Assembly: GCF_040371545.1 (NCBI RefSeq)
Contig: NZ_AP029048.1
Location: 496,001 to 560,000 of the forward strand
DNA: 64,000 nucleotides
Direction of reading: 5' to 3'
DNA from: Synechococcus sp. M16CYN
GTDB taxonomy: Bacteria; Cyanobacteriota; Cyanobacteriia; PCC-6307; Cyanobiaceae
The notes beneath the pieces were generated by a model. That model saw only the letters and a list, made by a program, of their open reading frames with translations, did not search any database and was not told where the DNA came from. Made by a program: the position numbers and the translations under genes. Of the stretch, positions 1 through 64,000 are shown one piece after another (position 1 is the stretch's first letter; each line of letters begins with the position of its first letter).

Positions 1-1
1 G

Positions 2-934
2 CTGGTGTGGTACTGGACGCATCCCGGGGTTCGTGAGGTCTGGCGAGTTATGGGGCCTGCGACACTGTCGTCCGGAATGTTGCAGATCAATGTATTCACC
101 GATTTATTTTTTTCCTCGGCTATTACCGGAGCAGCAGCTGGTCTTAGCTACGCCAACCTACTAGTGCAGACACCGCTTGGATTAATTTCCAACGCCTTGC
201 TAGTGCCACTATTGCCTACCTTTGCACGTCTGACTGCTCCAAGGGATCGCCCCCAGTTGCTTGCGCGTATCCGTCAAGGTCTAATTTTGTCGATGGCATC
301 AATGGTACCGATTGGAGCGCTGTTCATCGCTTTAGGTGCTCCAATAGTGGCCCTTGTATATGAACGTGGAGCATTCGATTCTGCTGCTGCTCAGTTGGTG
401 ACAGCACTTTTAATGGCATATGGCCTTGGCATGCCGGTTTATCTCGGTCGAGATGTTTTAGTGCGGGTGTTTTACGCTCTCGGTGATGGCACTACCCCGT
501 TCCGTTTTTCTTTGGTAGGGATTGGTCTTAATTTAGTATTCGATTGGTTATTGGTGGGGGGGCCAACTCCCTGGGGTAATCAGTCACCTTTAAACTTCGG
601 AGCACCGGGACTGGTTCTGGCCACTGTTGGAATCAATTTCGTTACCTGTTTGGCATTGTTGCTCGAACTCAAGCGCTGCTTGCCGACGTTGACTCTTACT
701 CTTTGGGGGGCGGATGCAGCGCGTTTACTGGTTGCTGGCCTGCTGTCAGGAGTAGCGGTTTGGGGTTTTTCAGTGCTAGCGGATTGGCCTTTGGGCTGGT
801 TTGGTCTGCTGGCTCAGGTAGGGTTGTCGAGTGTGCTGGGTTTGGCGTTATTCGGTTTGCTCGGTTCGGCATTGGGAGTCTCCGAGGTGCGTGACATCGG
901 CAAGATGTTCCTTCGAGGAATCCGATTGTATTAA
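2..934 (+). CDS. murJ: Lipid II flippase MurJ (MviN family), C-terminal part
   Basis: The reading frame is open to the left edge, so this is the C-terminal ~310 residues of a protein usually 500-540 long. MurJ flips the lipid-linked peptidoglycan precursor lipid II across the inner membrane. The fragment is almost entirely hydrophobic, with about nine predicted membrane segments. It carries the family-typical stretch around LVRVFYALGDGTTPFR, where a charged loop precedes a membrane helix. A GTG at position 5 is only an internal codon and not the start. The gene is followed by a convergent small gene. The family call rests on overall pattern and is firm at superfamily level (MATE-like MVF exporters). 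Confidence 0.9.
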   Translation: MVWYWTHPGVREVWRVMGPATLSSGMLQINVFTDLFFSSAITGAAAGLSYANLLVQTPLGLISNALLVPLLPTFARLTAPRDRPQLLARIRQGLILSMASMVPIGALFIALGAPIVALVYERGAFDSAAAQLVTALLMAYGLGMPVYLGRDVLVRVFYALGDGTTPFRFSLVGIGLNLVFDWLLVGGPTPWGNQSPLNFGAPGLVLATVGINFVTCLALLLELKRCLPTLTLTLWGADAARLLVAGLLSGVAVWGFSVLADWPLGWFGLLAQVGLSSVLGLALFGLLGSALGVSEVRDIGKMFLRGIRLY

Positions 935-969
935 CTTAATTCCTGCAGTCTCGACTGATTTGTGTAAAT

Positions 970-1230
970 TTACTCCTTATGTCGGACTTCTTTGATGTTT
1001 CTCACCTGGATTGGCAGCTCGATTAGACCAGTACCAATCGTTTGTGCACCAGAAACTGATGTAATTTTAGCTTCAATTCCAAATTCCTTAAAAGCAGTTT
1101 CCATTTCCTGAATCAGGGCCTCTTCGACTTGCTTGTCAGGGTCAACGATTTTACCAATCAAGCGTGCGCCTAACTTTCCAATGCGTTGCCGCACGACCTC
1201 ACGTGCGTTGATGACCTCGATTAGCAGCAC
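970..1230 (-). CDS. Conserved hypothetical protein, 86 aa
   Basis: This is a small soluble protein of unknown function, convergent with murJ. It starts at GTG; translation gives a helical N-terminal half (INAREVVRQRIGKLGARLIG) and a C-terminal half that looks like beta strands (ITSVSGAQTIGTGLIELPIQVR). There is no signal peptide, membrane segment or catalytic motif. The regular amphipathic composition and codon use match neighbouring genes, which supports real coding. I recognise the general type as a conserved cyanobacterial hypothetical but cannot name a family. Confidence 0.7.
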   Translation of the reverse strand: MLLIEVINAREVVRQRIGKLGARLIGKIVDPDKQVEEALIQEMETAFKEFGIEAKITSVSGAQTIGTGLIELPIQVRNIKEVRHKE

Positions 1231-1451
1231 GTAGGAACTCTGTCGTCAAGTGACTTTATGAGATCTCCATAGCGAGGCCCTCATAAACCGGTCCTAAGTA
1301 ACAGATTCATGGTTTTTGATAAACAAAGACTGCGTAGACTACTTATTCCCACTGAAATCCTTCTTAATGTTAAATCCTGTGTCGTAGATGGATGGATCAA
1401 ACGTCATGCTCGTTCCCTCTTCCGATCAGTCGAAATTAGCTCTGTAATCGA

Positions 1452-1739
1452 TCAGCAGTATGTCTCTAATATTTCTTCAAGGTCACGCAGCTGAGATGGA
1501 GGTAACAAACATGCCAACGGTAGTCGACTCGTGCCCCCGCCTATAGGTACCTTTACAGTTTCTGTGGCTTGACGTGCAGCTACAGCGGCCCCTTGATTAA
1601 TAAAGGCACTGCACTCTATAGCAAGTGCTGCTGCGAGTCCAGCATCCCCCAGATATAAATGCCATCCGCTGACCTGGAGGTAGAGGCGATCAGCGACTGC
1701 AGCCTGAAGATCCTGCAGGTCGGAAGCTAAAAGAGACAT
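1452..1739 (-). CDS. DUF3181 family protein, 95 aa
   Basis: This is a small cyanobacteria-specific protein of unknown role. Diagnostic features of DUF3181 are visible: an N-terminal helix followed by DRLYLQVSGWHLYLGDAGLA, a middle VPIGGGTSRLPLACLLP segment, and a short acidic C-terminal helix (LRDLEEILETY). Length is typical for the family (about 90-100 aa). It lies on the minus strand between two other small minus-strand genes and may share a transcript with the 83-aa membrane protein upstream (33-bp gap). Function is unknown. Confidence 0.8.
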   Translation of the reverse strand: MSLLASDLQDLQAAVADRLYLQVSGWHLYLGDAGLAAALAIECSAFINQGAAVAARQATETVKVPIGGGTSRLPLACLLPPSQLRDLEEILETYC

Positions 1740-1771
1740 GGCGCCAATTGAAGCATCCTTTTAGGATCATT

Positions 1772-2023
1772 TTAATTGGGTCTGCTTGGTTGACGCTGGG
1801 CAATCACGTTAATCAAGTGGATGGTGAGAATACTTGCCCATATTCCAGTGATCCAAGCAAGAGACGGTTCGGGAAATGGGTGCTTCATTTCCTGCAAAAA
1901 CCATATACCGCTGTTGGTTGCGGCAAAAATTCCAGCATGTAAACAAAAGTTAACAATTCTTTCGAAGTGTCGATATATGGGGTCTTGAGGATTAGCAGGG
2001 CCATACCAACGGATTGGCATCAT
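1772..2023 (-). CDS. Small two-helix membrane protein (2TM-domain type), 83 aa
   Basis: The protein has a short hydrophilic N-terminus (MMPIRWYGPANPQDPIYRHF) followed by two hydrophobic segments, roughly residues 27-45 and 55-75, separated by a proline-rich loop. This matches the layout of small cyanobacterial 2TM-domain membrane proteins of unknown function. The gene sits just upstream of the DUF3181 gene on the same strand and precedes the divergently oriented tRNA-Arg. No catalytic residues are recognisable. The family assignment is tentative; coding status is supported by conserved-looking topology and the ATG start. Confidence 0.65.
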   Translation of the reverse strand: MMPIRWYGPANPQDPIYRHFERIVNFCLHAGIFAATNSGIWFLQEMKHPFPEPSLAWITGIWASILTIHLINVIAQRQPSRPN

Positions 2024-2108
2024 GTTGAAACTTTTCTACTGTGATTTTGGCTTGGTTACGTCTTGGTTGACGATGGGGACTTTGATAAGGTTTTATGGGT
2101 TTATTCCA

Positions 2109-2182
2109 GCGCTTGTAGCTCAGCGGATTAGAGCATCTGACTACGGATCAGAGGGTCGGGAGTTCGAATCTCTCCAGGCGCG
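2109..2182 (+). tRNA. tRNA-Arg (anticodon ACG)
   Basis: The sequence folds as a complete cloverleaf. The acceptor stem GCGCTTG pairs with CAGGCGC (one G-T), the D arm contains the usual TAGCTCAG, and the anticodon loop CTACGGA reads ACG between TCTGA and TCAGA. The T loop is TTCGAAT. The discriminator base is G and no CCA is encoded, as is common in cyanobacteria. It is followed at once by a strong hairpin terminator. Confidence 0.95.
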
Positions 2183-2228
2183 TTAGAAACCGAAAAACCA
2201 CCTTCTTGGTGGTTTTTTCGGTTTCTAA
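2183..2228 (+). terminator. Rho-independent terminator after tRNA-Arg
   Basis: An almost perfect inverted repeat (about 20 bp per arm with one extra T in the right arm) has core AACCACC/GGTGGTT and a five-base loop, followed by six T residues inside the arm. It begins one base after the tRNA 3' end, so it should end the tRNA transcript. The symmetry could also work from the other strand. Confidence 0.85.
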
Positions 2229-2284
2229 ACAACCTGACTTAAAGGTTGTTCTTTACGATCCAGCTGCGATCATTCTAAAAAGCC

Positions 2285-3574
2285 ATGAGCCAGATCTCCG
2301 AATTAACCATCAATATGAGTCTAACCATGGCTGATTCTGAGATTTCAAACTTAATTAATCAAGAACGTCATCGTCAAGAAAACCATTTAGAACTAATTGC
2401 TAGTGAGAACTTCACTTCACAAGCAGTAATGGAAGCCCAGGGTTCTGTACTCACCAATAAATATGCCGAGGGACTGCCAACTAAGCGTTACTACGGTGGA
2501 TGTGAACACATTGATGCAATTGAAGCATTAGCAATCAATCGAGCCAAAATGTTGTTTGACGCGGCTTGGGCTAACGTTCAACCTCATAGCGGCGCACAAG
2601 CTAACTTTGCTGTGTTTTTGGCCTTATTAAAGCCCGGAGATACGGTCATGGGCCTCGATTTGTCCCATGGTGGACACCTTACCCATGGGTCACCAGTGAA
2701 TGTCAGCGGTAGTTGGTTCAACGTTGTTCAGTACGGCGTGGATCCAGAGACAAAGTGTCTCAACATGGAAGTGATTCGGCGGCTCGCTATCAGGCACAGA
2801 CCGAAGTTGATCATTTGTGGTTACTCTGCTTATCCCCGCAAAATCGATTTTGCGGGCTTTCGTTCTATCGCTGATGAAGTTGGTTCCTATCTTCTCGCTG
2901 ACATAGCTCATATAGCTGGGCTAGTGGCAGCAGGAGTACATCCTAACCCCATTTCTTGTTGCGATGTAGTTACAACTACGACTCACAAAACTCTGCGTGG
3001 TCCTCGCGGGGGTCTAATTCTCTGTAACAACACAAAGCTTGCAAAGCAGCTTGACAAGGCCGTATTCCCCGGAACGCAAGGTGGTCCACTGGAGCACGTG
3101 ATCGCAGCCAAGGCGGTTGCTTTTAAAGAAGCATTGCAGCCGTCGTTTAAAATCTATGGCAAGCAGGTAGTAGCAAACGCTCAGGCCTTGGCAAAACGGT
3201 TAATCTTAAGAGGTATTGATGTAGTGAGCGGCGGCACTGACAATCATCTAGTGCTGCTGGACCTCCGATCCATCAGAATGACTGGAAAAACAGCCGATCT
3301 TTTGATGGGTGGTGTTCACATCACTGCCAACAAGAATACGGTGCCGTTCGACCCAGAGTCTCCTTTTGTAACAAGCGGACTCCGTCTTGGTACGGCAGCG
3401 CTGACGACGCGAGGTTTTGATGTTGATGCCTTCCAGGAAGTAGCTGATGTCATTGCCGAACGCCTACATTATCCAGACGATGAGACGGTTCGCGTCCACT
3501 GTCTTGAGCGTGTTGCCGCTCTATGCCAGCGCTTTCCTCTGTATGTCAATAACAAGCAACCTGCACTGGTGTAA
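2285..3574 (+). CDS. glyA: Serine hydroxymethyltransferase
   Basis: The enzyme interconverts serine and glycine using PLP and tetrahydrofolate; it supplies one-carbon units and takes part in photorespiration. The full-length fold is present: [10 protein letters not shown] near residue 36, [13 protein letters not shown] near 60, and the PLP-lysine motif [14 protein letters not shown] with the Schiff-base lysine at about residue 235. [17 protein letters not shown] follows. Length of 429 aa is normal for the family. In-frame ATG codons at residues 11 and 15 leave the start uncertain, and the mature start may be one of these. It stands alone after the tRNA-Arg terminator. Confidence 0.97.
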
Positions 3575-3677
3575 CTCAACCAACCTGTGATGCTGCTTCG
3601 CACTCAGCTTCTTTATGGTTAGTTTCTCCTTTTAATTAGCAATTAATTAGCAAAGCCGTCCCATCTCAGGTGCCCCA

Positions 3678-4790
3678 GTGAACCTCGCAGCCAGCCCGAT
3701 TGCGGTTGCCACGGTCATTTTCCTTGTGGCGGCTGCATTCACGATCGGATTGGTTCCTTTTGTGCGGTGTCTGGGTCTTCGCTTCGGTTTTATCGATCGA
3801 CCGGATGCGCGTAAGCAGCACAGCAAGCCAATAGTGCGCGTTGGCGGCATCGCCATGGTTTGTGGATTTGTTCTTTCTCTTAGTGGAATCCCGCTGTTTG
3901 GAGGTTGTAGCCTTTTGGCTCTCGAGCAAAATCGGCTGATTTGGAGCACTCTTGCAGGTTCCCTGTGTTTCTTTCTAATCGGTTTGGCAGACGACTTGTT
4001 CATCTTGTCGCCATGGCCGCGCTTGGCCGGTCAAATTTTTGTAGCCACAGTAATCTGGGGCCAAGGTGTCCGGATCGGGGCGATTGACCTGCCGTGGCCA
4101 ACATCCACTGGGTCTGTAATCAACCTTTCGGATGGCCTTAGCTTGTTGACCACTGTAGCCTGGTTGGTGGGAATCACAAATGCAATAAATTGGCTCGACG
4201 GATTAGATGGCCTTGCAGCCGGCGTGACCGGTATCGCTGCGATTGGACTGGTGTCTGTCAGCTTTTCTCTGCATCAAGTTGCGGCAGGTTTTTTGGCTGC
4301 TGCTCTGGCTGGCTGCTGTTTGGGTTTTCTTCGCCATAACTTCAATCCTGCTCGGATTTTCATGGGTGATGGTGGTTCTTATTTCCTTGGCTTTACCGTA
4401 GCTTCAGTCAGCCTAATGGGACCAGCCAGGAAGCTCTCCACAGTGAGTTTGTTATTGCCTTTGCTGATTCTTTCGTTGCCTTTGGCGGATATGTCGGCTG
4501 TGATCATGGGTCGTTTGCGGGAAGGAAGATCTCCGTTTTATCCTGACCGTCGTCACCTGCACCACCGTTTACTGCGTGCGGGCTTCAGTCATCGGCGCAC
4601 CGTCTTACTGATTTACGTGTTCACACAGTGGTTGGCTTCTATAGCTTTGGTGGTTGCGAATGCCGAGATGCGCTTTCTCTGGTTAGCTCTCGCTACAGCG
4701 ATTCTTGTGGCCACGGTTGTGACCAGCCGTCATCAATTGCAGACTGAGAAAGCTTTTCCCCGAGACTTCTCCAACCATGTCCGCCATTGA
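3678..4790 (+). CDS. Undecaprenyl-phosphate glycosyl-1-phosphate transferase (WecA/MraY family)
   Basis: This integral membrane enzyme joins a sugar-1-phosphate from a UDP-sugar to undecaprenyl phosphate. That is the first step in making a lipid-linked glycan such as LPS O-chain or another surface polysaccharide. It has about ten membrane segments. Diagnostic motifs are the metal-binding Asp pair IGLADDLF (D105-D106), NAINWLDGLDGLAAG (near 168-182), FMGDGGSYFLGF (near 228) and the His-rich HLHHRLLRAGFSHRR (near 285), the last typical of WecA-type enzymes rather than MraY. The start is GTG at 3678. Sugar specificity cannot be read from sequence. Lies 103 bp downstream of glyA and just upstream of cinA. 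Confidence 0.88.
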   Translation: MNLAASPIAVATVIFLVAAAFTIGLVPFVRCLGLRFGFIDRPDARKQHSKPIVRVGGIAMVCGFVLSLSGIPLFGGCSLLALEQNRLIWSTLAGSLCFFLIGLADDLFILSPWPRLAGQIFVATVIWGQGVRIGAIDLPWPTSTGSVINLSDGLSLLTTVAWLVGITNAINWLDGLDGLAAGVTGIAAIGLVSVSFSLHQVAAGFLAAALAGCCLGFLRHNFNPARIFMGDGGSYFLGFTVASVSLMGPARKLSTVSLLLPLLILSLPLADMSAVIMGRLREGRSPFYPDRRHLHHRLLRAGFSHRRTVLLIYVFTQWLASIALVVANAEMRFLWLALATAILVATVVTSRHQLQTEKAFPRDFSNHVRH

Positions 4791-4813
4791 TGTAAGTTCC
4801 CACAGTAATCACC

Positions 4814-6073
4814 ATGGCTGAGAATGGTGTTGAGATTCTTTGTGTTGGCACTGAGCTGCTGCTTGGTGACATCCTCAACAGCAATGCACGTTGGATTGCT
4901 CAGAGGCTAGCCGGTTTAGGGCTGTCGCATTTTCGTCAGAGCGTGGTAGGTGACAATACAGATAGGATTGTCGCCGCAGTACTAGAGGCAACTAAACGTT
5001 GTCGGATTTTGATTACAACCGGAGGCTTAGGGCCAACACCCGATGACCTAACCACTGCCGCTTTGGCCACAGCATTTGACACGTCCCTTGAAGAACGTTC
5101 AGAGCTTTGGCATGAGATTCAAGCCAAGCCGTCCGAAGAAAAACATATTTCCGCCCTGAGCGATGGCTCGCAGGTGCTGCTGCCTGCGGGTGCAGAAGTT
5201 CTTCCTAATCCTTTAGGTTCTGCTCCAGGGATGATTTGGTCCCCCGTATCAGATTTTACGATTCTCACTTTTCCCGGGGTTCCATCGGAGATGCGAGCAA
5301 TGTGGATAGAGACAGCAGAACCTTGGTTGCGTCGCAATGGCGGTGCCTCATCTGTTTTTATAAGTCGGAAACTTCGATTTAGCGGGATTGGCGAGTCTGA
5401 TTTGGTGGAACGGATAAGAGATCTGTTGGTATCGACAAATCCTACCGTGGCTCCTTATGCCTCGCTTGGTGATGTAACGCTAAGGCTAACGGCTTCCGGG
5501 ATCTCAACAATTCATGCTGAAGCCTTATTGTTACCTATGGAGACTGAGTTGCGCCAACGCACTGGTCGATTCTGCTATGGAAGTGATGAAGATACCTTGG
5601 CTTCTGTAGTGCTAGGGCTACTCAAGGAAGCTGGGCAAACCCTAGCCGTCGCCGAGTCATGTACAGGCGGCGCTCTCGGCGCTGCTCTCACAGCGGTGCC
5701 CGAATCTTCAATTTCATTTAATGGTGGAGTAATCGCTTACAGCAACACAGTAAAGCAGAAGCTTCTAGGAGTCCCTTCAATCTTATTTGATGAACACGGC
5801 GCCGTATCTGAGCCCGTAGTGACCCAGATGGTAGCAGGTCTTCGTTCTCAGTTTCGATCCGACTGGGGCATCGCTATTAGTGGTGTCGCCGGGCCAGAGG
5901 GTGGAACCGTAGAGAAGCCAGTTGGCATGGTGTATTTAGCGCTAGCGGGTCCGCAAGGCTGTGAAGCTTGGGTGCAACACTTTGGCTCTAGTCAAAGTCG
6001 ATCAGCGGTGCAACAGCTAAGTGTGATTCATGCACTGGACCGTCTTCGTTTGCACCTTCTCGCTCAGTCGTAA
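4814..6073 (+). CDS. cinA: CinA-like protein (nicotinamide-nucleotide amidase family)
   Basis: The two expected domains are present. An N-terminal molybdopterin-binding-like domain (about residues 5-170) includes [16 protein letters not shown] and [16 protein letters not shown]-terminal CinA amidase domain (about 255-415) includes [13 protein letters not shown] and [18 protein letters not shown]. Family members salvage nicotinamide mononucleotide in pyridine-nucleotide recycling, and the name comes from competence induction in other bacteria. Length of 419 aa is normal. The last codons and stop lie inside a 37-bp tandem duplication, which leaves the protein intact. Confidence 0.93.
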
Positions 6074-6123
6074 GGTCATCATTCCCTTGCACCTTCTCGC
6101 TCAGTCGTAAGGTCATCATTCCC
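6050..6123 (+). repeat. 37-bp tandem duplication across the cinA stop codon
   Basis: Two adjacent identical copies (6050-6086 and 6087-6123) contain the last eight codons of cinA, its TAA and the following bases. The first copy provides the true end of CinA; the second is a non-coding leftover that lengthens the cinA-leuC spacer. Identity is perfect over the unit as I read it, which suggests a recent slippage or unequal-recombination event. Confidence 0.95.
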
Positions 6124-6136
6124 TGCAGTCAAAGGA

Positions 6137-7555
6137 TTGAGTTCTGGCACCCTCTACGACAAGGTGTGGGACCTGCATCGGGTGGCTGATCTGCCCGGAG
6201 GGTCAACGCAACTGCTCGTGGGTCTCCATTTAATCCACGAAGTGACAAGCCCACAAGCATTTTCGAGCCTACGCGATAAGGGGCTAACAGTTGCCTATCC
6301 AGAAAGGACGGTGGCTACCGTAGACCACATCGTGCCAACAACATCTCAGGCTCGACCGTTTGCAGATCCTCTAGCTGAGGCAATGCTCAGCACTTTGGAG
6401 CGGAACTGTGCCGAGAACGGCATTGCTTTCAACGGTATCGGCAGCGGGCAACAGGGTATTGTGCATGTGATTGCACCCGAACTTGGTTTAACTCAACCCG
6501 GGATGACCGTTGCTTGTGGTGATTCACACACCTCAACCCATGGGGCTTTCGGTGCGATCGCTTTTGGCATTGGCACAAGTCAGGTACGCGATGTTTTAGT
6601 AAGCCAAAGCTTGGCTATAAACAAGCTCAAAGTTCGACGCATTCAGGTCAACGGACTCTTGTCAGCGGGGGTTTTTGCCAAGGATCTGATCTTGCACGTG
6701 ATCCGCATGTTAGGCGTGAAGAGTGGCGTCGGTTACGCCTACGAGTTTGCAGGCTCTGCGATAGAGGCTATGTCAATGGAAGAGAGAATGACTCTTTGCA
6801 ATATGACTATTGAGGGTGGTGCGCGTTGCGGGTACGTCAATCCTGATCAAACCACCTTCAAATATTTGGAGGGACGTCCTTATGCGCCCTCTGGTGCAGC
6901 TTGGGATTCTGCTGTGGCTTGGTGGCGATCTCTCGCCACCAAGCCCTCGGCTGTTGTGGACGATGAAATTATATTCGATGCAGCGGTCATCGCTCCAACG
7001 GTGACTTGGGGCATTACACCTGGACAGGGGGTAGCTATTAATGAGTGCATCCCGAGTCTCAGCGCGCTCGACCCTGATGAGCGTTCAATTGCAGAGGAAG
7101 CTTATCGCTATATGAATTTACAGCCTGGTACTCCTATTGCTGGTGTGCCTGTAGATGTGTGTTTCATCGGAAGTTGCACAAACGGTCGTCTCAGCGATCT
7201 ACGTATGGCGGCTGCCGTGGTTCGAGGCCATCACGTGGTGGAAAGAGTTAAGGCATTTGTTGTGCCAGGTTCGGAACAGGTAGCTCGCGCTGCTGAGGCG
7301 GAAGGACTGGACCAAGTGTTCAGTGCAGCTGGTTTCGAATGGCGGAAACCAGGATGTTCTATGTGTCTAGCAATGAATCCAGATAGACTTGAGGGTCGTC
7401 AAATCAGCGCTAGTTCGAGTAATCGTAATTTCAAGGGACGGCAGGGGTCTACTGGTGGACGGACTTTGTTAATGAGTCCGGCAATGGTGGCAGCGGCGGC
7501 CCTACATGGTCAGGTCACCGATGTTCGCACCCTTGCTTTTTATCCAACATCCTGA
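6137..7555 (+). CDS. leuC: 3-isopropylmalate dehydratase large subunit
   Basis: LeuC with LeuD converts 2-isopropylmalate to 3-isopropylmalate in leucine synthesis, using a 4Fe-4S cluster. The sequence shows the aconitase-family motifs [20 protein letters not shown], a cluster cysteine in [12 protein letters not shown] (about residue 347) and the pair in PGCSMC (about 407 and 410). NFKGRQGS is also present near the end. The chosen start is TTG at 6137, preceded by AAAGGA, because the protein then begins [13 protein letters not shown] as in other cyanobacterial LeuC. The stop overlaps the leuD start by one base, so the two are translationally coupled. Confidence 0.97.
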
Positions 7556-8169
7556 TGTCTAAATTCCCCAATGGCCCAATTCATCAAGTTGCTGGTACTG
7601 CTCTCATGATTCAAGGAGAGAATATTGACACCGACCGAATTATCCCGGCTCGTTTCCTGAAATGCATCAGTTTTGATGTTCTTGGAGATCAGGTTTTTGC
7701 CGATGACCGCCTAGAATTGAAAGGTAAGCATCCCTTTGATGAAAATCGTTTTCAAGGTGCTTCAATCTTGATCGTGAACAGTAATTTTGGCTGCGGTTCT
7801 AGTCGGGAACATGCTCCCCAGGCCTTGATGCGTTGGGGTATCCGTGCATTAATTGGTGCTAGTTTTGCAGAAATTTTTTTCGGAAATTGTCTTGCCCTCG
7901 GTTTGCCCTGTGCATCAGCGCCACCAGACCAAATTAAGGCAATTCAAGCCGTTGTAAATTCGGATGCATCGCGTCATTGGATCCTGGATCTTAAAAATAT
8001 GACATTCGCTTCCAATCAAAATCGCTGGAGTGTTAATATCAAGCCGGGAGTAAGGGAAATGCTATTTAATGGGCAGTGGGACGCTACGTCACAGTTGCTA
8101 AAAAACAGTTCTAAGGTAAAGATGCTGATGAGTCAAATTTCTTATCTCAATAATTTTAAGAACATTTGA
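7555..8169 (+). CDS. leuD: 3-isopropylmalate dehydratase small subunit
   Basis: LeuD is the swivelling small subunit that completes the isopropylmalate isomerase active site. Visible motifs are GENIDTDRIIPARFLK near the N-terminus and NFGCGSSREHAPQAL, whose Ser-Arg-Glu-His supplies catalytic contacts. GASFAEIFFGNCLALGLPC follows. Length of 204 aa is normal. The ATG shares its A with the leuC TGA, so the two subunits are made from one operon. Confidence 0.96.
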   Translation: MSKFPNGPIHQVAGTALMIQGENIDTDRIIPARFLKCISFDVLGDQVFADDRLELKGKHPFDENRFQGASILIVNSNFGCGSSREHAPQALMRWGIRALIGASFAEIFFGNCLALGLPCASAPPDQIKAIQAVVNSDASRHWILDLKNMTFASNQNRWSVNIKPGVREMLFNGQWDATSQLLKNSSKVKMLMSQISYLNNFKNI

Positions 8170-8540
8170 TGATAGTAAGTAATCTATAAATCACAATTGA
8201 GACCTTTGGGAAAGGATTATGGCAATTTTAGTTTAGATTTGTTGTGCGTAGTCCGCCTCTTGAGTTTTTGACAGCATTCTTTGCGACGCGACTGTTTTAT
8301 AATCTAACTTTGCGAATTTTCTGATCGCAGTTGCTTGCTTATGCTGCGATCTTCATTGCAGTGATCGGAAGAGAGCTATTTTATATACAACTTGCACTGA
8401 TGTGTGCTATGGAAATTTGCGTTATGCATTGATCATCAATGTTTTGTGTGTAACATCTATACTAAATTCACCTATTTCGTTGAAATAAATCTAACCGGCG
8501 CTAATCTAAATTACTAACTAATCAGAATTGACTAGAATGC
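8170..8540. other. Intergenic stretch between convergent leuD and DUF3769 gene
   Basis: This AT-rich spacer contains no convincing gene. A hairpin with 8-bp arms (8323-8330 and 8344-8351, GATCGCAG/CTGCGATC, 13-base loop) lies in the middle. It could act as a weak two-way terminator between the convergent genes, but there is no clear T-run. Nothing else is supported. Confidence 0.4.
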
Positions 8541-11471
8541 TCAATTACCGTTACCACGATCTAGTTGGTCGGTTGGATAGTAAGGTATGAAAGGCACGCC
8601 AGTTCCTTTGAAGTTGAAGTCATTTAATCGAAATCTTACTCCACTGGTTCCTTCATAAGGATTAAAGTAGGCACCAATATCATAACTACGCCGTTGCCAC
8701 CGCAATTCAAGATCAGAATCGATAATTTTACCGTAATACTGAGAGCCTGGGTCAATATTTACATTTATCCATGTGCTGAGTATTAATGGGCCGACGATTT
8801 GCTGAGTGATCCCAAATCCGAGGGTTCTAAAGTCAATGATGCGATCAAACTGAAAAGGACTTACACCGTTGCTAAGAGTTATACCCCCGATGGCAGAGAT
8901 TCGGGTAAAATCCAGAAATGGCTTGCTAAATGTACCAATGGTGACGCTAGGTCCTCCGCTGAGGCCAAGGTTTTTCTGATGAGCATCTCTGCGGTAGATC
9001 ATCACGGCCCCGTTGATGTTGGTAGTAAAACTCAAACCTGGAATGATGGCCACTGGCGAATAGCGATAAGCTTCCATCGGTGTTAATTTTGCTGCCTTTC
9101 CCTGCCATAAATGGAAGTTGCTGCTCAGTGAAGCGAATAAACTGGCCCGTCCACTTCGCAACATACGGTCTTCATTGTAGCCGTCTGCTGCTGCTGCGTA
9201 GTAGTCACCGACGGCACCTCGAACTAAATAGCGGTGTCTGATGTCAACAATACCATCTTGCGACCATTCACCGCTCTTTTCTCCGTACAAGCCATAAGCA
9301 GCTTGGATATCTGTTTCACCTAGCGAGCCATTCCAGGTCCGGTAGCGGTAGGCGCTGAAAAGGTTAGCTTTAATTTCGCCAAATAAACCCAGATTGATTT
9401 TGCGGGCGAAATCGGCCCAGTATCGACTTCCATCAAGCAAAAAGTTGCCGTTAAGACTACTGATGTCGACCTCGGCATTAAGGCGATAGTCACCGATCAA
9501 ACTTTTTAGTTTGGCTTCAAGGCCAAAAACGTTGTATATATTTTTCCCGTTGCTATTAACTGCACGTTGCAGAAGCAACTGAGGTTGCAGGGACAATTCG
9601 GTGTTGTCGCCGATCATGAGGGTTTGGAGTGTTCGTCCTACAAACAGACCGTCACGGTCATTATCATCAATGCCAACTACCCAGCGGTTCTCAACCTCTT
9701 TCTCTTTCTGAATAAGCTGACTGCGTATCACCGGAATCGGAAATCGTTCATCGATGATCAACCGATTTCTTTGTGTAGAAATCAGCAGATCACCATTAGG
9801 CCGTTCTCGTGTGACAACACCTTCGGCATCAATTCGGAATTGCGCGGGAGTGAATGGATCATTACTGAAACTCATTCGATCCGCTTGCCAACCCTTAGCA
9901 GTAACTCGGACTCGGTTAGCTTGAAACCGCCATCGGGTAATTATTCTGTTTAAGTTTCCCGAATGAGGTAATTTGACTACGCCAATATGACTTTCTTCTC
10001 CAATAGATGAGTTACGATGGCCGATGGGGATACCACCACGGCGTTCTATAAAAAAATTGCCGGTTAGCTCAACATTGGAAACTCGTTGATCAATCTTTTT
10101 GATGGCTGCGGTGCGTTGTGCTTGTTGTTCAGAGGGTAAGATTGCCAAGGATTTAGGGTCCTTTGGTTTTGGCACATGCCCCTGAAGATTGTCCCTATCC
10201 CCCAGTGTGATCGATTCCAAGCGCTCTAACAGCGAACTTGGATAAGCACGCTCAGCTCTGTCGGGATCTGGGCAGCCTTCTGGAGGTGGCATTTCTGCAA
10301 AATTGGTGGTTGGGAAATCTTGTCCCCAGCGGTAGCGCAATCCAAGCAAGTAGGCGTTGCCTCCCGTAGTGACATCTTTGTCAGTGCCGAAAACCCTCGC
10401 TTGATGCTTAATTCGACCAACCAAGGAAATATCTGATGAAACCGTTGCTTCCAGCTCAAAGCCTAGGCGGTTGAATAAATGCGAATAATTGTCTCGGTGG
10501 GTGTATCCGTATAAGCTTTGATTGACGCCGTAACCAGCCTCCCCGATTAGGCCAAGGCTCAGCCAGGGCTGCACCCATAAGTGAGCCCCAATGCTGAGCA
10601 CGCCTTCTCTAAAGCTTTGAACCGAAAGATCTCCATAGGGGTAGTTTTGGTTGCCTTCCCCGCCGGTTTGCTGTTTGGCGATATGTCTAAAAAAATCAGC
10701 TCCGATCTTTAGAGCAAACGGGCCAGTTCGGAAAATGCGTTTCTGTACTCCAACACCGATAAATATTCCCGGACGTATATTTTCACTGAATAAAACGGTG
10801 TCGCCAAGGAAAGCATCAACCAATTGACCACCCCAGGCGGTAAGTGCCCATGGCTGCGTGTACCAGTCCTGTACGGAGGGCAATAACGGCGGACAAGCTA
10901 ATGATGTTGGGCTCTCTTGAGCGGTATTGCGTTGCACGGCTTTGTTATACCGTGCCACGAGGCGAGGTGAAACTTGGTTGGTGACTGGGTTTTCAACTGT
11001 GTTTTTCGCTCTGTCGCTAGGAGCCTCGAACTTAATAACCCCGTAGACGTCGTCGAGTTCTCCCTCGCCTTGAAGGAGATTGTATCGCAAACTTGAGGCT
11101 TGAAAATATTGATTTCTACGCCGTAGCCGAACTGAGCCGTGCGCAAAGAGTGTTCGAAATTTACTGTTAAACTCGATGCGATCAGCTTGAAGCTCTGCCT
11201 CATTACCCAATTGCATACTAGCGTTACCTTCCGCAATCGTGATATTTAGTCTGCTGTCATAAGATTGACGGTCGGCTTTGAGGTTGAGCTGATTAGTAAC
11301 AGTTGCATTAGAGCGCAGAAAATCACCAGCTGCAGCAGAGCTTGACCAATTAACCAAACAAGTGCCTACTGCCAAAAATTTTGTGACAGTAGTAGCGAGG
11401 CGGAGAGCCGTCAATGAACTTCTCCCCGCCACCAGTGAGTTTAACAGCTCAAAGGCAAAGAAGGTGAGCAA
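8541..11471 (-). CDS. DUF3769 outer-membrane protein (cyanobacterial LptD-like)
   Basis: The protein is 976 aa. It has a hydrophobic segment near residues 25-45 that may be a signal sequence. An OstA/LptA-like beta region follows (about 60-150) with repeated pattern such as LNITIAEGNASMQLGNEAELQADRI. The long C-terminal part alternates polar and hydrophobic residues with many aromatic ends, as in a beta-barrel. This is the DUF3769 family, found in cyanobacteria in the place of LptD and thought to insert lipopolysaccharide into the outer membrane. The function is inferred from domain order and not from catalytic residues. The barrel and OstA parts are separated by a long low-complexity linker around 380-480. 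Confidence 0.8.
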   Translation of the reverse strand: MLTFFAFELLNSLVAGRSSLTALRLATTVTKFLAVGTCLVNWSSSAAAGDFLRSNATVTNQLNLKADRQSYDSRLNITIAEGNASMQLGNEAELQADRIEFNSKFRTLFAHGSVRLRRRNQYFQASSLRYNLLQGEGELDDVYGVIKFEAPSDRAKNTVENPVTNQVSPRLVARYNKAVQRNTAQESPTSLACPPLLPSVQDWYTQPWALTAWGGQLVDAFLGDTVLFSENIRPGIFIGVGVQKRIFRTGPFALKIGADFFRHIAKQQTGGEGNQNYPYGDLSVQSFREGVLSIGAHLWVQPWLSLGLIGEAGYGVNQSLYGYTHRDNYSHLFNRLGFELEATVSSDISLVGRIKHQARVFGTDKDVTTGGNAYLLGLRYRWGQDFPTTNFAEMPPPEGCPDPDRAERAYPSSLLERLESITLGDRDNLQGHVPKPKDPKSLAILPSEQQAQRTAAIKKIDQRVSNVELTGNFFIERRGGIPIGHRNSSIGEESHIGVVKLPHSGNLNRIITRWRFQANRVRVTAKGWQADRMSFSNDPFTPAQFRIDAEGVVTRERPNGDLLISTQRNRLIIDERFPIPVIRSQLIQKEKEVENRWVVGIDDNDRDGLFVGRTLQTLMIGDNTELSLQPQLLLQRAVNSNGKNIYNVFGLEAKLKSLIGDYRLNAEVDISSLNGNFLLDGSRYWADFARKINLGLFGEIKANLFSAYRYRTWNGSLGETDIQAAYGLYGEKSGEWSQDGIVDIRHRYLVRGAVGDYYAAAADGYNEDRMLRSGRASLFASLSSNFHLWQGKAAKLTPMEAYRYSPVAIIPGLSFTTNINGAVMIYRRDAHQKNLGLSGGPSVTIGTFSKPFLDFTRISAIGGITLSNGVSPFQFDRIIDFRTLGFGITQQIVGPLILSTWINVNIDPGSQYYGKIIDSDLELRWQRRSYDIGAYFNPYEGTSGVRFRLNDFNFKGTGVPFIPYYPTDQLDRGNGN

Positions 11472-11507
11472 TCAAATCGATGCTTGGTGTGATCTGATCG
11501 GGTTTAT

Positions 11508-11627
11508 TTAATCTTCCAGGTCCTTACGACTTGGCGTGCGGCTTGGGTCGCTCGCCAAGAAGCCGAACACGAAGATACCTAGAAAAAAGAAGACGACCGA
11601 GTAAACGGAGATTTTAAGGGCAAGCAT
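11508..11627 (-). CDS. psbI: Photosystem II reaction centre protein I
   Basis: A 39-aa ORF starting [19 protein letters not shown] and ending [11 protein letters not shown] is clearly PsbI. This single-helix subunit sits next to D1 and CP43 and helps stabilise dimeric photosystem II. One membrane helix covers about residues 5-24; the charged tail faces the cytoplasm. Length is the usual 38-39 aa. It lies 36 bp upstream of the DUF3769 gene on the same strand and is divergent from the GH38 gene, with 72 bp between starts for promoters. Confidence 0.96.
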
Positions 11628-11699
11628 GGAGACCGACCGGCGTCTGTGACATCAGCATCATCTTATGGGAAGTGACAGGCTCACAAATAGGATCACCCC

Positions 11700-14642
11700 A
11701 TGCAAGGTGAACGATCGGAGTGGATTGAAACGTTTCGCAGTCGTACGCGTCGGGATTTGCAATCTCAATGGCGCCGTTCTGGTGCCGCAGGATCAAGACC
11801 TTTTTTAGAGGAGCCGTGGGGAGGAAAATACCGTCTAGACTGGACTTCTCGGGGTTTATTGGTTTGGCCACGTGGCCGTCAGTGGGTGCGACTTGAGCAA
11901 CGGTTAATTTGGCCAGATTCCTGGCGTCAAATGCAAGCCAGCCATGCCCGTTTAGCAATGAGTTGGTGGGCAGAGCAAATGCGATTTTGGGTGGATGGTG
12001 TTCTCATTCACGAGGGTGATTTATTTGATACGACCTGTCGTTGGCGAGTGCCGAAACACTGTCAACTAGGAGCCATCCTGCGACTTCAACTTGAGTTGTG
12101 CAGCCCTCTGCATGATGACGGCGCTTTGATCAGTACCCAATTAGATTTGGAGCCCGACGATCCAGTAGCAGATTCAGATTTCAGTCTGGTACCAGAAGCA
12201 CTAATGTTGCATTTGACTGCGGGTGGTTCTCTCCCTGCCAATTGGTATGAGCTAGAACCCGATGGACCAGATGCTTTGTATGCCGTGGTCAAGCAGCTCC
12301 GTGCTGCCGCGCCAACGCAAGGAGAGATTTTTTGGATAGCCCACGCTCATCTTGATCTAGCTTGGTTATGGCCAGTGGCTGATACTTGGCAAGCCGCAGA
12401 GCAAACTTTTCGTTCTGTGTTGGACTTGATGAAGCACTGGCCTGAGCTTCGTTTTTCCCAATCCACCCCAGCGCTTTACGCTTGGATGGAGCGTCATCGC
12501 CCTGTCCTATTTAGTGAGATTCAAGCCGCAAGTCAAGCTAGGCGATGGGAACCGGTCAATGGCCCATGGGTGGAAACCGACTGTGTGCTGATCAGTACAG
12601 CGTCGCTGTGGCAGCAGTTTTCGATTGGTCAGCAATACAGTCAAAAGACGTTTCCCAATTGGAAACACAACCTCGCTTGGTTGCCTGACAGCTTTGGGTT
12701 CGGCGCTGGTCTGCCGGCTGTGGCCTCTTCAACAGGCGTGCGTTGGTTCTGCACCCATAAATTAGCTTGGAATGCTGTGAATACTTTCCCTCATAGGTTA
12801 TTTCGCTGGCGTAGTCGTGGAGGCTTGGTAGTAAACAGCTTAATGCTTCCACCAATCGGGCGCCGAGGTGATCCGATGGACATGCTTCAAGAGCAGTGTA
12901 GTTGGCGAATGCAAACGGGGCATGATTCTGCTCTTTGGATTCCTGGCGTGGGAAATCATGGTGGTGGACCCACAGAAGAGATGCTAGAGCAAATACAACT
13001 CTGGGATTCGCAACCCTCGGCTGTATCAATGCACGACGGCACGGTTCGAGACTTCCTTACAGAACTTGATCCTGTTGTAGAGCGCCTGCCGATCTGGTGT
13101 GATGAGCTTTATCTTGAGCGACATCGAGGTTGTGCAACCAGTCGTCCAGATCAAAAACGTCATAATCGGATATTGGAGAGGCTTTTGCGTGAAGCTGATA
13201 GTGCGTCCGCCCTCCTTGCCCTCAAAGGTCAATTGATTGCCAACAGCGATTGGCGGACTCTGCTGTTTCATCAATTTCACGATATTCTTCCTGGTACATC
13301 GATCCCAGAGGTCTTTGATCAGGCTGATCCAATTTGGCGAGATGCCCGGCGTCAAGCACGTCAACGACGCGATCGCGGGCTAGCCACACTTTTGAACGCA
13401 CATTGTGATTCTACAATGGATCACCATTGGGTATGGTGTGCGCTGCAACCGTTGGCGCATTGGTCTCCAATACTTCGGTTACCAGTCGGCGGTTGGAATG
13501 TTGCAGGAGAACAACTGCCTCAGCAAGCCTCCTCGGTTGGCGGCACCTGGGTGCAGTTGCCGCCTCAACAGGGAATCAGCTCTGTGTCGTTGGAGCGTCA
13601 GCCATTAGAGCCTAAAGAGACCCCTAGGCCAAGGGGCCCTGTGATAGTCCAGGAGCCAAGTCTAGGTGTTTGGCGAATAGGTAATGGTTTGATTGAATTG
13701 GATTGCTCAGCAGAGGGTCTACTTCAGATTCGAGATCGAGACGGACGAGAGCAATTGGCTACTCCACTTCATTTGGAGCGCTATCGCGATCGTGGTGAGT
13801 TCTGGGATGCTTGGGATCTTGCAGCGGACTATCGGGAGCATCCTCTAGGAGTTGAAGCGATTGGTCCGTTGCAGTGGATTGAGCGAGGTCCACTAGTGGC
13901 TCATGTGGTACTCAAGCGGCAGTTTGGATCTAGTCGTCTACGGTTGGATTTACGTTTGCAAGCGGACCAACCTTGGCTGGAGCTGATTCTTAACATTGAT
14001 TGGTATCAATGTCATGAAGTGCTGCGGTTGGAACTTCCTTTAGCGCAACCCGCAGTACGCGTGGCGGCTGATACTAGTGGCGGTGTAATCGAGCGTCCGG
14101 CGATGCCCAAAACAAAAAGAGAAGCGACGCGATGGGAGCTGCCTGTTATTTCATGGATGGCTTCCCAAGCCGCTGCGCCTGGGGGTGGCCTTGCGGTGTT
14201 GCTGGATGGACCACAGGGTGTGGATTGGGAGCCAGATCGCTTAGGTGTATCACTATTACGTGGGCCAACGTGGCCAGATCCCGGTGCAGATCGCGGTCAG
14301 CATAAACATCGGTTGGCGTTGATGCCGATTGCAGGATCCTGGAACGCTGCTGGCGTGGGACAAGCCGCCATTGCTTTTCGGGAACCAGGCTGGTGCCGAC
14401 CATTACAAGGCATTGCCAAGACTTGGTTCCCCCCGCTGCCTCCATCACTAAACCCCGTCTCCCTTCAGAGTGACTCTGACATGGTCGTTTGTCTGCGCCT
14501 ATTCAACGCCGGACCATCTCGCTGTCAATGGCGCCCTGGTCACAACTGGACAATCCACCGCTATGGAGAAGACATGTCCTCAAAACAGGTGATGATTGGC
14601 CCGGGGAAGCTTGTTGAGCTAAGACTGCGTCAATCGTCGTGA
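11700..14642 (+). CDS. Glycoside hydrolase family 38 alpha-mannosidase
   Basis: GH38 enzymes remove alpha-linked mannose with a zinc-dependent retaining mechanism. The catalytic domain is recognisable from IAHAHLDLAWLWP (zinc ligands His217 and Asp219) and WLPDSFGFGAGLPA with nucleophile Asp330. FHQFHDILPGTSIPEVFDQA, which carries the third and fourth metal ligands, is near residue 530. The C-terminal half is beta-rich as expected. At 980 aa it matches bacterial full-length members. There is no signal peptide, so the enzyme is probably cytoplasmic. It lies between psbI and psbN/psbH, and its last 13 bp overlap the psbN 3' end on the other strand. The substrate is unknown; recycling of storage or surface mannans is one possibility. 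Confidence 0.92.
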   Translation: MQGERSEWIETFRSRTRRDLQSQWRRSGAAGSRPFLEEPWGGKYRLDWTSRGLLVWPRGRQWVRLEQRLIWPDSWRQMQASHARLAMSWWAEQMRFWVDGVLIHEGDLFDTTCRWRVPKHCQLGAILRLQLELCSPLHDDGALISTQLDLEPDDPVADSDFSLVPEALMLHLTAGGSLPANWYELEPDGPDALYAVVKQLRAAAPTQGEIFWIAHAHLDLAWLWPVADTWQAAEQTFRSVLDLMKHWPELRFSQSTPALYAWMERHRPVLFSEIQAASQARRWEPVNGPWVETDCVLISTASLWQQFSIGQQYSQKTFPNWKHNLAWLPDSFGFGAGLPAVASSTGVRWFCTHKLAWNAVNTFPHRLFRWRSRGGLVVNSLMLPPIGRRGDPMDMLQEQCSWRMQTGHDSALWIPGVGNHGGGPTEEMLEQIQLWDSQPSAVSMHDGTVRDFLTELDPVVERLPIWCDELYLERHRGCATSRPDQKRHNRILERLLREADSASALLALKGQLIANSDWRTLLFHQFHDILPGTSIPEVFDQADPIWRDARRQARQRRDRGLATLLNAHCDSTMDHHWVWCALQPLAHWSPILRLPVGGWNVAGEQLPQQASSVGGTWVQLPPQQGISSVSLERQPLEPKETPRPRGPVIVQEPSLGVWRIGNGLIELDCSAEGLLQIRDRDGREQLATPLHLERYRDRGEFWDAWDLAADYREHPLGVEAIGPLQWIERGPLVAHVVLKRQFGSSRLRLDLRLQADQPWLELILNIDWYQCHEVLRLELPLAQPAVRVAADTSGGVIERPAMPKTKREATRWELPVISWMASQAAAPGGGLAVLLDGPQGVDWEPDRLGVSLLRGPTWPDPGADRGQHKHRLALMPIAGSWNAAGVGQAAIAFREPGWCRPLQGIAKTWFPPLPPSLNPVSLQSDSDMVVCLRLFNAGPSRCQWRPGHNWTIHRYGEDMSSKQVMIGPGKLVELRLRQSS

Positions 14643-14770
14643 TCGTCAAAAGGATCATCCAACTCTTTTGAAGGTGGGCCGAAGGCCTGGTAGACGCCAA
14701 ATCCCGTGAGACCAAGCACGACAGCGAGCATGCCGAGTGCAATAGACAGGGCTGAGGACGACGTTTCCAT
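14630..14770 (-). CDS. psbN: PsbN, photosystem II assembly factor
   Basis: This 46-aa protein begins METSSSALSIALGMLAVV and ends DPFDDHDD, with GFGVYQAFGPPSKELDD between; it is unmistakably PsbN. PsbN is a single-helix membrane protein needed for early photosystem II reaction-centre assembly and is not a stable subunit. It is divergent from psbH, the arrangement known from cyanobacteria and plastids. Its 3' end overlaps that of the GH38 gene by 13 bp. Confidence 0.95.
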   Translation of the reverse strand: METSSSALSIALGMLAVVLGLTGFGVYQAFGPPSKELDDPFDDHDD

Positions 14771-14861
14771 CACGACATCTTGATAAGATCCAGCCCCGAA
14801 TCGTAGCGGACCCCTACAGTGCTCACATTATCTTTCACTAAGTAAAAGCCCAAGCGTCACT

Positions 14862-15062
14862 ATGGCTCAGCGCACCCGTCTTGGGGACCTTCTCCGCCCC
14901 TTAAACTCTGAATATGGTAAGGTAGTTCCGGGTTGGGGAACAACCCCAGTTATGGGGATTTTTATGGCCCTATTTTTGGTTTTTCTCCTGGTAATTCTTC
15001 AGCTGTATAACAAATCCTTGATCCTCGAGGGCATCAATGTCAACTGGAATGGCCTTGGTTAG
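14862..15062 (+). CDS. psbH: Photosystem II reaction centre protein H
   Basis: This 66-aa protein starts [19 protein letters not shown], has one membrane helix (about 28-48) and ends in [12 protein letters not shown]. PsbH stabilises the CP47/D2 side of photosystem II and bicarbonate binding. Length is normal for cyanobacteria, which lack the plant phosphorylated extension. It is divergent from psbN and followed after 9 bp by tatA, so it likely starts a psbH-tatA-pth operon. Confidence 0.96.
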
Positions 15063-15071
15063 GGGCGGGTT

Positions 15072-15305
15072 ATGAATGTGTTTGGCGTCGGGCTTCCCGA
15101 AATGGTGGTCATCGCTGCTGTTGCGTTATTGGTCTTTGGTCCGAAGCGTTTACCTGAACTCGGTCGAACATTGGGCAAGACCTTGAAAGGATTCCAGTTT
15201 GCCTCCAAGGAATTTGAACGAGAAATTAACAAGGCTATGGCTGAATCTGAAACAGTTGTTTCTACTGATCATCAGTCTAAAAAAGAGCTTCCCCCAAGAG
15301 CTTGA
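15072..15305 (+). CDS. tatA: Sec-independent protein translocase TatA/E
   Basis: This is a small twin-arginine translocation component that forms the pore for folded proteins. It has one N-terminal helix (residues about 6-21, PEMVVIAAVALLVFG), the hinge FGPKRLPELG and a long amphipathic helix (TLGKTLKGFQFASKEFEREINK). TatA cannot be told from TatB or TatE on this length alone, but the 77-aa size and short tail fit TatA/E. It is in an operon with psbH and overlaps the pth start. Confidence 0.93.
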   Translation: MNVFGVGLPEMVVIAAVALLVFGPKRLPELGRTLGKTLKGFQFASKEFEREINKAMAESETVVSTDHQSKKELPPRA

Positions 15306-15928
15306 GGTTGGTGGTCCAGCATCTTCGTCTTGTTGTCGGTTTGGGTAATCCTGGGCCGGGGTACAGCGGTACTCGTCACAACATTGGCTTTATGGTTCTC
15401 GAGCGGTTAGCACGACGCGAAGGCTTCGATTTTCGGCGACGAGATAAACTACATGGCTTGGAAGCTGATACAGGTCTGGGTGATCGGCGGCTGCGCTTGC
15501 TCATGCCTCAGACCTTTATGAACGATAGTGGTCGCTCGATTCGGGCTGCATTAGATTGGTACGGCTTTCAACCAGAACAAATTCTGGTGCTGGTCGATGA
15601 TATGGATCTTCCACTTGGGCGATTGCGACTAAGAGGTCAAGGCGGTGCAGGTGGGCACAACGGTCTCCAAAGCACAATTCAATATCTAGGTACTTCGGTG
15701 TTCCCCAGGCTCCGCATTGGGATTGGCGCGCCGGCTGAGAATCCAGCCGAACGGCGAGCACTCACGGTATCCCATGTACTCAGTCCCTTCAGTCGATCTG
15801 AACAGTCCTGTGTCAACGCCGTTCTCGATGTCGCTCTAGATGGCCTGGACCGCCTTAAGGAGCAGGGCATTGAGCAAGCTAGAACATGGATCAATGGATT
15901 CCGTTATTCACCCGCTCCTGAGATGTGA
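15302..15928 (+). CDS. pth: Peptidyl-tRNA hydrolase
   Basis: The enzyme releases tRNA from peptidyl-tRNAs that drop off ribosomes. Motifs include VVGLGNPGPGYSGTRHNIGF with the catalytic His, MPQTFMNDSG, VLVDDMDLPLGRLRLR with the essential Asp, and GGAGGHNGL. The annotated TTG start overlaps the tatA stop by four bases (TTGA); a GTG three codons later would give a shorter N-terminus and is equally possible. Length of about 205 aa is normal. Last gene of the psbH-tatA-pth cluster. Confidence 0.95.
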   Translation: MRLVVQHLRLVVGLGNPGPGYSGTRHNIGFMVLERLARREGFDFRRRDKLHGLEADTGLGDRRLRLLMPQTFMNDSGRSIRAALDWYGFQPEQILVLVDDMDLPLGRLRLRGQGGAGGHNGLQSTIQYLGTSVFPRLRIGIGAPAENPAERRALTVSHVLSPFSRSEQSCVNAVLDVALDGLDRLKEQGIEQARTWINGFRYSPAPEM

Positions 15929-16163
15929 TTGCGATATTCCCTGCCAAAATGTAAATCTTCGCTTATCAGGACAGTATTTTTAAAATCAGCGAGTGCCAGA
16001 AGAAGTTCCTATAAAAAGGGGAGTTTCTTTGACCTTTTGACTGCGAAGAAATTGACAGCAAAACTTTTACTGGGAAGAGCATTGGTTCAAAGTTCCCTGC
16101 TGTGTTTCCTTGTTTATTTCATTTATATAAACCCTTGATAAGGGTTTAGTGTTAATAGTGATT

Positions 16164-16610
16164 TCACAGTTCGGGCCAAGTTTTAAGCGAAAAATCAGGA
16201 GGTGGTCCTGGCCAAGCGCAACGATATCCAAGGTGGTCCTCCAGCATTACCAGTGCAGCTATGGCATCTAATTCCTTAGGGGGCAATCTCAACCCTGTAG
16301 GCAGTAAGCGTTGCCAACCTTTTGGTGGCCACAACTCCCAATACCGACGACGCGCCCGCAGGGTAGTGCCATACTCATTAACCCGGTGGATTTTAGCAAG
16401 ACCAGTAAAAGCGCGAATCCATTGAGTACCACCTGTGCCATTTCCAATGATAATGCGATCAAGAAGTTGATGCCGCGCCCATTTATTCACAAGCTTGAGA
16501 ACGGCGGTAGGTAACACAACATGACCAGCTAAAACGCGGCTTTGTCTATAATCAACCAGAATTAAGCCGCACTTGCTTCGTCCTGGATCTAGCGCTATCA
16601 GCAGGTTCAA
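16164..16610 (-). CDS. RNase H-fold protein of the YqgF/RuvX-like type
   Basis: This 148-aa protein starts LLIALDPGRSKCGLILVD, the classic first strand and loop of YqgF/RuvC-like nucleases with the metal-binding Asp. IIIGNGTGG in the middle and LDAIAALVMLEDHLG near the end fit the later acidic positions. Cyanobacteria often have such a gene directly after DUF3084, as here. The start is TTG and overlaps the DUF3084 stop by four bases, so the genes are coupled. It may act on nucleic acids, but it is distinct from the standard RuvX and the substrate is unknown. Confidence 0.75.
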   Translation of the reverse strand: MNLLIALDPGRSKCGLILVDYRQSRVLAGHVVLPTAVLKLVNKWARHQLLDRIIIGNGTGGTQWIRAFTGLAKIHRVNEYGTTLRARRRYWELWPPKGWQRLLPTGLRLPPKELDAIAALVMLEDHLGYRCAWPGPPPDFSLKTWPEL

Positions 16611-17766
16611 AGGATCGACTTCACGACCACGAAGATTGGGTCAGCGCTGTTGCTGTCACGCGCGGATATCGCCTGCAAGGTGACTTCCCTCTCGGGCTGG
16701 TCCATTAGTGTTTGTCCGAGATAAGCCAATGCACCACCATCGAACCGCAGACTTGCGGCTAGGGATCCGCGTCGTTTTGCTTCTGCGTAGGCCGATGTAA
16801 GTAGCAAGTTTAGACGAGTACGGATGGTTGCGTTGTTGCGTTCAGTAGGAGTAAATCTTACGGAAGCTAGGATATCTCCTGAGAGGGCCACTAAACGATT
16901 TGGATAGACTTCTGGGAAAGCGTAGACCACAGATTCTCCCCGTAAAACGTTGGCTGCCGATCGCATCGATATCACCCATATGCCTGGTTCACTAATAATT
17001 TCTCGCAAACGCTTTATATCGCTCTGAGGGACGCGAACAATTTGCTGATCAGGAAGTTCTCCAGGTAAAACTTTACTGTAAGCATTGAAATTGGCCGCTC
17101 GAAGCAGATGATCCACCATCTTTTTGCTCTGATCAACTGACTCTGTCCGGATCGTGGCAGTGGCCAAGACTTGACCACTGCTGAGCACCACGGCACCACG
17201 GCACCACGGCGTAAGGCGACAAGATTGCGCTCAAGATCATTTAATTCCTTCTTTCCGAGCTTGATTTGATTGCGCACCCTGCCGAGTTCAGCTTCTTTTC
17301 GTTGGATGTCAACGTCGCGGTCTGCGATATCACGACTGAGTCGATCTTTATCTGTTTCGAGGTCTTGACGTTGCTTTTGCAAAAGTGTCAGCTCTTGCCG
17401 GAGAGTATCGGCACGTCGCCGTGCTACCCCAAGCCTATCCTCAGCGCGGGCTGTAGCAGATCGCGCTTCTACGCGCTCGCGCTTAGCGGCGTCTAACCGC
17501 TCACGGCTCTCTTTTAATCGCGCCTGTAGCGTGTCCAACTCAAAGAGACCAACTCGTAGTCGCCGGCTGACTAGCAGCATCAAGCCAAACGAAATAGCGC
17601 TAATCAGGCTACCAGTTAATATAGTAATGACCACGGCCGTGCGGCGTGGACGCATGTTAAATAAGCGAAGGCGGGCTTTCCCTACGCGGCTGCCTAAGCG
17701 GTCGCCGAGAGTCGATAAGGCTGCTCCAAGCACCAGCAAAGAGAGGATCAGTAGCCACCCACTCAT
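16607..17766 (-). pseudogene. DUF3084 protein gene broken by an 8-bp repeat frameshift
   Basis: The 5' part encodes a membrane protein with two N-terminal helices (about 2-20 and 46-66), then a long coiled coil (about 75-190), then RRGAVV. Here the frame is lost. The 3' part continues in another frame at VVLSSGQVLATATI and runs to a normal DUF3084 C-terminus. Removing one copy of an 8-bp unit at 17187-17210 restores one continuous 383-codon frame, reading RRGAVVLSSGQ. DUF3084 is a cyanobacterial family of unknown function. The 5' frame alone runs on to a 250-aa product. The gene may be dead, switched by slippage, or affected by a sequencing error; the well-preserved downstream frame argues for a recent or reversible change. 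Confidence 0.85.
17187..17210 (+). repeat. Three tandem copies of the 8-bp unit ACCACGGC
   Basis: Three perfect adjacent copies (17187-17194, 17195-17202, 17203-17210) lie inside the DUF3084 gene. Two copies keep the frame open; three copies shift it. Adding or losing three copies would again keep frame, so the unit could act as a simple on/off switch. Confidence 0.95.
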
Positions 17767-17796
17767 GGACCACTAAGGCCTCCACTAGGAATGCAA

Positions 17797-18513
17797 TCAG
17801 CTGAATCGCTTAGCCAAGGCAGTCGGGTCGAGGACCGTAATCTTTTTACGGTCAATTTGCACGAGACCCGATTGCCGCAGATCTCCTAGCAGACGCGTAA
17901 TTGTGACGCGTGTTGAGCCAATTGCTTCAGCTATTGCCTGATGGGAAAGGCGCAGATCAATCGTAATTCCTAAAGAGTCAGGTACCCCAAAGTCTCTACA
18001 GAGCACAAGAAGAAAACTCACAAGACGGGAGGACATGTCTCGATGAGTAAGAGTTTCAATCATTGTTTCAGTCTGCAGAATTCGACTAGACAGACCCTGT
18101 AGGAGGCGGAGCCCCACAGAGGTGTCTGCTTCAATCGCTGTTCGAACCGATGCTGCCGGTGCTGTCACCATCTCAACACGAGTGAATGCTACTGCGTGGT
18201 AGAAACGATCAGAGCGTTGACCCGTCAACAACGACAGCACACCAAATAGGCTGTTTTCTCTTAGCAGTGCGACGGTGATTTCTTCGCCGGATTCATAAAC
18301 TCTTGATAAACGCACAGCGCCGCGCCGAATGAGGTAGACGCGTTCTGCGGGGTCCCCCGGGAAGAAGATTGTTTTGTTGCGTTCCACCAGCTCGGTGTTG
18401 GCACCGTCAAGATCGCGAATGATATCTAGCAAAGAAGTAAATCCCGGCTGCTGAGCAGGCGTAATCGCATTGCCGAGCGGTACGTAGTGAGTGAAACCAG
18501 TGCTGGTGCTCAT
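17797..18513 (-). CDS. ntcA: Global nitrogen regulator NtcA
   Basis: NtcA is a CRP-family dimer that senses 2-oxoglutarate and controls nitrogen assimilation genes in cyanobacteria, binding GTA-N8-TAC sites. The protein has an N-terminal cyclic-nucleotide-like sensor barrel (about 35-140, with [20 protein letters not shown]), the long dimer helix ([20 protein letters not shown]), and a C-terminal helix-turn-helix ([21 protein letters not shown], about 190-210). The N-terminal ~20 residues are a poorly conserved extension and an internal start is possible. I did not find a clear NtcA site of its own just upstream. Confidence 0.95.
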
Positions 18514-19241
18514 CGGTTTACCGCTATTAACGGAAAAGTTACGAGTCTGACTCGGGGAGCTCTACAACCATTATCACGCATTGGCCTCCTACTCAGATTT
18601 TCAGTACTTGCATCTATATCCCCGTTGCTTATCCTAATCTCGGCCGCACATGTTAGCAGGCGGCGACTGCAGGAGACTCTTTTTGCGGTTTCCTGCACTC
18701 TCGATCGTTGTAAACCGTTCTAACCATACCTGTTTTGAGTCAGATTTCCGCCTGACTGTCATAAAAGTCGAGCGCCTAATCGACTGCAGCCACTTTAAGG
18801 CTACAGTCGATTAGGCGCTGAATGTTTTGGATTTAGCCCAACAGCTTCTTTAACTCGTATTTCTGACGTTGCGGTGTGGAATCTAGGGAAAGTACATGCT
18901 CAGCGCCGAATAGCCGTTGACTGTCGTCTCGCCTAACTACTGCACGTTGTCATCGAAATAAACACCGCGAAGGAAAATTCAGCATGCTCGGCATAGACAA
19001 CAACTAAGTTCAACGCTTATAGGGCCTTAAGCTCACCGGAAAAAGGTGAGAATTGCCATTATGACCTTCATCGAACTAAAGCCAATATTGGGTCGCTTGT
19101 GACTCAAAAGCAAGTGCGTTACACCTCGTAACTATCCCGACATCACACTTCGAACACTATGGATAGTGTCCATCACCCCGTGAGGTGGCTTTACGCCGCT
19201 ACATTTTGAGGTATTCCGGGAATCTCTCGGCGTAGAATAAC
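18514..19241. other. 728-bp intergenic region between divergent ntcA and CobO-like gene
   Basis: No convincing protein gene is present; the ORFs here are short and lack family features. It holds the 16-bp inverted repeat at 18771-18819 and a small hairpin at 19032-19050 (CTCACC/GGTGAG). As the shared upstream region of two divergent genes it should contain both promoters and could encode a small RNA, but I see no known RNA motif. Confidence 0.5.
18771..18819. repeat. 16-bp perfect inverted repeat upstream of ntcA
   Basis: The arms AGCGCCTAATCGACTG and its exact complement CAGTCGATTAGGCGCT flank a 17-base centre that itself contains AGCC/GGCT, extending the hairpin. No T-run follows on the + strand, so this is not a classic terminator. 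It could be an RNA hairpin, a protein-binding palindrome or a two-way terminator. Confidence 0.85.
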
Positions 19242-19856
19242 GTGATGACCGCAAGCCTGACCGACCGCCACAGACATCAGAAGATCCATTCCAAAGGTAG
19301 TGATCTTCAAGCGCTTGATCGTATTGGTTTGTGTTCTCTTTCGCGTGTCCTAGGAACGTCGCCAAGCTCTCTACGTTTAGTGGCCCCGAAAGGTCAGTTG
19401 CAAGTACACACGGCTCCTTATCGGGGAAGTTTTTCTGGTGTGCTGAGCCAAGCTGTGCGTGCAGCAGGGCTTGGAAGTCGCGTTTTGATTAGTCAATTCC
19501 TCAAGGGTGGCGTACACCAAGGACCGTCGGGTCGTGTTCAATTGTGTAGTGCCCTTACCTGGTTGCGTCCCGATATTCCGGTACGCGTTGCGGAACCGAG
19601 TATCTACGGATGCCGTGATGCCATTCAGGCCGTTTGGAAAGTGTGTCGCCAGCACCTAATAACCGGAGATCTTGATCAGCTTGTTCTGGATGAAATTGGT
19701 TTAGCTGTACGTCTTGGCGGTATAGACGAGGCTGACCTGTTGTCGACCTTGAAACAGCGCCCTAAGTCCATGGATGTCATTATCACTGGTCCATCTGTCC
19801 CCACCAGTATCGTTGTGATGGCTGATCAGGTAACAGAACTGCACCGAGGACTCTGA
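19242..19856 (+). CDS. CobO/BtuR-like protein lacking the Walker A motif
   Basis: The C-terminal half follows cob(I)alamin adenosyltransferases: SRVLISQFLKGG, LDQLVLDEIGLAVRLGGIDE (the Walker B-like acidic stretch), then KSMDVIITGPSVPTSIVVMADQVTEL. The N-terminal loop that should read like GDGKGKTT instead reads APYRGSFSG, with no Lys-Thr/Ser pair, so normal ATP binding is unlikely. Such a degenerate CobO-like gene beside dcd and thyX is in line with my memory of marine picocyanobacteria. Function is unknown; a non-catalytic nucleotide- or corrinoid-binding role is one guess. Its stop overlaps the dcd start by one base, so the genes are coupled. Confidence 0.75.
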   Translation: MMTASLTDRHRHQKIHSKGSDLQALDRIGLCSLSRVLGTSPSSLRLVAPKGQLQVHTAPYRGSFSGVLSQAVRAAGLGSRVLISQFLKGGVHQGPSGRVQLCSALTWLRPDIPVRVAEPSIYGCRDAIQAVWKVCRQHLITGDLDQLVLDEIGLAVRLGGIDEADLLSTLKQRPKSMDVIITGPSVPTSIVVMADQVTELHRGL

Positions 19857-20449
19857 TGCTCAAGTGTGATCGTTGGATCATGGAACAAGCCGAGCTTGGA
19901 ATGCTCAAGCCTTTTCAATCGAGTTTAGTTCGTCACCTGGACTCTGAGCTACGTGAGCGACCTGTTCTCAGCTTTGGCTGTTCTTCCTATGGCTACGATC
20001 TCCGACTTTCACCTAAAGAGTTCCTGATTTTCAGGCATATACCTGGGACAGTGATGAATCCCAAGCGATTCAACCCTACCAACCTCGAACCGACTCCTTT
20101 ACATGAAGACGGAGATGGCCGTTACTTCATTATTCCTGCTCATTCCTATGGGCTTGGGGTTGCCTTGGAGAGCATGAAAGTGCCGTCAGACATCACAGTG
20201 ATTTGTCTTGGCAAGAGCACCTATGCGCGCCTTGGAATCATAGTGAACACAACTCCTGTAGAGGCTTGCTGGGAAGGCCATCTCACCCTTGAATTCAGCA
20301 ACAGCTCCGGAGCTGATTGCCGCATCTACGCCAATGAGGGAATCTGTCAACTATTATTTTTCGAGGGTGAACCCTGTTCCATTACGTATAGCGACCGCCA
20401 GGGCAAATACCAACATCAACCAGAACGCGTCACTTTGGCTAAGGTCTAG
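19856..20449 (+). CDS. dcd: dCTP deaminase
   Basis: The enzyme deaminates dCTP to dUTP, feeding thymidylate synthesis. Motifs are SFGCSSYGYDLRLSP near residue 40, CLGKSTYARLGI (substrate loop) and NTTPVEACWEGHLTLEFSNS with the catalytic Glu. Length of 197 aa is normal. ATG shares its A with the upstream TGA. It overlaps the convergent thyX 3' end by four bases. The pairing with thyX places dUMP supply and methylation side by side. Confidence 0.95.
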   Translation: MLKCDRWIMEQAELGMLKPFQSSLVRHLDSELRERPVLSFGCSSYGYDLRLSPKEFLIFRHIPGTVMNPKRFNPTNLEPTPLHEDGDGRYFIIPAHSYGLGVALESMKVPSDITVICLGKSTYARLGIIVNTTPVEACWEGHLTLEFSNSSGADCRIYANEGICQLLFFEGEPCSITYSDRQGKYQHQPERVTLAKV

Positions 20450-21168
20450 GGTGCCAACTGCGCGCGATACATTCGGCTTTCTTTGTACCATTGCGCGAAT
20501 TGTGGGGCCCAATTCTCTATATGAGGCCACATGAGATCGCAAAGTTGACGAATCTCTAGCTGGGCATCCAGTTTTGAGCGTAAGTCTACGAAGTGGAAAA
20601 ATGCTCGCAAGCTGAAGCTAACTACGAAGTGTTGACGGTAATCGAATGGAAGGGTTCCGCGGGCATGTTCCTCGGAGAATCCCGAGCGAAGGAGATCTCG
20701 ATATCGCTGCGCAGACAGCCGACAGTGATCTAAATCTAATGATCGTTGCTCCGAAGTGTAAGCGTATCTTTTGCCATATCGATCTCTATAATCTCCAAGC
20801 GGTCGCAGGTAAAATACTTCCTCAGGATCGATTTTACCATCTGCGGCACGGCAAATACGTTCTCCTGTGTACCTCATAGACTGCACATCAAAACTTACCC
20901 CAACACGGTGTGTGCGTGCTTGCTGAACCACTGAATGAGGGAACCACCCCACATTCAAAATAATCTGGGCGTGTTCAAGAGGCCCGTAGTGGCCGCGTCC
21001 TCCTGAGAGCAACCGCTTGACACAGATTTCTCCAGCATGTTCTTCATCTGGCCAGTTGCTGCGTTCTCTTGCAACGAAACTCTCGCTGTAGTCTTGATGC
21101 ATCGCAGCGTAAGTGCACTGTTGCGGGTTTGGTGTAGCAGCAATCAAGTCGACGCGAAAACGATCCAT
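20446..21168 (-). CDS. thyX: Flavin-dependent thymidylate synthase
   Basis: ThyX methylates dUMP to dTMP using FAD, NADPH and methylenetetrahydrofolate. The signature is QQARTHRVGVSFDVQSMRY, which fits the ThyX RHR-x7-S pattern with T in place of one residue. FDYRQHFVVSFSLRAFFHF follows near residue 180. Length of 240 aa is typical. It is convergent with dcd. No ThyA was seen in the window, consistent with ThyX being the thymidylate route in these organisms. Confidence 0.95.
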   Translation of the reverse strand: MDRFRVDLIAATPNPQQCTYAAMHQDYSESFVARERSNWPDEEHAGEICVKRLLSGGRGHYGPLEHAQIILNVGWFPHSVVQQARTHRVGVSFDVQSMRYTGERICRAADGKIDPEEVFYLRPLGDYRDRYGKRYAYTSEQRSLDLDHCRLSAQRYRDLLRSGFSEEHARGTLPFDYRQHFVVSFSLRAFFHFVDLRSKLDAQLEIRQLCDLMWPHIENWAPQFAQWYKESRMYRAQLAP

Positions 21169-21277
21169 GAAAGTAAATAAGCCAGCACTATGTAATAATC
21201 GTGGTGAGATTGCTAATGTCTTTCAAGTCAGCTATAGCTGTAAAGAATCACATTCGCCAAGCCCACCGAAGGTGGAT

Positions 21278-21784
21278 TCATTGTTCAAGGCCAACACTAC
21301 TTTTAACGCCTTGTAACTTTGGAAGCGATCTCTCGTTGATCAAAGCTGTGCTTAGAGCCAATAACTCTTCTGGCTGTCGCAACCCGATTGAACGTCCGCA
21401 TAGTTGACCATCAGCGGAGAATAGATTGAGTTGGGGAATTCCGTTCACTTCGTAGCGATTCACTAAACCTTGCCAGCGAGGGTTGTCGACATTCACTAAA
21501 ATGATATCGAGGTAATTCCGGGTTGAGCTTTCCAGTTCAAGCATTGCTGGTGCCATTTCCCGACACACTTGACACCAGTCTGCATAGAACTCAATTATCG
21601 TTGGCGTCCCGTTTGTTAAAGCTACTTCTAAGTCTATGGAGCGCCGTGCAAGCTGTTCCGTAGGCGTTTCGCTTTGAATGTCTCCCCGCATTAGGAGAAG
21701 GCCGATAGCTAATGCCATCGAAACGATCACCAGCACAACTTGCTGAAGCCGGCTCAGCGGCACGGGCTGAGGGCTACCGGTCAT
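21278..21784 (-). CDS. txlA: Thioredoxin-like membrane protein TxlA
   Basis: The protein is 168 aa from the chosen ATG at 21784. A longer in-frame extension exists, but the family starts just before the membrane helix (VVLVIVSMALAIGLLL). After one helix comes a thioredoxin fold with active site ADWCQVCREMAP and IILVNVDNPRWQGLVNRYEVNGIPQ containing the cis-Pro. This is the cyanobacterial TxlA/HCF164 type, a membrane-anchored thioredoxin that in plastids passes reducing equivalents for cytochrome assembly. It lies 109 bp downstream of thyX's start on the same strand order. Confidence 0.88.
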   Translation of the reverse strand: MTGSPQPVPLSRLQQVVLVIVSMALAIGLLLMRGDIQSETPTEQLARRSIDLEVALTNGTPTIIEFYADWCQVCREMAPAMLELESSTRNYLDIILVNVDNPRWQGLVNRYEVNGIPQLNLFSADGQLCGRSIGLRQPEELLALSTALINERSLPKLQGVKSSVGLEQ

Positions 21785-22210
21785 CAATATGAACGCGACT
21801 AGCTTCACTCTGACAGTTTTGACCGAATAGTGGGGCTGGTGTAAACCAACGGCTTTGATATTTGCATTGAACCTAATTAGTTTAGATGACGCACTTGATG
21901 TTTCTCTAGCCTTCGACAATTTTAGATATTGTGGGTTACGTTAGGTAATCACTTTTATCTAAATATAAACAATTTATTTTACATGTAATTCAACACATTT
22001 TTCCTAAAAATAGTATAAAATTTAGAGAGTGATTTTAGTAGTCAATTTGTTATTTATAGTGATTATTAGCGCTTACTTAATATTTCCCAACTTGCTCAAT
22101 AATTTTATTATTTTGGTGATGAATGTTTCCAGGTTTCACAATAAATTTTACTCATATTAGGACATCAATCAAACCTCTTACATTAATATTTTTAATTGCT
22201 CTGATTATAT
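21785..22210. other. Intergenic stretch between txlA and the transglycosylase gene
   Basis: This is about 426 bp of very AT-rich sequence upstream of txlA and downstream of the transglycosylase gene. The first 135 bp are open in the txlA frame but look non-coding. I see no RNA gene or clear terminator. Confidence 0.4.
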
Positions 22211-24388
22211 TTATTTAAGATTTCTTTGGATTGCTTTTTGCTCGATTTTATGTAGGATTGGTTTGCAAAAATTCTTATTTCGTTCTAAGTAAGCGAGCAT
22301 ATTATCTATAATTTTTTTGGCATAAAATCTCGTCTCTGGGTATGGAATTCGTTCAACCCATAGATCAGGTGCTTCTTGCAATAACTGATTGGACCACGAC
22401 CCAACTACCTCCGGTCCAGCGTTGTAACTAGCGATACTGCGCAAAGGATCTCCTCCCCATCGCTCGAGGAGTTGGTTTAAGTAAGCAGCGCCAAGTTTGA
22501 TATTTAGTTCTGGCTCCCGGATCTGCTTCTCAGACAGTTGTGCCCCGGCTAATTCTATTGCTGTCGCTGGCATCAGCTGCATAAGGCCGATTGCTCCTGC
22601 TGGTGAAGTCACCCCTGAGGCGAACCCTGATTCTTGCTTGCTAATAGCTAGCAAAAGCTCCAATGGTAGTTGTTCTGATTTCGCAGCCTTGGCAAACTCT
22701 TTCTTGAACAGCAGTGGGTATTGGCTTTGTCGCAAGTCAATCCGTTGGCGGCAGGTAGGTGAACGCCAGCGCAAGTTGAGTCGCCACAGTTGATCAAGAC
22801 CCATCCAGCTATCACCAATAGCCAAACGAAGTCTGCCCTCCACCAGTCTTTCTGGTTTTGATTGTGCAATAGCGGGATCGATACCGGTGCGCCATGTTTG
22901 CCATGCTTTTTGCTTTAGTCCAAGACGCCAGAGTGTATTTACAAAAGGGTGAACACTATTTAACGGTCTCCACGGCAGAGGCTGCATTGAATTCTGTGAG
23001 CGTTGAAAGCTAAGGGACTTGGTGTGACCAAGCCTATATTGCGCAAGCCAGCGGTAATACCCGGCAGGAAATTGTGTGATCAACTTTTGCCAAGTTCTTC
23101 TAGAACTTTCCCGATCTCCCAGTCGTGATGTGCTTAACCCAAGCCAGTAAAGCCGACGTGCTTCAAGTGGATCTGGTAGTGGTTTTGCATTCGGCCTACG
23201 GCTTAGAATCGCTCTTACATCGTTCCAGTTCTCTAACAGAAGAGCATCCCGGGCAAGATCCCATTGCAATTGCCAAACGTCGGGATCATTAGGCCAGCGT
23301 TTGAGGACGCTATCAGCGTCATCACCACCAGCGAGTCGAACGCGGGCTGCAGCCACGGCAGCTGATCGTTCCTGTACCAAGGTCGGTAGGGCGTCGAGTA
23401 TTTGGGGATCAGGTCGTAAGGGTTCGCTCAGCAGTCGCGCTGCATCGTCGCTCGCTGGATGGCTTGAATGCTCACGACTTAGCGCTAGCAGTACTTCGGT
23501 TCCTTTTTTTGTAAAGCCTCCCTGCAGGAGAGCACGCCCAATAGCGAGCTGTGTGGATGGTTGGTTCAAGCTATGCGTAATTTGGTTTAGAGAATGGTTT
23601 TGCAAGCAGCGCAGTGCTCCCTGGCCATCGCCAAGACTGGCTAATCCTCGCGCCAGTAACTGCCGTGCCTGTGCATTAGGGGCCATCGAACTATTGTCAT
23701 TGCACGCATGGCTCATACGTTCAAACGCTCCAGGCCAACGCGCCCCCCAACGCGCCAAGTGCACAGCTCCCAGATACCCAACATCGGGACTGGGGTCCAT
23801 CCTTGCAGCTACGCTCAATGCCGCTGGGTGGCTGGGTTGTTGGTCGAGAAGTTGCATATGGAGTTCACTATCTTGTTCTCCCAGAACTTGGCGTGCTGAA
23901 GCAGATGATGCCGAGTTGGGAAACCGTCGCAGGAGGTCTTGCCAGAGCAAGGTCGCGCGGCGTGTTTCTCCGCGAATTGTTGCTGTTTCTGCCGCTTGTT
24001 CTAAGACAACAGCACTAATGAGATGGGTTCCCCAGGCTTGACTCCGCAGTACTTCAATCGACCCAGATTGGGAAGCTATCAGCAGCGCTGCTTCGCGCCG
24101 TTGCTGGGGATCAATAGACCAGCGATATATTCGCCAAAGTCGCGATATCGATTGATCGGGTGTCAGTGGTTCGTGCTGATGCACCAGCAATCTTTGACCA
24201 CCCCAAGTGGCCAGGCCGCTAAGAGTTGCGATTCCCAGCAAGAGAAAAATCCCTATTTGGGGACTTGTGCGCAATCTTCGAAGACTTGTACCCAAGCTTT
24301 CAACTGAACTCCTGCCATTCTGTTGGCTGTGCTTGGAGCGGTGGACGATGTTTCCTTCACGTTCAACTGGCTGGCAGCGAAGACACAC
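22211..24388 (-). CDS. Soluble lytic murein transglycosylase (SLT domain)
   Basis: The 725-aa protein has one N-terminal helix (about 47-67) and a long helical repeat region of tetratricopeptide-like pairs (about 90-560). A C-terminal SLT domain (about 580-700) has ISKQESGFASGVTSPAGAIGLMQLMPATA, where the catalytic Glu sits in KQESGF. AAYLNQLLERWGGDPLRSIASYNAGP follows, all typical of family 1 lytic transglycosylases. It cleaves peptidoglycan glycan chains to 1,6-anhydro ends. The true start may be a little downstream, since the first 40 residues are atypical. A 246-codon open frame on the opposite strand is a shadow. Confidence 0.93.
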   Translation of the reverse strand: MCLRCQPVEREGNIVHRSKHSQQNGRSSVESLGTSLRRLRTSPQIGIFLLLGIATLSGLATWGGQRLLVHQHEPLTPDQSISRLWRIYRWSIDPQQRREAALLIASQSGSIEVLRSQAWGTHLISAVVLEQAAETATIRGETRRATLLWQDLLRRFPNSASSASARQVLGEQDSELHMQLLDQQPSHPAALSVAARMDPSPDVGYLGAVHLARWGARWPGAFERMSHACNDNSSMAPNAQARQLLARGLASLGDGQGALRCLQNHSLNQITHSLNQPSTQLAIGRALLQGGFTKKGTEVLLALSREHSSHPASDDAARLLSEPLRPDPQILDALPTLVQERSAAVAAARVRLAGGDDADSVLKRWPNDPDVWQLQWDLARDALLLENWNDVRAILSRRPNAKPLPDPLEARRLYWLGLSTSRLGDRESSRRTWQKLITQFPAGYYRWLAQYRLGHTKSLSFQRSQNSMQPLPWRPLNSVHPFVNTLWRLGLKQKAWQTWRTGIDPAIAQSKPERLVEGRLRLAIGDSWMGLDQLWRLNLRWRSPTCRQRIDLRQSQYPLLFKKEFAKAAKSEQLPLELLLAISKQESGFASGVTSPAGAIGLMQLMPATAIELAGAQLSEKQIREPELNIKLGAAYLNQLLERWGGDPLRSIASYNAGPEVVGSWSNQLLQEAPDLWVERIPYPETRFYAKKIIDNMLAYLERNKNFCKPILHKIEQKAIQRNLK

Positions 24389-24621
24389 ATTTTTAGTAGT
24401 GGTCTGCTTCTTAGTCTGAGGGTTGCGCTGGTTCTGACTTGTTCAGCCATATCCAGTTGGGTGGATGAGTGGTCATTGACTTCATTGCTTGGGCTGAACC
24501 AAACCTGTTTCATGCCTTTGGCCCTCCTATCGCTGCTGTTGAGGGCGGACATGCAACCTGGCACGTTCAGGTTATGAATACCGGATAGCTATCCGTAACC
24601 TTCTTTTCACGATTGAGATCT

Positions 24622-26016
24622 ATGGTTCAAACACCGATCTCTCCTGTTGGCTTGTGCCTCGGCGACACAGTCCCTGAGTTCGGGACCGATGGTATCCGCG
24701 GCAGAGTTGGGACTGTCTTGACGCCTGCGCTTTGCCTGCAAGTGGGCTACTGGGTTGGACGTGTATTGGTTGTCGAGGGACCTGTCTTGATCGGGATGGA
24801 TTCCCGAAACACCGCTTGCATGCTTGCTTCTGCTCTCACCGCTGGTCTTACTGCTGCTGGGCGTGAGGTTTGGAACCTAGGCTTGTGCCCTACTCCTGCC
24901 GTACCGCTGCTGATCCGGAAGTTAAGAGCAGGAGGTGGGCTGATGGTCTCTGCGAGCCACAATCCGCCAGCGGATAATGGCATCAAGATATTTGGGGCTA
25001 ATGGTGCTAAATTGAGCGGGAAGCGACAGGCGCAGATTGAAGCTGGCCTCCGCGGCCAGTCTGAACACGAGGACCATGATTGTTCAGTCTGCGGCGGCTT
25101 GCGACAAAGTAATGATCTTCTAAAAGATTACAGGGACTCACTCTTGACGTCCGTTGGCTCCCGTCGTTTGGATGGAGTTTCTGTTGTGCTCGATCTTTGC
25201 TGGGGCTCCGCGACCGTCTGTGCTGCCGAAGTATTTCAGTCTCTTGGAGCTGATCTTACGGTTTTGCATGGTGAACCAGATGGTTCTCGCATCAATGTGG
25301 GTTGTGGCTCCACAGAGTTGGCCCCACTACGTCAAGCGGTAATAGAACGTGGCGCCGATATGGGCTTCGCTTTTGATGGTGACGCAGACCGAATGTTAGC
25401 CGTGGATGGCCTCGGTCGGGTTATGAACGGCGATCACATACTATTCCTGTGGGGCTCTGCACTGCAAGAGCAGCAGATATTGACAGATCAGCGCTTGGTA
25501 TCTACCATAATGTCAAACCTTGGCCTTGAGCGCGCCTGGCAACAGCGTGGTGGCATCTTTGAGCGCACCCCAGTAGGCGATCGCTATGTACACGCTGCGA
25601 TGGTTGCCAGTGGTGCAGTTTTGGGAGGAGAACCATCTGGCCATATTCTAGCTGCCTCGCACGGGTTGTGTGGTGACGGGGTCTTAACTGCTTTGCAGTT
25701 ATCGACCTTGTGTCACGCCCAGGGGATCACGCTTAGTAATTGGTTCAATCAAAGTTTTCAGCCTTTCCCGCAAAGGTTAGTTAATGTCACGGTGACCAAT
25801 CAAATCCGTCGCAAGGGTTGGTCTAGCTGCAAACCCTTGGTTGCGGCCATTCATTCTGCTAAAAAGAAAATGGGCTCAGGTGGACGCGTTCTCGTGCGAG
25901 CCAGTGGGACCGAGCCTTTGGTACGAATTATGGTCGAGGCTGCTGACGCAGCCCTGGTGGACTACTGGGTAGAGCACTTAGCATCAGTCGTTGATCAACA
26001 ACTCAACACGGTTTAG
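24622..26016 (+). CDS. glmM: Phosphoglucosamine mutase
   Basis: GlmM makes glucosamine-1-phosphate for UDP-N-acetylglucosamine and thus for peptidoglycan and LPS. The phosphoserine site is MVSASHNPPADNG (Ser112). The metal loop is FDGDADRMLAVD, GEPSGH lies near residue 335 and the phosphate-binding RASGTEPLVRIMVEA near the end. I chose the ATG at 24622 over the in-frame TTG at 24613. Length of 464 aa is normal. Its last 14 bp overlap the convergent kinase-like gene. Confidence 0.96.
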   Translation: MVQTPISPVGLCLGDTVPEFGTDGIRGRVGTVLTPALCLQVGYWVGRVLVVEGPVLIGMDSRNTACMLASALTAGLTAAGREVWNLGLCPTPAVPLLIRKLRAGGGLMVSASHNPPADNGIKIFGANGAKLSGKRQAQIEAGLRGQSEHEDHDCSVCGGLRQSNDLLKDYRDSLLTSVGSRRLDGVSVVLDLCWGSATVCAAEVFQSLGADLTVLHGEPDGSRINVGCGSTELAPLRQAVIERGADMGFAFDGDADRMLAVDGLGRVMNGDHILFLWGSALQEQQILTDQRLVSTIMSNLGLERAWQQRGGIFERTPVGDRYVHAAMVASGAVLGGEPSGHILAASHGLCGDGVLTALQLSTLCHAQGITLSNWFNQSFQPFPQRLVNVTVTNQIRRKGWSSCKPLVAAIHSAKKKMGSGGRVLVRASGTEPLVRIMVEAADAALVDYWVEHLASVVDQQLNTV

Positions 26017-26941
26017 TGTTGAGTTCCTTAGCCATGGCAAGGGCTCCTTGGCACCCATCCCCTGAGGCTGGGAACCATTGTGCTGAGGGAAGGAGTTCTC
26101 GCACGGCTGTTTTAACGAGGCTGCGAAACTTATAAAAATGTTCAAGCGCTCCGCCATGACCGACAAGATTTGGTTGCTTAAGATCTAATTCACTAGCCAC
26201 CGTGGCAATTGATGCTGCCAAGACATCTGCTGAGTGTTTAAGAATGCAATGAGCTTCAGTCATTCCTTGATCTGCGGCCTTTACCACAAGAGGTGCCAGC
26301 GCAGCAAAACCGGCAGCACCGAAGTCAGGTTCCACCACCCTGGCTTTCACCGCAGCGCTGCTTCGACAGTCCAAAGCTTTCCATAGTTGTTGACGCAGCG
26401 GATGATCCGGCTGTCTTCCATCTGCCATACGAAGGCTTAGTTGAAGTCCCTGATGGCCAAGGTCGAATGCCGAGCCTGCTCCGTCTAGCAGCCAACCCCA
26501 GCCACCGCAGCGGTGTTCTTGGCCTCGATCAGTGCGCCCCAGACAAATCATCCCGGTTCCGCTGACTAACAAGATGCCAGAACAGTTTGGAAAGGCTCCG
26601 CGCAGGGCGGTGCGTTCATCGCCGGTGGCCAGCACCTGGGATCGATCGAGATTTAGTTCTTCGGCCAATAGAGCCGTGGCTTGTTGTTGAGCCACGGATC
26701 CTTCTTCGATACCACTAGTGCCCGCTACAGCCCCAGACAATGTCGTAACAGTTTGGTTTTGAAGGGCGGCGGCAGCACTGCAGCTAATTGCTCTGCGAAA
26801 ACGCTTTTTTCCACAAGAGGAAGCTAAGTGGCTGACACCGGGTCCATGGCCTTCCCCGATCTGTTTCCAACTGCCATTGTGCCATTGGCTGACGCGACAG
26901 CGTGTACTGGTCTGTCCTGCATCAAATCCTGCTAACAGCAT
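26003..26941 (-). CDS. BadF/BadG/NAGK-family sugar kinase-like protein
   Basis: This is an ASKHA-fold protein of 312 aa. It has FDAGQTSTRCRV (phosphate 1 loop), AVAGTSGIEEG, LVSGTGMICLGRT (phosphate 2), and GGWGWLLDGAGSAFDLG, which is characteristic of N-acetylglucosamine kinases. NLVGHGGALEHF gives the adenosine loop. It most likely phosphorylates an amino sugar released in cell-wall recycling. Placement next to glmM fits this. The start is ATG at 26941 or GTG one codon earlier, overlapping the ictB stop, so it is coupled to ictB. Confidence 0.83.
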   Translation of the reverse strand: MLLAGFDAGQTSTRCRVSQWHNGSWKQIGEGHGPGVSHLASSCGKKRFRRAISCSAAAALQNQTVTTLSGAVAGTSGIEEGSVAQQQATALLAEELNLDRSQVLATGDERTALRGAFPNCSGILLVSGTGMICLGRTDRGQEHRCGGWGWLLDGAGSAFDLGHQGLQLSLRMADGRQPDHPLRQQLWKALDCRSSAAVKARVVEPDFGAAGFAALAPLVVKAADQGMTEAHCILKHSADVLAASIATVASELDLKQPNLVGHGGALEHFYKFRSLVKTAVRELLPSAQWFPASGDGCQGALAMAKELNTKPC

Positions 26942-28248
26942 CACGCTTTCTTAGGCCGGCTAGCTAAGGTTGCTACAGCAAACCAGCCGATAATTTGCAC
27001 TTCCGGGCGAAAAAAAATTGTGTCGGTAATTCCTTGCATTAGCAAGCCGCCGATCGTAGCTAGACAAGCGATCCCCGCCAAAGCTTCGTTTCGGTTCAAG
27101 CGCAAACTCGCTAGGCCGTTGCCCAGAACATTGCTGAGAAGCCCTAAGCATGCGATCAGTCCTGGTAGTCCCATCTCTACTAGAATCTCTAATGGTACTG
27201 AATAGGCACTGAGAGCGTCAAACCTAGGTTGCTGGTATAATGGATAAACACTTTGAAAAGCATTATTCCCAGGACCAATCCCCAACCAAGGTCGGTCTCG
27301 CACCATGTCCGCAACAGCTAACCAGACGTTGATACGAAAATTATTTGAACTGTCACTTCGACCAACTAACAAGCTTGTAATACGAATATGAATTGATTCG
27401 AATTTTGTGACAACCGTTATTAAGATGACGGTACTAATGAGTAGCACTCCCAAAGTTAATAATTGCCGCCAAATTGGACGCCACTCTCGGGTAAAATAGG
27501 CGAGTAGCAGGAGCACAAAGATAGTTAGCCCTGCTGTCATACCCAACCATCCTCCACGGCTGTAAGTGAGCGTCGTGGCCGCCCCTGCCAAAATTAAGGT
27601 GACGGTAGCAAATATCCGACTGCCACATCCTGTCCAACGCAGCAGAGCGACTGCAGCTAAAGGCAGCAAAGGCAGCAAATACCCTGCCAGCAGATTAGGG
27701 TTGCCAAGTGTTCCATAGATGCGAATTGTATCGGTAGTGATTGAGTTGGGATCGGCCCATGTTGCTAGCTCTTCAGTATTGCCATAGAGCTGTCGGAGGG
27801 CAAGAGTGCTACTAAGCAGTCCTCCACTTAGTAGTCCTGCAAGGAGGCGATCCCACCAAGTGGGGTTATATTTCAGCAGTTTATACATCAAGGCGTAAAC
27901 ACCGAGATAGCCCAGCAATTTCAGTAACCCTTTGGTTGCTTCTATTGGTACTGGCGATGTCCCTGTTGCTAAGATCGCAATACTCAGAATGATGAGTAGC
28001 CATACAGTAATTCCATTAATTCTTCCTGCGGGCGTGGCCACACTCCAGACTACCCAGAGTAGGCCACTGGCAATTAATAGAAGGGCAAGCCCAGGGCGTG
28101 TCAGGATAGGAAGACTGCCTAGCAGGATAACTAACAGGAAGCCTGCTAACTTCTCTAGCCGTTTCAACACGGATGGGGCTGGATGGAGGAGCCCTTGCCA
28201 GCGCAGAAGTAACGGAATCTGATAGATGAGCACGTCCGCCGCGGGCAT
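26941..28248 (-). CDS. ictB: IctB-type O-antigen ligase-family membrane protein
   Basis: The protein has about ten membrane segments over 435 aa and the Wzy/WaaL-like core. Typical IctB motifs are TLGNPNLLAGYLLP, TYSRGGWLG and the large loop RINVWLAVADMVRDRPWLGIGPGNNAFQSVYPLY. IctB was first linked to inorganic carbon handling in Synechococcus, but its fold is that of O-antigen ligases, so the name does not prove a transport role. Positions in the ligase loop are conserved. It is followed directly by the kinase-like gene on the same strand. Confidence 0.88.
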   Translation of the reverse strand: MPAADVLIYQIPLLLRWQGLLHPAPSVLKRLEKLAGFLLVILLGSLPILTRPGLALLLIASGLLWVVWSVATPAGRINGITVWLLIILSIAILATGTSPVPIEATKGLLKLLGYLGVYALMYKLLKYNPTWWDRLLAGLLSGGLLSSTLALRQLYGNTEELATWADPNSITTDTIRIYGTLGNPNLLAGYLLPLLPLAAVALLRWTGCGSRIFATVTLILAGAATTLTYSRGGWLGMTAGLTIFVLLLLAYFTREWRPIWRQLLTLGVLLISTVILITVVTKFESIHIRITSLLVGRSDSSNNFRINVWLAVADMVRDRPWLGIGPGNNAFQSVYPLYQQPRFDALSAYSVPLEILVEMGLPGLIACLGLLSNVLGNGLASLRLNRNEALAGIACLATIGGLLMQGITDTIFFRPEVQIIGWFAVATLASRPKKA

Positions 28249-29013
28249 TGATTTAGAATGCCAGTATGAGAGCTTTACCTAAGCTATTGATCTCTATTTA
28301 AGCGCCTTTTTAATTCTTCGGGTGGTATTAGTAGTTCAAGGGCAACTCTGCCGAATTTAGTATGTAACATAAAAAGCATCTTTAATCTTGTTAGGCAGTA
28401 CTTTGCTTTACTAGGGTTAGCGAGAAAGAAAGCTAGTGTTGCGGCGCAAAGCTCTTGTCAGCAAGTTGATAACGACCAAAGTAGAAATGAAGTTTCATGA
28501 GCACCTTACGAGGTCGATCGGCGATCTCTTGAATCGCTCTCTGAAAAGACAAGTTTTTTCTTGGATTGGAGAGTAGTAGTAGTAGTAATCACCGTAGGTT
28601 ATGGCTACAGGATATGCTGTTTGTTTTGTAATAGTATTGCCCGGATCTAGCCAAGGATTAAAAAGCTGAATTTGAGATTCCTTATGGTTGATTCATCGGC
28701 AGCTTGCTGTCCAGCCTTCAAGGTTGATACCAATGTTACACAATGAGACTTGCCTATCATCATGGTCAATTGGAAGGGCTTAATGATTAGCAAGAATCAT
28801 TGATGAAGAATAGGTTTTGACTTTCAATGCCGAATTAGTACATGGTCCTCGACCGCAAGATCGAAGATGCGGCGGGCATAGGCGCATCCGATGTTGAGGT
28901 GGAGGGTTATCACGTCAAACCATGTGAAAGGTTCGATTCGGCAGTTAGCTGAGCAATTGTTAAAGATATCTAGAAATTAAAACCAAGGTGATTCACAGTG
29001 CCTCTGCAAGGGT
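28249..29013. other. 765-bp intergenic region with a possible gene remnant
   Basis: There is no full gene. Mostly AT-rich sequence is interrupted at about 28840-28930 by a more GC-rich patch. On the minus strand, a short frame (28824-28913, GTG start) reads ITLHLNIGCAYARRIF then DLAVEDHVLIRH, and it stays open upstream to about 28980. The plus strand also has a 36-codon frame from 28842. It may be a decayed gene or a very small protein; I cannot tell. Confidence 0.35.
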
Positions 29014-30291
29014 TCAGGGGTCATTTAGTTTTGAGACAGGAGCGTGACGGAGGAGCCCCCAGCAGGCAGTGTAACCATGCAAGTGGGTGGTGCCAGCGAC
29101 GGGTCCAATCTCACCGTTGCAGAATACTCCTGCTACAGGTAAGTTGGGCATCAGGCTGCGGGCTAGATTGATGTCGCCATTTGGTGTGCCGAACAGTCCT
29201 TGACCACGGCCAAAACAGGCCATGAGCAATCCGAATGTAATCGGAGCTGCTGCTTCGGTCATACGCTGAGTCAGCAAGGCAAGTGCGCCTTGACGGGAAG
29301 CTTCAGCTTCTCTTAGGTGGAATTGCACGTTTTGGCCAGCACGCATCCGTTCGGCTACCGCAACTGCGCCGTTAATGGGATCTACTCCGATTAGGTTGCG
29401 AACGAGGAAAGCACTGCCTTTCCCTCTCACACCTGCTGAAGGGAGTTGGAGATCTCGGCGCTCAATGCCGAGAAAGAGTGAATGGCGTACCTGTTCTCGC
29501 TCCGGTTCGCTCAGATTTGCAAGAACGCGCTGAAGACAAGCCACAGGACTGGCTTTAGTAGTGCCATCGTTTAGTTCCAATAGGATGTTACTTTGCACCT
29601 GTTCGATTGCGAACACGGGTCCGATTGGCCTGCATCCTTGTGCAACAACGGTGTCCAGGAACCAGTCACCACCGATAGAGCAGACCACGGCGCCTGTAAC
29701 CACACGGTTACCTATCAGTAGAGATCCATGTGGAGCGTTATGAGGGGCAGCTATGCCACCGATTTTTTCAGCGCGTGGGTAGGCATAGTCCAATCCACTA
29801 ATCAGGTCGTTGATGCTCCGACACGTGGGATCAATTAGGACAATTTGACTGCGGCTGTCATCTGGATGAATGCCCACCCAATCCTGCCAGTTCTGAGACG
29901 CTCCATCGAGATCAGGCAATTGATCGGGCCTAAGGATGCTCGTTTTAATCTCGGCACCGGCAAGGGACAGCAAAGTCACACTCAGTGCTGGAACTTGTTC
30001 AAGCTCGGAAGCGCTGCCATTCGGTTGGGTCCCGACGACACCTCCGCCTGCACAACCAATCCAATGTCTGGCGTGAAGGCTGGTTTGGAGCATCGGAAGT
30101 AAACGGGGTAAATCGCTGGCGTAGCCGGTAGATACGAACACGAGTGCCAGATCGGCATTACCGCGGCGTCCTACTTGATGCACTACATCCCGCACTGCGT
30201 CGTCCAGGGAGGGACTGGATGACAAAGCAGTTCGGCAGTTCGGTGCCGAGGTTGCGGCTTGGAACCAGCTAAGCGGAGAGAACGTCGACAT
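29014..30291 (-). CDS. FIST N/FIST C domain protein
   Basis: This is a 425-aa soluble protein. The FIST_N part (about 20-240) contains RGNADLALVFVST, GCAGGGVVG and AEKIGGIAAPHN. The FIST_C part (about 245-400) contains FLVRNLIGVDP and FGLLMACFGRGQGLFG, and near the end PVAGVFCNGEIGPVAGTTHL. FIST domains are predicted small-ligand sensors, often fused to signalling modules, but here they stand alone. Ligand and partner are unknown. It is divergent from the DUF3177 gene with a 69-bp gap. Confidence 0.88.
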   Translation of the reverse strand: MSTFSPLSWFQAATSAPNCRTALSSSPSLDDAVRDVVHQVGRRGNADLALVFVSTGYASDLPRLLPMLQTSLHARHWIGCAGGGVVGTQPNGSASELEQVPALSVTLLSLAGAEIKTSILRPDQLPDLDGASQNWQDWVGIHPDDSRSQIVLIDPTCRSINDLISGLDYAYPRAEKIGGIAAPHNAPHGSLLIGNRVVTGAVVCSIGGDWFLDTVVAQGCRPIGPVFAIEQVQSNILLELNDGTTKASPVACLQRVLANLSEPEREQVRHSLFLGIERRDLQLPSAGVRGKGSAFLVRNLIGVDPINGAVAVAERMRAGQNVQFHLREAEASRQGALALLTQRMTEAAAPITFGLLMACFGRGQGLFGTPNGDINLARSLMPNLPVAGVFCNGEIGPVAGTTHLHGYTACWGLLRHAPVSKLNDP

Positions 30292-30360
30292 AAGCTGGAC
30301 CCTATCAATCCTGTGGCGCTGCTCGGTGCGTCGATAATGACGACACCTTGATGCTCCTAC

Positions 30361-30972
30361 GTGAACGAGCTGTCTTACCGCACGCTAGTTTGGCTTACTT
30401 ATCGGTTGGCAGCTACGTTCGCGGTCGGCCTTCCCCTCGTCCTGCTGGTTTGGTCAGCATGGCGTCAAGACGTCATGGTTCTTCGACTGCTCACGCTTTA
30501 TTGGAAGGTGGCCAGCTTGATGGGGATCAGTCTTCTGCTGCTAGTCGATCAGCGCCCACTTGGTTATGTCACAGCTACTATTGCGCCCTTACTTATGGTG
30601 ACAAGCGTTTGGTTTTGGGTGGATCTCAATGAAGAGCTTGCTGATCAACCGAATTGGAAAGCGCTCCCTTTGACAGTGCGAGTATGGCGCTGGGCATTGA
30701 GCGGATTTAGCTTAATTAGCATCGCTATGACGACAACCGGTCTGAGTTGCATGCAAACGAATCAGTCCCCTAATTGCTTGATATGGCTAGAGGCACCGAA
30801 GGGAATCAATATCCTTGCTGCCAAGGTATTCAACTTCGTCTTTGGTGGTCAGTGGACTGAGGCGTTCGCGGCGTTTCTAGGATATGCGGCTCTAGTGGCT
30901 TACACGGTTGGCTTATTGCAGTGGCTTTTGATTCGTTTGCCTCGCTATGGACGTGTTGCAGGAGAGTTTTAA
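30361..30972 (+). CDS. DUF3177 family membrane protein
   Basis: This 203-aa protein has about five membrane segments, beginning with a helix at about 12-32. It shows YWKVASLMGISLLLLVDQRPLGY and a long periplasmic-like loop containing two cysteines (CMQTNQSPNCLIW). The layout matches DUF3177, a cyanobacterial family of unknown function. The start is GTG at 30361. Its TAA overlaps the ATG of the next gene by one base, so the two form an operon. Confidence 0.78.
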   Translation: MNELSYRTLVWLTYRLAATFAVGLPLVLLVWSAWRQDVMVLRLLTLYWKVASLMGISLLLLVDQRPLGYVTATIAPLLMVTSVWFWVDLNEELADQPNWKALPLTVRVWRWALSGFSLISIAMTTTGLSCMQTNQSPNCLIWLEAPKGINILAAKVFNFVFGGQWTEAFAAFLGYAALVAYTVGLLQWLLIRLPRYGRVAGEF

Positions 30973-31265
30973 TGACGGATGTCGAGTTGATCAACCGTCT
31001 GGAAGAGCGCAGTCGGAGCCATTCCGATCGAGTAGTGCGAATTGTAGGCGTTGTGGGCATGGATGCATTCGAATTGTTGATTTTTCGTGGTTTTAGTAGC
31101 AGCACAACTCATGCCACAGCCCTTGACCCCGACGTCTCTGTGCTGCCAGAAGGTACGATTCTCAAGAATGCCGAACTGTTGTGGGGACCGATGAGACCCG
31201 GCGAAGAGTGCGTTTTAATCAAAACCGCTTCCCCTGCTGAGTTATTAGCTCAAGCTAATTGGTAG
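30972..31265 (+). CDS. Conserved cyanobacterial hypothetical protein, 97 aa
   Basis: A small soluble protein starting MTDVELINRLEERSRSH. It has an N-terminal helix, then short strands (VRIVGVVGM, FELLIFRGF) and a DPDVSVLPEGTILKNAELL segment. This resembles a small cyanobacterial/plastid family (possibly DUF7734), but I am not certain. The start was chosen at the ATG that overlaps the DUF3177 stop; the longer open frame upstream is not supported. It is convergent with ileS and overlaps its end by 16 bp. Confidence 0.7.
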   Translation: MTDVELINRLEERSRSHSDRVVRIVGVVGMDAFELLIFRGFSSSTTHATALDPDVSVLPEGTILKNAELLWGPMRPGEECVLIKTASPAELLAQANW

Positions 31266-34171
31266 GATCTCCTCTCGAGAATTCCAACGCATCGACCACA
31301 TAGATCAGGATGCAAGGCGTGCTGTCCCACATCGGCTTCGTAGTGCCAACAGCGACTGCACTTGTTGCCTCGAGCTTGGGCTACTTCAATCAGAACTTGC
31401 TCGTCGTTCTGGCTATCTAGTACTTCTGCCCAGGGTTCTCCACCAATCTGGACTTGTGATACGAGTAGCCAGTCGCGCAAGCCATCTACCTCAGCATCGC
31501 CGTGCTCATTAAGCCAATGCAGAGCCGCTTTTAACTCTACACTCTCTGCTTCCAGACGGACGGCCGCCTCGAGTGAGGCGCCTAGTTCCTGTCGATTTCG
31601 ACAACCTTCCAATACTCTGTTCACTCCTGTACGCAGCCGCCTCAATTGCCGAACTGGTGCGGATAAACTACCGTCACGCCATTCAGCAGGAACACTGGGC
31701 CAACCGCGCTGGAAAACAGAAGTTTCTGGCACCGAGTAGGGGAGGTTCTGCCAAATATCTTCTGCCATATGGCAAAGCACGGGGGCGATCATGCCAGCAA
31801 GTCGCTCTACCATCAGCGCTATCACGGTCTGGCAACTACGTCGGCGCCGGTCTGCAGGCGCGCTCACGTAAAGGCGATCTTTGGCGATGTCGAGATAAAA
31901 GCCCGATAGATCGGAAACGCAAAAGTTTTGTAGCAGTTGGAAGAAGCGATAAAACTCAAAATTATCAAAGGCAGCGGCGGCGGCGTCTATTACTTCAGAT
32001 GCACGCTGCAGCATCCATCGATCCAGTAGTGGAAGCTCATTTATTGGAACAGCATCGCGAGACGGATCGAAAGAGTGCAAGTTGCCGAGCAGATAGCGGC
32101 TAGTATTGCGAACTTTACGATACACATCTGCAAGCTGATTTAAAATGCTGGCGCCGATCGACACATCGGCGGAATAGTCTACGGAACTAACCCAAAGCCG
32201 CAAAACATCAGCCCCATAGGGAGGCTCTTGTTTCTGATTTTTGCCACCCGCGATAACCACCATTGGGTCCACTACGTTGCCCAAGGATTTGCTCATTTTC
32301 TGGCCTTTCTCATCCAAAGCGAAACCATGCGTGAGTACACGTTGATATGGGGCCTGGCCGTTGATTGCAACAGAAGTAAGTAAAGAACTTTGAAACCAGC
32401 CGCGATGCTGATCAGAACCTTCCAAATAGAGGTCTGCCGGGTAGTTGAGATTTGTGCGTTGGCTGGCGACAGCTGCCCAGCTAGAGCCGGAGTCGAACCA
32501 CACATCCATCGTGTCCAATCCTTTACGCCATTGGTTAGCTTGATCTGCGAAGGTTGCAGGCAGCAACTCTGCTTCGTCTTTTTCCCACCACACGTCAGCG
32601 CCATGCTCGGCAATCAACGCCTCTACGTGTCCCAGAGTCTCAGCATTGAGTAATACATCACCGTTGTTGCGATTATAAAAAACTGGGATTGGTACACCCC
32701 AGGTTCGCTGGCGTGAAATACACCAGTCGTTACGTTCCTTGATCATCGACTCAATCCGATTGCGACCGGATATCGGTATCCACTCCACCTCATCGAGTGC
32801 AGCGAGTGCCTGATCTCGAAAACCGTCAACCGATGCAAACCATTGCTCTGTGGCACGGAAGATGGTGGGTTCCTTGGTGCGCCAGTCATAGGGATAACGA
32901 TGGGTATATGGCTCATGCTTCAACAGCGCTCCGGTATTTTGTAAAGCATCGATGATTACTGAGTTTGCATCCTTCAATACGTTCAGCCCGGCAAAGGGTC
33001 CGGCCTCGCCGGTGAGGGTGCCCGCCTCATCAACCGGACATAACACAGGCAATCCATGCTTTTGGCCGGTATAAAAGTCGTCTATACCATGACCGGGAGC
33101 GGTGTGCACTAGTCCGGTACCTGCTTCGGTAGTGATGTAGTCACCGCCGATCACTATGGGACTGGTACGGTCCAGAAGAGGGTGACGGTACCTCAGGCCA
33201 GCCAGTTGATCTCCTTTGATTGTTGCTTTAGCTGTGAGCGGCTGTCCGAGGATTTTACTGAGGGATCCTACCAAATCAGCTGCGATAATTAGTAGACAAC
33301 CAGCATTGTTGTCGGCGAAAACGTAGTTGAATCGTTTGTTGACAGACACTGCTAGATTAGCCACCAACGTCCAGGGCGTGGTTGTCCAGATAGCGACTTT
33401 TAGTCTTCGGCCAAGCTCTTCTACTGTGTTTGGTAGGTGGATTGACTCAGCTTCCAAGATCTCCCGTAATGCAAACGGGAGCTCCACGGCTGAAAAAGCG
33501 GCATACACGCTAGGGCTAATATGGCCGTCAGGATATTCTAGTTCTGCTTCCGCAAGGGCCGTACGGGAGCTTGGGCTCCAGTGTACTGGCTTGAGATCGC
33601 GGTAAATATGTCCTTTAAGCGCCATCGTACTAAAAACTCTAATCTGTGCCGCCTCATACCCTTTCTGAATGCTGAGATAGGGATGCTCCCAATCCGCCCA
33701 GATTCCCCAGCGCTGGAAACCCCGCATTTGAACGCGAACTTGTTCGCAAGCGTAAGACGCTGCTTTTTTGCGCAACTCAATCGGCGTCAATGACTGGCGC
33801 TGTTCTCGATTCATCGATTGGAGTACTTTGAGCTCAATAGGTAAACCGTGACAGTCCCATCCAGGGACAAACCGCACACGACGCCCCTTTAGTACCTGAT
33901 ACTTGTTAATTATATCTTTCAATACTTTGTTAAGGACATGCCCCATGTGAAGCGAACCATTCGCGTATGGCGGTCCATCGTGAAGTGTGAACGTGGGCCC
34001 TTGATTCTGTGAACCTAGTTTAAAATCAATACCATGCTCTGCCCAAAAGTTCTGAAGCTCGGGTTCCCGCGTGACGGCATTGGCGCGCATTCCGAAATTG
34101 GTCTCAAGCAGGTTGAGGGTGGTCTTGTAAGAGGGGGGCTCCCCGGTGTTGTCGCGCGTTTTCTTACTCAC
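31250..34171 (-). CDS. ileS: Isoleucyl-tRNA synthetase
   Basis: This class I synthetase charges tRNA-Ile. The 973-aa protein shows the HIGH-type motif PPYANGSLHMGHVLNKV near residue 70 and a CP1 editing domain (TTTPWTLVANLAV, GTGLVHTAPGHGIDDF, about 240-360). The WFDSGSSWA segment, KMSKS (GQKMSKSLGNVVDP, about 625) and a C-terminal zinc finger CSRCW...CGRC complete it. Length is typical of the bacterial type. No leader with T-box structure was seen; regulation is unknown. Confidence 0.98.
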   Translation of the reverse strand: MSKKTRDNTGEPPSYKTTLNLLETNFGMRANAVTREPELQNFWAEHGIDFKLGSQNQGPTFTLHDGPPYANGSLHMGHVLNKVLKDIINKYQVLKGRRVRFVPGWDCHGLPIELKVLQSMNREQRQSLTPIELRKKAASYACEQVRVQMRGFQRWGIWADWEHPYLSIQKGYEAAQIRVFSTMALKGHIYRDLKPVHWSPSSRTALAEAELEYPDGHISPSVYAAFSAVELPFALREILEAESIHLPNTVEELGRRLKVAIWTTTPWTLVANLAVSVNKRFNYVFADNNAGCLLIIAADLVGSLSKILGQPLTAKATIKGDQLAGLRYRHPLLDRTSPIVIGGDYITTEAGTGLVHTAPGHGIDDFYTGQKHGLPVLCPVDEAGTLTGEAGPFAGLNVLKDANSVIIDALQNTGALLKHEPYTHRYPYDWRTKEPTIFRATEQWFASVDGFRDQALAALDEVEWIPISGRNRIESMIKERNDWCISRQRTWGVPIPVFYNRNNGDVLLNAETLGHVEALIAEHGADVWWEKDEAELLPATFADQANQWRKGLDTMDVWFDSGSSWAAVASQRTNLNYPADLYLEGSDQHRGWFQSSLLTSVAINGQAPYQRVLTHGFALDEKGQKMSKSLGNVVDPMVVIAGGKNQKQEPPYGADVLRLWVSSVDYSADVSIGASILNQLADVYRKVRNTSRYLLGNLHSFDPSRDAVPINELPLLDRWMLQRASEVIDAAAAAFDNFEFYRFFQLLQNFCVSDLSGFYLDIAKDRLYVSAPADRRRRSCQTVIALMVERLAGMIAPVLCHMAEDIWQNLPYSVPETSVFQRGWPSVPAEWRDGSLSAPVRQLRRLRTGVNRVLEGCRNRQELGASLEAAVRLEAESVELKAALHWLNEHGDAEVDGLRDWLLVSQVQIGGEPWAEVLDSQNDEQVLIEVAQARGNKCSRCWHYEADVGQHALHPDLCGRCVGILERRSYQLA

Positions 34172-34204
34172 ATGCTCTTTTGTTTGTACTCGAAATTATC
34201 AGTC

Positions 34205-34693
34205 TTAAATTCCATCATCTGCGGAGGATGAAACAGGTTGCACTTTGGAAGTCGCTTTAGGTGCTTCAGCTGGTTTAAAACCAGGGCGCACCCATTTCTT
34301 CGTTACTCCAGATTTTCCAGTTGGCTTCAACTGCTTAACAACGCTGCTTAATGCTTCTCCAAGGCTCACTGCTGCTGATTTGAGTCGCCAGATGTTACTC
34401 AACCAGTGATCTAGAGAGCCGAGTTTCCGTTGCTCATCATCACTCAGAATTCGCCAGCGAGCCTGCCCCACTTCCATGCTTAAGCGGCCGATCAGCAGGC
34501 TCCCGCAGAGAACTGCCAGCATGGGAGCGCCGCGCAGCCGATCATTACTGGTCACTAAGACCAAGCCGAGAACTAGTACAACGGCTCCCCAAGCACCATC
34601 GCGAGGTCGGCTTAGTTCCGTAGCCAGCAAGGGCAGTAGGAGGAGTGTTAGGCCGAACAACAGGCAAATATCGCCACTGAGGATAGCAAGCAT
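34205..34693 (-). CDS. Ycf66-like membrane protein, 162 aa
   Basis: Three hydrophobic segments lie in the first ~85 residues (about 5-24, 35-50, 58-72), followed by a basic, proline- and serine-rich tail. The topology and position in picocyanobacteria resemble the Ycf66 family, whose function is unknown. The match is by layout and not by strong motif, so treat the family as tentative. It lies upstream of ileS on the same strand with a 33-bp gap and may be co-transcribed. Confidence 0.6.
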   Translation of the reverse strand: MLAILSGDICLLFGLTLLLLPLLATELSRPRDGAWGAVVLVLGLVLVTSNDRLRGAPMLAVLCGSLLIGRLSMEVGQARWRILSDDEQRKLGSLDHWLSNIWRLKSAAVSLGEALSSVVKQLKPTGKSGVTKKWVRPGFKPAEAPKATSKVQPVSSSADDGI

Positions 34694-34749
34694 GGCTTAT
34701 CACGGATCAATACACTCCATTGTGCGGTGATCCCTAGAGTGAAGGTGTT

Positions 34750-34831
34750 GCCCACCTGGCGGAATTGGTAGACGCGCTGGTTTTAGGTACCAGTGACCTC
34801 GGTTGTGCGAGTTCAAGTCTCGCGGTGGGCA
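34750..34831 (+). tRNA. tRNA-Leu (anticodon TAG)
   Basis: A full class II cloverleaf is visible. The acceptor GCCCACC pairs with GGTGGGC, followed by discriminator A. The anticodon stem CTGGT/ACCAG encloses TTTAGGT, giving TAG. A long variable arm (GTGACCTCGGTTGTGC region) marks a leucine tRNA, and the T loop reads TTCAAGT. No CCA is encoded. It lies just upstream of crtR. Confidence 0.95.
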
Positions 34832-34868
34832 CTCTTCTCTCTACGTTGGTGATGGAGAAAAACCTTTG

Positions 34869-35924
34869 ATGCGTTGCCTATCTGTCGACCAGTTGCCCCA
34901 GACCCCTTTTCAACAACAGCAGCCCCATTTGGCTGGGACTGTGCATCGTTCTGTGCTCAAAGAATTTGTTGACCCACCCGGTGCTTGGAACCCCACTATT
35001 GGATTATTTTTCAGTGGCTACGGTTTAGCTGCCTTCACAATTTGGGGCTGGTTTGTTGGCGAATTGCCTTTGCCAATTCTGCTTTGTAGCGGGTTTTTGG
35101 CTTTGCATCTTGAAGGAACGGTTATTCATGATGCTTCTCATAACGCTGCACACCCCAGTCGCTGGATAAATCAATTAATGGGGCATGGATCAGCCCTGCT
35201 ACTGGGATTTAGTTTTCCCGTTTTTACACGCGTCCATCTTGAACATCATTCCCATGTTAATGATCCACATAACGACCCTGATCATATCGTTAGCACGTTC
35301 GGGCCTCTCTGGTTGATTGCTCCTCGTTTTTTCTATCATGAGTGGTTTTTCTTTAAGCGTCGTCTTTGGAGACGTTGGGAGTTAATGCAATGGGGATTTG
35401 AACGAAGTGCTTTTGCAATAATTATTCTTGCTGCTGTTCATTTTGATTTCCTTCCTTTTATTTTTAACTGTTGGTTTGCACCTGCTTTGATGGTGGGTGT
35501 AACTCTTGGTCTCTTTTTTGATTATTTACCTCATAGGCCCTTCACATCCCGAAACCGATGGACCAATGCTCGTGTTTATCCTGGACGAATAATGAACTGG
35601 TTGATAATGGGGCAAAATTATCATCTAGTTCATCATCTTTGGCCTTCTATTCCTTGGTTTGAGTACAAATCTGCCTACGAGGCTACAAAATCTCTTTTTG
35701 ATTCAAAAGGCTCACCCCAAAGACTTGGCATTTTTGAAACCACTAAAGATGGATGTAATTTTCTTTACGATATCTTAGTCGGTGTCAGGAGTCATAAGCA
35801 CCACAGGGGAAAGATGCGCCGTATCGCTAAAGTCTTGCCTGCACGTCGTTTACGACGTGGTTGGCTTGCGTTTGTGAACCGCATTGCAATTAAAACAGAG
35901 CCGAGACGCTGGCGATCATTCTAA
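34869..35924 (+). CDS. crtR: Beta-carotene hydroxylase CrtR
   Basis: CrtR adds 3-hydroxyl groups to beta-carotene, giving zeaxanthin. It belongs to the membrane fatty-acid-desaturase-like di-iron superfamily. The histidine boxes are HDASHNAAH (about residue 86), HLEHHSHVNDPHNDPDH (about 123) and HLVHHLWP (about 253), with an extra LPHRPF segment. Several hydrophobic helices lie between them. I start at the ATG at 34869, since the longer frame would run into the tRNA-Leu. The length of 351 aa is normal for cyanobacterial CrtR. Confidence 0.93.
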   Translation: MRCLSVDQLPQTPFQQQQPHLAGTVHRSVLKEFVDPPGAWNPTIGLFFSGYGLAAFTIWGWFVGELPLPILLCSGFLALHLEGTVIHDASHNAAHPSRWINQLMGHGSALLLGFSFPVFTRVHLEHHSHVNDPHNDPDHIVSTFGPLWLIAPRFFYHEWFFFKRRLWRRWELMQWGFERSAFAIIILAAVHFDFLPFIFNCWFAPALMVGVTLGLFFDYLPHRPFTSRNRWTNARVYPGRIMNWLIMGQNYHLVHHLWPSIPWFEYKSAYEATKSLFDSKGSPQRLGIFETTKDGCNFLYDILVGVRSHKHHRGKMRRIAKVLPARRLRRGWLAFVNRIAIKTEPRRWRSF

Positions 35925-35938
35925 ATTAATCTACTTTA

Positions 35939-36232
35939 TTAATCCGCCAGTATTTTTGGCACTCGCAAAAAACTTCCCTCCCGTTGTGGCGCTTGATTCA
36001 GAATTTCTTCGCGAACTGGGGTCGATATCACACTGTCTTGCCTGGTGATGTTTGTGACTTCAACGGTACGAGCGGTTGCAGGAATTCCCGTGGTATCAAC
36101 TTTTTCAAGCTGGCCGACATACTCCAAAATCAATTCAAGTTGCCCTGTATAAGTGGCGATTTTTGTTTCTGACAAATTAAGGCGAGCTAGCTTTGCTACC
36201 TTGCGCACTTCGTTCGCAGAGATCCGGTTCAT
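35939..36232 (-). CDS. gatC: Aspartyl/glutamyl-tRNA(Asn/Gln) amidotransferase subunit C
   Basis: GatC is the small scaffold subunit of GatCAB, which converts Glu-tRNA-Gln and Asp-tRNA-Asn to the amides. The 97-aa sequence has the family start [17 protein letters not shown] and the helix [16 protein letters not shown] followed by the GIPAT loop. Length is typical. Its start overlaps the creatininase-family stop (ATGA), so the two are coupled. Confidence 0.93.
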
Positions 36233-37017
36233 ACTTCGCTGAGGAAATTACATAAATCTTCGCTCAAAGCGGTTGCTGCTGTTTCAAGCAATAAGGCGCC
36301 ATGTTCAGGGATTGCAAGAGATGGATGAGATCCCATACGGCCATCTGGATGACGCCGACGAAAGTCCTCGGAACCATGGATTGGTCCTGCAGCAGCTGGT
36401 TTTGGGAGCGGACGCTGTTTGCTTTGCAGCGTGGGTTCTACCTGGAGGGTTACGGCAATCTCGCTTGGTGTGGCGTGATGCCCTTCCTTATCGCCGTAAA
36501 GCTCGCGGGCCTGCCGCATCACTGGGCCAGCCATAAACCAATTGGATAGGCGGCAGCGCAGGTTAGGGGTAACCTGTAGACCTCGGCTGGCTGCAGTGCC
36601 ATGAACTTGAGCGAACGCCGCTTTAGTAGTGGAGATATTACCTCCATGGCCGTTAATAACAAAGACACGTTCAAAGCCGTGGCGGGCTAAGGATAAAACT
36701 AGGTCTTGCATCACAGCCAACAAAGTTGCAGGCCGTAAGCTCATAGTCCCGGCAAAGCCAAGGTGATGTTCCGCCATACCGAATGGTTGAGCTGGTGTCA
36801 CGAGAACTCCATTGCGTCGACCAACCTCCAATGCGACGGCTTCGGCGGTTAGCACATCAGTTCCAATTGCGCCTGTGGGGCCGTGCTGCTCTGTGGAACC
36901 CAATGGGATAATGATCCCTTTACACTCTTGAAGATAAGTTTCGACTTCTGGCCAGCTGCGCAGTGCCAGGCGGATGGCTTCGATGTCTTTGATAGGTCTG
37001 GGAGGTGAGACAGGCAT
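36229..37017 (-). CDS. Creatininase-family amidohydrolase
   Basis: This 262-aa protein of the creatininase/MftE fold has the metal-binding motif [17 protein letters not shown], the loop [11 protein letters not shown] and a [12 protein letters not shown] segment. Members act on cyclic amides or formamides such as creatinine or formamidopyrimidine intermediates. Substrate cannot be read from sequence, and creatinine itself is unlikely in this organism. It sits upstream of gatC with a four-base overlap. Confidence 0.87.
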
Positions 37018-37073
37018 CTCAGCTTATGGGTTGAGAAAATGATTAATCGAATTTGCAAATCTCCAGCTTGCGT

Positions 37074-37217
37074 TTAGTGCGCGGTGCCGTTTCCCTTGTA
37101 TTTGTCAGTGTTATAGTAGCCGCCTCGTGTACCAAAGAATAGGCAGGCCAAGGGAAAGAGTACAACGCTGGCTAAAAGCACGGTTCCCAGATTGAAGCTA
37201 GACAAAGCGGCATCCAT
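37074..37217 (-). CDS. Small single-helix membrane protein, 47 aa
   Basis: The frame reads MDAALSSFNLGTVLLAS, a hydrophobic helix VVLFPLACLFFG, then TRGGYYNTDKYKGNGTAH. This is far too well organised to be chance. The C-terminal Tyr/Gly/Asn motif is characteristic of a short conserved cyanobacterial thylakoid-type protein; I suspect an NDH-1 small subunit (NdhP-like), but I am not sure. It sits between the creatininase-family gene and the queuosine transporter on the same strand. Confidence 0.75.
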   Translation of the reverse strand: MDAALSSFNLGTVLLASVVLFPLACLFFGTRGGYYNTDKYKGNGTAH

Positions 37218-37273
37218 AGTTTTTTGTCTTAATTCAGACCAGCTTGGCGTTGAAAAGTTAATGCTGCAGAAGT

Positions 37274-38044
37274 TCAGCGTGTTTCCGTTGTGGATTGACG
37301 ATCGTTTGCGAATGAACCAGGGAGTTTCGTTTTATCCTCCGGGATACTCAGCCACCAGCGTAGCCAACCTGTGAGCCAGATAAATGGCAACGTGTCGGCG
37401 AGAGCGGCCAGCAATTTAAACAAGTAACCGCCCACGATAAAGCTGCCCAATTGGGGAATAAGTGGGGCATCTGTACGAATCGGTAGTACGTGAGCACCGT
37501 AATGACTGATCAGCACTACCGCAGTGGTGTCGACAAGTTGACTTACCAAGGTAGACCCATTGTTTCGAAGCCAAAGGGCTTTGCCATTGGTCAGACGCTT
37601 CCAAAAATGGAAGAGCTTCACATCAATAAATTGGGCAGTGAGGTAAGCCACCATTGATGCCCCGATTGTGCCAAAACTAAGTTGCTGAATGGTGCGGAAG
37701 GTAATGTCATCACTGCCTGGCAAACTCGGCAGTAGACCCCCGAGCCATAGAATTAGAATAATCCAACCGTTTAGCAGTAACCCCACCCAAACCAACTGGT
37801 TCGCCTTGTACTCTCCCCAAATTTCACTGATGAGATCTGTACAGAGAAAGGTGACAGGGTACGGGAGGGCACCAACAGCGACAACGATTGGCCAAGAACC
37901 TAACTGTCCTAGTTGTAGAAAGCGTGTGAGTCCAAGGATATTTAGCATCCCTAAAGTCCCGAGAAAGAACCCTGCCAACACCAAAAAAGTGATGTCACGG
38001 CGGGCTTGAATATTAGTGGCAGTGCTACTGACAGACGCAAACAT
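37274..38044 (-). CDS. Queuosine precursor transporter (YhhQ/VUT family)
   Basis: This 256-aa protein has about six membrane helices and the family signatures TFLCTDLISEIWGEYKAN and SMVAYLTAQFIDVKLFHFWK. The D-SEIWG motif and the later QLVDTTAVV segment are typical. YhhQ transports a precursor of queuosine (preQ0/preQ1 or queuine). The family is well recognised; the precise substrate is inferred. It may share a transcript with the 47-aa protein downstream. Confidence 0.9.
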   Translation of the reverse strand: MFASVSSTATNIQARRDITFLVLAGFFLGTLGMLNILGLTRFLQLGQLGSWPIVVAVGALPYPVTFLCTDLISEIWGEYKANQLVWVGLLLNGWIILILWLGGLLPSLPGSDDITFRTIQQLSFGTIGASMVAYLTAQFIDVKLFHFWKRLTNGKALWLRNNGSTLVSQLVDTTAVVLISHYGAHVLPIRTDAPLIPQLGSFIVGGYLFKLLAALADTLPFIWLTGWLRWWLSIPEDKTKLPGSFANDRQSTTETR

Positions 38045-39649
38045 GCTCGTGAAAAATTGACAGGGGTAGTAGTAGTTGAGCTATTGATACTTTTCTATCT
38101 ATCTTATGTTAATTGATGCTCTCTGGCGAAACAGCCTTGTCTGTGTTGACTTATTGACATCTGGACTGGTGCTGATGTACTGCGGCTGGACATTATTAGA
38201 TAACAATAGATTACACAATATCTCATTATGATCGAAGCTAGTGTTCGCAACGGCTAATTTTTGACATTGTATATTTTGAGCCCAAAACTCAGAATTAAAA
38301 AAACAGAAAAATAGTTATAGGCTATTAAATTCTTGCCGTTGTAAGTAACAAATGGAGGGGTCATTCTCAGATAAGTAAGAACGGTTTTGCGTCAACATTA
38401 ATATGATGACGTAGTGCCTTGAGGTTGATCTAGAAATGGCTGTGTATAAACAGCTAACAGAGACTGGTTGTAATTAAGCAGAGCCTGAGGTGATTAACAG
38501 AAAATAAATTTAATTTGTGAGAAGTAAATACTTAATTTAATCAATAATCACTAGTCATTTAGAGTTTATTAAAATTATTAGCTAAGGCCAGGCAAGCTTC
38601 TTTAAATGCCAAGCACATGCCGTTAGTTATTTTAATCGCCAGGTTGGTGTTATTTGAACCTTAAGTTAGGGTAGTTTTCTTCCCAATATTCTAGGGTGAA
38701 TATTGTGATTCTTATTAGTTGAATACTCTTATTTGGCTAGTTGTTCCATTCGACTACTTTTCGAAATAAAAACTTATTAACTCAATATAATAGATAGATG
38801 GCATCAATTTTAATTAGAGTTACGATCTTGAAAGAAGCTTAAAGTTTCCGATTTAATTATTAGAAGGAGATTAAATCGATAGTGACAACTAAATTACATC
38901 GCTAATCTACAGTAGATAGAGTAACCCCGCTAGCTAAATTTAACATGTAAGATATCGACAGAACTAGTATAACCTCATTTTATTTGAGTTTCGGCGAATG
39001 TTGACTTACTGTCAAATTAGCAAGCATAGTTTTAACTCTGCCCTAAATTTTCTTTGTTGTTTTATTAGGATCGAGCAGTTTACTAGGTCATGAGTTGATT
39101 AGCTGTCCTTGTAGTGAATCTTTAGCATACATGGTAAGTATCTTGGGCATGACTATAGAAACAGGGTGTGTACTCTCGGAAAGAACTTATTCATCGTGGC
39201 TACCGCACATAGTCACCGCAAGATAAAAGTCTTTTGAGAAGAGAGGTGAACCTAGATATATGCGTAACCATAAAATCTACTAACGTATTAAGTGTGGTAC
39301 TCAGGTGTTCAAGTCAGATCAACGGAGTGTTGGTTTGAACGTTAGCGATGCTAAGGAGATTTAAATTAGTAACAGCTGGTTTTGAGAGCTCCTTTTTTAG
39401 GCGCTCTAGTCTCGATTATTGAGGTGGTAGGCTCGCGATTGTAGGTGAATATGAAACATGGTTGGCTCCCCAGCCAACATTTCTCGTTAGTTGGTGGTTT
39501 ATGAACATCATAAGAATCGAAATTTTTGGGGACCAGTAGTTGCTCTAGTGCTGGTGTTTGTGGTCGAGTCGCAGTATCGGTCAACGTGCCATGGGAGACC
39601 AGAAGCCACCCCGTGATCAAGCATGATCCTCAAGAGGAGGATTCCTATC
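38045..39649. other. 1.6-kb AT-rich non-coding region upstream of pyrB
   Basis: The longest gene-free stretch after the 56.7-58.4 kb one. It is AT-rich with no frame that looks like a gene; the minus-strand frame at 39366-39620 has no family features. A small hairpin (39460-39477, GTTGGCT/AGCCAAC) lies near the right end. I saw none of the common RNA motifs (tRNA, tmRNA, RNase P, Yfr1). It may hold small RNAs or be decayed coding DNA. Confidence 0.5.
39636..39640 (+). promoter_or_regulatory. Ribosome binding site deciding the pyrB start
   Basis: GGAGG lies nine bases upstream of the ATG at 39650. The alternative ATG at 39623 lies upstream of this site and has no such sequence before it, so the downstream ATG is preferred. 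Confidence 0.75.
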
Positions 39650-40708
39650 ATGAGTGGCTGGAGCCATCGTCATCTTCTTGATTTGGCCTCGTTTTCTCGC
39701 GAGGATTTTGCGGAAATCCTTGAACTTGCTCAGCGTTTTCGCTCGCTTCCAGTCACTGGCGTTCGGAAACTACCAGTGCTGCAAGGACGTCTTGTCGTTA
39801 CACTGTTTTTCGAACCCAGTACACGAACACGCAACAGCTTTGAACTGGCCGCAAAGCGTCTCTCAGCTGACGTGATGAGCTTTTCGCCTTCTAGTAGTTC
39901 TTTGAGCAAGGGTGAAAGCGTGTTGGATACCGCACGCGCTTACGTTGCTATGGGTGCTGATGTGCTGGTCGTGAGGCATAAATCCACATCAGTTCCTCAG
40001 CAACTAGCTGCTGACCTAGATCAGCTTGGAAAGCGTACGATGATCCTCAACGGTGGCGACGGCCTTCACAGTCATCCGAGTCAAGGCTTACTGGATCTAT
40101 TCACGTTGGCACGACACTTTAACGCCCAACACCCGATGTTAGATGTGCTGGATGGTAAAAAAGTCGTGATTGTCGGAGATATACTCCACTCCCGTGTTGC
40201 TCGTTCCAACCTCTGGGCTCTTACTGCCTGTGGTGCTGATGTGGTGTTATGCGGTCCTCCTAGTCTTTTGCCAGACGATTTCTCGGCGTTTGTTGATGCG
40301 CCGCCACCGGGGCTGTCGTGTGATCCCGTTATGCAGCGTGGGCGGGTCACAGTCGAGCGTCGTCTTGAACAGGCGTTGCCTGGAGCTGATGCTGTGATGA
40401 CGTTGCGCTTACAAAAAGAACGCATGGCACAGCAGTTATTGACTAGCCTGGAGCGCTACCACAGGGATTACGGTGTTAGCCATGCGCGACTTCAGCTATG
40501 TGGACGGGAGGTTCCTGTGCTACATCCGGGGCCAGTCAATCGTGGTATTGAGATGACAAGCGCATTGCTAGATGACCCGTCGATTTGCCTTGTAGAAGAG
40601 CAAATAAGAAACGGTATTCCTGTGCGAATGGCATTGCTTTATTTGATGACAGCAACAAAGTCTGCAGCGGAACCGTCTTTACCGTCTTTCGCGCCGATTA
40701 GTTCTTGA
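39650..40708 (+). CDS. pyrB: Aspartate carbamoyltransferase catalytic subunit
   Basis: The enzyme makes carbamoyl-aspartate, the first committed step of pyrimidine synthesis. Motifs are [19 protein letters not shown] (carbamoyl-phosphate loop, about 52), LVVRHKSTS near 110, [18 protein letters not shown] (about 135) and [11 protein letters not shown] near the end. From the SD-supported ATG the protein is 352 aa, within the cyanobacterial range. A Ser/Pro-rich C-terminal tail is slightly long. No pyrR-like attenuator was seen. Confidence 0.97.
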
Positions 40709-41222
40709 GGGTTGGGAAATTTGGAAATTTCGTAGCGAGGTAACAGCACAAGGTTGCATCCGGTGCATTAATGGATTATCTTTTTTCTAACTCTCGTTTA
40801 TCTGCAGTAACTGCAAAGGTTATTTATGATTTGAATTGATGGTTGCTGGTAGTGGAAAAATTCGATTTCACGATAACGTAGTTGTCAGGATCCAAGCAAC
40901 AATCTGTTGTTGTTGCTTTTAAGGCAAGAATGCTTGCAGTCCGGATTACGGTATGGACTTGAGGTGCATTCAGTATTTATCTGTGATTTGACATGCTCTC
41001 ACTAAGATTTCAATTAGGAAACATAACTTTTGTATTCAAACTCTGCGTGGAAATTTTATATTTATTTTGTGAAGTACTTGTATTCTATTCGATTAATAAC
41101 GTCTTCGGTTTGATTGTCATAAAGGGAAGATTGCTTCACCAAGTAAGATTCTGTACCGATCCATATTTAAGAATGTGAAAATACTTTGGTTTGTTTTTAA
41201 TTCCCGCTTTGATCTTTTAAAT
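40709..41222. other. 514-bp intergenic region after pyrB
   Basis: No supported gene lies between the pyrB and ycf20 3' ends; a 61-codon AT-rich frame at 40993-41178 has no recognisable features. A hairpin with 8-bp arms (AAGCAACA at 40894-40901 and TGTTGCTT at 40911-40918) is followed by TT and could be a weak terminator for pyrB. Confidence 0.4.
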
Positions 41223-41555
41223 CTAAATTAGTTTGAACGCCTCAAGAAATAGTCCATAAAGGAATCCAATCCTACTGAGGTTTAACAAGTGTTCTAGCAA
41301 CATCCATTGCGATTTTCTTTTACGGATGCGCCGCATGGTGAGCTCGCTTCCTAGAACCACAATAAGTGCAGCAACTGGATCCATCTGAGAAAGAACACCT
41401 GCTACAGACGTCGTAGCACTGCCTAGTAAGAAGCCGCTGAATAAGGCAATGACCAATAACGACAGCCGTCTCCATGGATTTTGAGCCCAACAGTCAAAAC
41501 GGTCAACCACATCGCCCCATTGGCTTTGTAATCGAGTGGTCTGGAATCGTCGCAC
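41223..41555 (-). CDS. ycf20: Ycf20 family (DUF565) membrane protein
   Basis: This 110-aa protein has the family pattern NPWRRLSLLVIALFSGFLLGS, a second hydrophobic helix PVAALIVVLGSEL and the C-terminal NLSRIGFLYGLFLEAFKLI. Ycf20 is found in cyanobacteria and plastids and has been tied to light stress/quenching in algae, but its mechanism is unknown. Length and motif order match well. Confidence 0.88.
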   Translation of the reverse strand: MRRFQTTRLQSQWGDVVDRFDCWAQNPWRRLSLLVIALFSGFLLGSATTSVAGVLSQMDPVAALIVVLGSELTMRRIRKRKSQWMLLEHLLNLSRIGFLYGLFLEAFKLI

Positions 41556-41805
41556 AATTCACACCAAAAAGATAGACAGGAATGCTGTCTTAATGATTCT
41601 CATCATCCAGTCAAAGCTCTATAGCTCTTTATTTATGACGGGAATAAAAGTGTTGCAGCAAGCCTCATACCCCCATAAACATCAGATTTCATAAAGAATT
41701 ACAGAAAATCCCTAGACTAAATATTATAAGGATTTGTGAAATAAGACCAAAATGAATTTATTCAGTAATGAATTCATTCAGTTTGGAGATGTTTTATGCT
41801 GAAAC

Positions 41806-42006
41806 TTATTTGGACTCAGCTTTTGCTTTTCGCGATGAACTACTTTCAAGAAGCTCTAGCAAGGCTTCCATCTGGGCCATAACTCCACGTACTTCTCCAA
41901 CCTCGGGCAAAAGACCGTCTTCCATCACTCCTTGATGCATCTCGCGAAGCTCCTGGCGGATGTAGCGCAGGTGGCTAACGACCTGTTCGCGTTTCGACTG
42001 CGACAT
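41806..42006 (-). CDS. Small helical hypothetical protein, 66 aa
   Basis: The protein is charged and almost entirely helical (SKREQVVSHLRYIRQELREM, then VRGVMAQMEALLELLESSSS). It lacks membrane segments and known motifs. Codon use and helix periodicity support coding; it may form a coiled coil. I take it to be a lineage-conserved hypothetical protein but cannot name a family. It lies upstream of ycf20 on the same strand with a 250-bp gap. Confidence 0.6.
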   Translation of the reverse strand: MSQSKREQVVSHLRYIRQELREMHQGVMEDGLLPEVGEVRGVMAQMEALLELLESSSSRKAKAESK

Positions 42007-42192
42007 CGATAACAGGAAATTTCACTTTTCCTCTTTTACCCCATGATGCGCCAGTATTGTTGAATCCGTTGGTGGCCAACAGTTCGGGTTTTGAATGTCA
42101 GCAGCGCTGCCGAGCAAGCTGGAACACGCATGAAAATAGTTGAATCAAGTTCCTGTAGGAGAGGAAAGTGGGAAGAAACACTCCAGGTCTAA

Positions 42193-42265
42193 TGGAGAAT
42201 AGGGGACTTGAACCCCTGACCTCTGCAGTGCGATCGCAGCGCTCTACCAGCTGAGCTAATTCCCC
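42193..42265 (-). tRNA. tRNA-Ala (anticodon CGC)
   Basis: On the minus strand the sequence begins GGGGAATTAGCTCAGCTGG and ends ATTCTCC plus discriminator A. The acceptor stem pairs with one G-T. The anticodon loop ATCGCAC lies between CTGCG and TGCAG and reads CGC, for alanine GCG codons. The T loop is TTCAAGT. No CCA is encoded. Confidence 0.93.
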
Positions 42266-42334
42266 ACCACTTGACGTTAACTGCTGATCACTGCGCCGGT
42301 TCAAACCTAAGTTGTCATACCTTTGTCAAACCTG

Positions 42335-42535
42335 ATGGCCACGCCAGAACAACTCAAGTCGTTTAATGAAGAAACGATCGCAGAGCTCGCACTCAGATTA
42401 GAAGAGGATGACTACTCCATTCCATTTGATAGCCTCTCTGATTGGCATTTGTTACGTGCGCTGGCCATTCACCGTCCGGAGTTAGCACTTCCCTACCACC
42501 ATCTCATAGACCAAGAACCCTTTGACGAAGACTGA
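42335..42535 (+). CDS. DUF2555 family protein, 66 aa
   Basis: This small acidic protein starts MATPEQLKSFNEETI and contains LALRLEEDDYSIPFDSLSDW then HLLRALAIHRPELA, the pattern of DUF2555, a cyanobacterial family of unknown function. I prefer the ATG at 42335 to the TTG at 42323. Its 3' end overlaps the coaBC start by 14 bp, so the genes are co-transcribed. Confidence 0.83.
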   Translation: MATPEQLKSFNEETIAELALRLEEDDYSIPFDSLSDWHLLRALAIHRPELALPYHHLIDQEPFDED

Positions 42536-43847
42536 TTCGGTGCTACCAGGAGCAGGGCCTCTATTGAGGCGGCATGTACTTGTGGCAGCTAGCGGCAGCA
42601 TCGCAGCTGTGAAAACGCCTTTGTTAGTCAGTGCACTGATCAAGGCTGGTGCTGTGGTGCGCTGTTTGGTTACTCCTAATGCGGAGCACCTAGTTAGTCC
42701 TATTGCTTTAGCAAGTCTCAGCCGCCATCATTGTTATCGGGATAGCGATCAATGGGATCCATCGAGAAGCCGGCCTTTGCATATTGAGTTGGCTGAATGG
42801 GCAGAAGTAGTTGTAGTAGCTCCTATGAGCGTCAGCTCTCTGAGCCGTTGGTGTCAGGGATCGGCTAACGGTTTATTAGCCAGCGTTCTACTGGCGATTG
42901 AAGTACCTGTGTTGGTTGCTATAGCGATGAATACAGCCATGTGGAAACACCCGACTGTTCAACAAAACTGGAAGACGGTAAAGGCGTTTCCTGGTGTTGT
43001 TACGCTCTCTCCCACAACTGGATTGTTGGCCTGTGATCGTCTTGGTAATGGCCGTATGGCAGATCCAGATTTGATCATGTTGGCCATTGCATCTCTATTC
43101 AGTCGCACGGAAGCCAAAGCATTGGCTGATCGTGACTGGAAAGGTAAGCGGCTTTTAGTCACAGCAGGACCCACCCAAGAGTCGATTGATCAGGCTCGTG
43201 TTCTTACAAATCGCAGCAGCGGTCGTATGGGTGTGCTCTTGGCACAGGCGGCTCATCTCCGAGGTGCGAGCGTGCAGCTGATCCATGGTCCACTCTCTGT
43301 ACCGGAAGCATGGTTAGAGGGACTGGATTGTTCCCCGGTACGTACTGCTGCAGAAATGCAGGAGGCTATTGCTGAACGACAGCCATTCGTTGAGTTTATT
43401 GCGATGGTAGCGGCTGTGACCGATTTCTGCCGAATTGAACCCTCGTCGGAAAAGTTATCAAAAACTCACTTGTCAGATTTTTTGGCTTCGGGTTGGAGTC
43501 AGGTGCCAGATTTGTTAGCGAATTTGTCGCGGCAACGTCCCGTCGGGCAGATATTGCTTGGTTTTGCTAGTCTGACCGGCGAGGATGCGATTTTGATCGA
43601 AAAAGGTGAAATTAAACGTCGGGTTAAGGGCTGCGATTTGCTAATGGTTAACCCTATAGATAGGCTGGGTCAGGGCTTTGATGATCAAGCTAATGGTGGT
43701 TGGTTGCTAGGGGAGAGCTGGATTCGCGAGATGCCGATTACATCAAAATTATCTCTAGCACATCGACTTCTCGATGAGATGCGCCAACTGCTTGTTAGCT
43801 CTGCGGTTGAACCAGGTTTAGTCGAGTTACCAGTGGTTAATATCTAG
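42522..43847 (+). CDS. coaBC: Bifunctional phosphopantothenoylcysteine decarboxylase/synthase
   Basis: This bifunctional enzyme makes 4'-phosphopantetheine precursor for coenzyme A. The N-terminal flavoprotein CoaC domain (about 15-185) shows LVAASGSIAAVKTP, VAPMSVSSLSRWCQGSANGLL and AMNTAMWKHP. The C-terminal CoaB domain (about 205-425) shows LLVTAGPTQESID, RVLTNRSSGRMG and the LLGFASLTGEDA segment. The likely start is TTG at 42522, inside the DUF2555 end. At 441 aa it is slightly longer than many homologues. Parts of the second domain look less conserved, but all landmarks are present. Confidence 0.93.
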   Translation: MTKTDSVLPGAGPLLRRHVLVAASGSIAAVKTPLLVSALIKAGAVVRCLVTPNAEHLVSPIALASLSRHHCYRDSDQWDPSRSRPLHIELAEWAEVVVVAPMSVSSLSRWCQGSANGLLASVLLAIEVPVLVAIAMNTAMWKHPTVQQNWKTVKAFPGVVTLSPTTGLLACDRLGNGRMADPDLIMLAIASLFSRTEAKALADRDWKGKRLLVTAGPTQESIDQARVLTNRSSGRMGVLLAQAAHLRGASVQLIHGPLSVPEAWLEGLDCSPVRTAAEMQEAIAERQPFVEFIAMVAAVTDFCRIEPSSEKLSKTHLSDFLASGWSQVPDLLANLSRQRPVGQILLGFASLTGEDAILIEKGEIKRRVKGCDLLMVNPIDRLGQGFDDQANGGWLLGESWIREMPITSKLSLAHRLLDEMRQLLVSSAVEPGLVELPVVNI

Positions 43848-44007
43848 AAAGATGAACCGAAGTATTTTGATTTGAATCGGCGACGTCGGCAATTTGTGAG
43901 TTGTTGAAATTTACATAAGCTAGCTTTGTCTTGATTTGGTAAGTTTTATAGGATTAGCATTCGTTAGCATCATACCCAGTGACGGCGTCAAGCTGTACTG
44001 TTTTCCT

Positions 44008-44835
44008 ATGCGCATCCGTTCCTTGCTGGTCATAGTGCTGGCGTTGTGTTTCACTTTTTTAACCACGGCTTGCAGCGGCAGTACCGTTGCAAGCCGTGGT
44101 GAGTCCAATGTGACCTATGATGACATTCGCAACACTGGTAAAGCTAACGATTGCCCTACAATCGGGGACTCAGCACGTGGTTCTATTCCTCTAACCATTG
44201 GCGGGAAATATCAGCTTCGCGAAATCTGTATGCATCCTGTACAGGTTTACGCAAAGGAAGAGCCCAAGAATATTCGTCAGAAAGCTGAATTTGTTGAAGG
44301 CAAAATTCTGACGCGTTATACGTCTAGCCTTGATGAGGTTTACGGTGACTTAACAGTAACTGAATCCGGTCTTCAGTTTCAAGAGAAAGGTGGGATCGAT
44401 TTCCAACCGATTACGGTGCTGGTTCCTGGCGGCGAAGAGTTTCCCTTCGCATTTTCTAGTAAGTCTTTGAATGCCAACGCTGATGGTACCGCCATCACCA
44501 CTAGTACCGATTTTGAAGGAACCTATCGCACTCCAAGTTATCGCACGAGTAATTTCATTGACCCCAAGGGTCGTGCTTTGACCACCGGTGTTCAGTATGC
44601 TCAGGGTCTGATTGCACTCGGAGGAGACGAAAAAGATCTTGAGAAGGACAATAACAAGCGATATATTGATGGCCTTGGTAACATGAGTATGTCAATAACC
44701 CGGGTAGATCCTGAGACCGGAGAGTTTGTTGGCGTCTTTACAGCGATTCAGCCATCCGATTCTGATATGGGTGGTCGTGAAGTGGTTGACATTAAGGTTA
44801 GTGGCGATTTGTATGGACGTTTAGAGGAGGTTTAA
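44008..44835 (+). CDS. psbO: Photosystem II manganese-stabilising protein PsbO
   Basis: PsbO is the extrinsic lumen protein that protects the manganese cluster. The chosen ATG gives a Sec-type signal peptide (MRIRSLLVIVLALCFTFL, cleavage region TTACSG) and then a mature chain. The chain has TYDDIRNTGKANDCPTI, ICMHPVQVYAKEE, EGTYRTPSYRTSNFIDPKGR and the C-terminal GDLYGRLEEV. The two cysteines of the mature chain (in NDCP and EICM) form the known disulfide. Length of 275 aa is normal. The last codons and stop lie inside a long inverted repeat. Confidence 0.96.
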   Translation: MRIRSLLVIVLALCFTFLTTACSGSTVASRGESNVTYDDIRNTGKANDCPTIGDSARGSIPLTIGGKYQLREICMHPVQVYAKEEPKNIRQKAEFVEGKILTRYTSSLDEVYGDLTVTESGLQFQEKGGIDFQPITVLVPGGEEFPFAFSSKSLNANADGTAITTSTDFEGTYRTPSYRTSNFIDPKGRALTTGVQYAQGLIALGGDEKDLEKDNNKRYIDGLGNMSMSITRVDPETGEFVGVFTAIQPSDSDMGGREVVDIKVSGDLYGRLEEV

Positions 44836-44909
44836 ATTCACATAAAGTCCCATACAAAGGGAATTATTACTACTTTCCCTTTGTATGGGACTTTATGTGA
44901 ATTTAAACC
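44829..44909. repeat. Perfect 35-bp inverted repeat at the end of psbO
   Basis: The left arm (44829-44863) begins in the penultimate psbO codon and includes its TAA. The right arm (44875-44909) is its exact complement, separated by an 11-base loop. The RNA would form a 35-bp hairpin right at the stop. There is no T-run, so it is unusual as an intrinsic terminator; it could stabilise the psbO mRNA 3' end or be processed by RNase III. Perfect arms suggest recent origin. Confidence 0.95.
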
Positions 44910-44944
44910 CAATCTATAATATTAGCCGGTCCTAATTAACTACC

Positions 44945-46117
44945 ATGACCGCCAGCGCCTTTACTCCAAGTCAACGGTCAGGGGTAATAGCCCCTCACGG
45001 AGGTGACTTGCTAAACCTAATGGTACCTGAGGCTAATCGCACTACAGTTAGTGCCTCAGCTACCAAATCATTGGAGTGCTCTGATCGCAGTGCCTGCGAT
45101 ATCGAACTCTTAATAATAGGCGCTTTTTCCCCGCTCCGTGGCTTTATGCATCAGGAAGACTATAACGCTGTTGTCGCAAGGAATCGTACCGTCTCTGGCC
45201 ACCTTTTTGGCCTGCCGATCGTGATGGATACAGATCAGGAAGATGTTATCGTAGGTGACAGACTTTTGCTTAACTACAAAGGTCAAGAGCTTGCTGTTCT
45301 TGATGTTGAGAGCAAATGGGAACCAGATAAAGTTATTGAGGCACAGAGTTGTTACGGTACTACATCACTCGAGCATCCTGCCACGCGCATGATTGCGATG
45401 GAGCGTAAACGCTTTTACTTAGGTGGAACTTTAAAGGGTTTGTCACTACCGAAACGTGTATTTCCATGCAAAACCCCCGCTGAAGTTCGTGCTGGTCTAC
45501 CAAGCGGTGAAGACGTAGTAGCTTTCCAATGCCGTAATCCCATTCACCGCGCCCACTATGAACTGCTCACCCGTGCGCTTCATGCTCCAAATGTGAGCAA
45601 GAACGCAGTGGTGCTAGTTCACCCCACTTGTGGTCCAACACAACAAGATGATATACCAGGGGCTATGCGTTTTGAAACCTATGAACGCTTGGCTGCAGAA
45701 GTAGATAATGATCGGATTCACTGGGCTTACCTCCCTTATGCGATGCATATGGCAGGACCCCGGGAGGCATTGCAGCATATGATCATTCGCCGTAATTATG
45801 GTTGTACCCGCTTTATCATCGGGCGTGACATGGCGGGCTGTAAATCTTCCCTCAGCGGTAGCGATTTCTATGGGCCCTATGAGGCTCAGAATTTTGCCAA
45901 GGAATGCGCGCCAGAGCTTGCCATGGAAACGGTACCATCGTTGAATCTTGTTTACACAGATGAGGAAGGTTATGTCACCGCTGAGTACGCTGAAACTCAC
46001 CGGCTTCATGTTAAAAAACTGAGCGGTACCCAGTTTCGCAAGATGCTGCGCAGTGGTGAGGAAATCCCTGAGTGGTTTGCTTTTAAGAGTGTTGTTAAAG
46101 CTCTCCGCGCCCTATGA
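44945..46117 (+). CDS. sat: ATP sulfurylase (sulfate adenylyltransferase)
   Basis: Sat makes adenosine 5'-phosphosulfate from sulfate and ATP, the entry to sulfur assimilation. The 390-aa sequence shows the PUA-like N-terminal domain, the QxRNPxHxxH motif as QCRNPIHRAHYELLTRAL (near residue 198) and GRDMAGCKSSLSGSDFYGPY (near 296). The C-terminal SGTQFRKMLRSGEEIPEWF closes the fold. It is a monofunctional homomeric type. The start is ATG at 44945, 35 bp after the psbO hairpin. Confidence 0.97.
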   Translation: MTASAFTPSQRSGVIAPHGGDLLNLMVPEANRTTVSASATKSLECSDRSACDIELLIIGAFSPLRGFMHQEDYNAVVARNRTVSGHLFGLPIVMDTDQEDVIVGDRLLLNYKGQELAVLDVESKWEPDKVIEAQSCYGTTSLEHPATRMIAMERKRFYLGGTLKGLSLPKRVFPCKTPAEVRAGLPSGEDVVAFQCRNPIHRAHYELLTRALHAPNVSKNAVVLVHPTCGPTQQDDIPGAMRFETYERLAAEVDNDRIHWAYLPYAMHMAGPREALQHMIIRRNYGCTRFIIGRDMAGCKSSLSGSDFYGPYEAQNFAKECAPELAMETVPSLNLVYTDEEGYVTAEYAETHRLHVKKLSGTQFRKMLRSGEEIPEWFAFKSVVKALRAL

Positions 46118-46163
46118 ATTGCGAGGACTCGTTTAACATTCCTTCATCTGTGAGGGGCGACCT

Positions 46164-48014
46164 GTGAACAAGCGTTGGCGCAACATCGGACTTGGCACCC
46201 TGCTGGTAGTTGCCATTGTGGTAATTACACCAGCTTTTTTTGGTGGCAGCAATGGCAGTCAGTCCCAGATCAATACCATTCGGTATAGCGAATTCGTTGA
46301 AGCTGTTAAAGACGACCAAATCAGTCGCGTTTTGATTGCTCCAGACCAGGGCACAGCCCAAGTCGTTGAGAATGATGGTCGCCGCGCTCAGGTAAATCTT
46401 GCACCTGATCGTGAGCTGCTTAGCCTCCTTACCAGTCATAACGTTGACATTGCTGTTCAACCTTCCCGTCAGACTCCCGGTTGGCAGCAAGCAGCTGGGA
46501 GTTTAATTTTTCCGCTACTTCTCCTTGGTGGTTTGTTTTTCCTTTTCCGCCGTGCCCAAAGTGGTAGCGGTGGTAATCCTGCGATGCAGTTCGGTAAGAG
46601 CAAAGCACGAGTCCAAATGGAACCTTCCACCCAGGTAACTTTTACAGATGTAGCCGGTATTGAAGGAGCCAAACTGGAGCTAACCGAGGTAGTGGATTTT
46701 CTCAAAAATCCTGACCGTTTTACAGCTGTCGGCGCCAAAATCCCGAAAGGAGTTTTGCTAGTAGGTCCTCCGGGAACCGGTAAAACTCTTTTGGCCAAAG
46801 CTGTTGCCGGTGAGGCAGGCGTTCCGTTCTTTTCTATCTCTGGTTCAGAATTCGTGGAGATGTTCGTTGGCGTTGGCGCAAGTCGCGTCCGTGATTTGTT
46901 TGAACAGGCCAAAAAGAATTCTCCCTGCATTGTGTTCATTGACGAAATCGATGCTGTTGGTCGTCAGCGAGGTGCTGGTCTAGGCGGTGGTAACGACGAA
47001 CGTGAACAGACTTTGAATCAACTCCTCACCGAGATGGACGGGTTTGAGGGCAACACAGGCATAATCATTGTTGCTGCCACCAACCGGCCTGATGTGCTTG
47101 ATGCGGCCTTAATGCGTCCAGGTCGTTTCGATCGTCAAGTCACGGTTGACCGTCCTGATTATCTGGGGCGTCTGCAAATTTTGGGAGTTCATGCCCGTGG
47201 CAAGACGCTAGCCAAGGATGTTGATTTGGACAAGGTGGCGCGGCGTACACCTGGTTACACCGGTGCAGATCTTGCTAACTTGCTGAATGAAGCAGCAATT
47301 CTGGCTGCTCGTCGTGAGCTAACAGAAGTAAGCAACGACGAGATCAGTGACGCCATTGAACGTGTAATGGCAGGCCCCGAGAAGAAAGACCGTTTCATGA
47401 GTGAGCGCCGGGCTCGTTTGGTTGCTTACCATGAGGCTGGTCATGCTTTAGTCGGAGCTTTGATGCCTGATTACGACCCCGTTCAGAAGATCTCGATTAT
47501 TCCTCGTGGCAATGCCGGTGGCCTGACATTCTTTACACCTAGTGAAGAACGCATGGAATCAGGTCTGTACTCCCGTGCCTATCTCCAGAATCAGATGGCA
47601 GTTGCCCTTGGTGGCAGGGTTGCTGAAGAGATTGTCTACGGCGAGGACGAAGTTACCACAGGCGCTTCTAACGATCTCCAACAGGTTGCTTCGACGGCTC
47701 GTCAAATGATTACCCGTTTCGGTATGAGTGACGTCCTTGGTCCAGTCGCCTTAGGCCGTGCGCAGGGAGGTATGTTTCTTGGACGTGACATTGCTGCTGA
47801 ACGCGATTTCTCCGAAGAGACAGCTGCAACTATCGATCAAGAAGTTTCTGATCTCGTTGATGTCGCTTATAAACGTGCCACCAAGGTCTTGGTTGATAAT
47901 CGCGCGGTTCTTGATGAACTCGCCTCGATACTTGTAGAACAAGAAACCGTCGATGCTGAGGAGCTTCAGGAGCTTTTAATCAAGCGTGACGTCCGGGCTG
48001 CTGAATACGTCTGA
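46164..48014 (+). CDS. ftsH: ATP-dependent zinc metalloprotease FtsH
   Basis: FtsH forms hexamers in the thylakoid membrane and degrades damaged D1 and other proteins. Two N-terminal helices (about 8-26 and 112-128) flank a lumenal region. The AAA+ domain has Walker [14 protein letters not shown] (about 200), Walker [17 protein letters not shown], and the second region of homology [20 protein letters not shown]. The zinc site is [11 protein letters not shown] (about 421). The opening [14 protein letters not shown] resembles FtsH2 (Slr0228) of Synechocystis. The start is GTG. Length of 616 aa is typical. Confidence 0.97.
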
Positions 48015-48672
48015 TTCCTATCATTGTACATGGTTGGCGCGTCAAGAGGCATTAATTGCTTCGCTGCGCAGCCAACCTCTTCTTTTGGTTGTTCGCCCGG
48101 CGATAAAAGACCTCACTGGCTCTAGTAATCTTCTGATTCAGCTGCACGATCTTCACGAAGCCGGCCTGCGCCATATCGAACTAGCGTGGAGTTCGCATTC
48201 TGGTTGGATCCCTTGGGTCAAACAAGTTAGACAATGCTGTCCGCGTTTTCAATTGGCTGCTGCTTCGATTACAGCACCGATGGCATTATTCGATTTGCAA
48301 ACCCTTGATTTTGCTTATGCGATGTCTCCCTGCTGGGATCCTACTCTTGTGAGTTTAGCAAGGGATCAGGGAATACTCCTTGTGCCAGGAGTCTTTAGTC
48401 CAACTGAGGTACATCAAGCGGTGTCATTTGGGTGTCGACTAGTCAAGCTGTTCCCTGCCATAACTCTCGGTATTTCATATTGGAATAGGCTGGCTGCCCC
48501 TTTGGGTTCACTTCCATTCGTAATTGCAGCGGGCGGGTTGACTGCCCATGACTTATCTAATTGGCTCTCTGCAGGTTACGATGCTGTTGCTCTTGGACAT
48601 CAAACAGTTGGTTCGGACGGAGTTGATCCTAAACTTTTCACCTGGCTAACTCAAGTTTCGAACCTAGCTTAA
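47986..48672 (+). CDS. KDPG-aldolase-like protein (Eda family, altered active site)
   Basis: This 228-aa TIM-barrel protein keeps the class I aldolase lysine in RLVKLFPAI (about 162) and the Glu in RHIELAWSS. The Arg that normally follows the Glu in Eda (LRT) is Ser here, and the GAGT strand is AAASIT. The family enzyme splits 2-keto-3-deoxy-6-phosphogluconate to pyruvate and glyceraldehyde-3-phosphate in the Entner-Doudoroff route. The altered residues make the exact activity doubtful. The GTG start overlaps the ftsH end by 29 bp; a later start is possible. Confidence 0.8.
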   Translation: MTSGLLNTSDSYHCTWLARQEALIASLRSQPLLLVVRPAIKDLTGSSNLLIQLHDLHEAGLRHIELAWSSHSGWIPWVKQVRQCCPRFQLAAASITAPMALFDLQTLDFAYAMSPCWDPTLVSLARDQGILLVPGVFSPTEVHQAVSFGCRLVKLFPAITLGISYWNRLAAPLGSLPFVIAAGGLTAHDLSNWLSAGYDAVALGHQTVGSDGVDPKLFTWLTQVSNLA

Positions 48673-49081
48673 CAAGCTTCTATTCGACTACATGAGCTTG
48701 TAATTCACCATCGGACCGAGCTATAAGTAAATCTAAGCTTATATTTCAGCCATAAAAAATAGAGATTTTTCCTTTAATCATCGCCACAAAAAATTAACTA
48801 CTACTGAGATAGTATATGATTTAAAACGCGGTCAAATCTTGACATAGTTAATAGTTGATTATGTTTTAAATATGTCTTATTCACCGAAGTAAGTTTTTAC
48901 CTTAAATAATGAGGAATTCGTTTTCATACCAGATCATCACGATTACCTTGTCACTTCTAGTAAACAGAAAATTTCAAAAAGCTTATGTAGCATATGTACA
49001 TGCGAGCTAAGGCTACGTGTGATCGGTTTGTCAGGTTATTTTAGTATTGGTAATGGTTCTCCGATATCCAGCTATTGAATC
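48673..49081. other. Intergenic stretch between convergent eda-like gene and aroC
   Basis: This is about 409 bp of AT-rich sequence. A weak hairpin (ACAAGCT/AGCTTGT) lies just after the eda-like stop and may help termination. I see no gene or RNA motif. Confidence 0.4.
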
Positions 49082-50176
49082 TTACCAGAAGCTGCATTGG
49101 CCCTGTTGTCTAAGCTGATGATCCGCCAATGTCAAAGCCACCATTGCTTCTACTATCGGTACAGCCCTCGGCAGCACACAAGGGTCATGTCTTCCTTTGC
49201 TGGCTAAAATGGTTGCTCTGCCATCGGAATTGATGGTTTGCTGTTTCTTGCGAATGGTTGCCGTTGGTTTAAAACCAACTCGAATCACGATTGGTTCACC
49301 GTTACTAATTCCACCTTGAATGCCGCCGGAATTATTGGTGGCAGTGTGAAGGCGTCCGTCGCTTCCTGAAATGAAAGCGTCATTATGCTCACTCCCTTTT
49401 AACAGAGTACCGCTAAAACCTGAGCCAATTTCAAATCCTTTAGTTGCAGGAAGAGACATTACAGCTTTGGCAAGATCTGCCTCTAATTTGTCAAAGACTG
49501 GCATTCCTAGTCCTATCGCAGGAGTGCGAACAACGCATTCGATCACACCACCACAGGAGTCCCCCTCTTGGCCAATCGCTTCGATTCGCTCGATCATTCT
49601 GCTCGCAGTGTTAGCGTCCGGGCAGCGCACAATATTGGCCTCAATCTCATCAATTGAGACAGTTAGTGGGTCGATCGCACCGGCTTCGAGAGAGTGAATT
49701 TGTTTTACCCATGCCAGGATTTCTGTACCCGCTACTTTGCGCAATAGTTGCTTGGCGACAGAGCCAGCTACCACCCTGCTAATAGTTTCACGCGCAGAAG
49801 CACGTCCTCCTCCACTACGTGCTTGGATGCCATACTTAAATTGATATGTCGCATCGGCATGGGAAGGACGAAAAGCGACTGCGACGTCATCATAGTCTCC
49901 TGGTCGCTGATCCTTATTATGTACCAACATTGCAATAGGGGTTCCAAGAGTGGTTTTACCATCTAGCAGACCACTCAGGATTTCTAATTGATCTGTTTCC
50001 TTGCGCGGCGTGGTAATGCGACTTTGTCCTGGTTTGCGACGGTCTAGTTCTGCCTGTATTTCATCTAGATCTAGTTCCAACCTTGGTGGACACCCTTCTA
50101 TGACGACACCGACGCCCCTGCCGTGAGATTCGCCAAAGGTGCTAATGCGGAAGAGATCGCCGAAACTACTACCCAT
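49082..50176 (-). CDS. aroC: Chorismate synthase
   Basis: AroC forms chorismate, the precursor of aromatic amino acids and of plastoquinone, using reduced FMN. The 364-aa protein has the family start [24 protein letters not shown] and [14 protein letters not shown]. It also has [27 protein letters not shown] and the C-terminal [18 protein letters not shown]. All are typical of bacterial monofunctional chorismate synthase. Single gene, convergent with the eda-like gene. Confidence 0.97.
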
Positions 50177-50614
50177 GGCTAATAGTCGATCGAAAAGAAA
50201 CCAAGGGGTGACTGATTGCTACACTAATGTCGGTAAAATTTCGAGTTAGCATGTGGATAAAGTCACTGTTACTATCTTGATTTTGGCTAGTATGGCGTCG
50301 TCTCAGAACTAGTGTGAAAAATCATTTCTATTAAGAAGTACATCATACAAAGATAGTAACGCTATTTAAAGCCTTAGGAATTAAATTTTCATCGTTATTT
50401 TAGTAGCATGGGATTAGATTTGTCTAATCACATCGTAAGAGTTAGTGTCCTGTCCCCAACTTTACATTGTACGTACACAAAAATTAAAGATAATTATTGT
50501 TAGATATAACCTATTTATGACCAAGCTATTCTGATATAGCGCGGTTGCTCTTATTTTTTTCAAAGATAGGAATATATATTTGTTTAGTTATGATGCCATT
50601 CAAAGGCAAAATCG
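50177..50614. other. Intergenic stretch between aroC and the psbA repeat block
   Basis: About 438 bp of AT-rich sequence upstream of aroC and downstream of psbA copy 1. No gene is supported. It should include the aroC promoter. It ends at the exact boundary of the psbA duplication. Confidence 0.4.
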
Positions 50615-51759
50615 AAAGGAAACAGAGTAGAAAAGTAAAAAAACCTCCGTCAGAAGACGGAGGTTTGGGAGGTTTCGGGTGATTCGGTTAATCGAAACCG
50701 GGCTGTCTACATTGACTTTAGATCAACCAATTGCAGGTGCCTGCAGAGCCACAGGAGTGGATTCGGCAGCTGCTAGATCCAGAGGGAAGTTGTGAGCGTT
50801 GCGCTCGTGCATTACTTCCATGCCAAGACCGGCACGATTCAACACATCGGCCCAAGTATTCAAGAGACGACCTTGACCATCAAGAATGGACTGGTTGAAG
50901 TTGAAACCATTCAGGTTGAAGGCCATGGTTGACACGCCAAGAGCGGTGAACCAGATGCCAACAACGGGCCAAGCAGCCAGGAAGAAGTGAAGGCTGCGGC
51001 TGTTATTGAAAGATGCGTACTGGAAGATCAGACGACCGAAGTAGCCGTGAGCAGCAACGATGTTGTAAGTCTCTTCCTCTTGGCCGAATTTATAGCCGTA
51101 GTTCTGGGACTCGCTTTCGGTCGTTTCACGCACCAAGGAGGAAGTCACCAGTGATCCGTGCATTGCGGAGAACAAGCTACCGCCGAAAACACCTGCAACA
51201 CCCAACATATGGAAGGGGTGCATCAGAATGTTGTGCTCTGCTTGGAACACCAACATGTAGTTGAAAGTTCCAGAAATGCCCAGGGGCATTGCATCTGAGA
51301 ATGAACCCTGACCGAAGGGGTAGACCAGGAACACTGCGGAAGCAGCAGCGACAGGAGCGCTGTAAGCAACACAGATCCAGGGGCGCATACCCAAGCGGTA
51401 GGACAGTTCCCACTCACGTCCCATATAGGCGTAAATGCCGATAAGGAAGTGGAAAACAACGAGCTGGAAAGGACCGCCGTTGTACAGCCACTCGTCGAGT
51501 GAGGCTGCTTCCCAAATGGGATAGAAGTGCAGGCCGATGGCGTTACTGGAAGGAACAACAGCACCGGAGATGATGTTGTTGCCGTACATCAAAGAGCCAG
51601 CGACAGGCTCACGGATGCCATCGATGTCAACCGGAGGTGCGGCAACAAAAGCGATGACAAAACAAATGGTGGCAGCCAACAGAGTTGGGATCATCAGTAC
51701 ACCAAACCAACCGACATACAGACGGTTATTGGTGGAAGTGACCCACTCACAGAAAGACT
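50615..51759 (-). repeat. psbA direct repeat, copy 1 (about 1,145 bp)
   Basis: This block covers codon ~15 of psbA to its stop, the 3' untranslated region and terminator. It is identical to 54146-55290 in every stretch I compared, including silent positions. The offset is a constant 3,531 bp. Identity ends sharply on both sides. Confidence 0.95.
50641..50666 (-). terminator. Terminator of psbA copy 1
   Basis: AAACCTCCGTC and GACGGAGGTTT form an 11-bp stem with a four-base loop. On the minus strand the stem is followed by a run of T residues, giving a classic intrinsic terminator 57 bp after the psbA stop. Confidence 0.9.
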
Positions 51760-51802
51760 GCCAACTAGAAGCGCTGGAGCGCTGCTGGATGGTTGTGGTC
51801 AT
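50723..51802 (-). CDS. psbA: Photosystem II D1 protein, copy 1
   Basis: D1 binds the primary charge-separation cofactors and most manganese-cluster ligands. The 359-aa sequence has five membrane helices. Its N-terminal tail is standard, [15 protein letters not shown]. Glu130 in [10 protein letters not shown] is the D1:2-type form linked to high-light tolerance. [13 protein letters not shown] precedes the C-terminal extension that CtpA removes. The gene differs from copy 2 only in the first ~15 codons and its upstream region. It is followed by a strong terminator and is probably single-gene transcribed. Confidence 0.99.
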
Positions 51803-53128
<1,326 letters not shown>

Positions 53129-53199
53129 ACCATAATGGTTTACATTAAGTTTCCAACTAAAATATTAAGCCAAATTCAATTTTTAGTTAGACTCAACCA

Positions 53200-54084
53200 A
53201 TGCCCAATCTAGAAATTCGACTTGCCCAGCCCTCAGATATTCCAACAATAATCGATTGGGCTAAGAATGAAGATTTTGCACCTGGATCAGGAGATGTTCA
53301 AATTTATAGAAATACTGATAAGCAAGGAATTTGGGTAGCATGGGTTGACTCATTAGCTGTCGGATGTATCGCCGGAATTAAATACAATCATATCTACGGA
53401 TTTATAGGTTTGTACATTGTTAAGCCTGAGTATAGGCGAAATGGTTATGGACACAAACTTTGGGAAAAAGCACTTGCGCATCTCAATAATGTGCAGTGTA
53501 TTGGGCTAGAAGCTGCTCCACATTTAGTTGATAGTTATTCAGAATGGGGATTTAAAGCTTCATCTCAAACTATCCGATGGCAACTCTTCAAGATAGATGA
53601 AATTAATCATACAGAACAACTATTAAATAACCACAATTTCCATGTTGTTACAGGGAATCAAATTCCCTTAGAAGTAATTAATAAATATGATGCGATGCGA
53701 GAGTCTACAGCAAGACCACATTTTCTGTCTCAGTGGTTAAAGCACCAGAGTGGCAGAGTAATGACTTTAATTGATAATAACAATTTATGCCATGGTTTTG
53801 CTCGCATACGACCTTGCTTTCTTACTGTAGGTGAGGGCTGGAGAATTGGTCCAATCCTAGCTGATTCACAACAACTCGCTAAAATTCTAATTACGAATCT
53901 TTTAAGCCAGCATCAAGGAATAGTTTTGATTGATTCACCTCAAAATAATACTAAAGCTCAGGCTCTTCTGTTTAGCTTAGGATTCAGACAAGTCTCGTTT
54001 ACAATTCGTATGTATAAGGGACTTTGTCATCATGTTGTTTCAACCAAGGATGTTTATGGACTTGCGTGTCTTGAGCTTGGTTAA
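53200..54084 (+). CDS. GNAT acetyltransferase with a second C-terminal acetyltransferase-like domain
   Basis: The N-terminal GNAT domain (about 1-130) shows IRLAQPSDIPTIIDWAKNE and the acetyl-CoA motif LYIVKPEYRRNGYGHKLWEKA. The C-terminal part (about 150-294) has RIGPILADSQQLAKILITNLL, QALLFSLGFRQVSFTIRMYKG and VYGLACLELG, the pattern of the YitH/Acetyltransf_18 domain. Substrate is unknown. The gene is strongly AT-rich and follows gap after 71 bp, possibly in one operon. Together they lie between the two psbA copies. Confidence 0.88.
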   Translation: MPNLEIRLAQPSDIPTIIDWAKNEDFAPGSGDVQIYRNTDKQGIWVAWVDSLAVGCIAGIKYNHIYGFIGLYIVKPEYRRNGYGHKLWEKALAHLNNVQCIGLEAAPHLVDSYSEWGFKASSQTIRWQLFKIDEINHTEQLLNNHNFHVVTGNQIPLEVINKYDAMRESTARPHFLSQWLKHQSGRVMTLIDNNNLCHGFARIRPCFLTVGEGWRIGPILADSQQLAKILITNLLSQHQGIVLIDSPQNNTKAQALLFSLGFRQVSFTIRMYKGLCHHVVSTKDVYGLACLELG

Positions 54085-54145
54085 ATAAAATTATTTAAGT
54101 TAACATTTTTATCTATTGCAGAATTAATCAAGGGTAAAGATTGAT

Positions 54146-55290
54146 AAAGGAAACAGAGTAGAAAAGTAAAAAAACCTCCGTCAGAAGACGGAGGTTTGGG
54201 AGGTTTCGGGTGATTCGGTTAATCGAAACCGGGCTGTCTACATTGACTTTAGATCAACCAATTGCAGGTGCCTGCAGAGCCACAGGAGTGGATTCGGCAG
54301 CTGCTAGATCCAGAGGGAAGTTGTGAGCGTTGCGCTCGTGCATTACTTCCATGCCAAGACCGGCACGATTCAACACATCGGCCCAAGTATTCAAGAGACG
54401 ACCTTGACCATCAAGAATGGACTGGTTGAAGTTGAAACCATTCAGGTTGAAGGCCATGGTTGACACGCCAAGAGCGGTGAACCAGATGCCAACAACGGGC
54501 CAAGCAGCCAGGAAGAAGTGAAGGCTGCGGCTGTTATTGAAAGATGCGTACTGGAAGATCAGACGACCGAAGTAGCCGTGAGCAGCAACGATGTTGTAAG
54601 TCTCTTCCTCTTGGCCGAATTTATAGCCGTAGTTCTGGGACTCGCTTTCGGTCGTTTCACGCACCAAGGAGGAAGTCACCAGTGATCCGTGCATTGCGGA
54701 GAACAAGCTACCGCCGAAAACACCTGCAACACCCAACATATGGAAGGGGTGCATCAGAATGTTGTGCTCTGCTTGGAACACCAACATGTAGTTGAAAGTT
54801 CCAGAAATGCCCAGGGGCATTGCATCTGAGAATGAACCCTGACCGAAGGGGTAGACCAGGAACACTGCGGAAGCAGCAGCGACAGGAGCGCTGTAAGCAA
54901 CACAGATCCAGGGGCGCATACCCAAGCGGTAGGACAGTTCCCACTCACGTCCCATATAGGCGTAAATGCCGATAAGGAAGTGGAAAACAACGAGCTGGAA
55001 AGGACCGCCGTTGTACAGCCACTCGTCGAGTGAGGCTGCTTCCCAAATGGGATAGAAGTGCAGGCCGATGGCGTTACTGGAAGGAACAACAGCACCGGAG
55101 ATGATGTTGTTGCCGTACATCAAAGAGCCAGCGACAGGCTCACGGATGCCATCGATGTCAACCGGAGGTGCGGCAACAAAAGCGATGACAAAACAAATGG
55201 TGGCAGCCAACAGAGTTGGGATCATCAGTACACCAAACCAACCGACATACAGACGGTTATTGGTGGAAGTGACCCACTCACAGAAAGACT
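54146..55290 (-). repeat. psbA direct repeat, copy 2 (about 1,145 bp)
   Basis: This is the partner of 50615-51759, in the same orientation and identical in every stretch compared. The boundaries fall just past the terminator on one side and at codon ~14 of psbA on the other. Confidence 0.95.
54172..54197 (-). terminator. Terminator of psbA copy 2
   Basis: Same 11-bp stem, four-base loop and T-run as at copy 1, included in the duplicated block. Confidence 0.9.
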
Positions 55291-55330
55291 CCCAGCTACT
55301 CTTGCGTTCGCTACGAATTAGGATAGACAT
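54254..55330 (-). CDS. psbA: Photosystem II D1 protein, copy 2 with divergent N-terminal tail
   Basis: From residue ~15 this is the same protein as copy 1, with the Glu130-type form, all cofactor ligands and the C-terminal processing site. The N-terminal tail is [14 protein letters not shown] in place of [16 protein letters not shown] start at the ATG at 55330; an upstream in-frame ATG would add 11 residues and is less likely. The promoter region is unrelated to copy 1, so expression may differ. The cytoplasmic D1 tail is where FtsH starts degradation, so the change could affect turnover. Confidence 0.97.
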
Positions 55331-55470
55331 TATAGAAGAATAAAAACGGACTAACCCCTCCACGAATAGGGAGATTGGTCAGCGGGAGTTTACATGACTG
55401 GTATGACCAAAGCTCCAGATTTTTAATACTCTGAATTATGTTTAAAAAAATTCACGCGGCACTTAATTTT

Positions 55471-56751
55471 TCATGAAGTTGTATTCAGTGCCCACTGGCG
55501 GGATTGTTGAAGAAATTTTGACCAGTTAAGACGTTCCTTCTCAGCCGCACGGGCTATTAAGAGTGGTGCCTCAAGTTTCAGTAACTTGAGATCAGGTTCT
55601 GATACTCCAGCATTTATAGCCAACCAGTCAGCCATAGAGCGACCAACGACGCGAGTTAAATAAGCTGCGCTTAGAGACTGCATCACTCCCGCAGCTAACC
55701 AGCTTCCAGCATCGAGCTTTGCCAGACTCAATAGCGTCTGACTGGCCCACTCCACTACTCCCTGTGCCAAGGCTGCTTTAACCAGCTGGGACGCAGCCTC
55801 CTGGAGCGCATCTAGTTTGATATCCGTTCCCCAAATCTCTTTCATCTCCTTCATCATTAGACCGTTGGCCACTACTAGCGCGAGCAGATCCAGACTGAGC
55901 AGTGGAGAAGCGAAAACTGAACCTGCCACAACCCATTGGGTACGTTGCTGTAGTTGCTGAAACCGAGCACGCCGATAAAATTCGAGATCAGCTTGCCAAC
56001 GTCGGTGCAGGTCTTCGAGTAGACGTTGACGAGTATCAGGCAATCCATACTTTAAAGCTCGCCGAAGCGGAGCGAGAGATGTACGGAGAGACTCATAATG
56101 GCTCTGCACTATGATGCGGTTCCGCCACCGTTCGGGTAGATCCGTTTTTATTTGAGCAGTAGTTTGTTCGGTTGACTGACCAAAACATGCGCCTACCAGT
56201 ATCCAGGCTGGTTGAGTTACAGGGACTTCCTGAAGCCACAGAAACTCGGAAGCTGTTAACGGGCTAGATAAGCTGAATAAGATTGCGTCTTGGTTTTGCA
56301 AAACAACAGGCCAGCAGCGCTTCCCATCGATACAAACCAGGGGATGGCAGAATGAGAGTTCGAGGGATGCTGAACCAGCGAGACTTTGTTGTAAAGAGGT
56401 GTGATTAGACACATCCGACTGATTGAAACTTACAAATGCGATCCGTTGTGGTCCAGATCGTTCAACAATATTCTTCAGGTCCTGACGTCTTAATGCAGTA
56501 GCCGATGGATTGGCTTCGAACAGTTCGAACTGATTCAAAACGGTCTGGCAGCGCTCAATCCAAACATCTATGGATACCGGAGCGACAAAGCAAGGTTTGG
56601 AGGCTTCCCGTCCAAGCCAAAGCACACAACCAACCACCACTAGGGCACCAAATCCCTCGCCCGGGATATGGATCACATTACTGAATAACCACTGTTCAAC
56701 CAACAAACCCCCAGCAGCAAGCGCTAATGGCTTAACAAGGGAATTTGGCAT
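55471..56751 (-). CDS. DUF697 protein with a degenerate GTPase-like region
   Basis: This membrane protein of 426 aa from the chosen ATG has an N-terminal hydrophobic region (about 5-45). The central stretch RIAFVSFNQSDVSNHTSLQQ through ILFSLSSPLTASEFLWL and WILVGACFG resembles an Era-like GTPase that has lost its P-loop. The C-terminal DUF697 region (about 250-400) has hydrophobic segments (VVAGSVFASPLLSLDLLALVV) and alanine-rich helices. DUF697 is normally fused to or neighbours small GTPases in cyanobacteria. Function is unknown. A longer frame to 56886 exists, but the extra N-terminus looks non-coding. Confidence 0.75.
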   Translation of the reverse strand: MPNSLVKPLALAAGGLLVEQWLFSNVIHIPGEGFGALVVVGCVLWLGREASKPCFVAPVSIDVWIERCQTVLNQFELFEANPSATALRRQDLKNIVERSGPQRIAFVSFNQSDVSNHTSLQQSLAGSASLELSFCHPLVCIDGKRCWPVVLQNQDAILFSLSSPLTASEFLWLQEVPVTQPAWILVGACFGQSTEQTTAQIKTDLPERWRNRIIVQSHYESLRTSLAPLRRALKYGLPDTRQRLLEDLHRRWQADLEFYRRARFQQLQQRTQWVVAGSVFASPLLSLDLLALVVANGLMMKEMKEIWGTDIKLDALQEAASQLVKAALAQGVVEWASQTLLSLAKLDAGSWLAAGVMQSLSAAYLTRVVGRSMADWLAINAGVSEPDLKLLKLEAPLLIARAAEKERLNWSKFLQQSRQWALNTTS

Positions 56752-58413
56752 CAACAAGATCTGCGGTAGCGCAGCTGGAAGTTTCAACTCAAAGCGTGAC
56801 TTAGCAAAACCTCTCTTAGCCCAACTCACTCTCCAAAACCAGGAGCATCGGTCAGACTGCAGACTGCTCGCACGCCGCGTACACAAAACTCATCTATTGG
56901 GAAACACGAGTGCCGCGTAGCCCGACAGGATTCAATTTTTGCTCTTTGCTAAGAAGTGCTATTGATTCCGATTTCGATCAGAACTCTGGTTTAGGGAGCT
57001 GCCACACTCCCGTCAGATCTAGCTGCGGAAATACTAAGCACCTCTGTTGCTCTGCTGATGTTAAGCACAGTGCTATGTAATGCTTTTCCAAGACTTTTTG
57101 TAAGGTTTCAATAAACCAAAAGCTTTCCAGACCCCGTCCTGGCTGCAATCGTCGCTGTGGCCGCTGCTCAGTGCAAAGACACTGGTATCCTGCTAAATCA
57201 TGGGCTTAGCATCTCTTTACATCCTTCGAAACTTTGCCCTGATCTGGTGAATAGACCCTGAACAGCCCCATGTAGATTCGGGCAACTTCTGGGAGGTAGA
57301 TGCTTTTGGTTACAACCTTGTGTTCAGCCTATCACCGATCAGTTGTGGAGATGGCTAGAGAAGTCGGCTTGGGATTAGCTCTTACAAAGCAGATGTTTAA
57401 CCTGCAGCAGTGGCAGCTGACGCGCCGACTACCATAGTTGCATGCATGAAAGTGGCAAAGATCGCCTGGCTATAAATGAGCTGGCCTGACACTGCCGTTA
57501 CTGTACTGGTGAAATTGTTACCAACAATAACTGAGGTGTGTTGTCGTGTTTTGGGTCAAATTTTTCCCCAAAAGGCCAACCGACCATTCGGCTATGGTAT
57601 CGTCATCCTAGGATGTATCTGTGGTCGTAGCTAGTGACAGGTCCCAAGCATATTTTAGGATATCGTAATGTTTTTAATTGCGACTTATTTAAGCCGATAA
57701 GTCTTTGTGGATGCGCACTCAGTGGTGGCGAACATGAAGGCTTTAGACATTCTAAATCAAAGTATTTATTACAAAGCTCAGGTCACGACCATCAATCAGT
57801 ACATCCTACCTCGAGCCAAGAGATTATTCCTGGTTTAGATCAAATATCCGAATCTATGTGCAGAACTGATCGGTGTTCGGGTTTTCTTGAACAAAGTCAA
57901 CCATCACCCAGGGTATCGAGGTTGCTTTACGAAGCAGCTTTAGTGCACCTGTGATCAGCTGTATCAAACGTTCGCGCTGCCGCGAGACCACCATCCGGTG
58001 TGGCTTAATTTGGGTTCAGCTAGGTTTGCTTTTGCCACTATAATCATCTTCCGAAGTCATTGGCGATCTATAAAAATTCAGTGAATTATCAAGCAATTAT
58101 TCCGATGGGGTAAGTCAATTAATTGATTTTTCAGCGGACCTGTTGCATTGATAAGCACAGTGTGTGGACGATTGTCATCAGGTATTCAAGACGTATTTAG
58201 TCTAGCTAGTCTATGTTTGAATATTGTTGAACCGCAAGTGACGCTGACACCCTGTAAATCGTTGCAAAGACTGCCATTGAACGCAGTCTCGACACATTTC
58301 TTACGTTCACACTAATCTATGCTAGAAACCTAGGAGTTGCGGCCAGCTTGCTAACCTCACTGCCAACATACCGATGATGCGTCACACTTGCGCCTGATTA
58401 CGGGCCATCGGCC
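56752..58413. other. 1.66-kb region without a supported gene
   Basis: The first half has composition similar to coding DNA, but all frames are short. Fragments such as 57351-57437 (MAREVGLGLALTKQMFNLQQ...) read well for a few dozen codons and then stop. A 106-codon frame at 57634-57954 has no recognisable family and odd composition. I searched by eye for tmRNA, SRP RNA, RNase P and Yfr1 signatures and saw none. It could be a decayed gene region or harbour RNA genes. Confidence 0.5.
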
Positions 58414-58962
58414 ATGACTAATTCCTACAACGATATCCAACAGCAGGGTGGACAGGGCGGAAATCGTCGCTACGAGCGCGGTCGCGGCGGCCGTGGAGGC
58501 AACCGTGAAAGTGGCGGCTTTCGGATTCGTTTGAGCGACAACGAAATGGGCGCAGTAAAGGCCTTACAGGAAGCTTTTAATTTGCGCTCTCCTGTGGCTG
58601 TACTCGGCTTTGCGGTACGAACCCTCGCTCAGATGCTTGCAAATGGGCAACTAGCTGATTTGATTGAGCAGCAGCGCGACCAGGCTGCTAACAGCGGGCG
58701 GCGCGACTCGAAGAATCGTCGTTTTGATAATGAAAGCGGAGGCAACCGTGGTTCAAGGCCGGATCCTTTCGCTCGGCCCAGTAAGCCCAAACCCAAGTTA
58801 GAAACGACTTCTGAACAGGAAATAGCAACCGATACGGAGATGCCGTCTGAAAGCGAAGGGGATGTCGATATCAGTAGCGTGGACTCCAGTAATTTGACCG
58901 TCATTACGGCGGACCCATCGGTAAAGCTAGATGAAGGTAAAACAGCAGAAATAGAGGCCTGA
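58414..58962 (+). CDS. RG-rich picocyanobacterial hypothetical protein, 182 aa
   Basis: The N-terminus is Gly/Arg-rich (GGQGGNRRYERGRGGRGGN), then comes a short ordered segment (FRIRLSDNEMGAVKALQEAF and VAVLGFAVRTLAQMLANG, about 36-80) that looks like a ribbon-helix-helix or similar small fold. The long C-terminus is charged and disordered, ending very acidic. RG repeats suggest RNA binding. Function is unknown; I think it is conserved next to trpS in marine picocyanobacteria. It ends 3 bp before trpS, so the two are likely co-transcribed. Confidence 0.75.
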   Translation: MTNSYNDIQQQGGQGGNRRYERGRGGRGGNRESGGFRIRLSDNEMGAVKALQEAFNLRSPVAVLGFAVRTLAQMLANGQLADLIEQQRDQAANSGRRDSKNRRFDNESGGNRGSRPDPFARPSKPKPKLETTSEQEIATDTEMPSESEGDVDISSVDSSNLTVITADPSVKLDEGKTAEIEA

Positions 58963-58965
58963 TTC

Positions 58966-59979
58966 ATGCCGCAGCCAAGGGTTCTCTCCGGTGTTCAGCC
59001 GACCGGAGCACTCCATCTCGGCAATTGGCTGGGAGCGATCCGGAACTGGGTTGATCTGCAAGACAGCCACGATACTTATGTCTGCGTTGTTGACCTTCAC
59101 GCGATCACGGTACCTCACGATCCTGCCAAACTTGCCGCTGATACAAGGTCCACAGCCGCGCTCTATCTAGCGTGCGGAATGGATCCCAAACGCTGCTCGA
59201 TCTTCGTTCAGAGTCAAATCGCGGCTCACAGCGAGTTGTGCTGGCTCTTGAACTGTGTTACACCCCTTACTTGGTTGGAGCGCATGACCCAATTCAAAGA
59301 AAAGTCGGTGAAGCAAGGAGACAATGTTTCCGTTGGCCTGCTAAATTACCCGGTCCTTATGGCAGCGGACATCCTTCTATACGATGCCGACCTTGTGCCG
59401 GTGGGTGAAGACCAGAAACAACATCTTGAACTTGCTCGTGATATCGCCCAGCAACGCGTTAACGCTCGGTTCGGTTCTGAAAAGCAACCTATCCTTAATG
59501 TTCCGAAGCCGCTCATACTTAAAGAAGGTGCCAGGATCATGAGCCTGACGGATGGTCGTAACAAAATGAGTAAGAGCGACCCAAATGAGAGTAGTCGTAT
59601 AGCCCTGCTAGATCCTCCTGAGCTCATTACAAAGAAAATTAAACGTGCCAAAACAGATTCGGAACACGGTCTTGAATTCGGCAACCCCGAACGCCCCGAA
59701 ACCAATAACCTGCTTGGCCTCTACTCGATTCTCAGCGGCCAAGATCGTCAGTCTGTAGCCTCTGAATGTGCTGAGATGGGATGGGGGCAGTTCAAACCCC
59801 TCTTGGCGGAAGCTACGGTGGCCGCACTGAAGCCGATTCAAATTCTTCATAAGGAGCTCATGGACAATCCGAAAGAGGTAGATCTTGTTTTGAAAGCTGG
59901 TCGCGATAGGGCTGCAGCCGTAGCCAATGCAACCCTTAATCGTGTCCGACAGGTATTGGGTTTGGCTATAAGAGCTTAA
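58966..59979 (+). CDS. trpS: Tryptophanyl-tRNA synthetase
   Basis: Class I synthetase for tryptophan, 337 aa. It shows GVQPTGALHLGNWLGAI (the HIGH-type motif, about 8), LNYPVLMAADILLYDADLVPVGEDQKQHLELARD and the KMSKS motif as GRNKMSKSDPNES (about 200). Length is normal for the bacterial type. It follows the RG-rich gene after 3 bp, indicating one operon. Confidence 0.97.
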   Translation: MPQPRVLSGVQPTGALHLGNWLGAIRNWVDLQDSHDTYVCVVDLHAITVPHDPAKLAADTRSTAALYLACGMDPKRCSIFVQSQIAAHSELCWLLNCVTPLTWLERMTQFKEKSVKQGDNVSVGLLNYPVLMAADILLYDADLVPVGEDQKQHLELARDIAQQRVNARFGSEKQPILNVPKPLILKEGARIMSLTDGRNKMSKSDPNESSRIALLDPPELITKKIKRAKTDSEHGLEFGNPERPETNNLLGLYSILSGQDRQSVASECAEMGWGQFKPLLAEATVAALKPIQILHKELMDNPKEVDLVLKAGRDRAAAVANATLNRVRQVLGLAIRA

Positions 59980-60213
59980 TCAGACTTAAAAACGGTTAAT
60001 CAACGAAGCTAATGAGTAGGTTTTTTATGAATGTAATCTCTCGATTACTAAAAAGACATCTATCAAATTAGATCGAGATAAATTTTTTCTTAAGACTCTT
60101 GTCGTTTCTTTATCTTCTCGAGCGCAGCGCGAACCAAAGGTTTACCTCACGATGACCGAACTTTCCACAAAGCAAACATTGGTATCAAAGTGAAACTACT
60201 TTGAAAACGCCAT

Positions 60214-60882
60214 GTGTCTCAGTTATTTCCAAGCACTGTCCTGTTTCCGAAATACACCTGGGCTAATTTCCTTCTTTGCGGTGGATTGCTGCTTTGCGTA
60301 CAAGGTTTGTCCTTACTTAATTCAAAGGTAATACCGAAGACAGTAGGCATTGTTGAGAGGGCAGCCACTCGCGCCTCGTTAGCGCAGGGTAAAGAAGGTG
60401 GTCCTTATGAGTTCACACCTGAACGTCGCGCCTTACTGAACACCATCCGTTATGCTGAAGGCACCTGGAGGGGTGGTAAAGATCAGGGTTACGTTGTCAT
60501 TTATGGGGGAGGTCTATTCAACGATCTTTCGCGCCATCCCGAACGAGTTGTCGTGAAGCGCTATTCAAGTGCTGCCGCTGGTGCCTACCAATTTCTACCC
60601 GACACCTGGAAAGGAGTAGCTCGGGAGCTGAAGCTCAGTAGCTTTGAACCTCAGCATCAGGACCAAGCGGCACTTCATTTAGCTAAACGCCGTGGGGCAC
60701 TTGAGGAAATTGATCGGCGTGGCCTTACTAAGGTAGCCATGGCAAAATTAGCTTCAGAGTGGGCTTCTTTCCCAACCACCACTGGTCATTCTGCATATGG
60801 GCAACCGGTTAAAAGCCACCAAGAATTAGCAGCGTTTTATAGTGAAAACCTAAATAGCCTAAAATGTCAAATCAACGCCTGA
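60214..60882 (+). CDS. GH104-type lysozyme-like protein
   Basis: This 222-aa protein has an N-terminal membrane anchor or signal (about 15-35) and a muramidase-like domain: LLNTIRYAEGTWRGG (catalytic Glu in YAEGT), AAAGAYQFLPDTWKGVA, QDQAALHLAKRRG and a WASFPTTTGHSAYGQP segment. This matches the lambda-lysozyme (GH104) group that cleaves peptidoglycan, in an outside-facing domain. The start is GTG at 60214; the nearby ATG is out of frame. No phage genes surround it, so it is probably a cell-wall enzyme of the host. Confidence 0.87.
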   Translation: MSQLFPSTVLFPKYTWANFLLCGGLLLCVQGLSLLNSKVIPKTVGIVERAATRASLAQGKEGGPYEFTPERRALLNTIRYAEGTWRGGKDQGYVVIYGGGLFNDLSRHPERVVVKRYSSAAAGAYQFLPDTWKGVARELKLSSFEPQHQDQAALHLAKRRGALEEIDRRGLTKVAMAKLASEWASFPTTTGHSAYGQPVKSHQELAAFYSENLNSLKCQINA

Positions 60883-61270
60883 TCACAACGACGCGCAGCC
60901 ACAAACGCCGACCAAGCCCTATAACCTAACTGCCCTATCTACGTCATGAGGTGCATGAACTGCACGGAATGCAACTGCTGGTTGACGTTTTGCTAATCGC
61001 CTGCGAAATTATGGCTCGACAATACCCCATTTGTTTCTTGTGTGGCGGGGGGTTCACGCTATCTAAATCCAGTCAAACCCGATCTTTGGGCTGCTGGAGC
61101 GCTTAAGTAGGCGAGGTCTAATAAAAAGGTTATATCGTCTTGACCTCCGAATACTAGTTACTGCAGAACTTAGCTTTAGCCATTCTCCGAGCACTTTCAC
61201 CAATAGGATGACGCGTTCCCATTAGTGATAAGGGGAATAACCCGTTCAGTGTCTGGAGTTTTTCACGTTC
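60883..61270. other. Intergenic region upstream of thrS
   Basis: 388 bp with no supported gene. It contains a 16-codon cysteine-rich frame (60946-60996, MRCMNCTECNCWLTFC) overlapping a 45-codon frame (60969-61106); neither is supported beyond being open. No T-box-like structure was recognised before thrS. Confidence 0.4.
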
Positions 61271-63202
61271 ATGCCCGCCGTCACCCTCCCCGATGGACTA
61301 ATTAAGAGTTTTGACGGCCCAGTCAGTATTGCGGATGTAGCTGCCTCAATCGGACCTGGGCTAGCAAAAGCAGCTGTTGCGGGAATTGTGAACGGTGAAT
61401 CCCTTGATTTGGTCGTGCTGATTGAGAAAGATGCCGAAGTGCGTCTTCTCACGAAAAAAGATGCTGAAGGAGTCGACGTCATTCGGCACTCATTTGCTCA
61501 CCTTCTGGGGCACGCGGTGAAGCAACTCTATCCGGAGGCACAAATGGCGATCGGACCTGTAATCAAGGATGGCTTCTATTACGATGTTGCTTATGACACA
61601 CCCTTCACTCCAGAAGATCTTCAATTGATTGAAAATCGGATGAAAGATCTGATTGCAAAAGACTATGATATTAATATGCAAGTAGTCAGCCGCAATGAAG
61701 CGATAAAAACATTTGAATCCCGAAAAGAAACATACAAACTCCAAATCGTTGAAGAAATTCCAGAAGGAGAAACTATCAGGTTGTATCATCACGAAGAATA
61801 TACGGATATGTGTCGTGGACCACATGTACCCAATACACGCCACCTCCGGCACTTCAAATTAATGAAAGTGTCAGGGGCATATTGGAGAGGAGATTCAAAT
61901 AATAAGATGCTTCAGCGGATTTATGGAACTGCGTGGGGATCGTCTTCGGACCTTAAGGCTCATCTTAAACAATTGAAAGAAGCTGAAGCAAGAGATCATC
62001 GACGTCTCGGTAAACAGCTATCCTTATTTCATATTCAAGACAATGCACCCGGGATGGTATTTTGGCATCCATCTGGATGGTCGATTTACTTAACGCTGCA
62101 GCAATTCATCCGAGAACGGTTAAATATTTGCGGTTATCAAGAAATACGCACACCACAGATTGTCGATCGGACTCTTTGGGAAGAATCTGGACACTGGGAA
62201 AAATTTAAAGATGACATGTTTACAACATCATCAGAAAATAGAGATTATGCCGTTAAACCAATGAATTGCCCTTGCCATGTTCAGATTTTTAATCAAGGAT
62301 TACGAAGTTATAAAGATCTTCCAATAAGACTCGCAGAATTTGGTTCTTGTCATCGTAATGAGCCTTCCGGAACACTGCATGGTTTAATGAGGGTCAGGAA
62401 CTTTATTCAAGACGATGCTCATATTTTTTGTTCAGAGGATCAAATTCAATCCGAAGTCTCAGAGTTTATTGATCTTGTATTCGATGTATATAAGACATTT
62501 GGTTTCAAGACGATTTTGATTAAACTATCCACACGGCCAAAGAAAAGATTTGGCAGCAATGAAATTTGGAATAAATCCGAGCGTTCTCTGCAAGATGCAC
62601 TTGAAGCAAAACAACTTAGTTGGGAACTTTTACCTGGGGAAGGTGCTTTCTATGGTCCAAAAATCGAATTTTCACTTCAGGATTGTCTTGGTAGAGTCTG
62701 GCAATGCGGAACTATTCAAGTTGATTTTTCCATGCCAGATCGACTCGGAGCAACTTTTATAGGAGAAGATGGTTGTCGCCATGCAATAGTAATGCTTCAC
62801 AGAGCAATTCTAGGAAGTTTTGAACGTTTTATTGGTATCTTAATTGAAAATTATGCCGGAGAATTTCCTTTTTGGCTTGCTCCTGAACAGCTGAGAATTC
62901 TTCCTGTTAGTAATGACGCTAGAATCTTCTCTGAGAAAGTTCACGATCGATTAATGCGCTCAGATATTCGCGTTAAAATCGATACAAGCGGAAAGCGTCT
63001 TGGTAAGTTAATTCGAAATGGAGAAATGAGCAAAGTCCCTGTTCTAGTCATTGTTGGTGCCACAGAAGCTCGAAATGGTAGTGTAAGTTTGCGTAGCCGA
63101 AGAGGAGGAGATCTTGGGACGATGCCTCTCGATACACTAATTCAATCGGCTGTAGATGCAAACCGTTATCGATGGGATGATATTCGTCTGACCACAAAAT
63201 AA
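61271..63202 (+). CDS. thrS: Threonyl-tRNA synthetase
   Basis: Class II synthetase, 643 aa. It has an N-terminal TGS domain (about 1-60, with [19 protein letters not shown]), the editing domain ([31 protein letters not shown], about 75-225) and the catalytic core. The core has the zinc-binding [11 protein letters not shown] (about 330) and motif 2 [20 protein letters not shown]. The anticodon-binding domain follows. The first ~110 codons have typical local composition, but from about 61600 the gene becomes distinctly AT-rich, suggesting a mosaic origin. Both halves look functional. Confidence 0.97.
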
Positions 63203-63621
63203 CTGCTTTGCTTCAAATAACTTTTGCCTATCTGTAAACAACTCCCGATCTCTCAAAAAGCGAAGTCGAAACCTAAGACTGGAATCAAACTGACAAAACA
63301 ACTTTAGCGATCTGCTCCACTATCGAGATTATAATAAGTTCAGAATATTTAGTCTTTTGCATTTATAGGGAACCTAAAACCAAGTGAGATTAGTGGATAT
63401 TTTCTTTGTTAAGAACTACCAAAACATTGAGATTATTCGGAAGAATATTAAGGGTTTATTTTTATTTCGTACTAAAACTGAATGCATCTTAAAGCTAGTG
63501 ATTATGATTAACAGCTATAGAGGTGAAACCCAGTCCGTCGCCATACGAGTCTCATTTCTCTTTGACTTTCTCATCTAAATACAGTTAGTGGATTGTTTCC
63601 AAACTGGAATAAGCTTCTCAC
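63203..63621. other. Intergenic region between thrS and glk
   Basis: About 419 bp, AT-rich like the end of thrS, with only a doubtful 64-codon frame (63384-63578). No RNA motif or clear terminator was seen. Confidence 0.4.
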
Positions 63622-64000
63622 CATGTCTTCAGTGGTTGTTTCTACTCTTTTGGCCGGAGATATGGGAGGGACTAAAACCCTCCTTGCTTTATATGGGGTT
63701 AGCGGCAATCGGCTCATTCAACTCCATCGCCAGCGCTTCATTTCCAATGAATGGAAGTCGCTTGGGGCCATGTTGGAAAGCTTTTTGAACAATAGACCAA
63801 ATGATATTAAAGCGCCCCAATACGGCTGTGTGGCAGTGGCAGGTCTGGTTCGAAACAGCAGCGCACACATTACTAACCTCCCTTGGCAACTCAAAGAAGA
63901 TCAATTAACTGTTGCTGCTGCTTTAAACCAGTTGGAACTAATCAATGATTTTGGCGTTCTGATCTACGGCTTGCCTTATTTAAAAAATTCACAGGAGGTG
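63622..64000 (+). CDS. glk: Glucokinase, N-terminal part
   Basis: The frame starts at ATG 63622 and runs off the window, giving 126 codons. It begins SSVVVSTLLAGDMGGTKTLL, with the ATP-binding GDMGGTKT of the glucokinase family. CVAVAGLVRNSSAHITNLPW (substrate loop) and LELINDFGVLIYGL (the NDF catalytic segment) follow. It phosphorylates glucose to glucose-6-phosphate. The gene follows thrS, an order I recall from marine picocyanobacteria. Confidence 0.9.

Follow-up and report, generated by a model that had tools for sequence, protein, structure and literature searches.

A perfect 35-bp hairpin at the psbO terminator site of Synechococcus sp. M16CYN and its probable origin by template switching

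In Synechococcus sp. M16CYN, the gene psbO ends inside a perfect inverted repeat with arms of 35 bp, which raises the question of how such a stem came to lie there and whether it serves the psbO mRNA. The M16CYN genome consists of two contigs of 1,940,073 and 17,326 bp. The window, i.e. the whole stretch of DNA that was analysed, spans 64 kb (G000:C1:496001-560000), and positions are counted within it unless another locus is named. The features of the psbO–sat region are the following:

44008..44835, + strand: psbO (PF01716), with its stop codon within the hairpin
44829..44863, + strand: left arm of the hairpin (GGTTTAAATTCACATAAAGTCCCATACAAAGGGAA), which starts with one base of a Glu codon and then has the final GTT and TAA codons of psbO
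44864..44874, + strand: hairpin loop of 11 nt (TTATTACTACT)
44875..44909, + strand: right arm of the hairpin; its inner part is CCCTTTGTATGGGACTTTATGTG where relatives read CCCCTTTTTTTTTGGGGCTGTGCGT (weak similarity, p about 0.14)
44912..44935, + strand: conserved pre-sat element, ATCTGTGAGAATCGCGCGGTC in relatives (clade IV) and ATCTATAATATTAGCCGGTC here
44945..46117, + strand: sat, ATP sulfurylase (PF01747, PF14306)

The two arms are exact inverted copies of each other, and the left one contains both the last GTT codon of psbO (44830-44832) and its TAA stop codon (44833-44835). The first-pass annotation had described a perfect 35-bp inverted repeat that includes the psbO stop codon, has an 11-nt loop and lacks a T-run; the arm coordinates and a terminator scan, which found no terminator-like site with a T-run in 44700-45100, confirm this description. 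Both arms are AT-rich, and the right arm is followed by CAATCTATAAT. Once mismatches are allowed, the pairing reaches 42 nt at 93%, and the RNA fold of the hairpin has an energy of -60.3 kcal/mol (z = -14 versus shuffles). About 1e-15 perfect 35-bp hairpins with a loop of up to 30 nt are expected in 64 kb, so that chance is excluded as an origin. The hairpin is the longest perfect one of the window, in which the runner-up measures 16 bp. No Rfam family matches it above the gathering score, and the sub-threshold matches are to long hairpins only (e.g. a microRNA model, 51.6 vs 100 bits). The pre-sat element begins 3 nt past the right arm and carries TATAAT at 44915-44920. Judged by its sequence, it could be the -10 region of the sat promoter; a scan for sigma-70 promoters detected no site with both hexamers.

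The psbO–sat spacer was compared across the genus Synechococcus, Cyanobium-like genomes and Prochlorococcus. Nearly all marine Synechococcus carry a GC-rich hairpin (e.g. GGGGGCttagGCCCCC) followed by a T-run between psbO and sat. This intrinsic terminator resembles the M16CYN structure in being a hairpin at the same place, but its stem is mostly 6-12 bp long, its loop mostly 4-7 nt, and it ends in a T-run, whereas M16CYN has a stem of 35 bp, a loop of 11 nt and no T-run. The spacer is 109 bp long in M16CYN and 99-119 bp in most marine Synechococcus. The palindrome therefore fills the place of the terminator at a nearly equal spacer length, which speaks for replacement and not for insertion. 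None of the relatives compared has a long stem in this spacer. In the Prochlorococcus loci (L071-L099), terminator stems are often lengthened by perfectly paired A- and T-runs to up to 18 bp, far exceeding those of Synechococcus.

Of the complete genomes, G006 (2,234,828 bp) and G014 (2,285,034 bp) are nearest to M16CYN; we take them to be CC9902-like and BL107-like, respectively. When the arms were tested for ancestry, the right arm showed a weak resemblance to the right flank of the ancestral sequence (p about 0.13-0.26), and no similarity to the ancestral flank was found for the left arm. Since neither arm aligns significantly with an ancestral flank, the event at psbO itself cannot be reconstructed. 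In the CC9902-like genome, the stop codon and the pre-sat element are joined by an outer 9-bp stem (TGATCGCTG/CAGCGATCA; p = 0.03), but pairing between the terminator flanks is not conserved across 30 spacers (mean z -0.22; p < 0.05 in four of the 30). A derivation of the inner arm from psbO coding sequence, in which TTTGTATGGACGTTTA resembles the right arm, was considered and rejected, the p-value being 0.03 at the psbO end and 0.2 over the whole of psbO.

The psbO hairpin is not the only one of its kind in the genome. The sample consisted of 861 kb of M16CYN (the window and 40 further stretches, 44% of the genome) and of 1.2 Mb from its free-living relatives. It contains 22 perfect hairpins of at least 15 bp in M16CYN, where composition predicts about 0.02-0.08, and four in the relatives, the longest of which measures 17 bp. 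Their stem lengths in M16CYN are 35, 35, 25, 23, 23, 22, 21, 20, 19 and 19 bp, followed by five stems of 17 bp, three of 16 bp and four of 15 bp. Seventeen of the 22 lie in the non-coding 28% of the sampled DNA (p = 3e-6). Non-coding DNA taken by itself gives 17 hairpins in 238 kb as against two in 192 kb of the relatives (p = 0.002), so the larger non-coding share of M16CYN is not the whole reason for the excess. The first-pass annotation had called long perfect stems rare; this holds for the relatives but not for M16CYN, which has another 35-bp hairpin and a further 20 of at least 15 bp in 861 kb. All of these hairpins have loops of 0-20 nt. A larger spacer (98 nt) separates the arms of just one additional inverted repeat of at least 17 bp, and no inverted repeats with a spacing of 101-5000 nt were found in the sample. 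The longer hairpins contain no mismatch or a single one, which implies that they are young, short-lived or held identical by repeated conversion. Arms of different hairpins are unrelated and have almost no 14-mers in common with the rest of the sample. Most of the long hairpins are located between divergent genes or far from gene ends. Terminators at gene ends, counted by a crude measure, come to 1-3% in all genomes, a count that carries no information here.

The second perfect 35-bp hairpin (L116:3817-3896, G000:C1 about 1413817-1413896) lies 106 nt behind a gene for a Pcb/IsiA-type antenna protein (TIGR03041). A 3.3-kb stretch surrounding glyQ and a cpeY-like gene (L108:11613-14904) holds three perfect hairpins of 21, 25 and 17 bp, possibly a cluster. 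Two other structures are found in the window, and the first of them is a plain terminator in the BL107-like genome and in one other relative:

2183..2228, + strand: terminator of a tRNA-Arg gene, its stem stretched outward past the T-run (TTAGAAACCG..CGGTTTCTAA)
18771..18819, no strand assigned: 16-bp perfect hairpin (21 bp with one mismatch) between divergent genes, a further representative of the genome-wide class

The hairpins in genes, where the reading frames are still open and long and the domains recognisable, can be aligned with orthologues. In chlB, 14-16 of the 20 positions of the right arm agree with the orthologues and 8-9 of 20 in the left arm; a short inverted repeat, TGGCTGT..ACAGCCA, is present at the centre in the relatives, one example of the ancestral seeds that can be seen. 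A glycosyltransferase gene gives a similar picture (right arm 12-13 of 15, left arm 7 of 15). The arm closer to the orthologues is the left one in cbiC (13 of 15, right arm 10 of 15) and in gmk (12 of 15, right arm 9 of 15), though in both genes the gap is modest, the arms measure 15 bp and the comparison is with one relative. Taken together, these alignments suggest that in all four genes one arm is ancestral and the other has been converted into an inverted copy of it without loss of the frame.

The hairpin behind psbO therefore probably arose by template switching (quasi-palindrome mutation), in one recent event or several. The first-pass annotation had offered a very recent template-switch product as one possibility, and this proposal is supported by the absence of the hairpin from all relatives, by the lack of any mismatch between its arms, by the existence of a genome-wide class and by the coding members of that class with their ancestral and rewritten arms. 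The stretched stem of the tRNA-Arg terminator fits this picture as well. In quasi-palindrome template switching, palindromes are perfected as one arm serves as the template for the other (PMC6357072). The psbO locus has both a perfect, short-loop inverted repeat with no counterpart in relatives and a pre-existing imperfect seed, the terminator hairpin that nearly all marine Synechococcus carry at this site. The nascent strand would fold back at the degenerating terminator hairpin, copy one flank onto the other and then return to its template. An imperfect inverted repeat would in this way become a perfect 35-bp palindrome that overwrites the spacer from the psbO stop codon to the upstream element of sat. 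For psbO, we infer these events at the replication fork.

A less likely account is that the stem was selected as an mRNA 3' element, having taken over from the intrinsic terminator as a stabiliser, an RNA polymerase barrier or an RNase III site for the abundant psbO mRNA and so keeping psbO and sat separate. It would fit the position of the hairpin, which sits exactly at the place of the terminator and leaves the pre-sat element intact. A perfect 35-bp duplex is a good substrate for RNase III, and the other 35-bp hairpin also stands behind a PSII-related and likely highly expressed gene, that of the Pcb/IsiA-type protein. Conservation, however, lends no support to the stabiliser or RNase III site that the earlier reading had suggested, given that no relative has a long stem and that pairing over the whole spacer is not conserved in the 30 spacers compared. 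Most long hairpins stand away from gene ends or between divergent genes, so taken together they do not form a 3' system, and without a T-run the psbO hairpin is not a standard intrinsic terminator. Its sequence and position are still consistent with a makeshift role: the stem may be a 3' barrier that slows the polymerase, protects the 3' end or is cut by RNase III. That both 35-bp hairpins follow PSII-related genes is, with two cases, a hint only. As such it would also fit template switching associated with transcription, which has been described for yeast (PMC3820800).

Amplification could in principle have created the hairpins as well, through template switching of phi29 polymerase in single-cell MDA that became fixed in the assembly, but this is improbable. 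The M16CYN genome is very probably that of CregCyn, which lives as a symbiont with the dinoflagellate Citharistes regius. CregCyn has a 1.94-Mbp chromosome and a 17-kbp plasmid and is sister to Synechococcus clade IV; for its sequencing, the DNA went through MDA (REPLI-g) and an S1 nuclease treatment, and the assembly drew on Illumina as well as Nanopore reads (PMC11150560). MDA does favour inverted chimeras, which are mostly single inversions with an intervening deletion, span up to kilobases and give a junction about every 22 kb of product (PMC1855051). In M16CYN, neither single inversions with a deletion, nor wide spacing, nor a distribution that is random with respect to genes was found. 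Instead, the psbO sequence returns in register to sat, the loops are of 0-20 nt, and inverted repeats spaced by 101-5000 nt are missing. The concentration in non-coding DNA is as expected under purifying selection and unlike a random artefact, although artefacts that favour AT-rich DNA could mimic some of it. Those hairpins that do lie in genes are found in long open frames with recognisable domains. The S1 treatment also speaks against an artefact, as does the presumed template, a host cell with many symbionts. An assembly artefact by a double switch at psbO is likewise disfavoured. A REP/MITE-type mobile palindrome inserted behind psbO, which the palindromic and intergenic nature of the hairpin might suggest, is hardly credible and is rejected, as the palindrome has no second copy in its own genome, in 33 congeners, in phages or in plasmids, the arms of the other hairpins are unrelated to it, and the unchanged spacer length means that nothing was inserted.

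If template switching made these hairpins, the question is why they abound in this genome. The genes for the large subunit of ExoVII (xseA) and for RecJ (recJ) are absent from M16CYN but present in all 18 other congeners that are at least 90% complete. ExoVII has a role like that of exonuclease I in aborting template switching. For exonuclease I of E. coli, this activity is reported in a paper that PMC6357072 cites. Loss of both genes is nevertheless rejected as a sufficient cause. A genus of the high-light Prochlorococcus type (g33) is also without recJ and xseA, as is Prochlorococcus MED4 (PMC551534, Table 3). Yet 400 kb of high-light-type Prochlorococcus, to which this hairpin sample was confined, with low-light Prochlorococcus and G111 outside it, contain no hairpin of at least 16 bp, whereas its non-coding DNA should hold about four at the M16CYN rate. 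Something else must therefore contribute, be it weak selection in the small population of a symbiont or the loss of further repair genes. SbcC and SbcD are missing across nearly the whole genus and for that reason cannot explain why only M16CYN is affected, so that SbcCD loss was rejected as the specific cause. Among the congeners, an SbcD that scores above the curated cut-off was found in G048 alone (L181, L185), where its gene adjoins an SbcC-like one. G111 and the genus g42 show another pattern, the loss of xseA alone. The hairpin excess most likely goes back to weak selection on the reduced genome of a symbiont, with the missing single-strand and hairpin nucleases (RecJ and ExoVII; SbcCD) probably helping. 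A stronger version is doubtful: that loss of RecJ and ExoVII on top of the absence of SbcCD made M16CYN a natural quasi-palindrome mutator, in which terminators and non-coding DNA are rewritten into long perfect palindromes and some hairpins, such as that of psbO, are recruited as new mRNA 3' ends.

Direct repeats are present in the sampled DNA too. An exact repeat of 1145 bp (window 50615-51759 and 54146-55290) comprises two identical psbA-like genes that flank a GAPDH-like gene and an acetyltransferase-like ORF and have one and the same short hairpin (AAACCTCCGTC..GACGGAGGTTT) behind them; it looks like ordinary psbA gene conversion. Tandem or near-tandem repeats with periods of 37, 30 and 117 bp are found at window 6050-6124, L118:8234 and L141:12567, respectively.

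Template switching at quasi-palindromes is so far known mostly from single reporter sites, and the literature searched contains no report of its action on this scale, with products of this length and with terminators as targets, in a single bacterial genome. A genome with dozens of fresh, long and independent events and with free-living sisters for comparison would allow its natural frequency to be asked. Such a genome would also bear on what restrains the process (exonucleases, selection or both) and on whether terminators are preferred seeds. The psbO case shows a way in which the terminator of a housekeeping gene can be overwritten in the course of genome decay.

The closest known system is quasi-palindrome mutation as described by the Ripley model and by the E. 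coli QP reporters of the Lovett laboratory (PMC6357072, PMC7202029). There, an imperfect repeat with a short loop is made perfect with one arm as the template, and likewise one arm is ancestral in the aligned coding hairpins of M16CYN. Laboratory quasi-palindromes, however, are about 18 bp long and occupy single sites, whereas those of M16CYN reach 35 bp and occur in dozens of places, terminators included. The palindromes in the coding sequences of nematomorph mitochondria (PMC6649704) are similar in that there are many unrelated perfect repeats and few imperfect ones, some of them in frame within genes, and template switching has been proposed for them. They are mitochondrial, coding and up to 284 bp long, while those described here are bacterial, mostly non-coding and up to 35 bp in the sample, and, unlike the nematomorph ones, could be compared with free-living sister genomes. 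In yeast genes, repeat arms were homogenised by template switching on single lineages, for example from a 5-bp to a 16-bp perfect repeat (PMC8604942), but these short repeats are scattered over population data and, unlike in M16CYN, form no genome-wide burst in one lineage. The mechanism is thus known in kind, and it is its scale, the length of its products and its targeting of terminators within one bacterial genome that are unusual.
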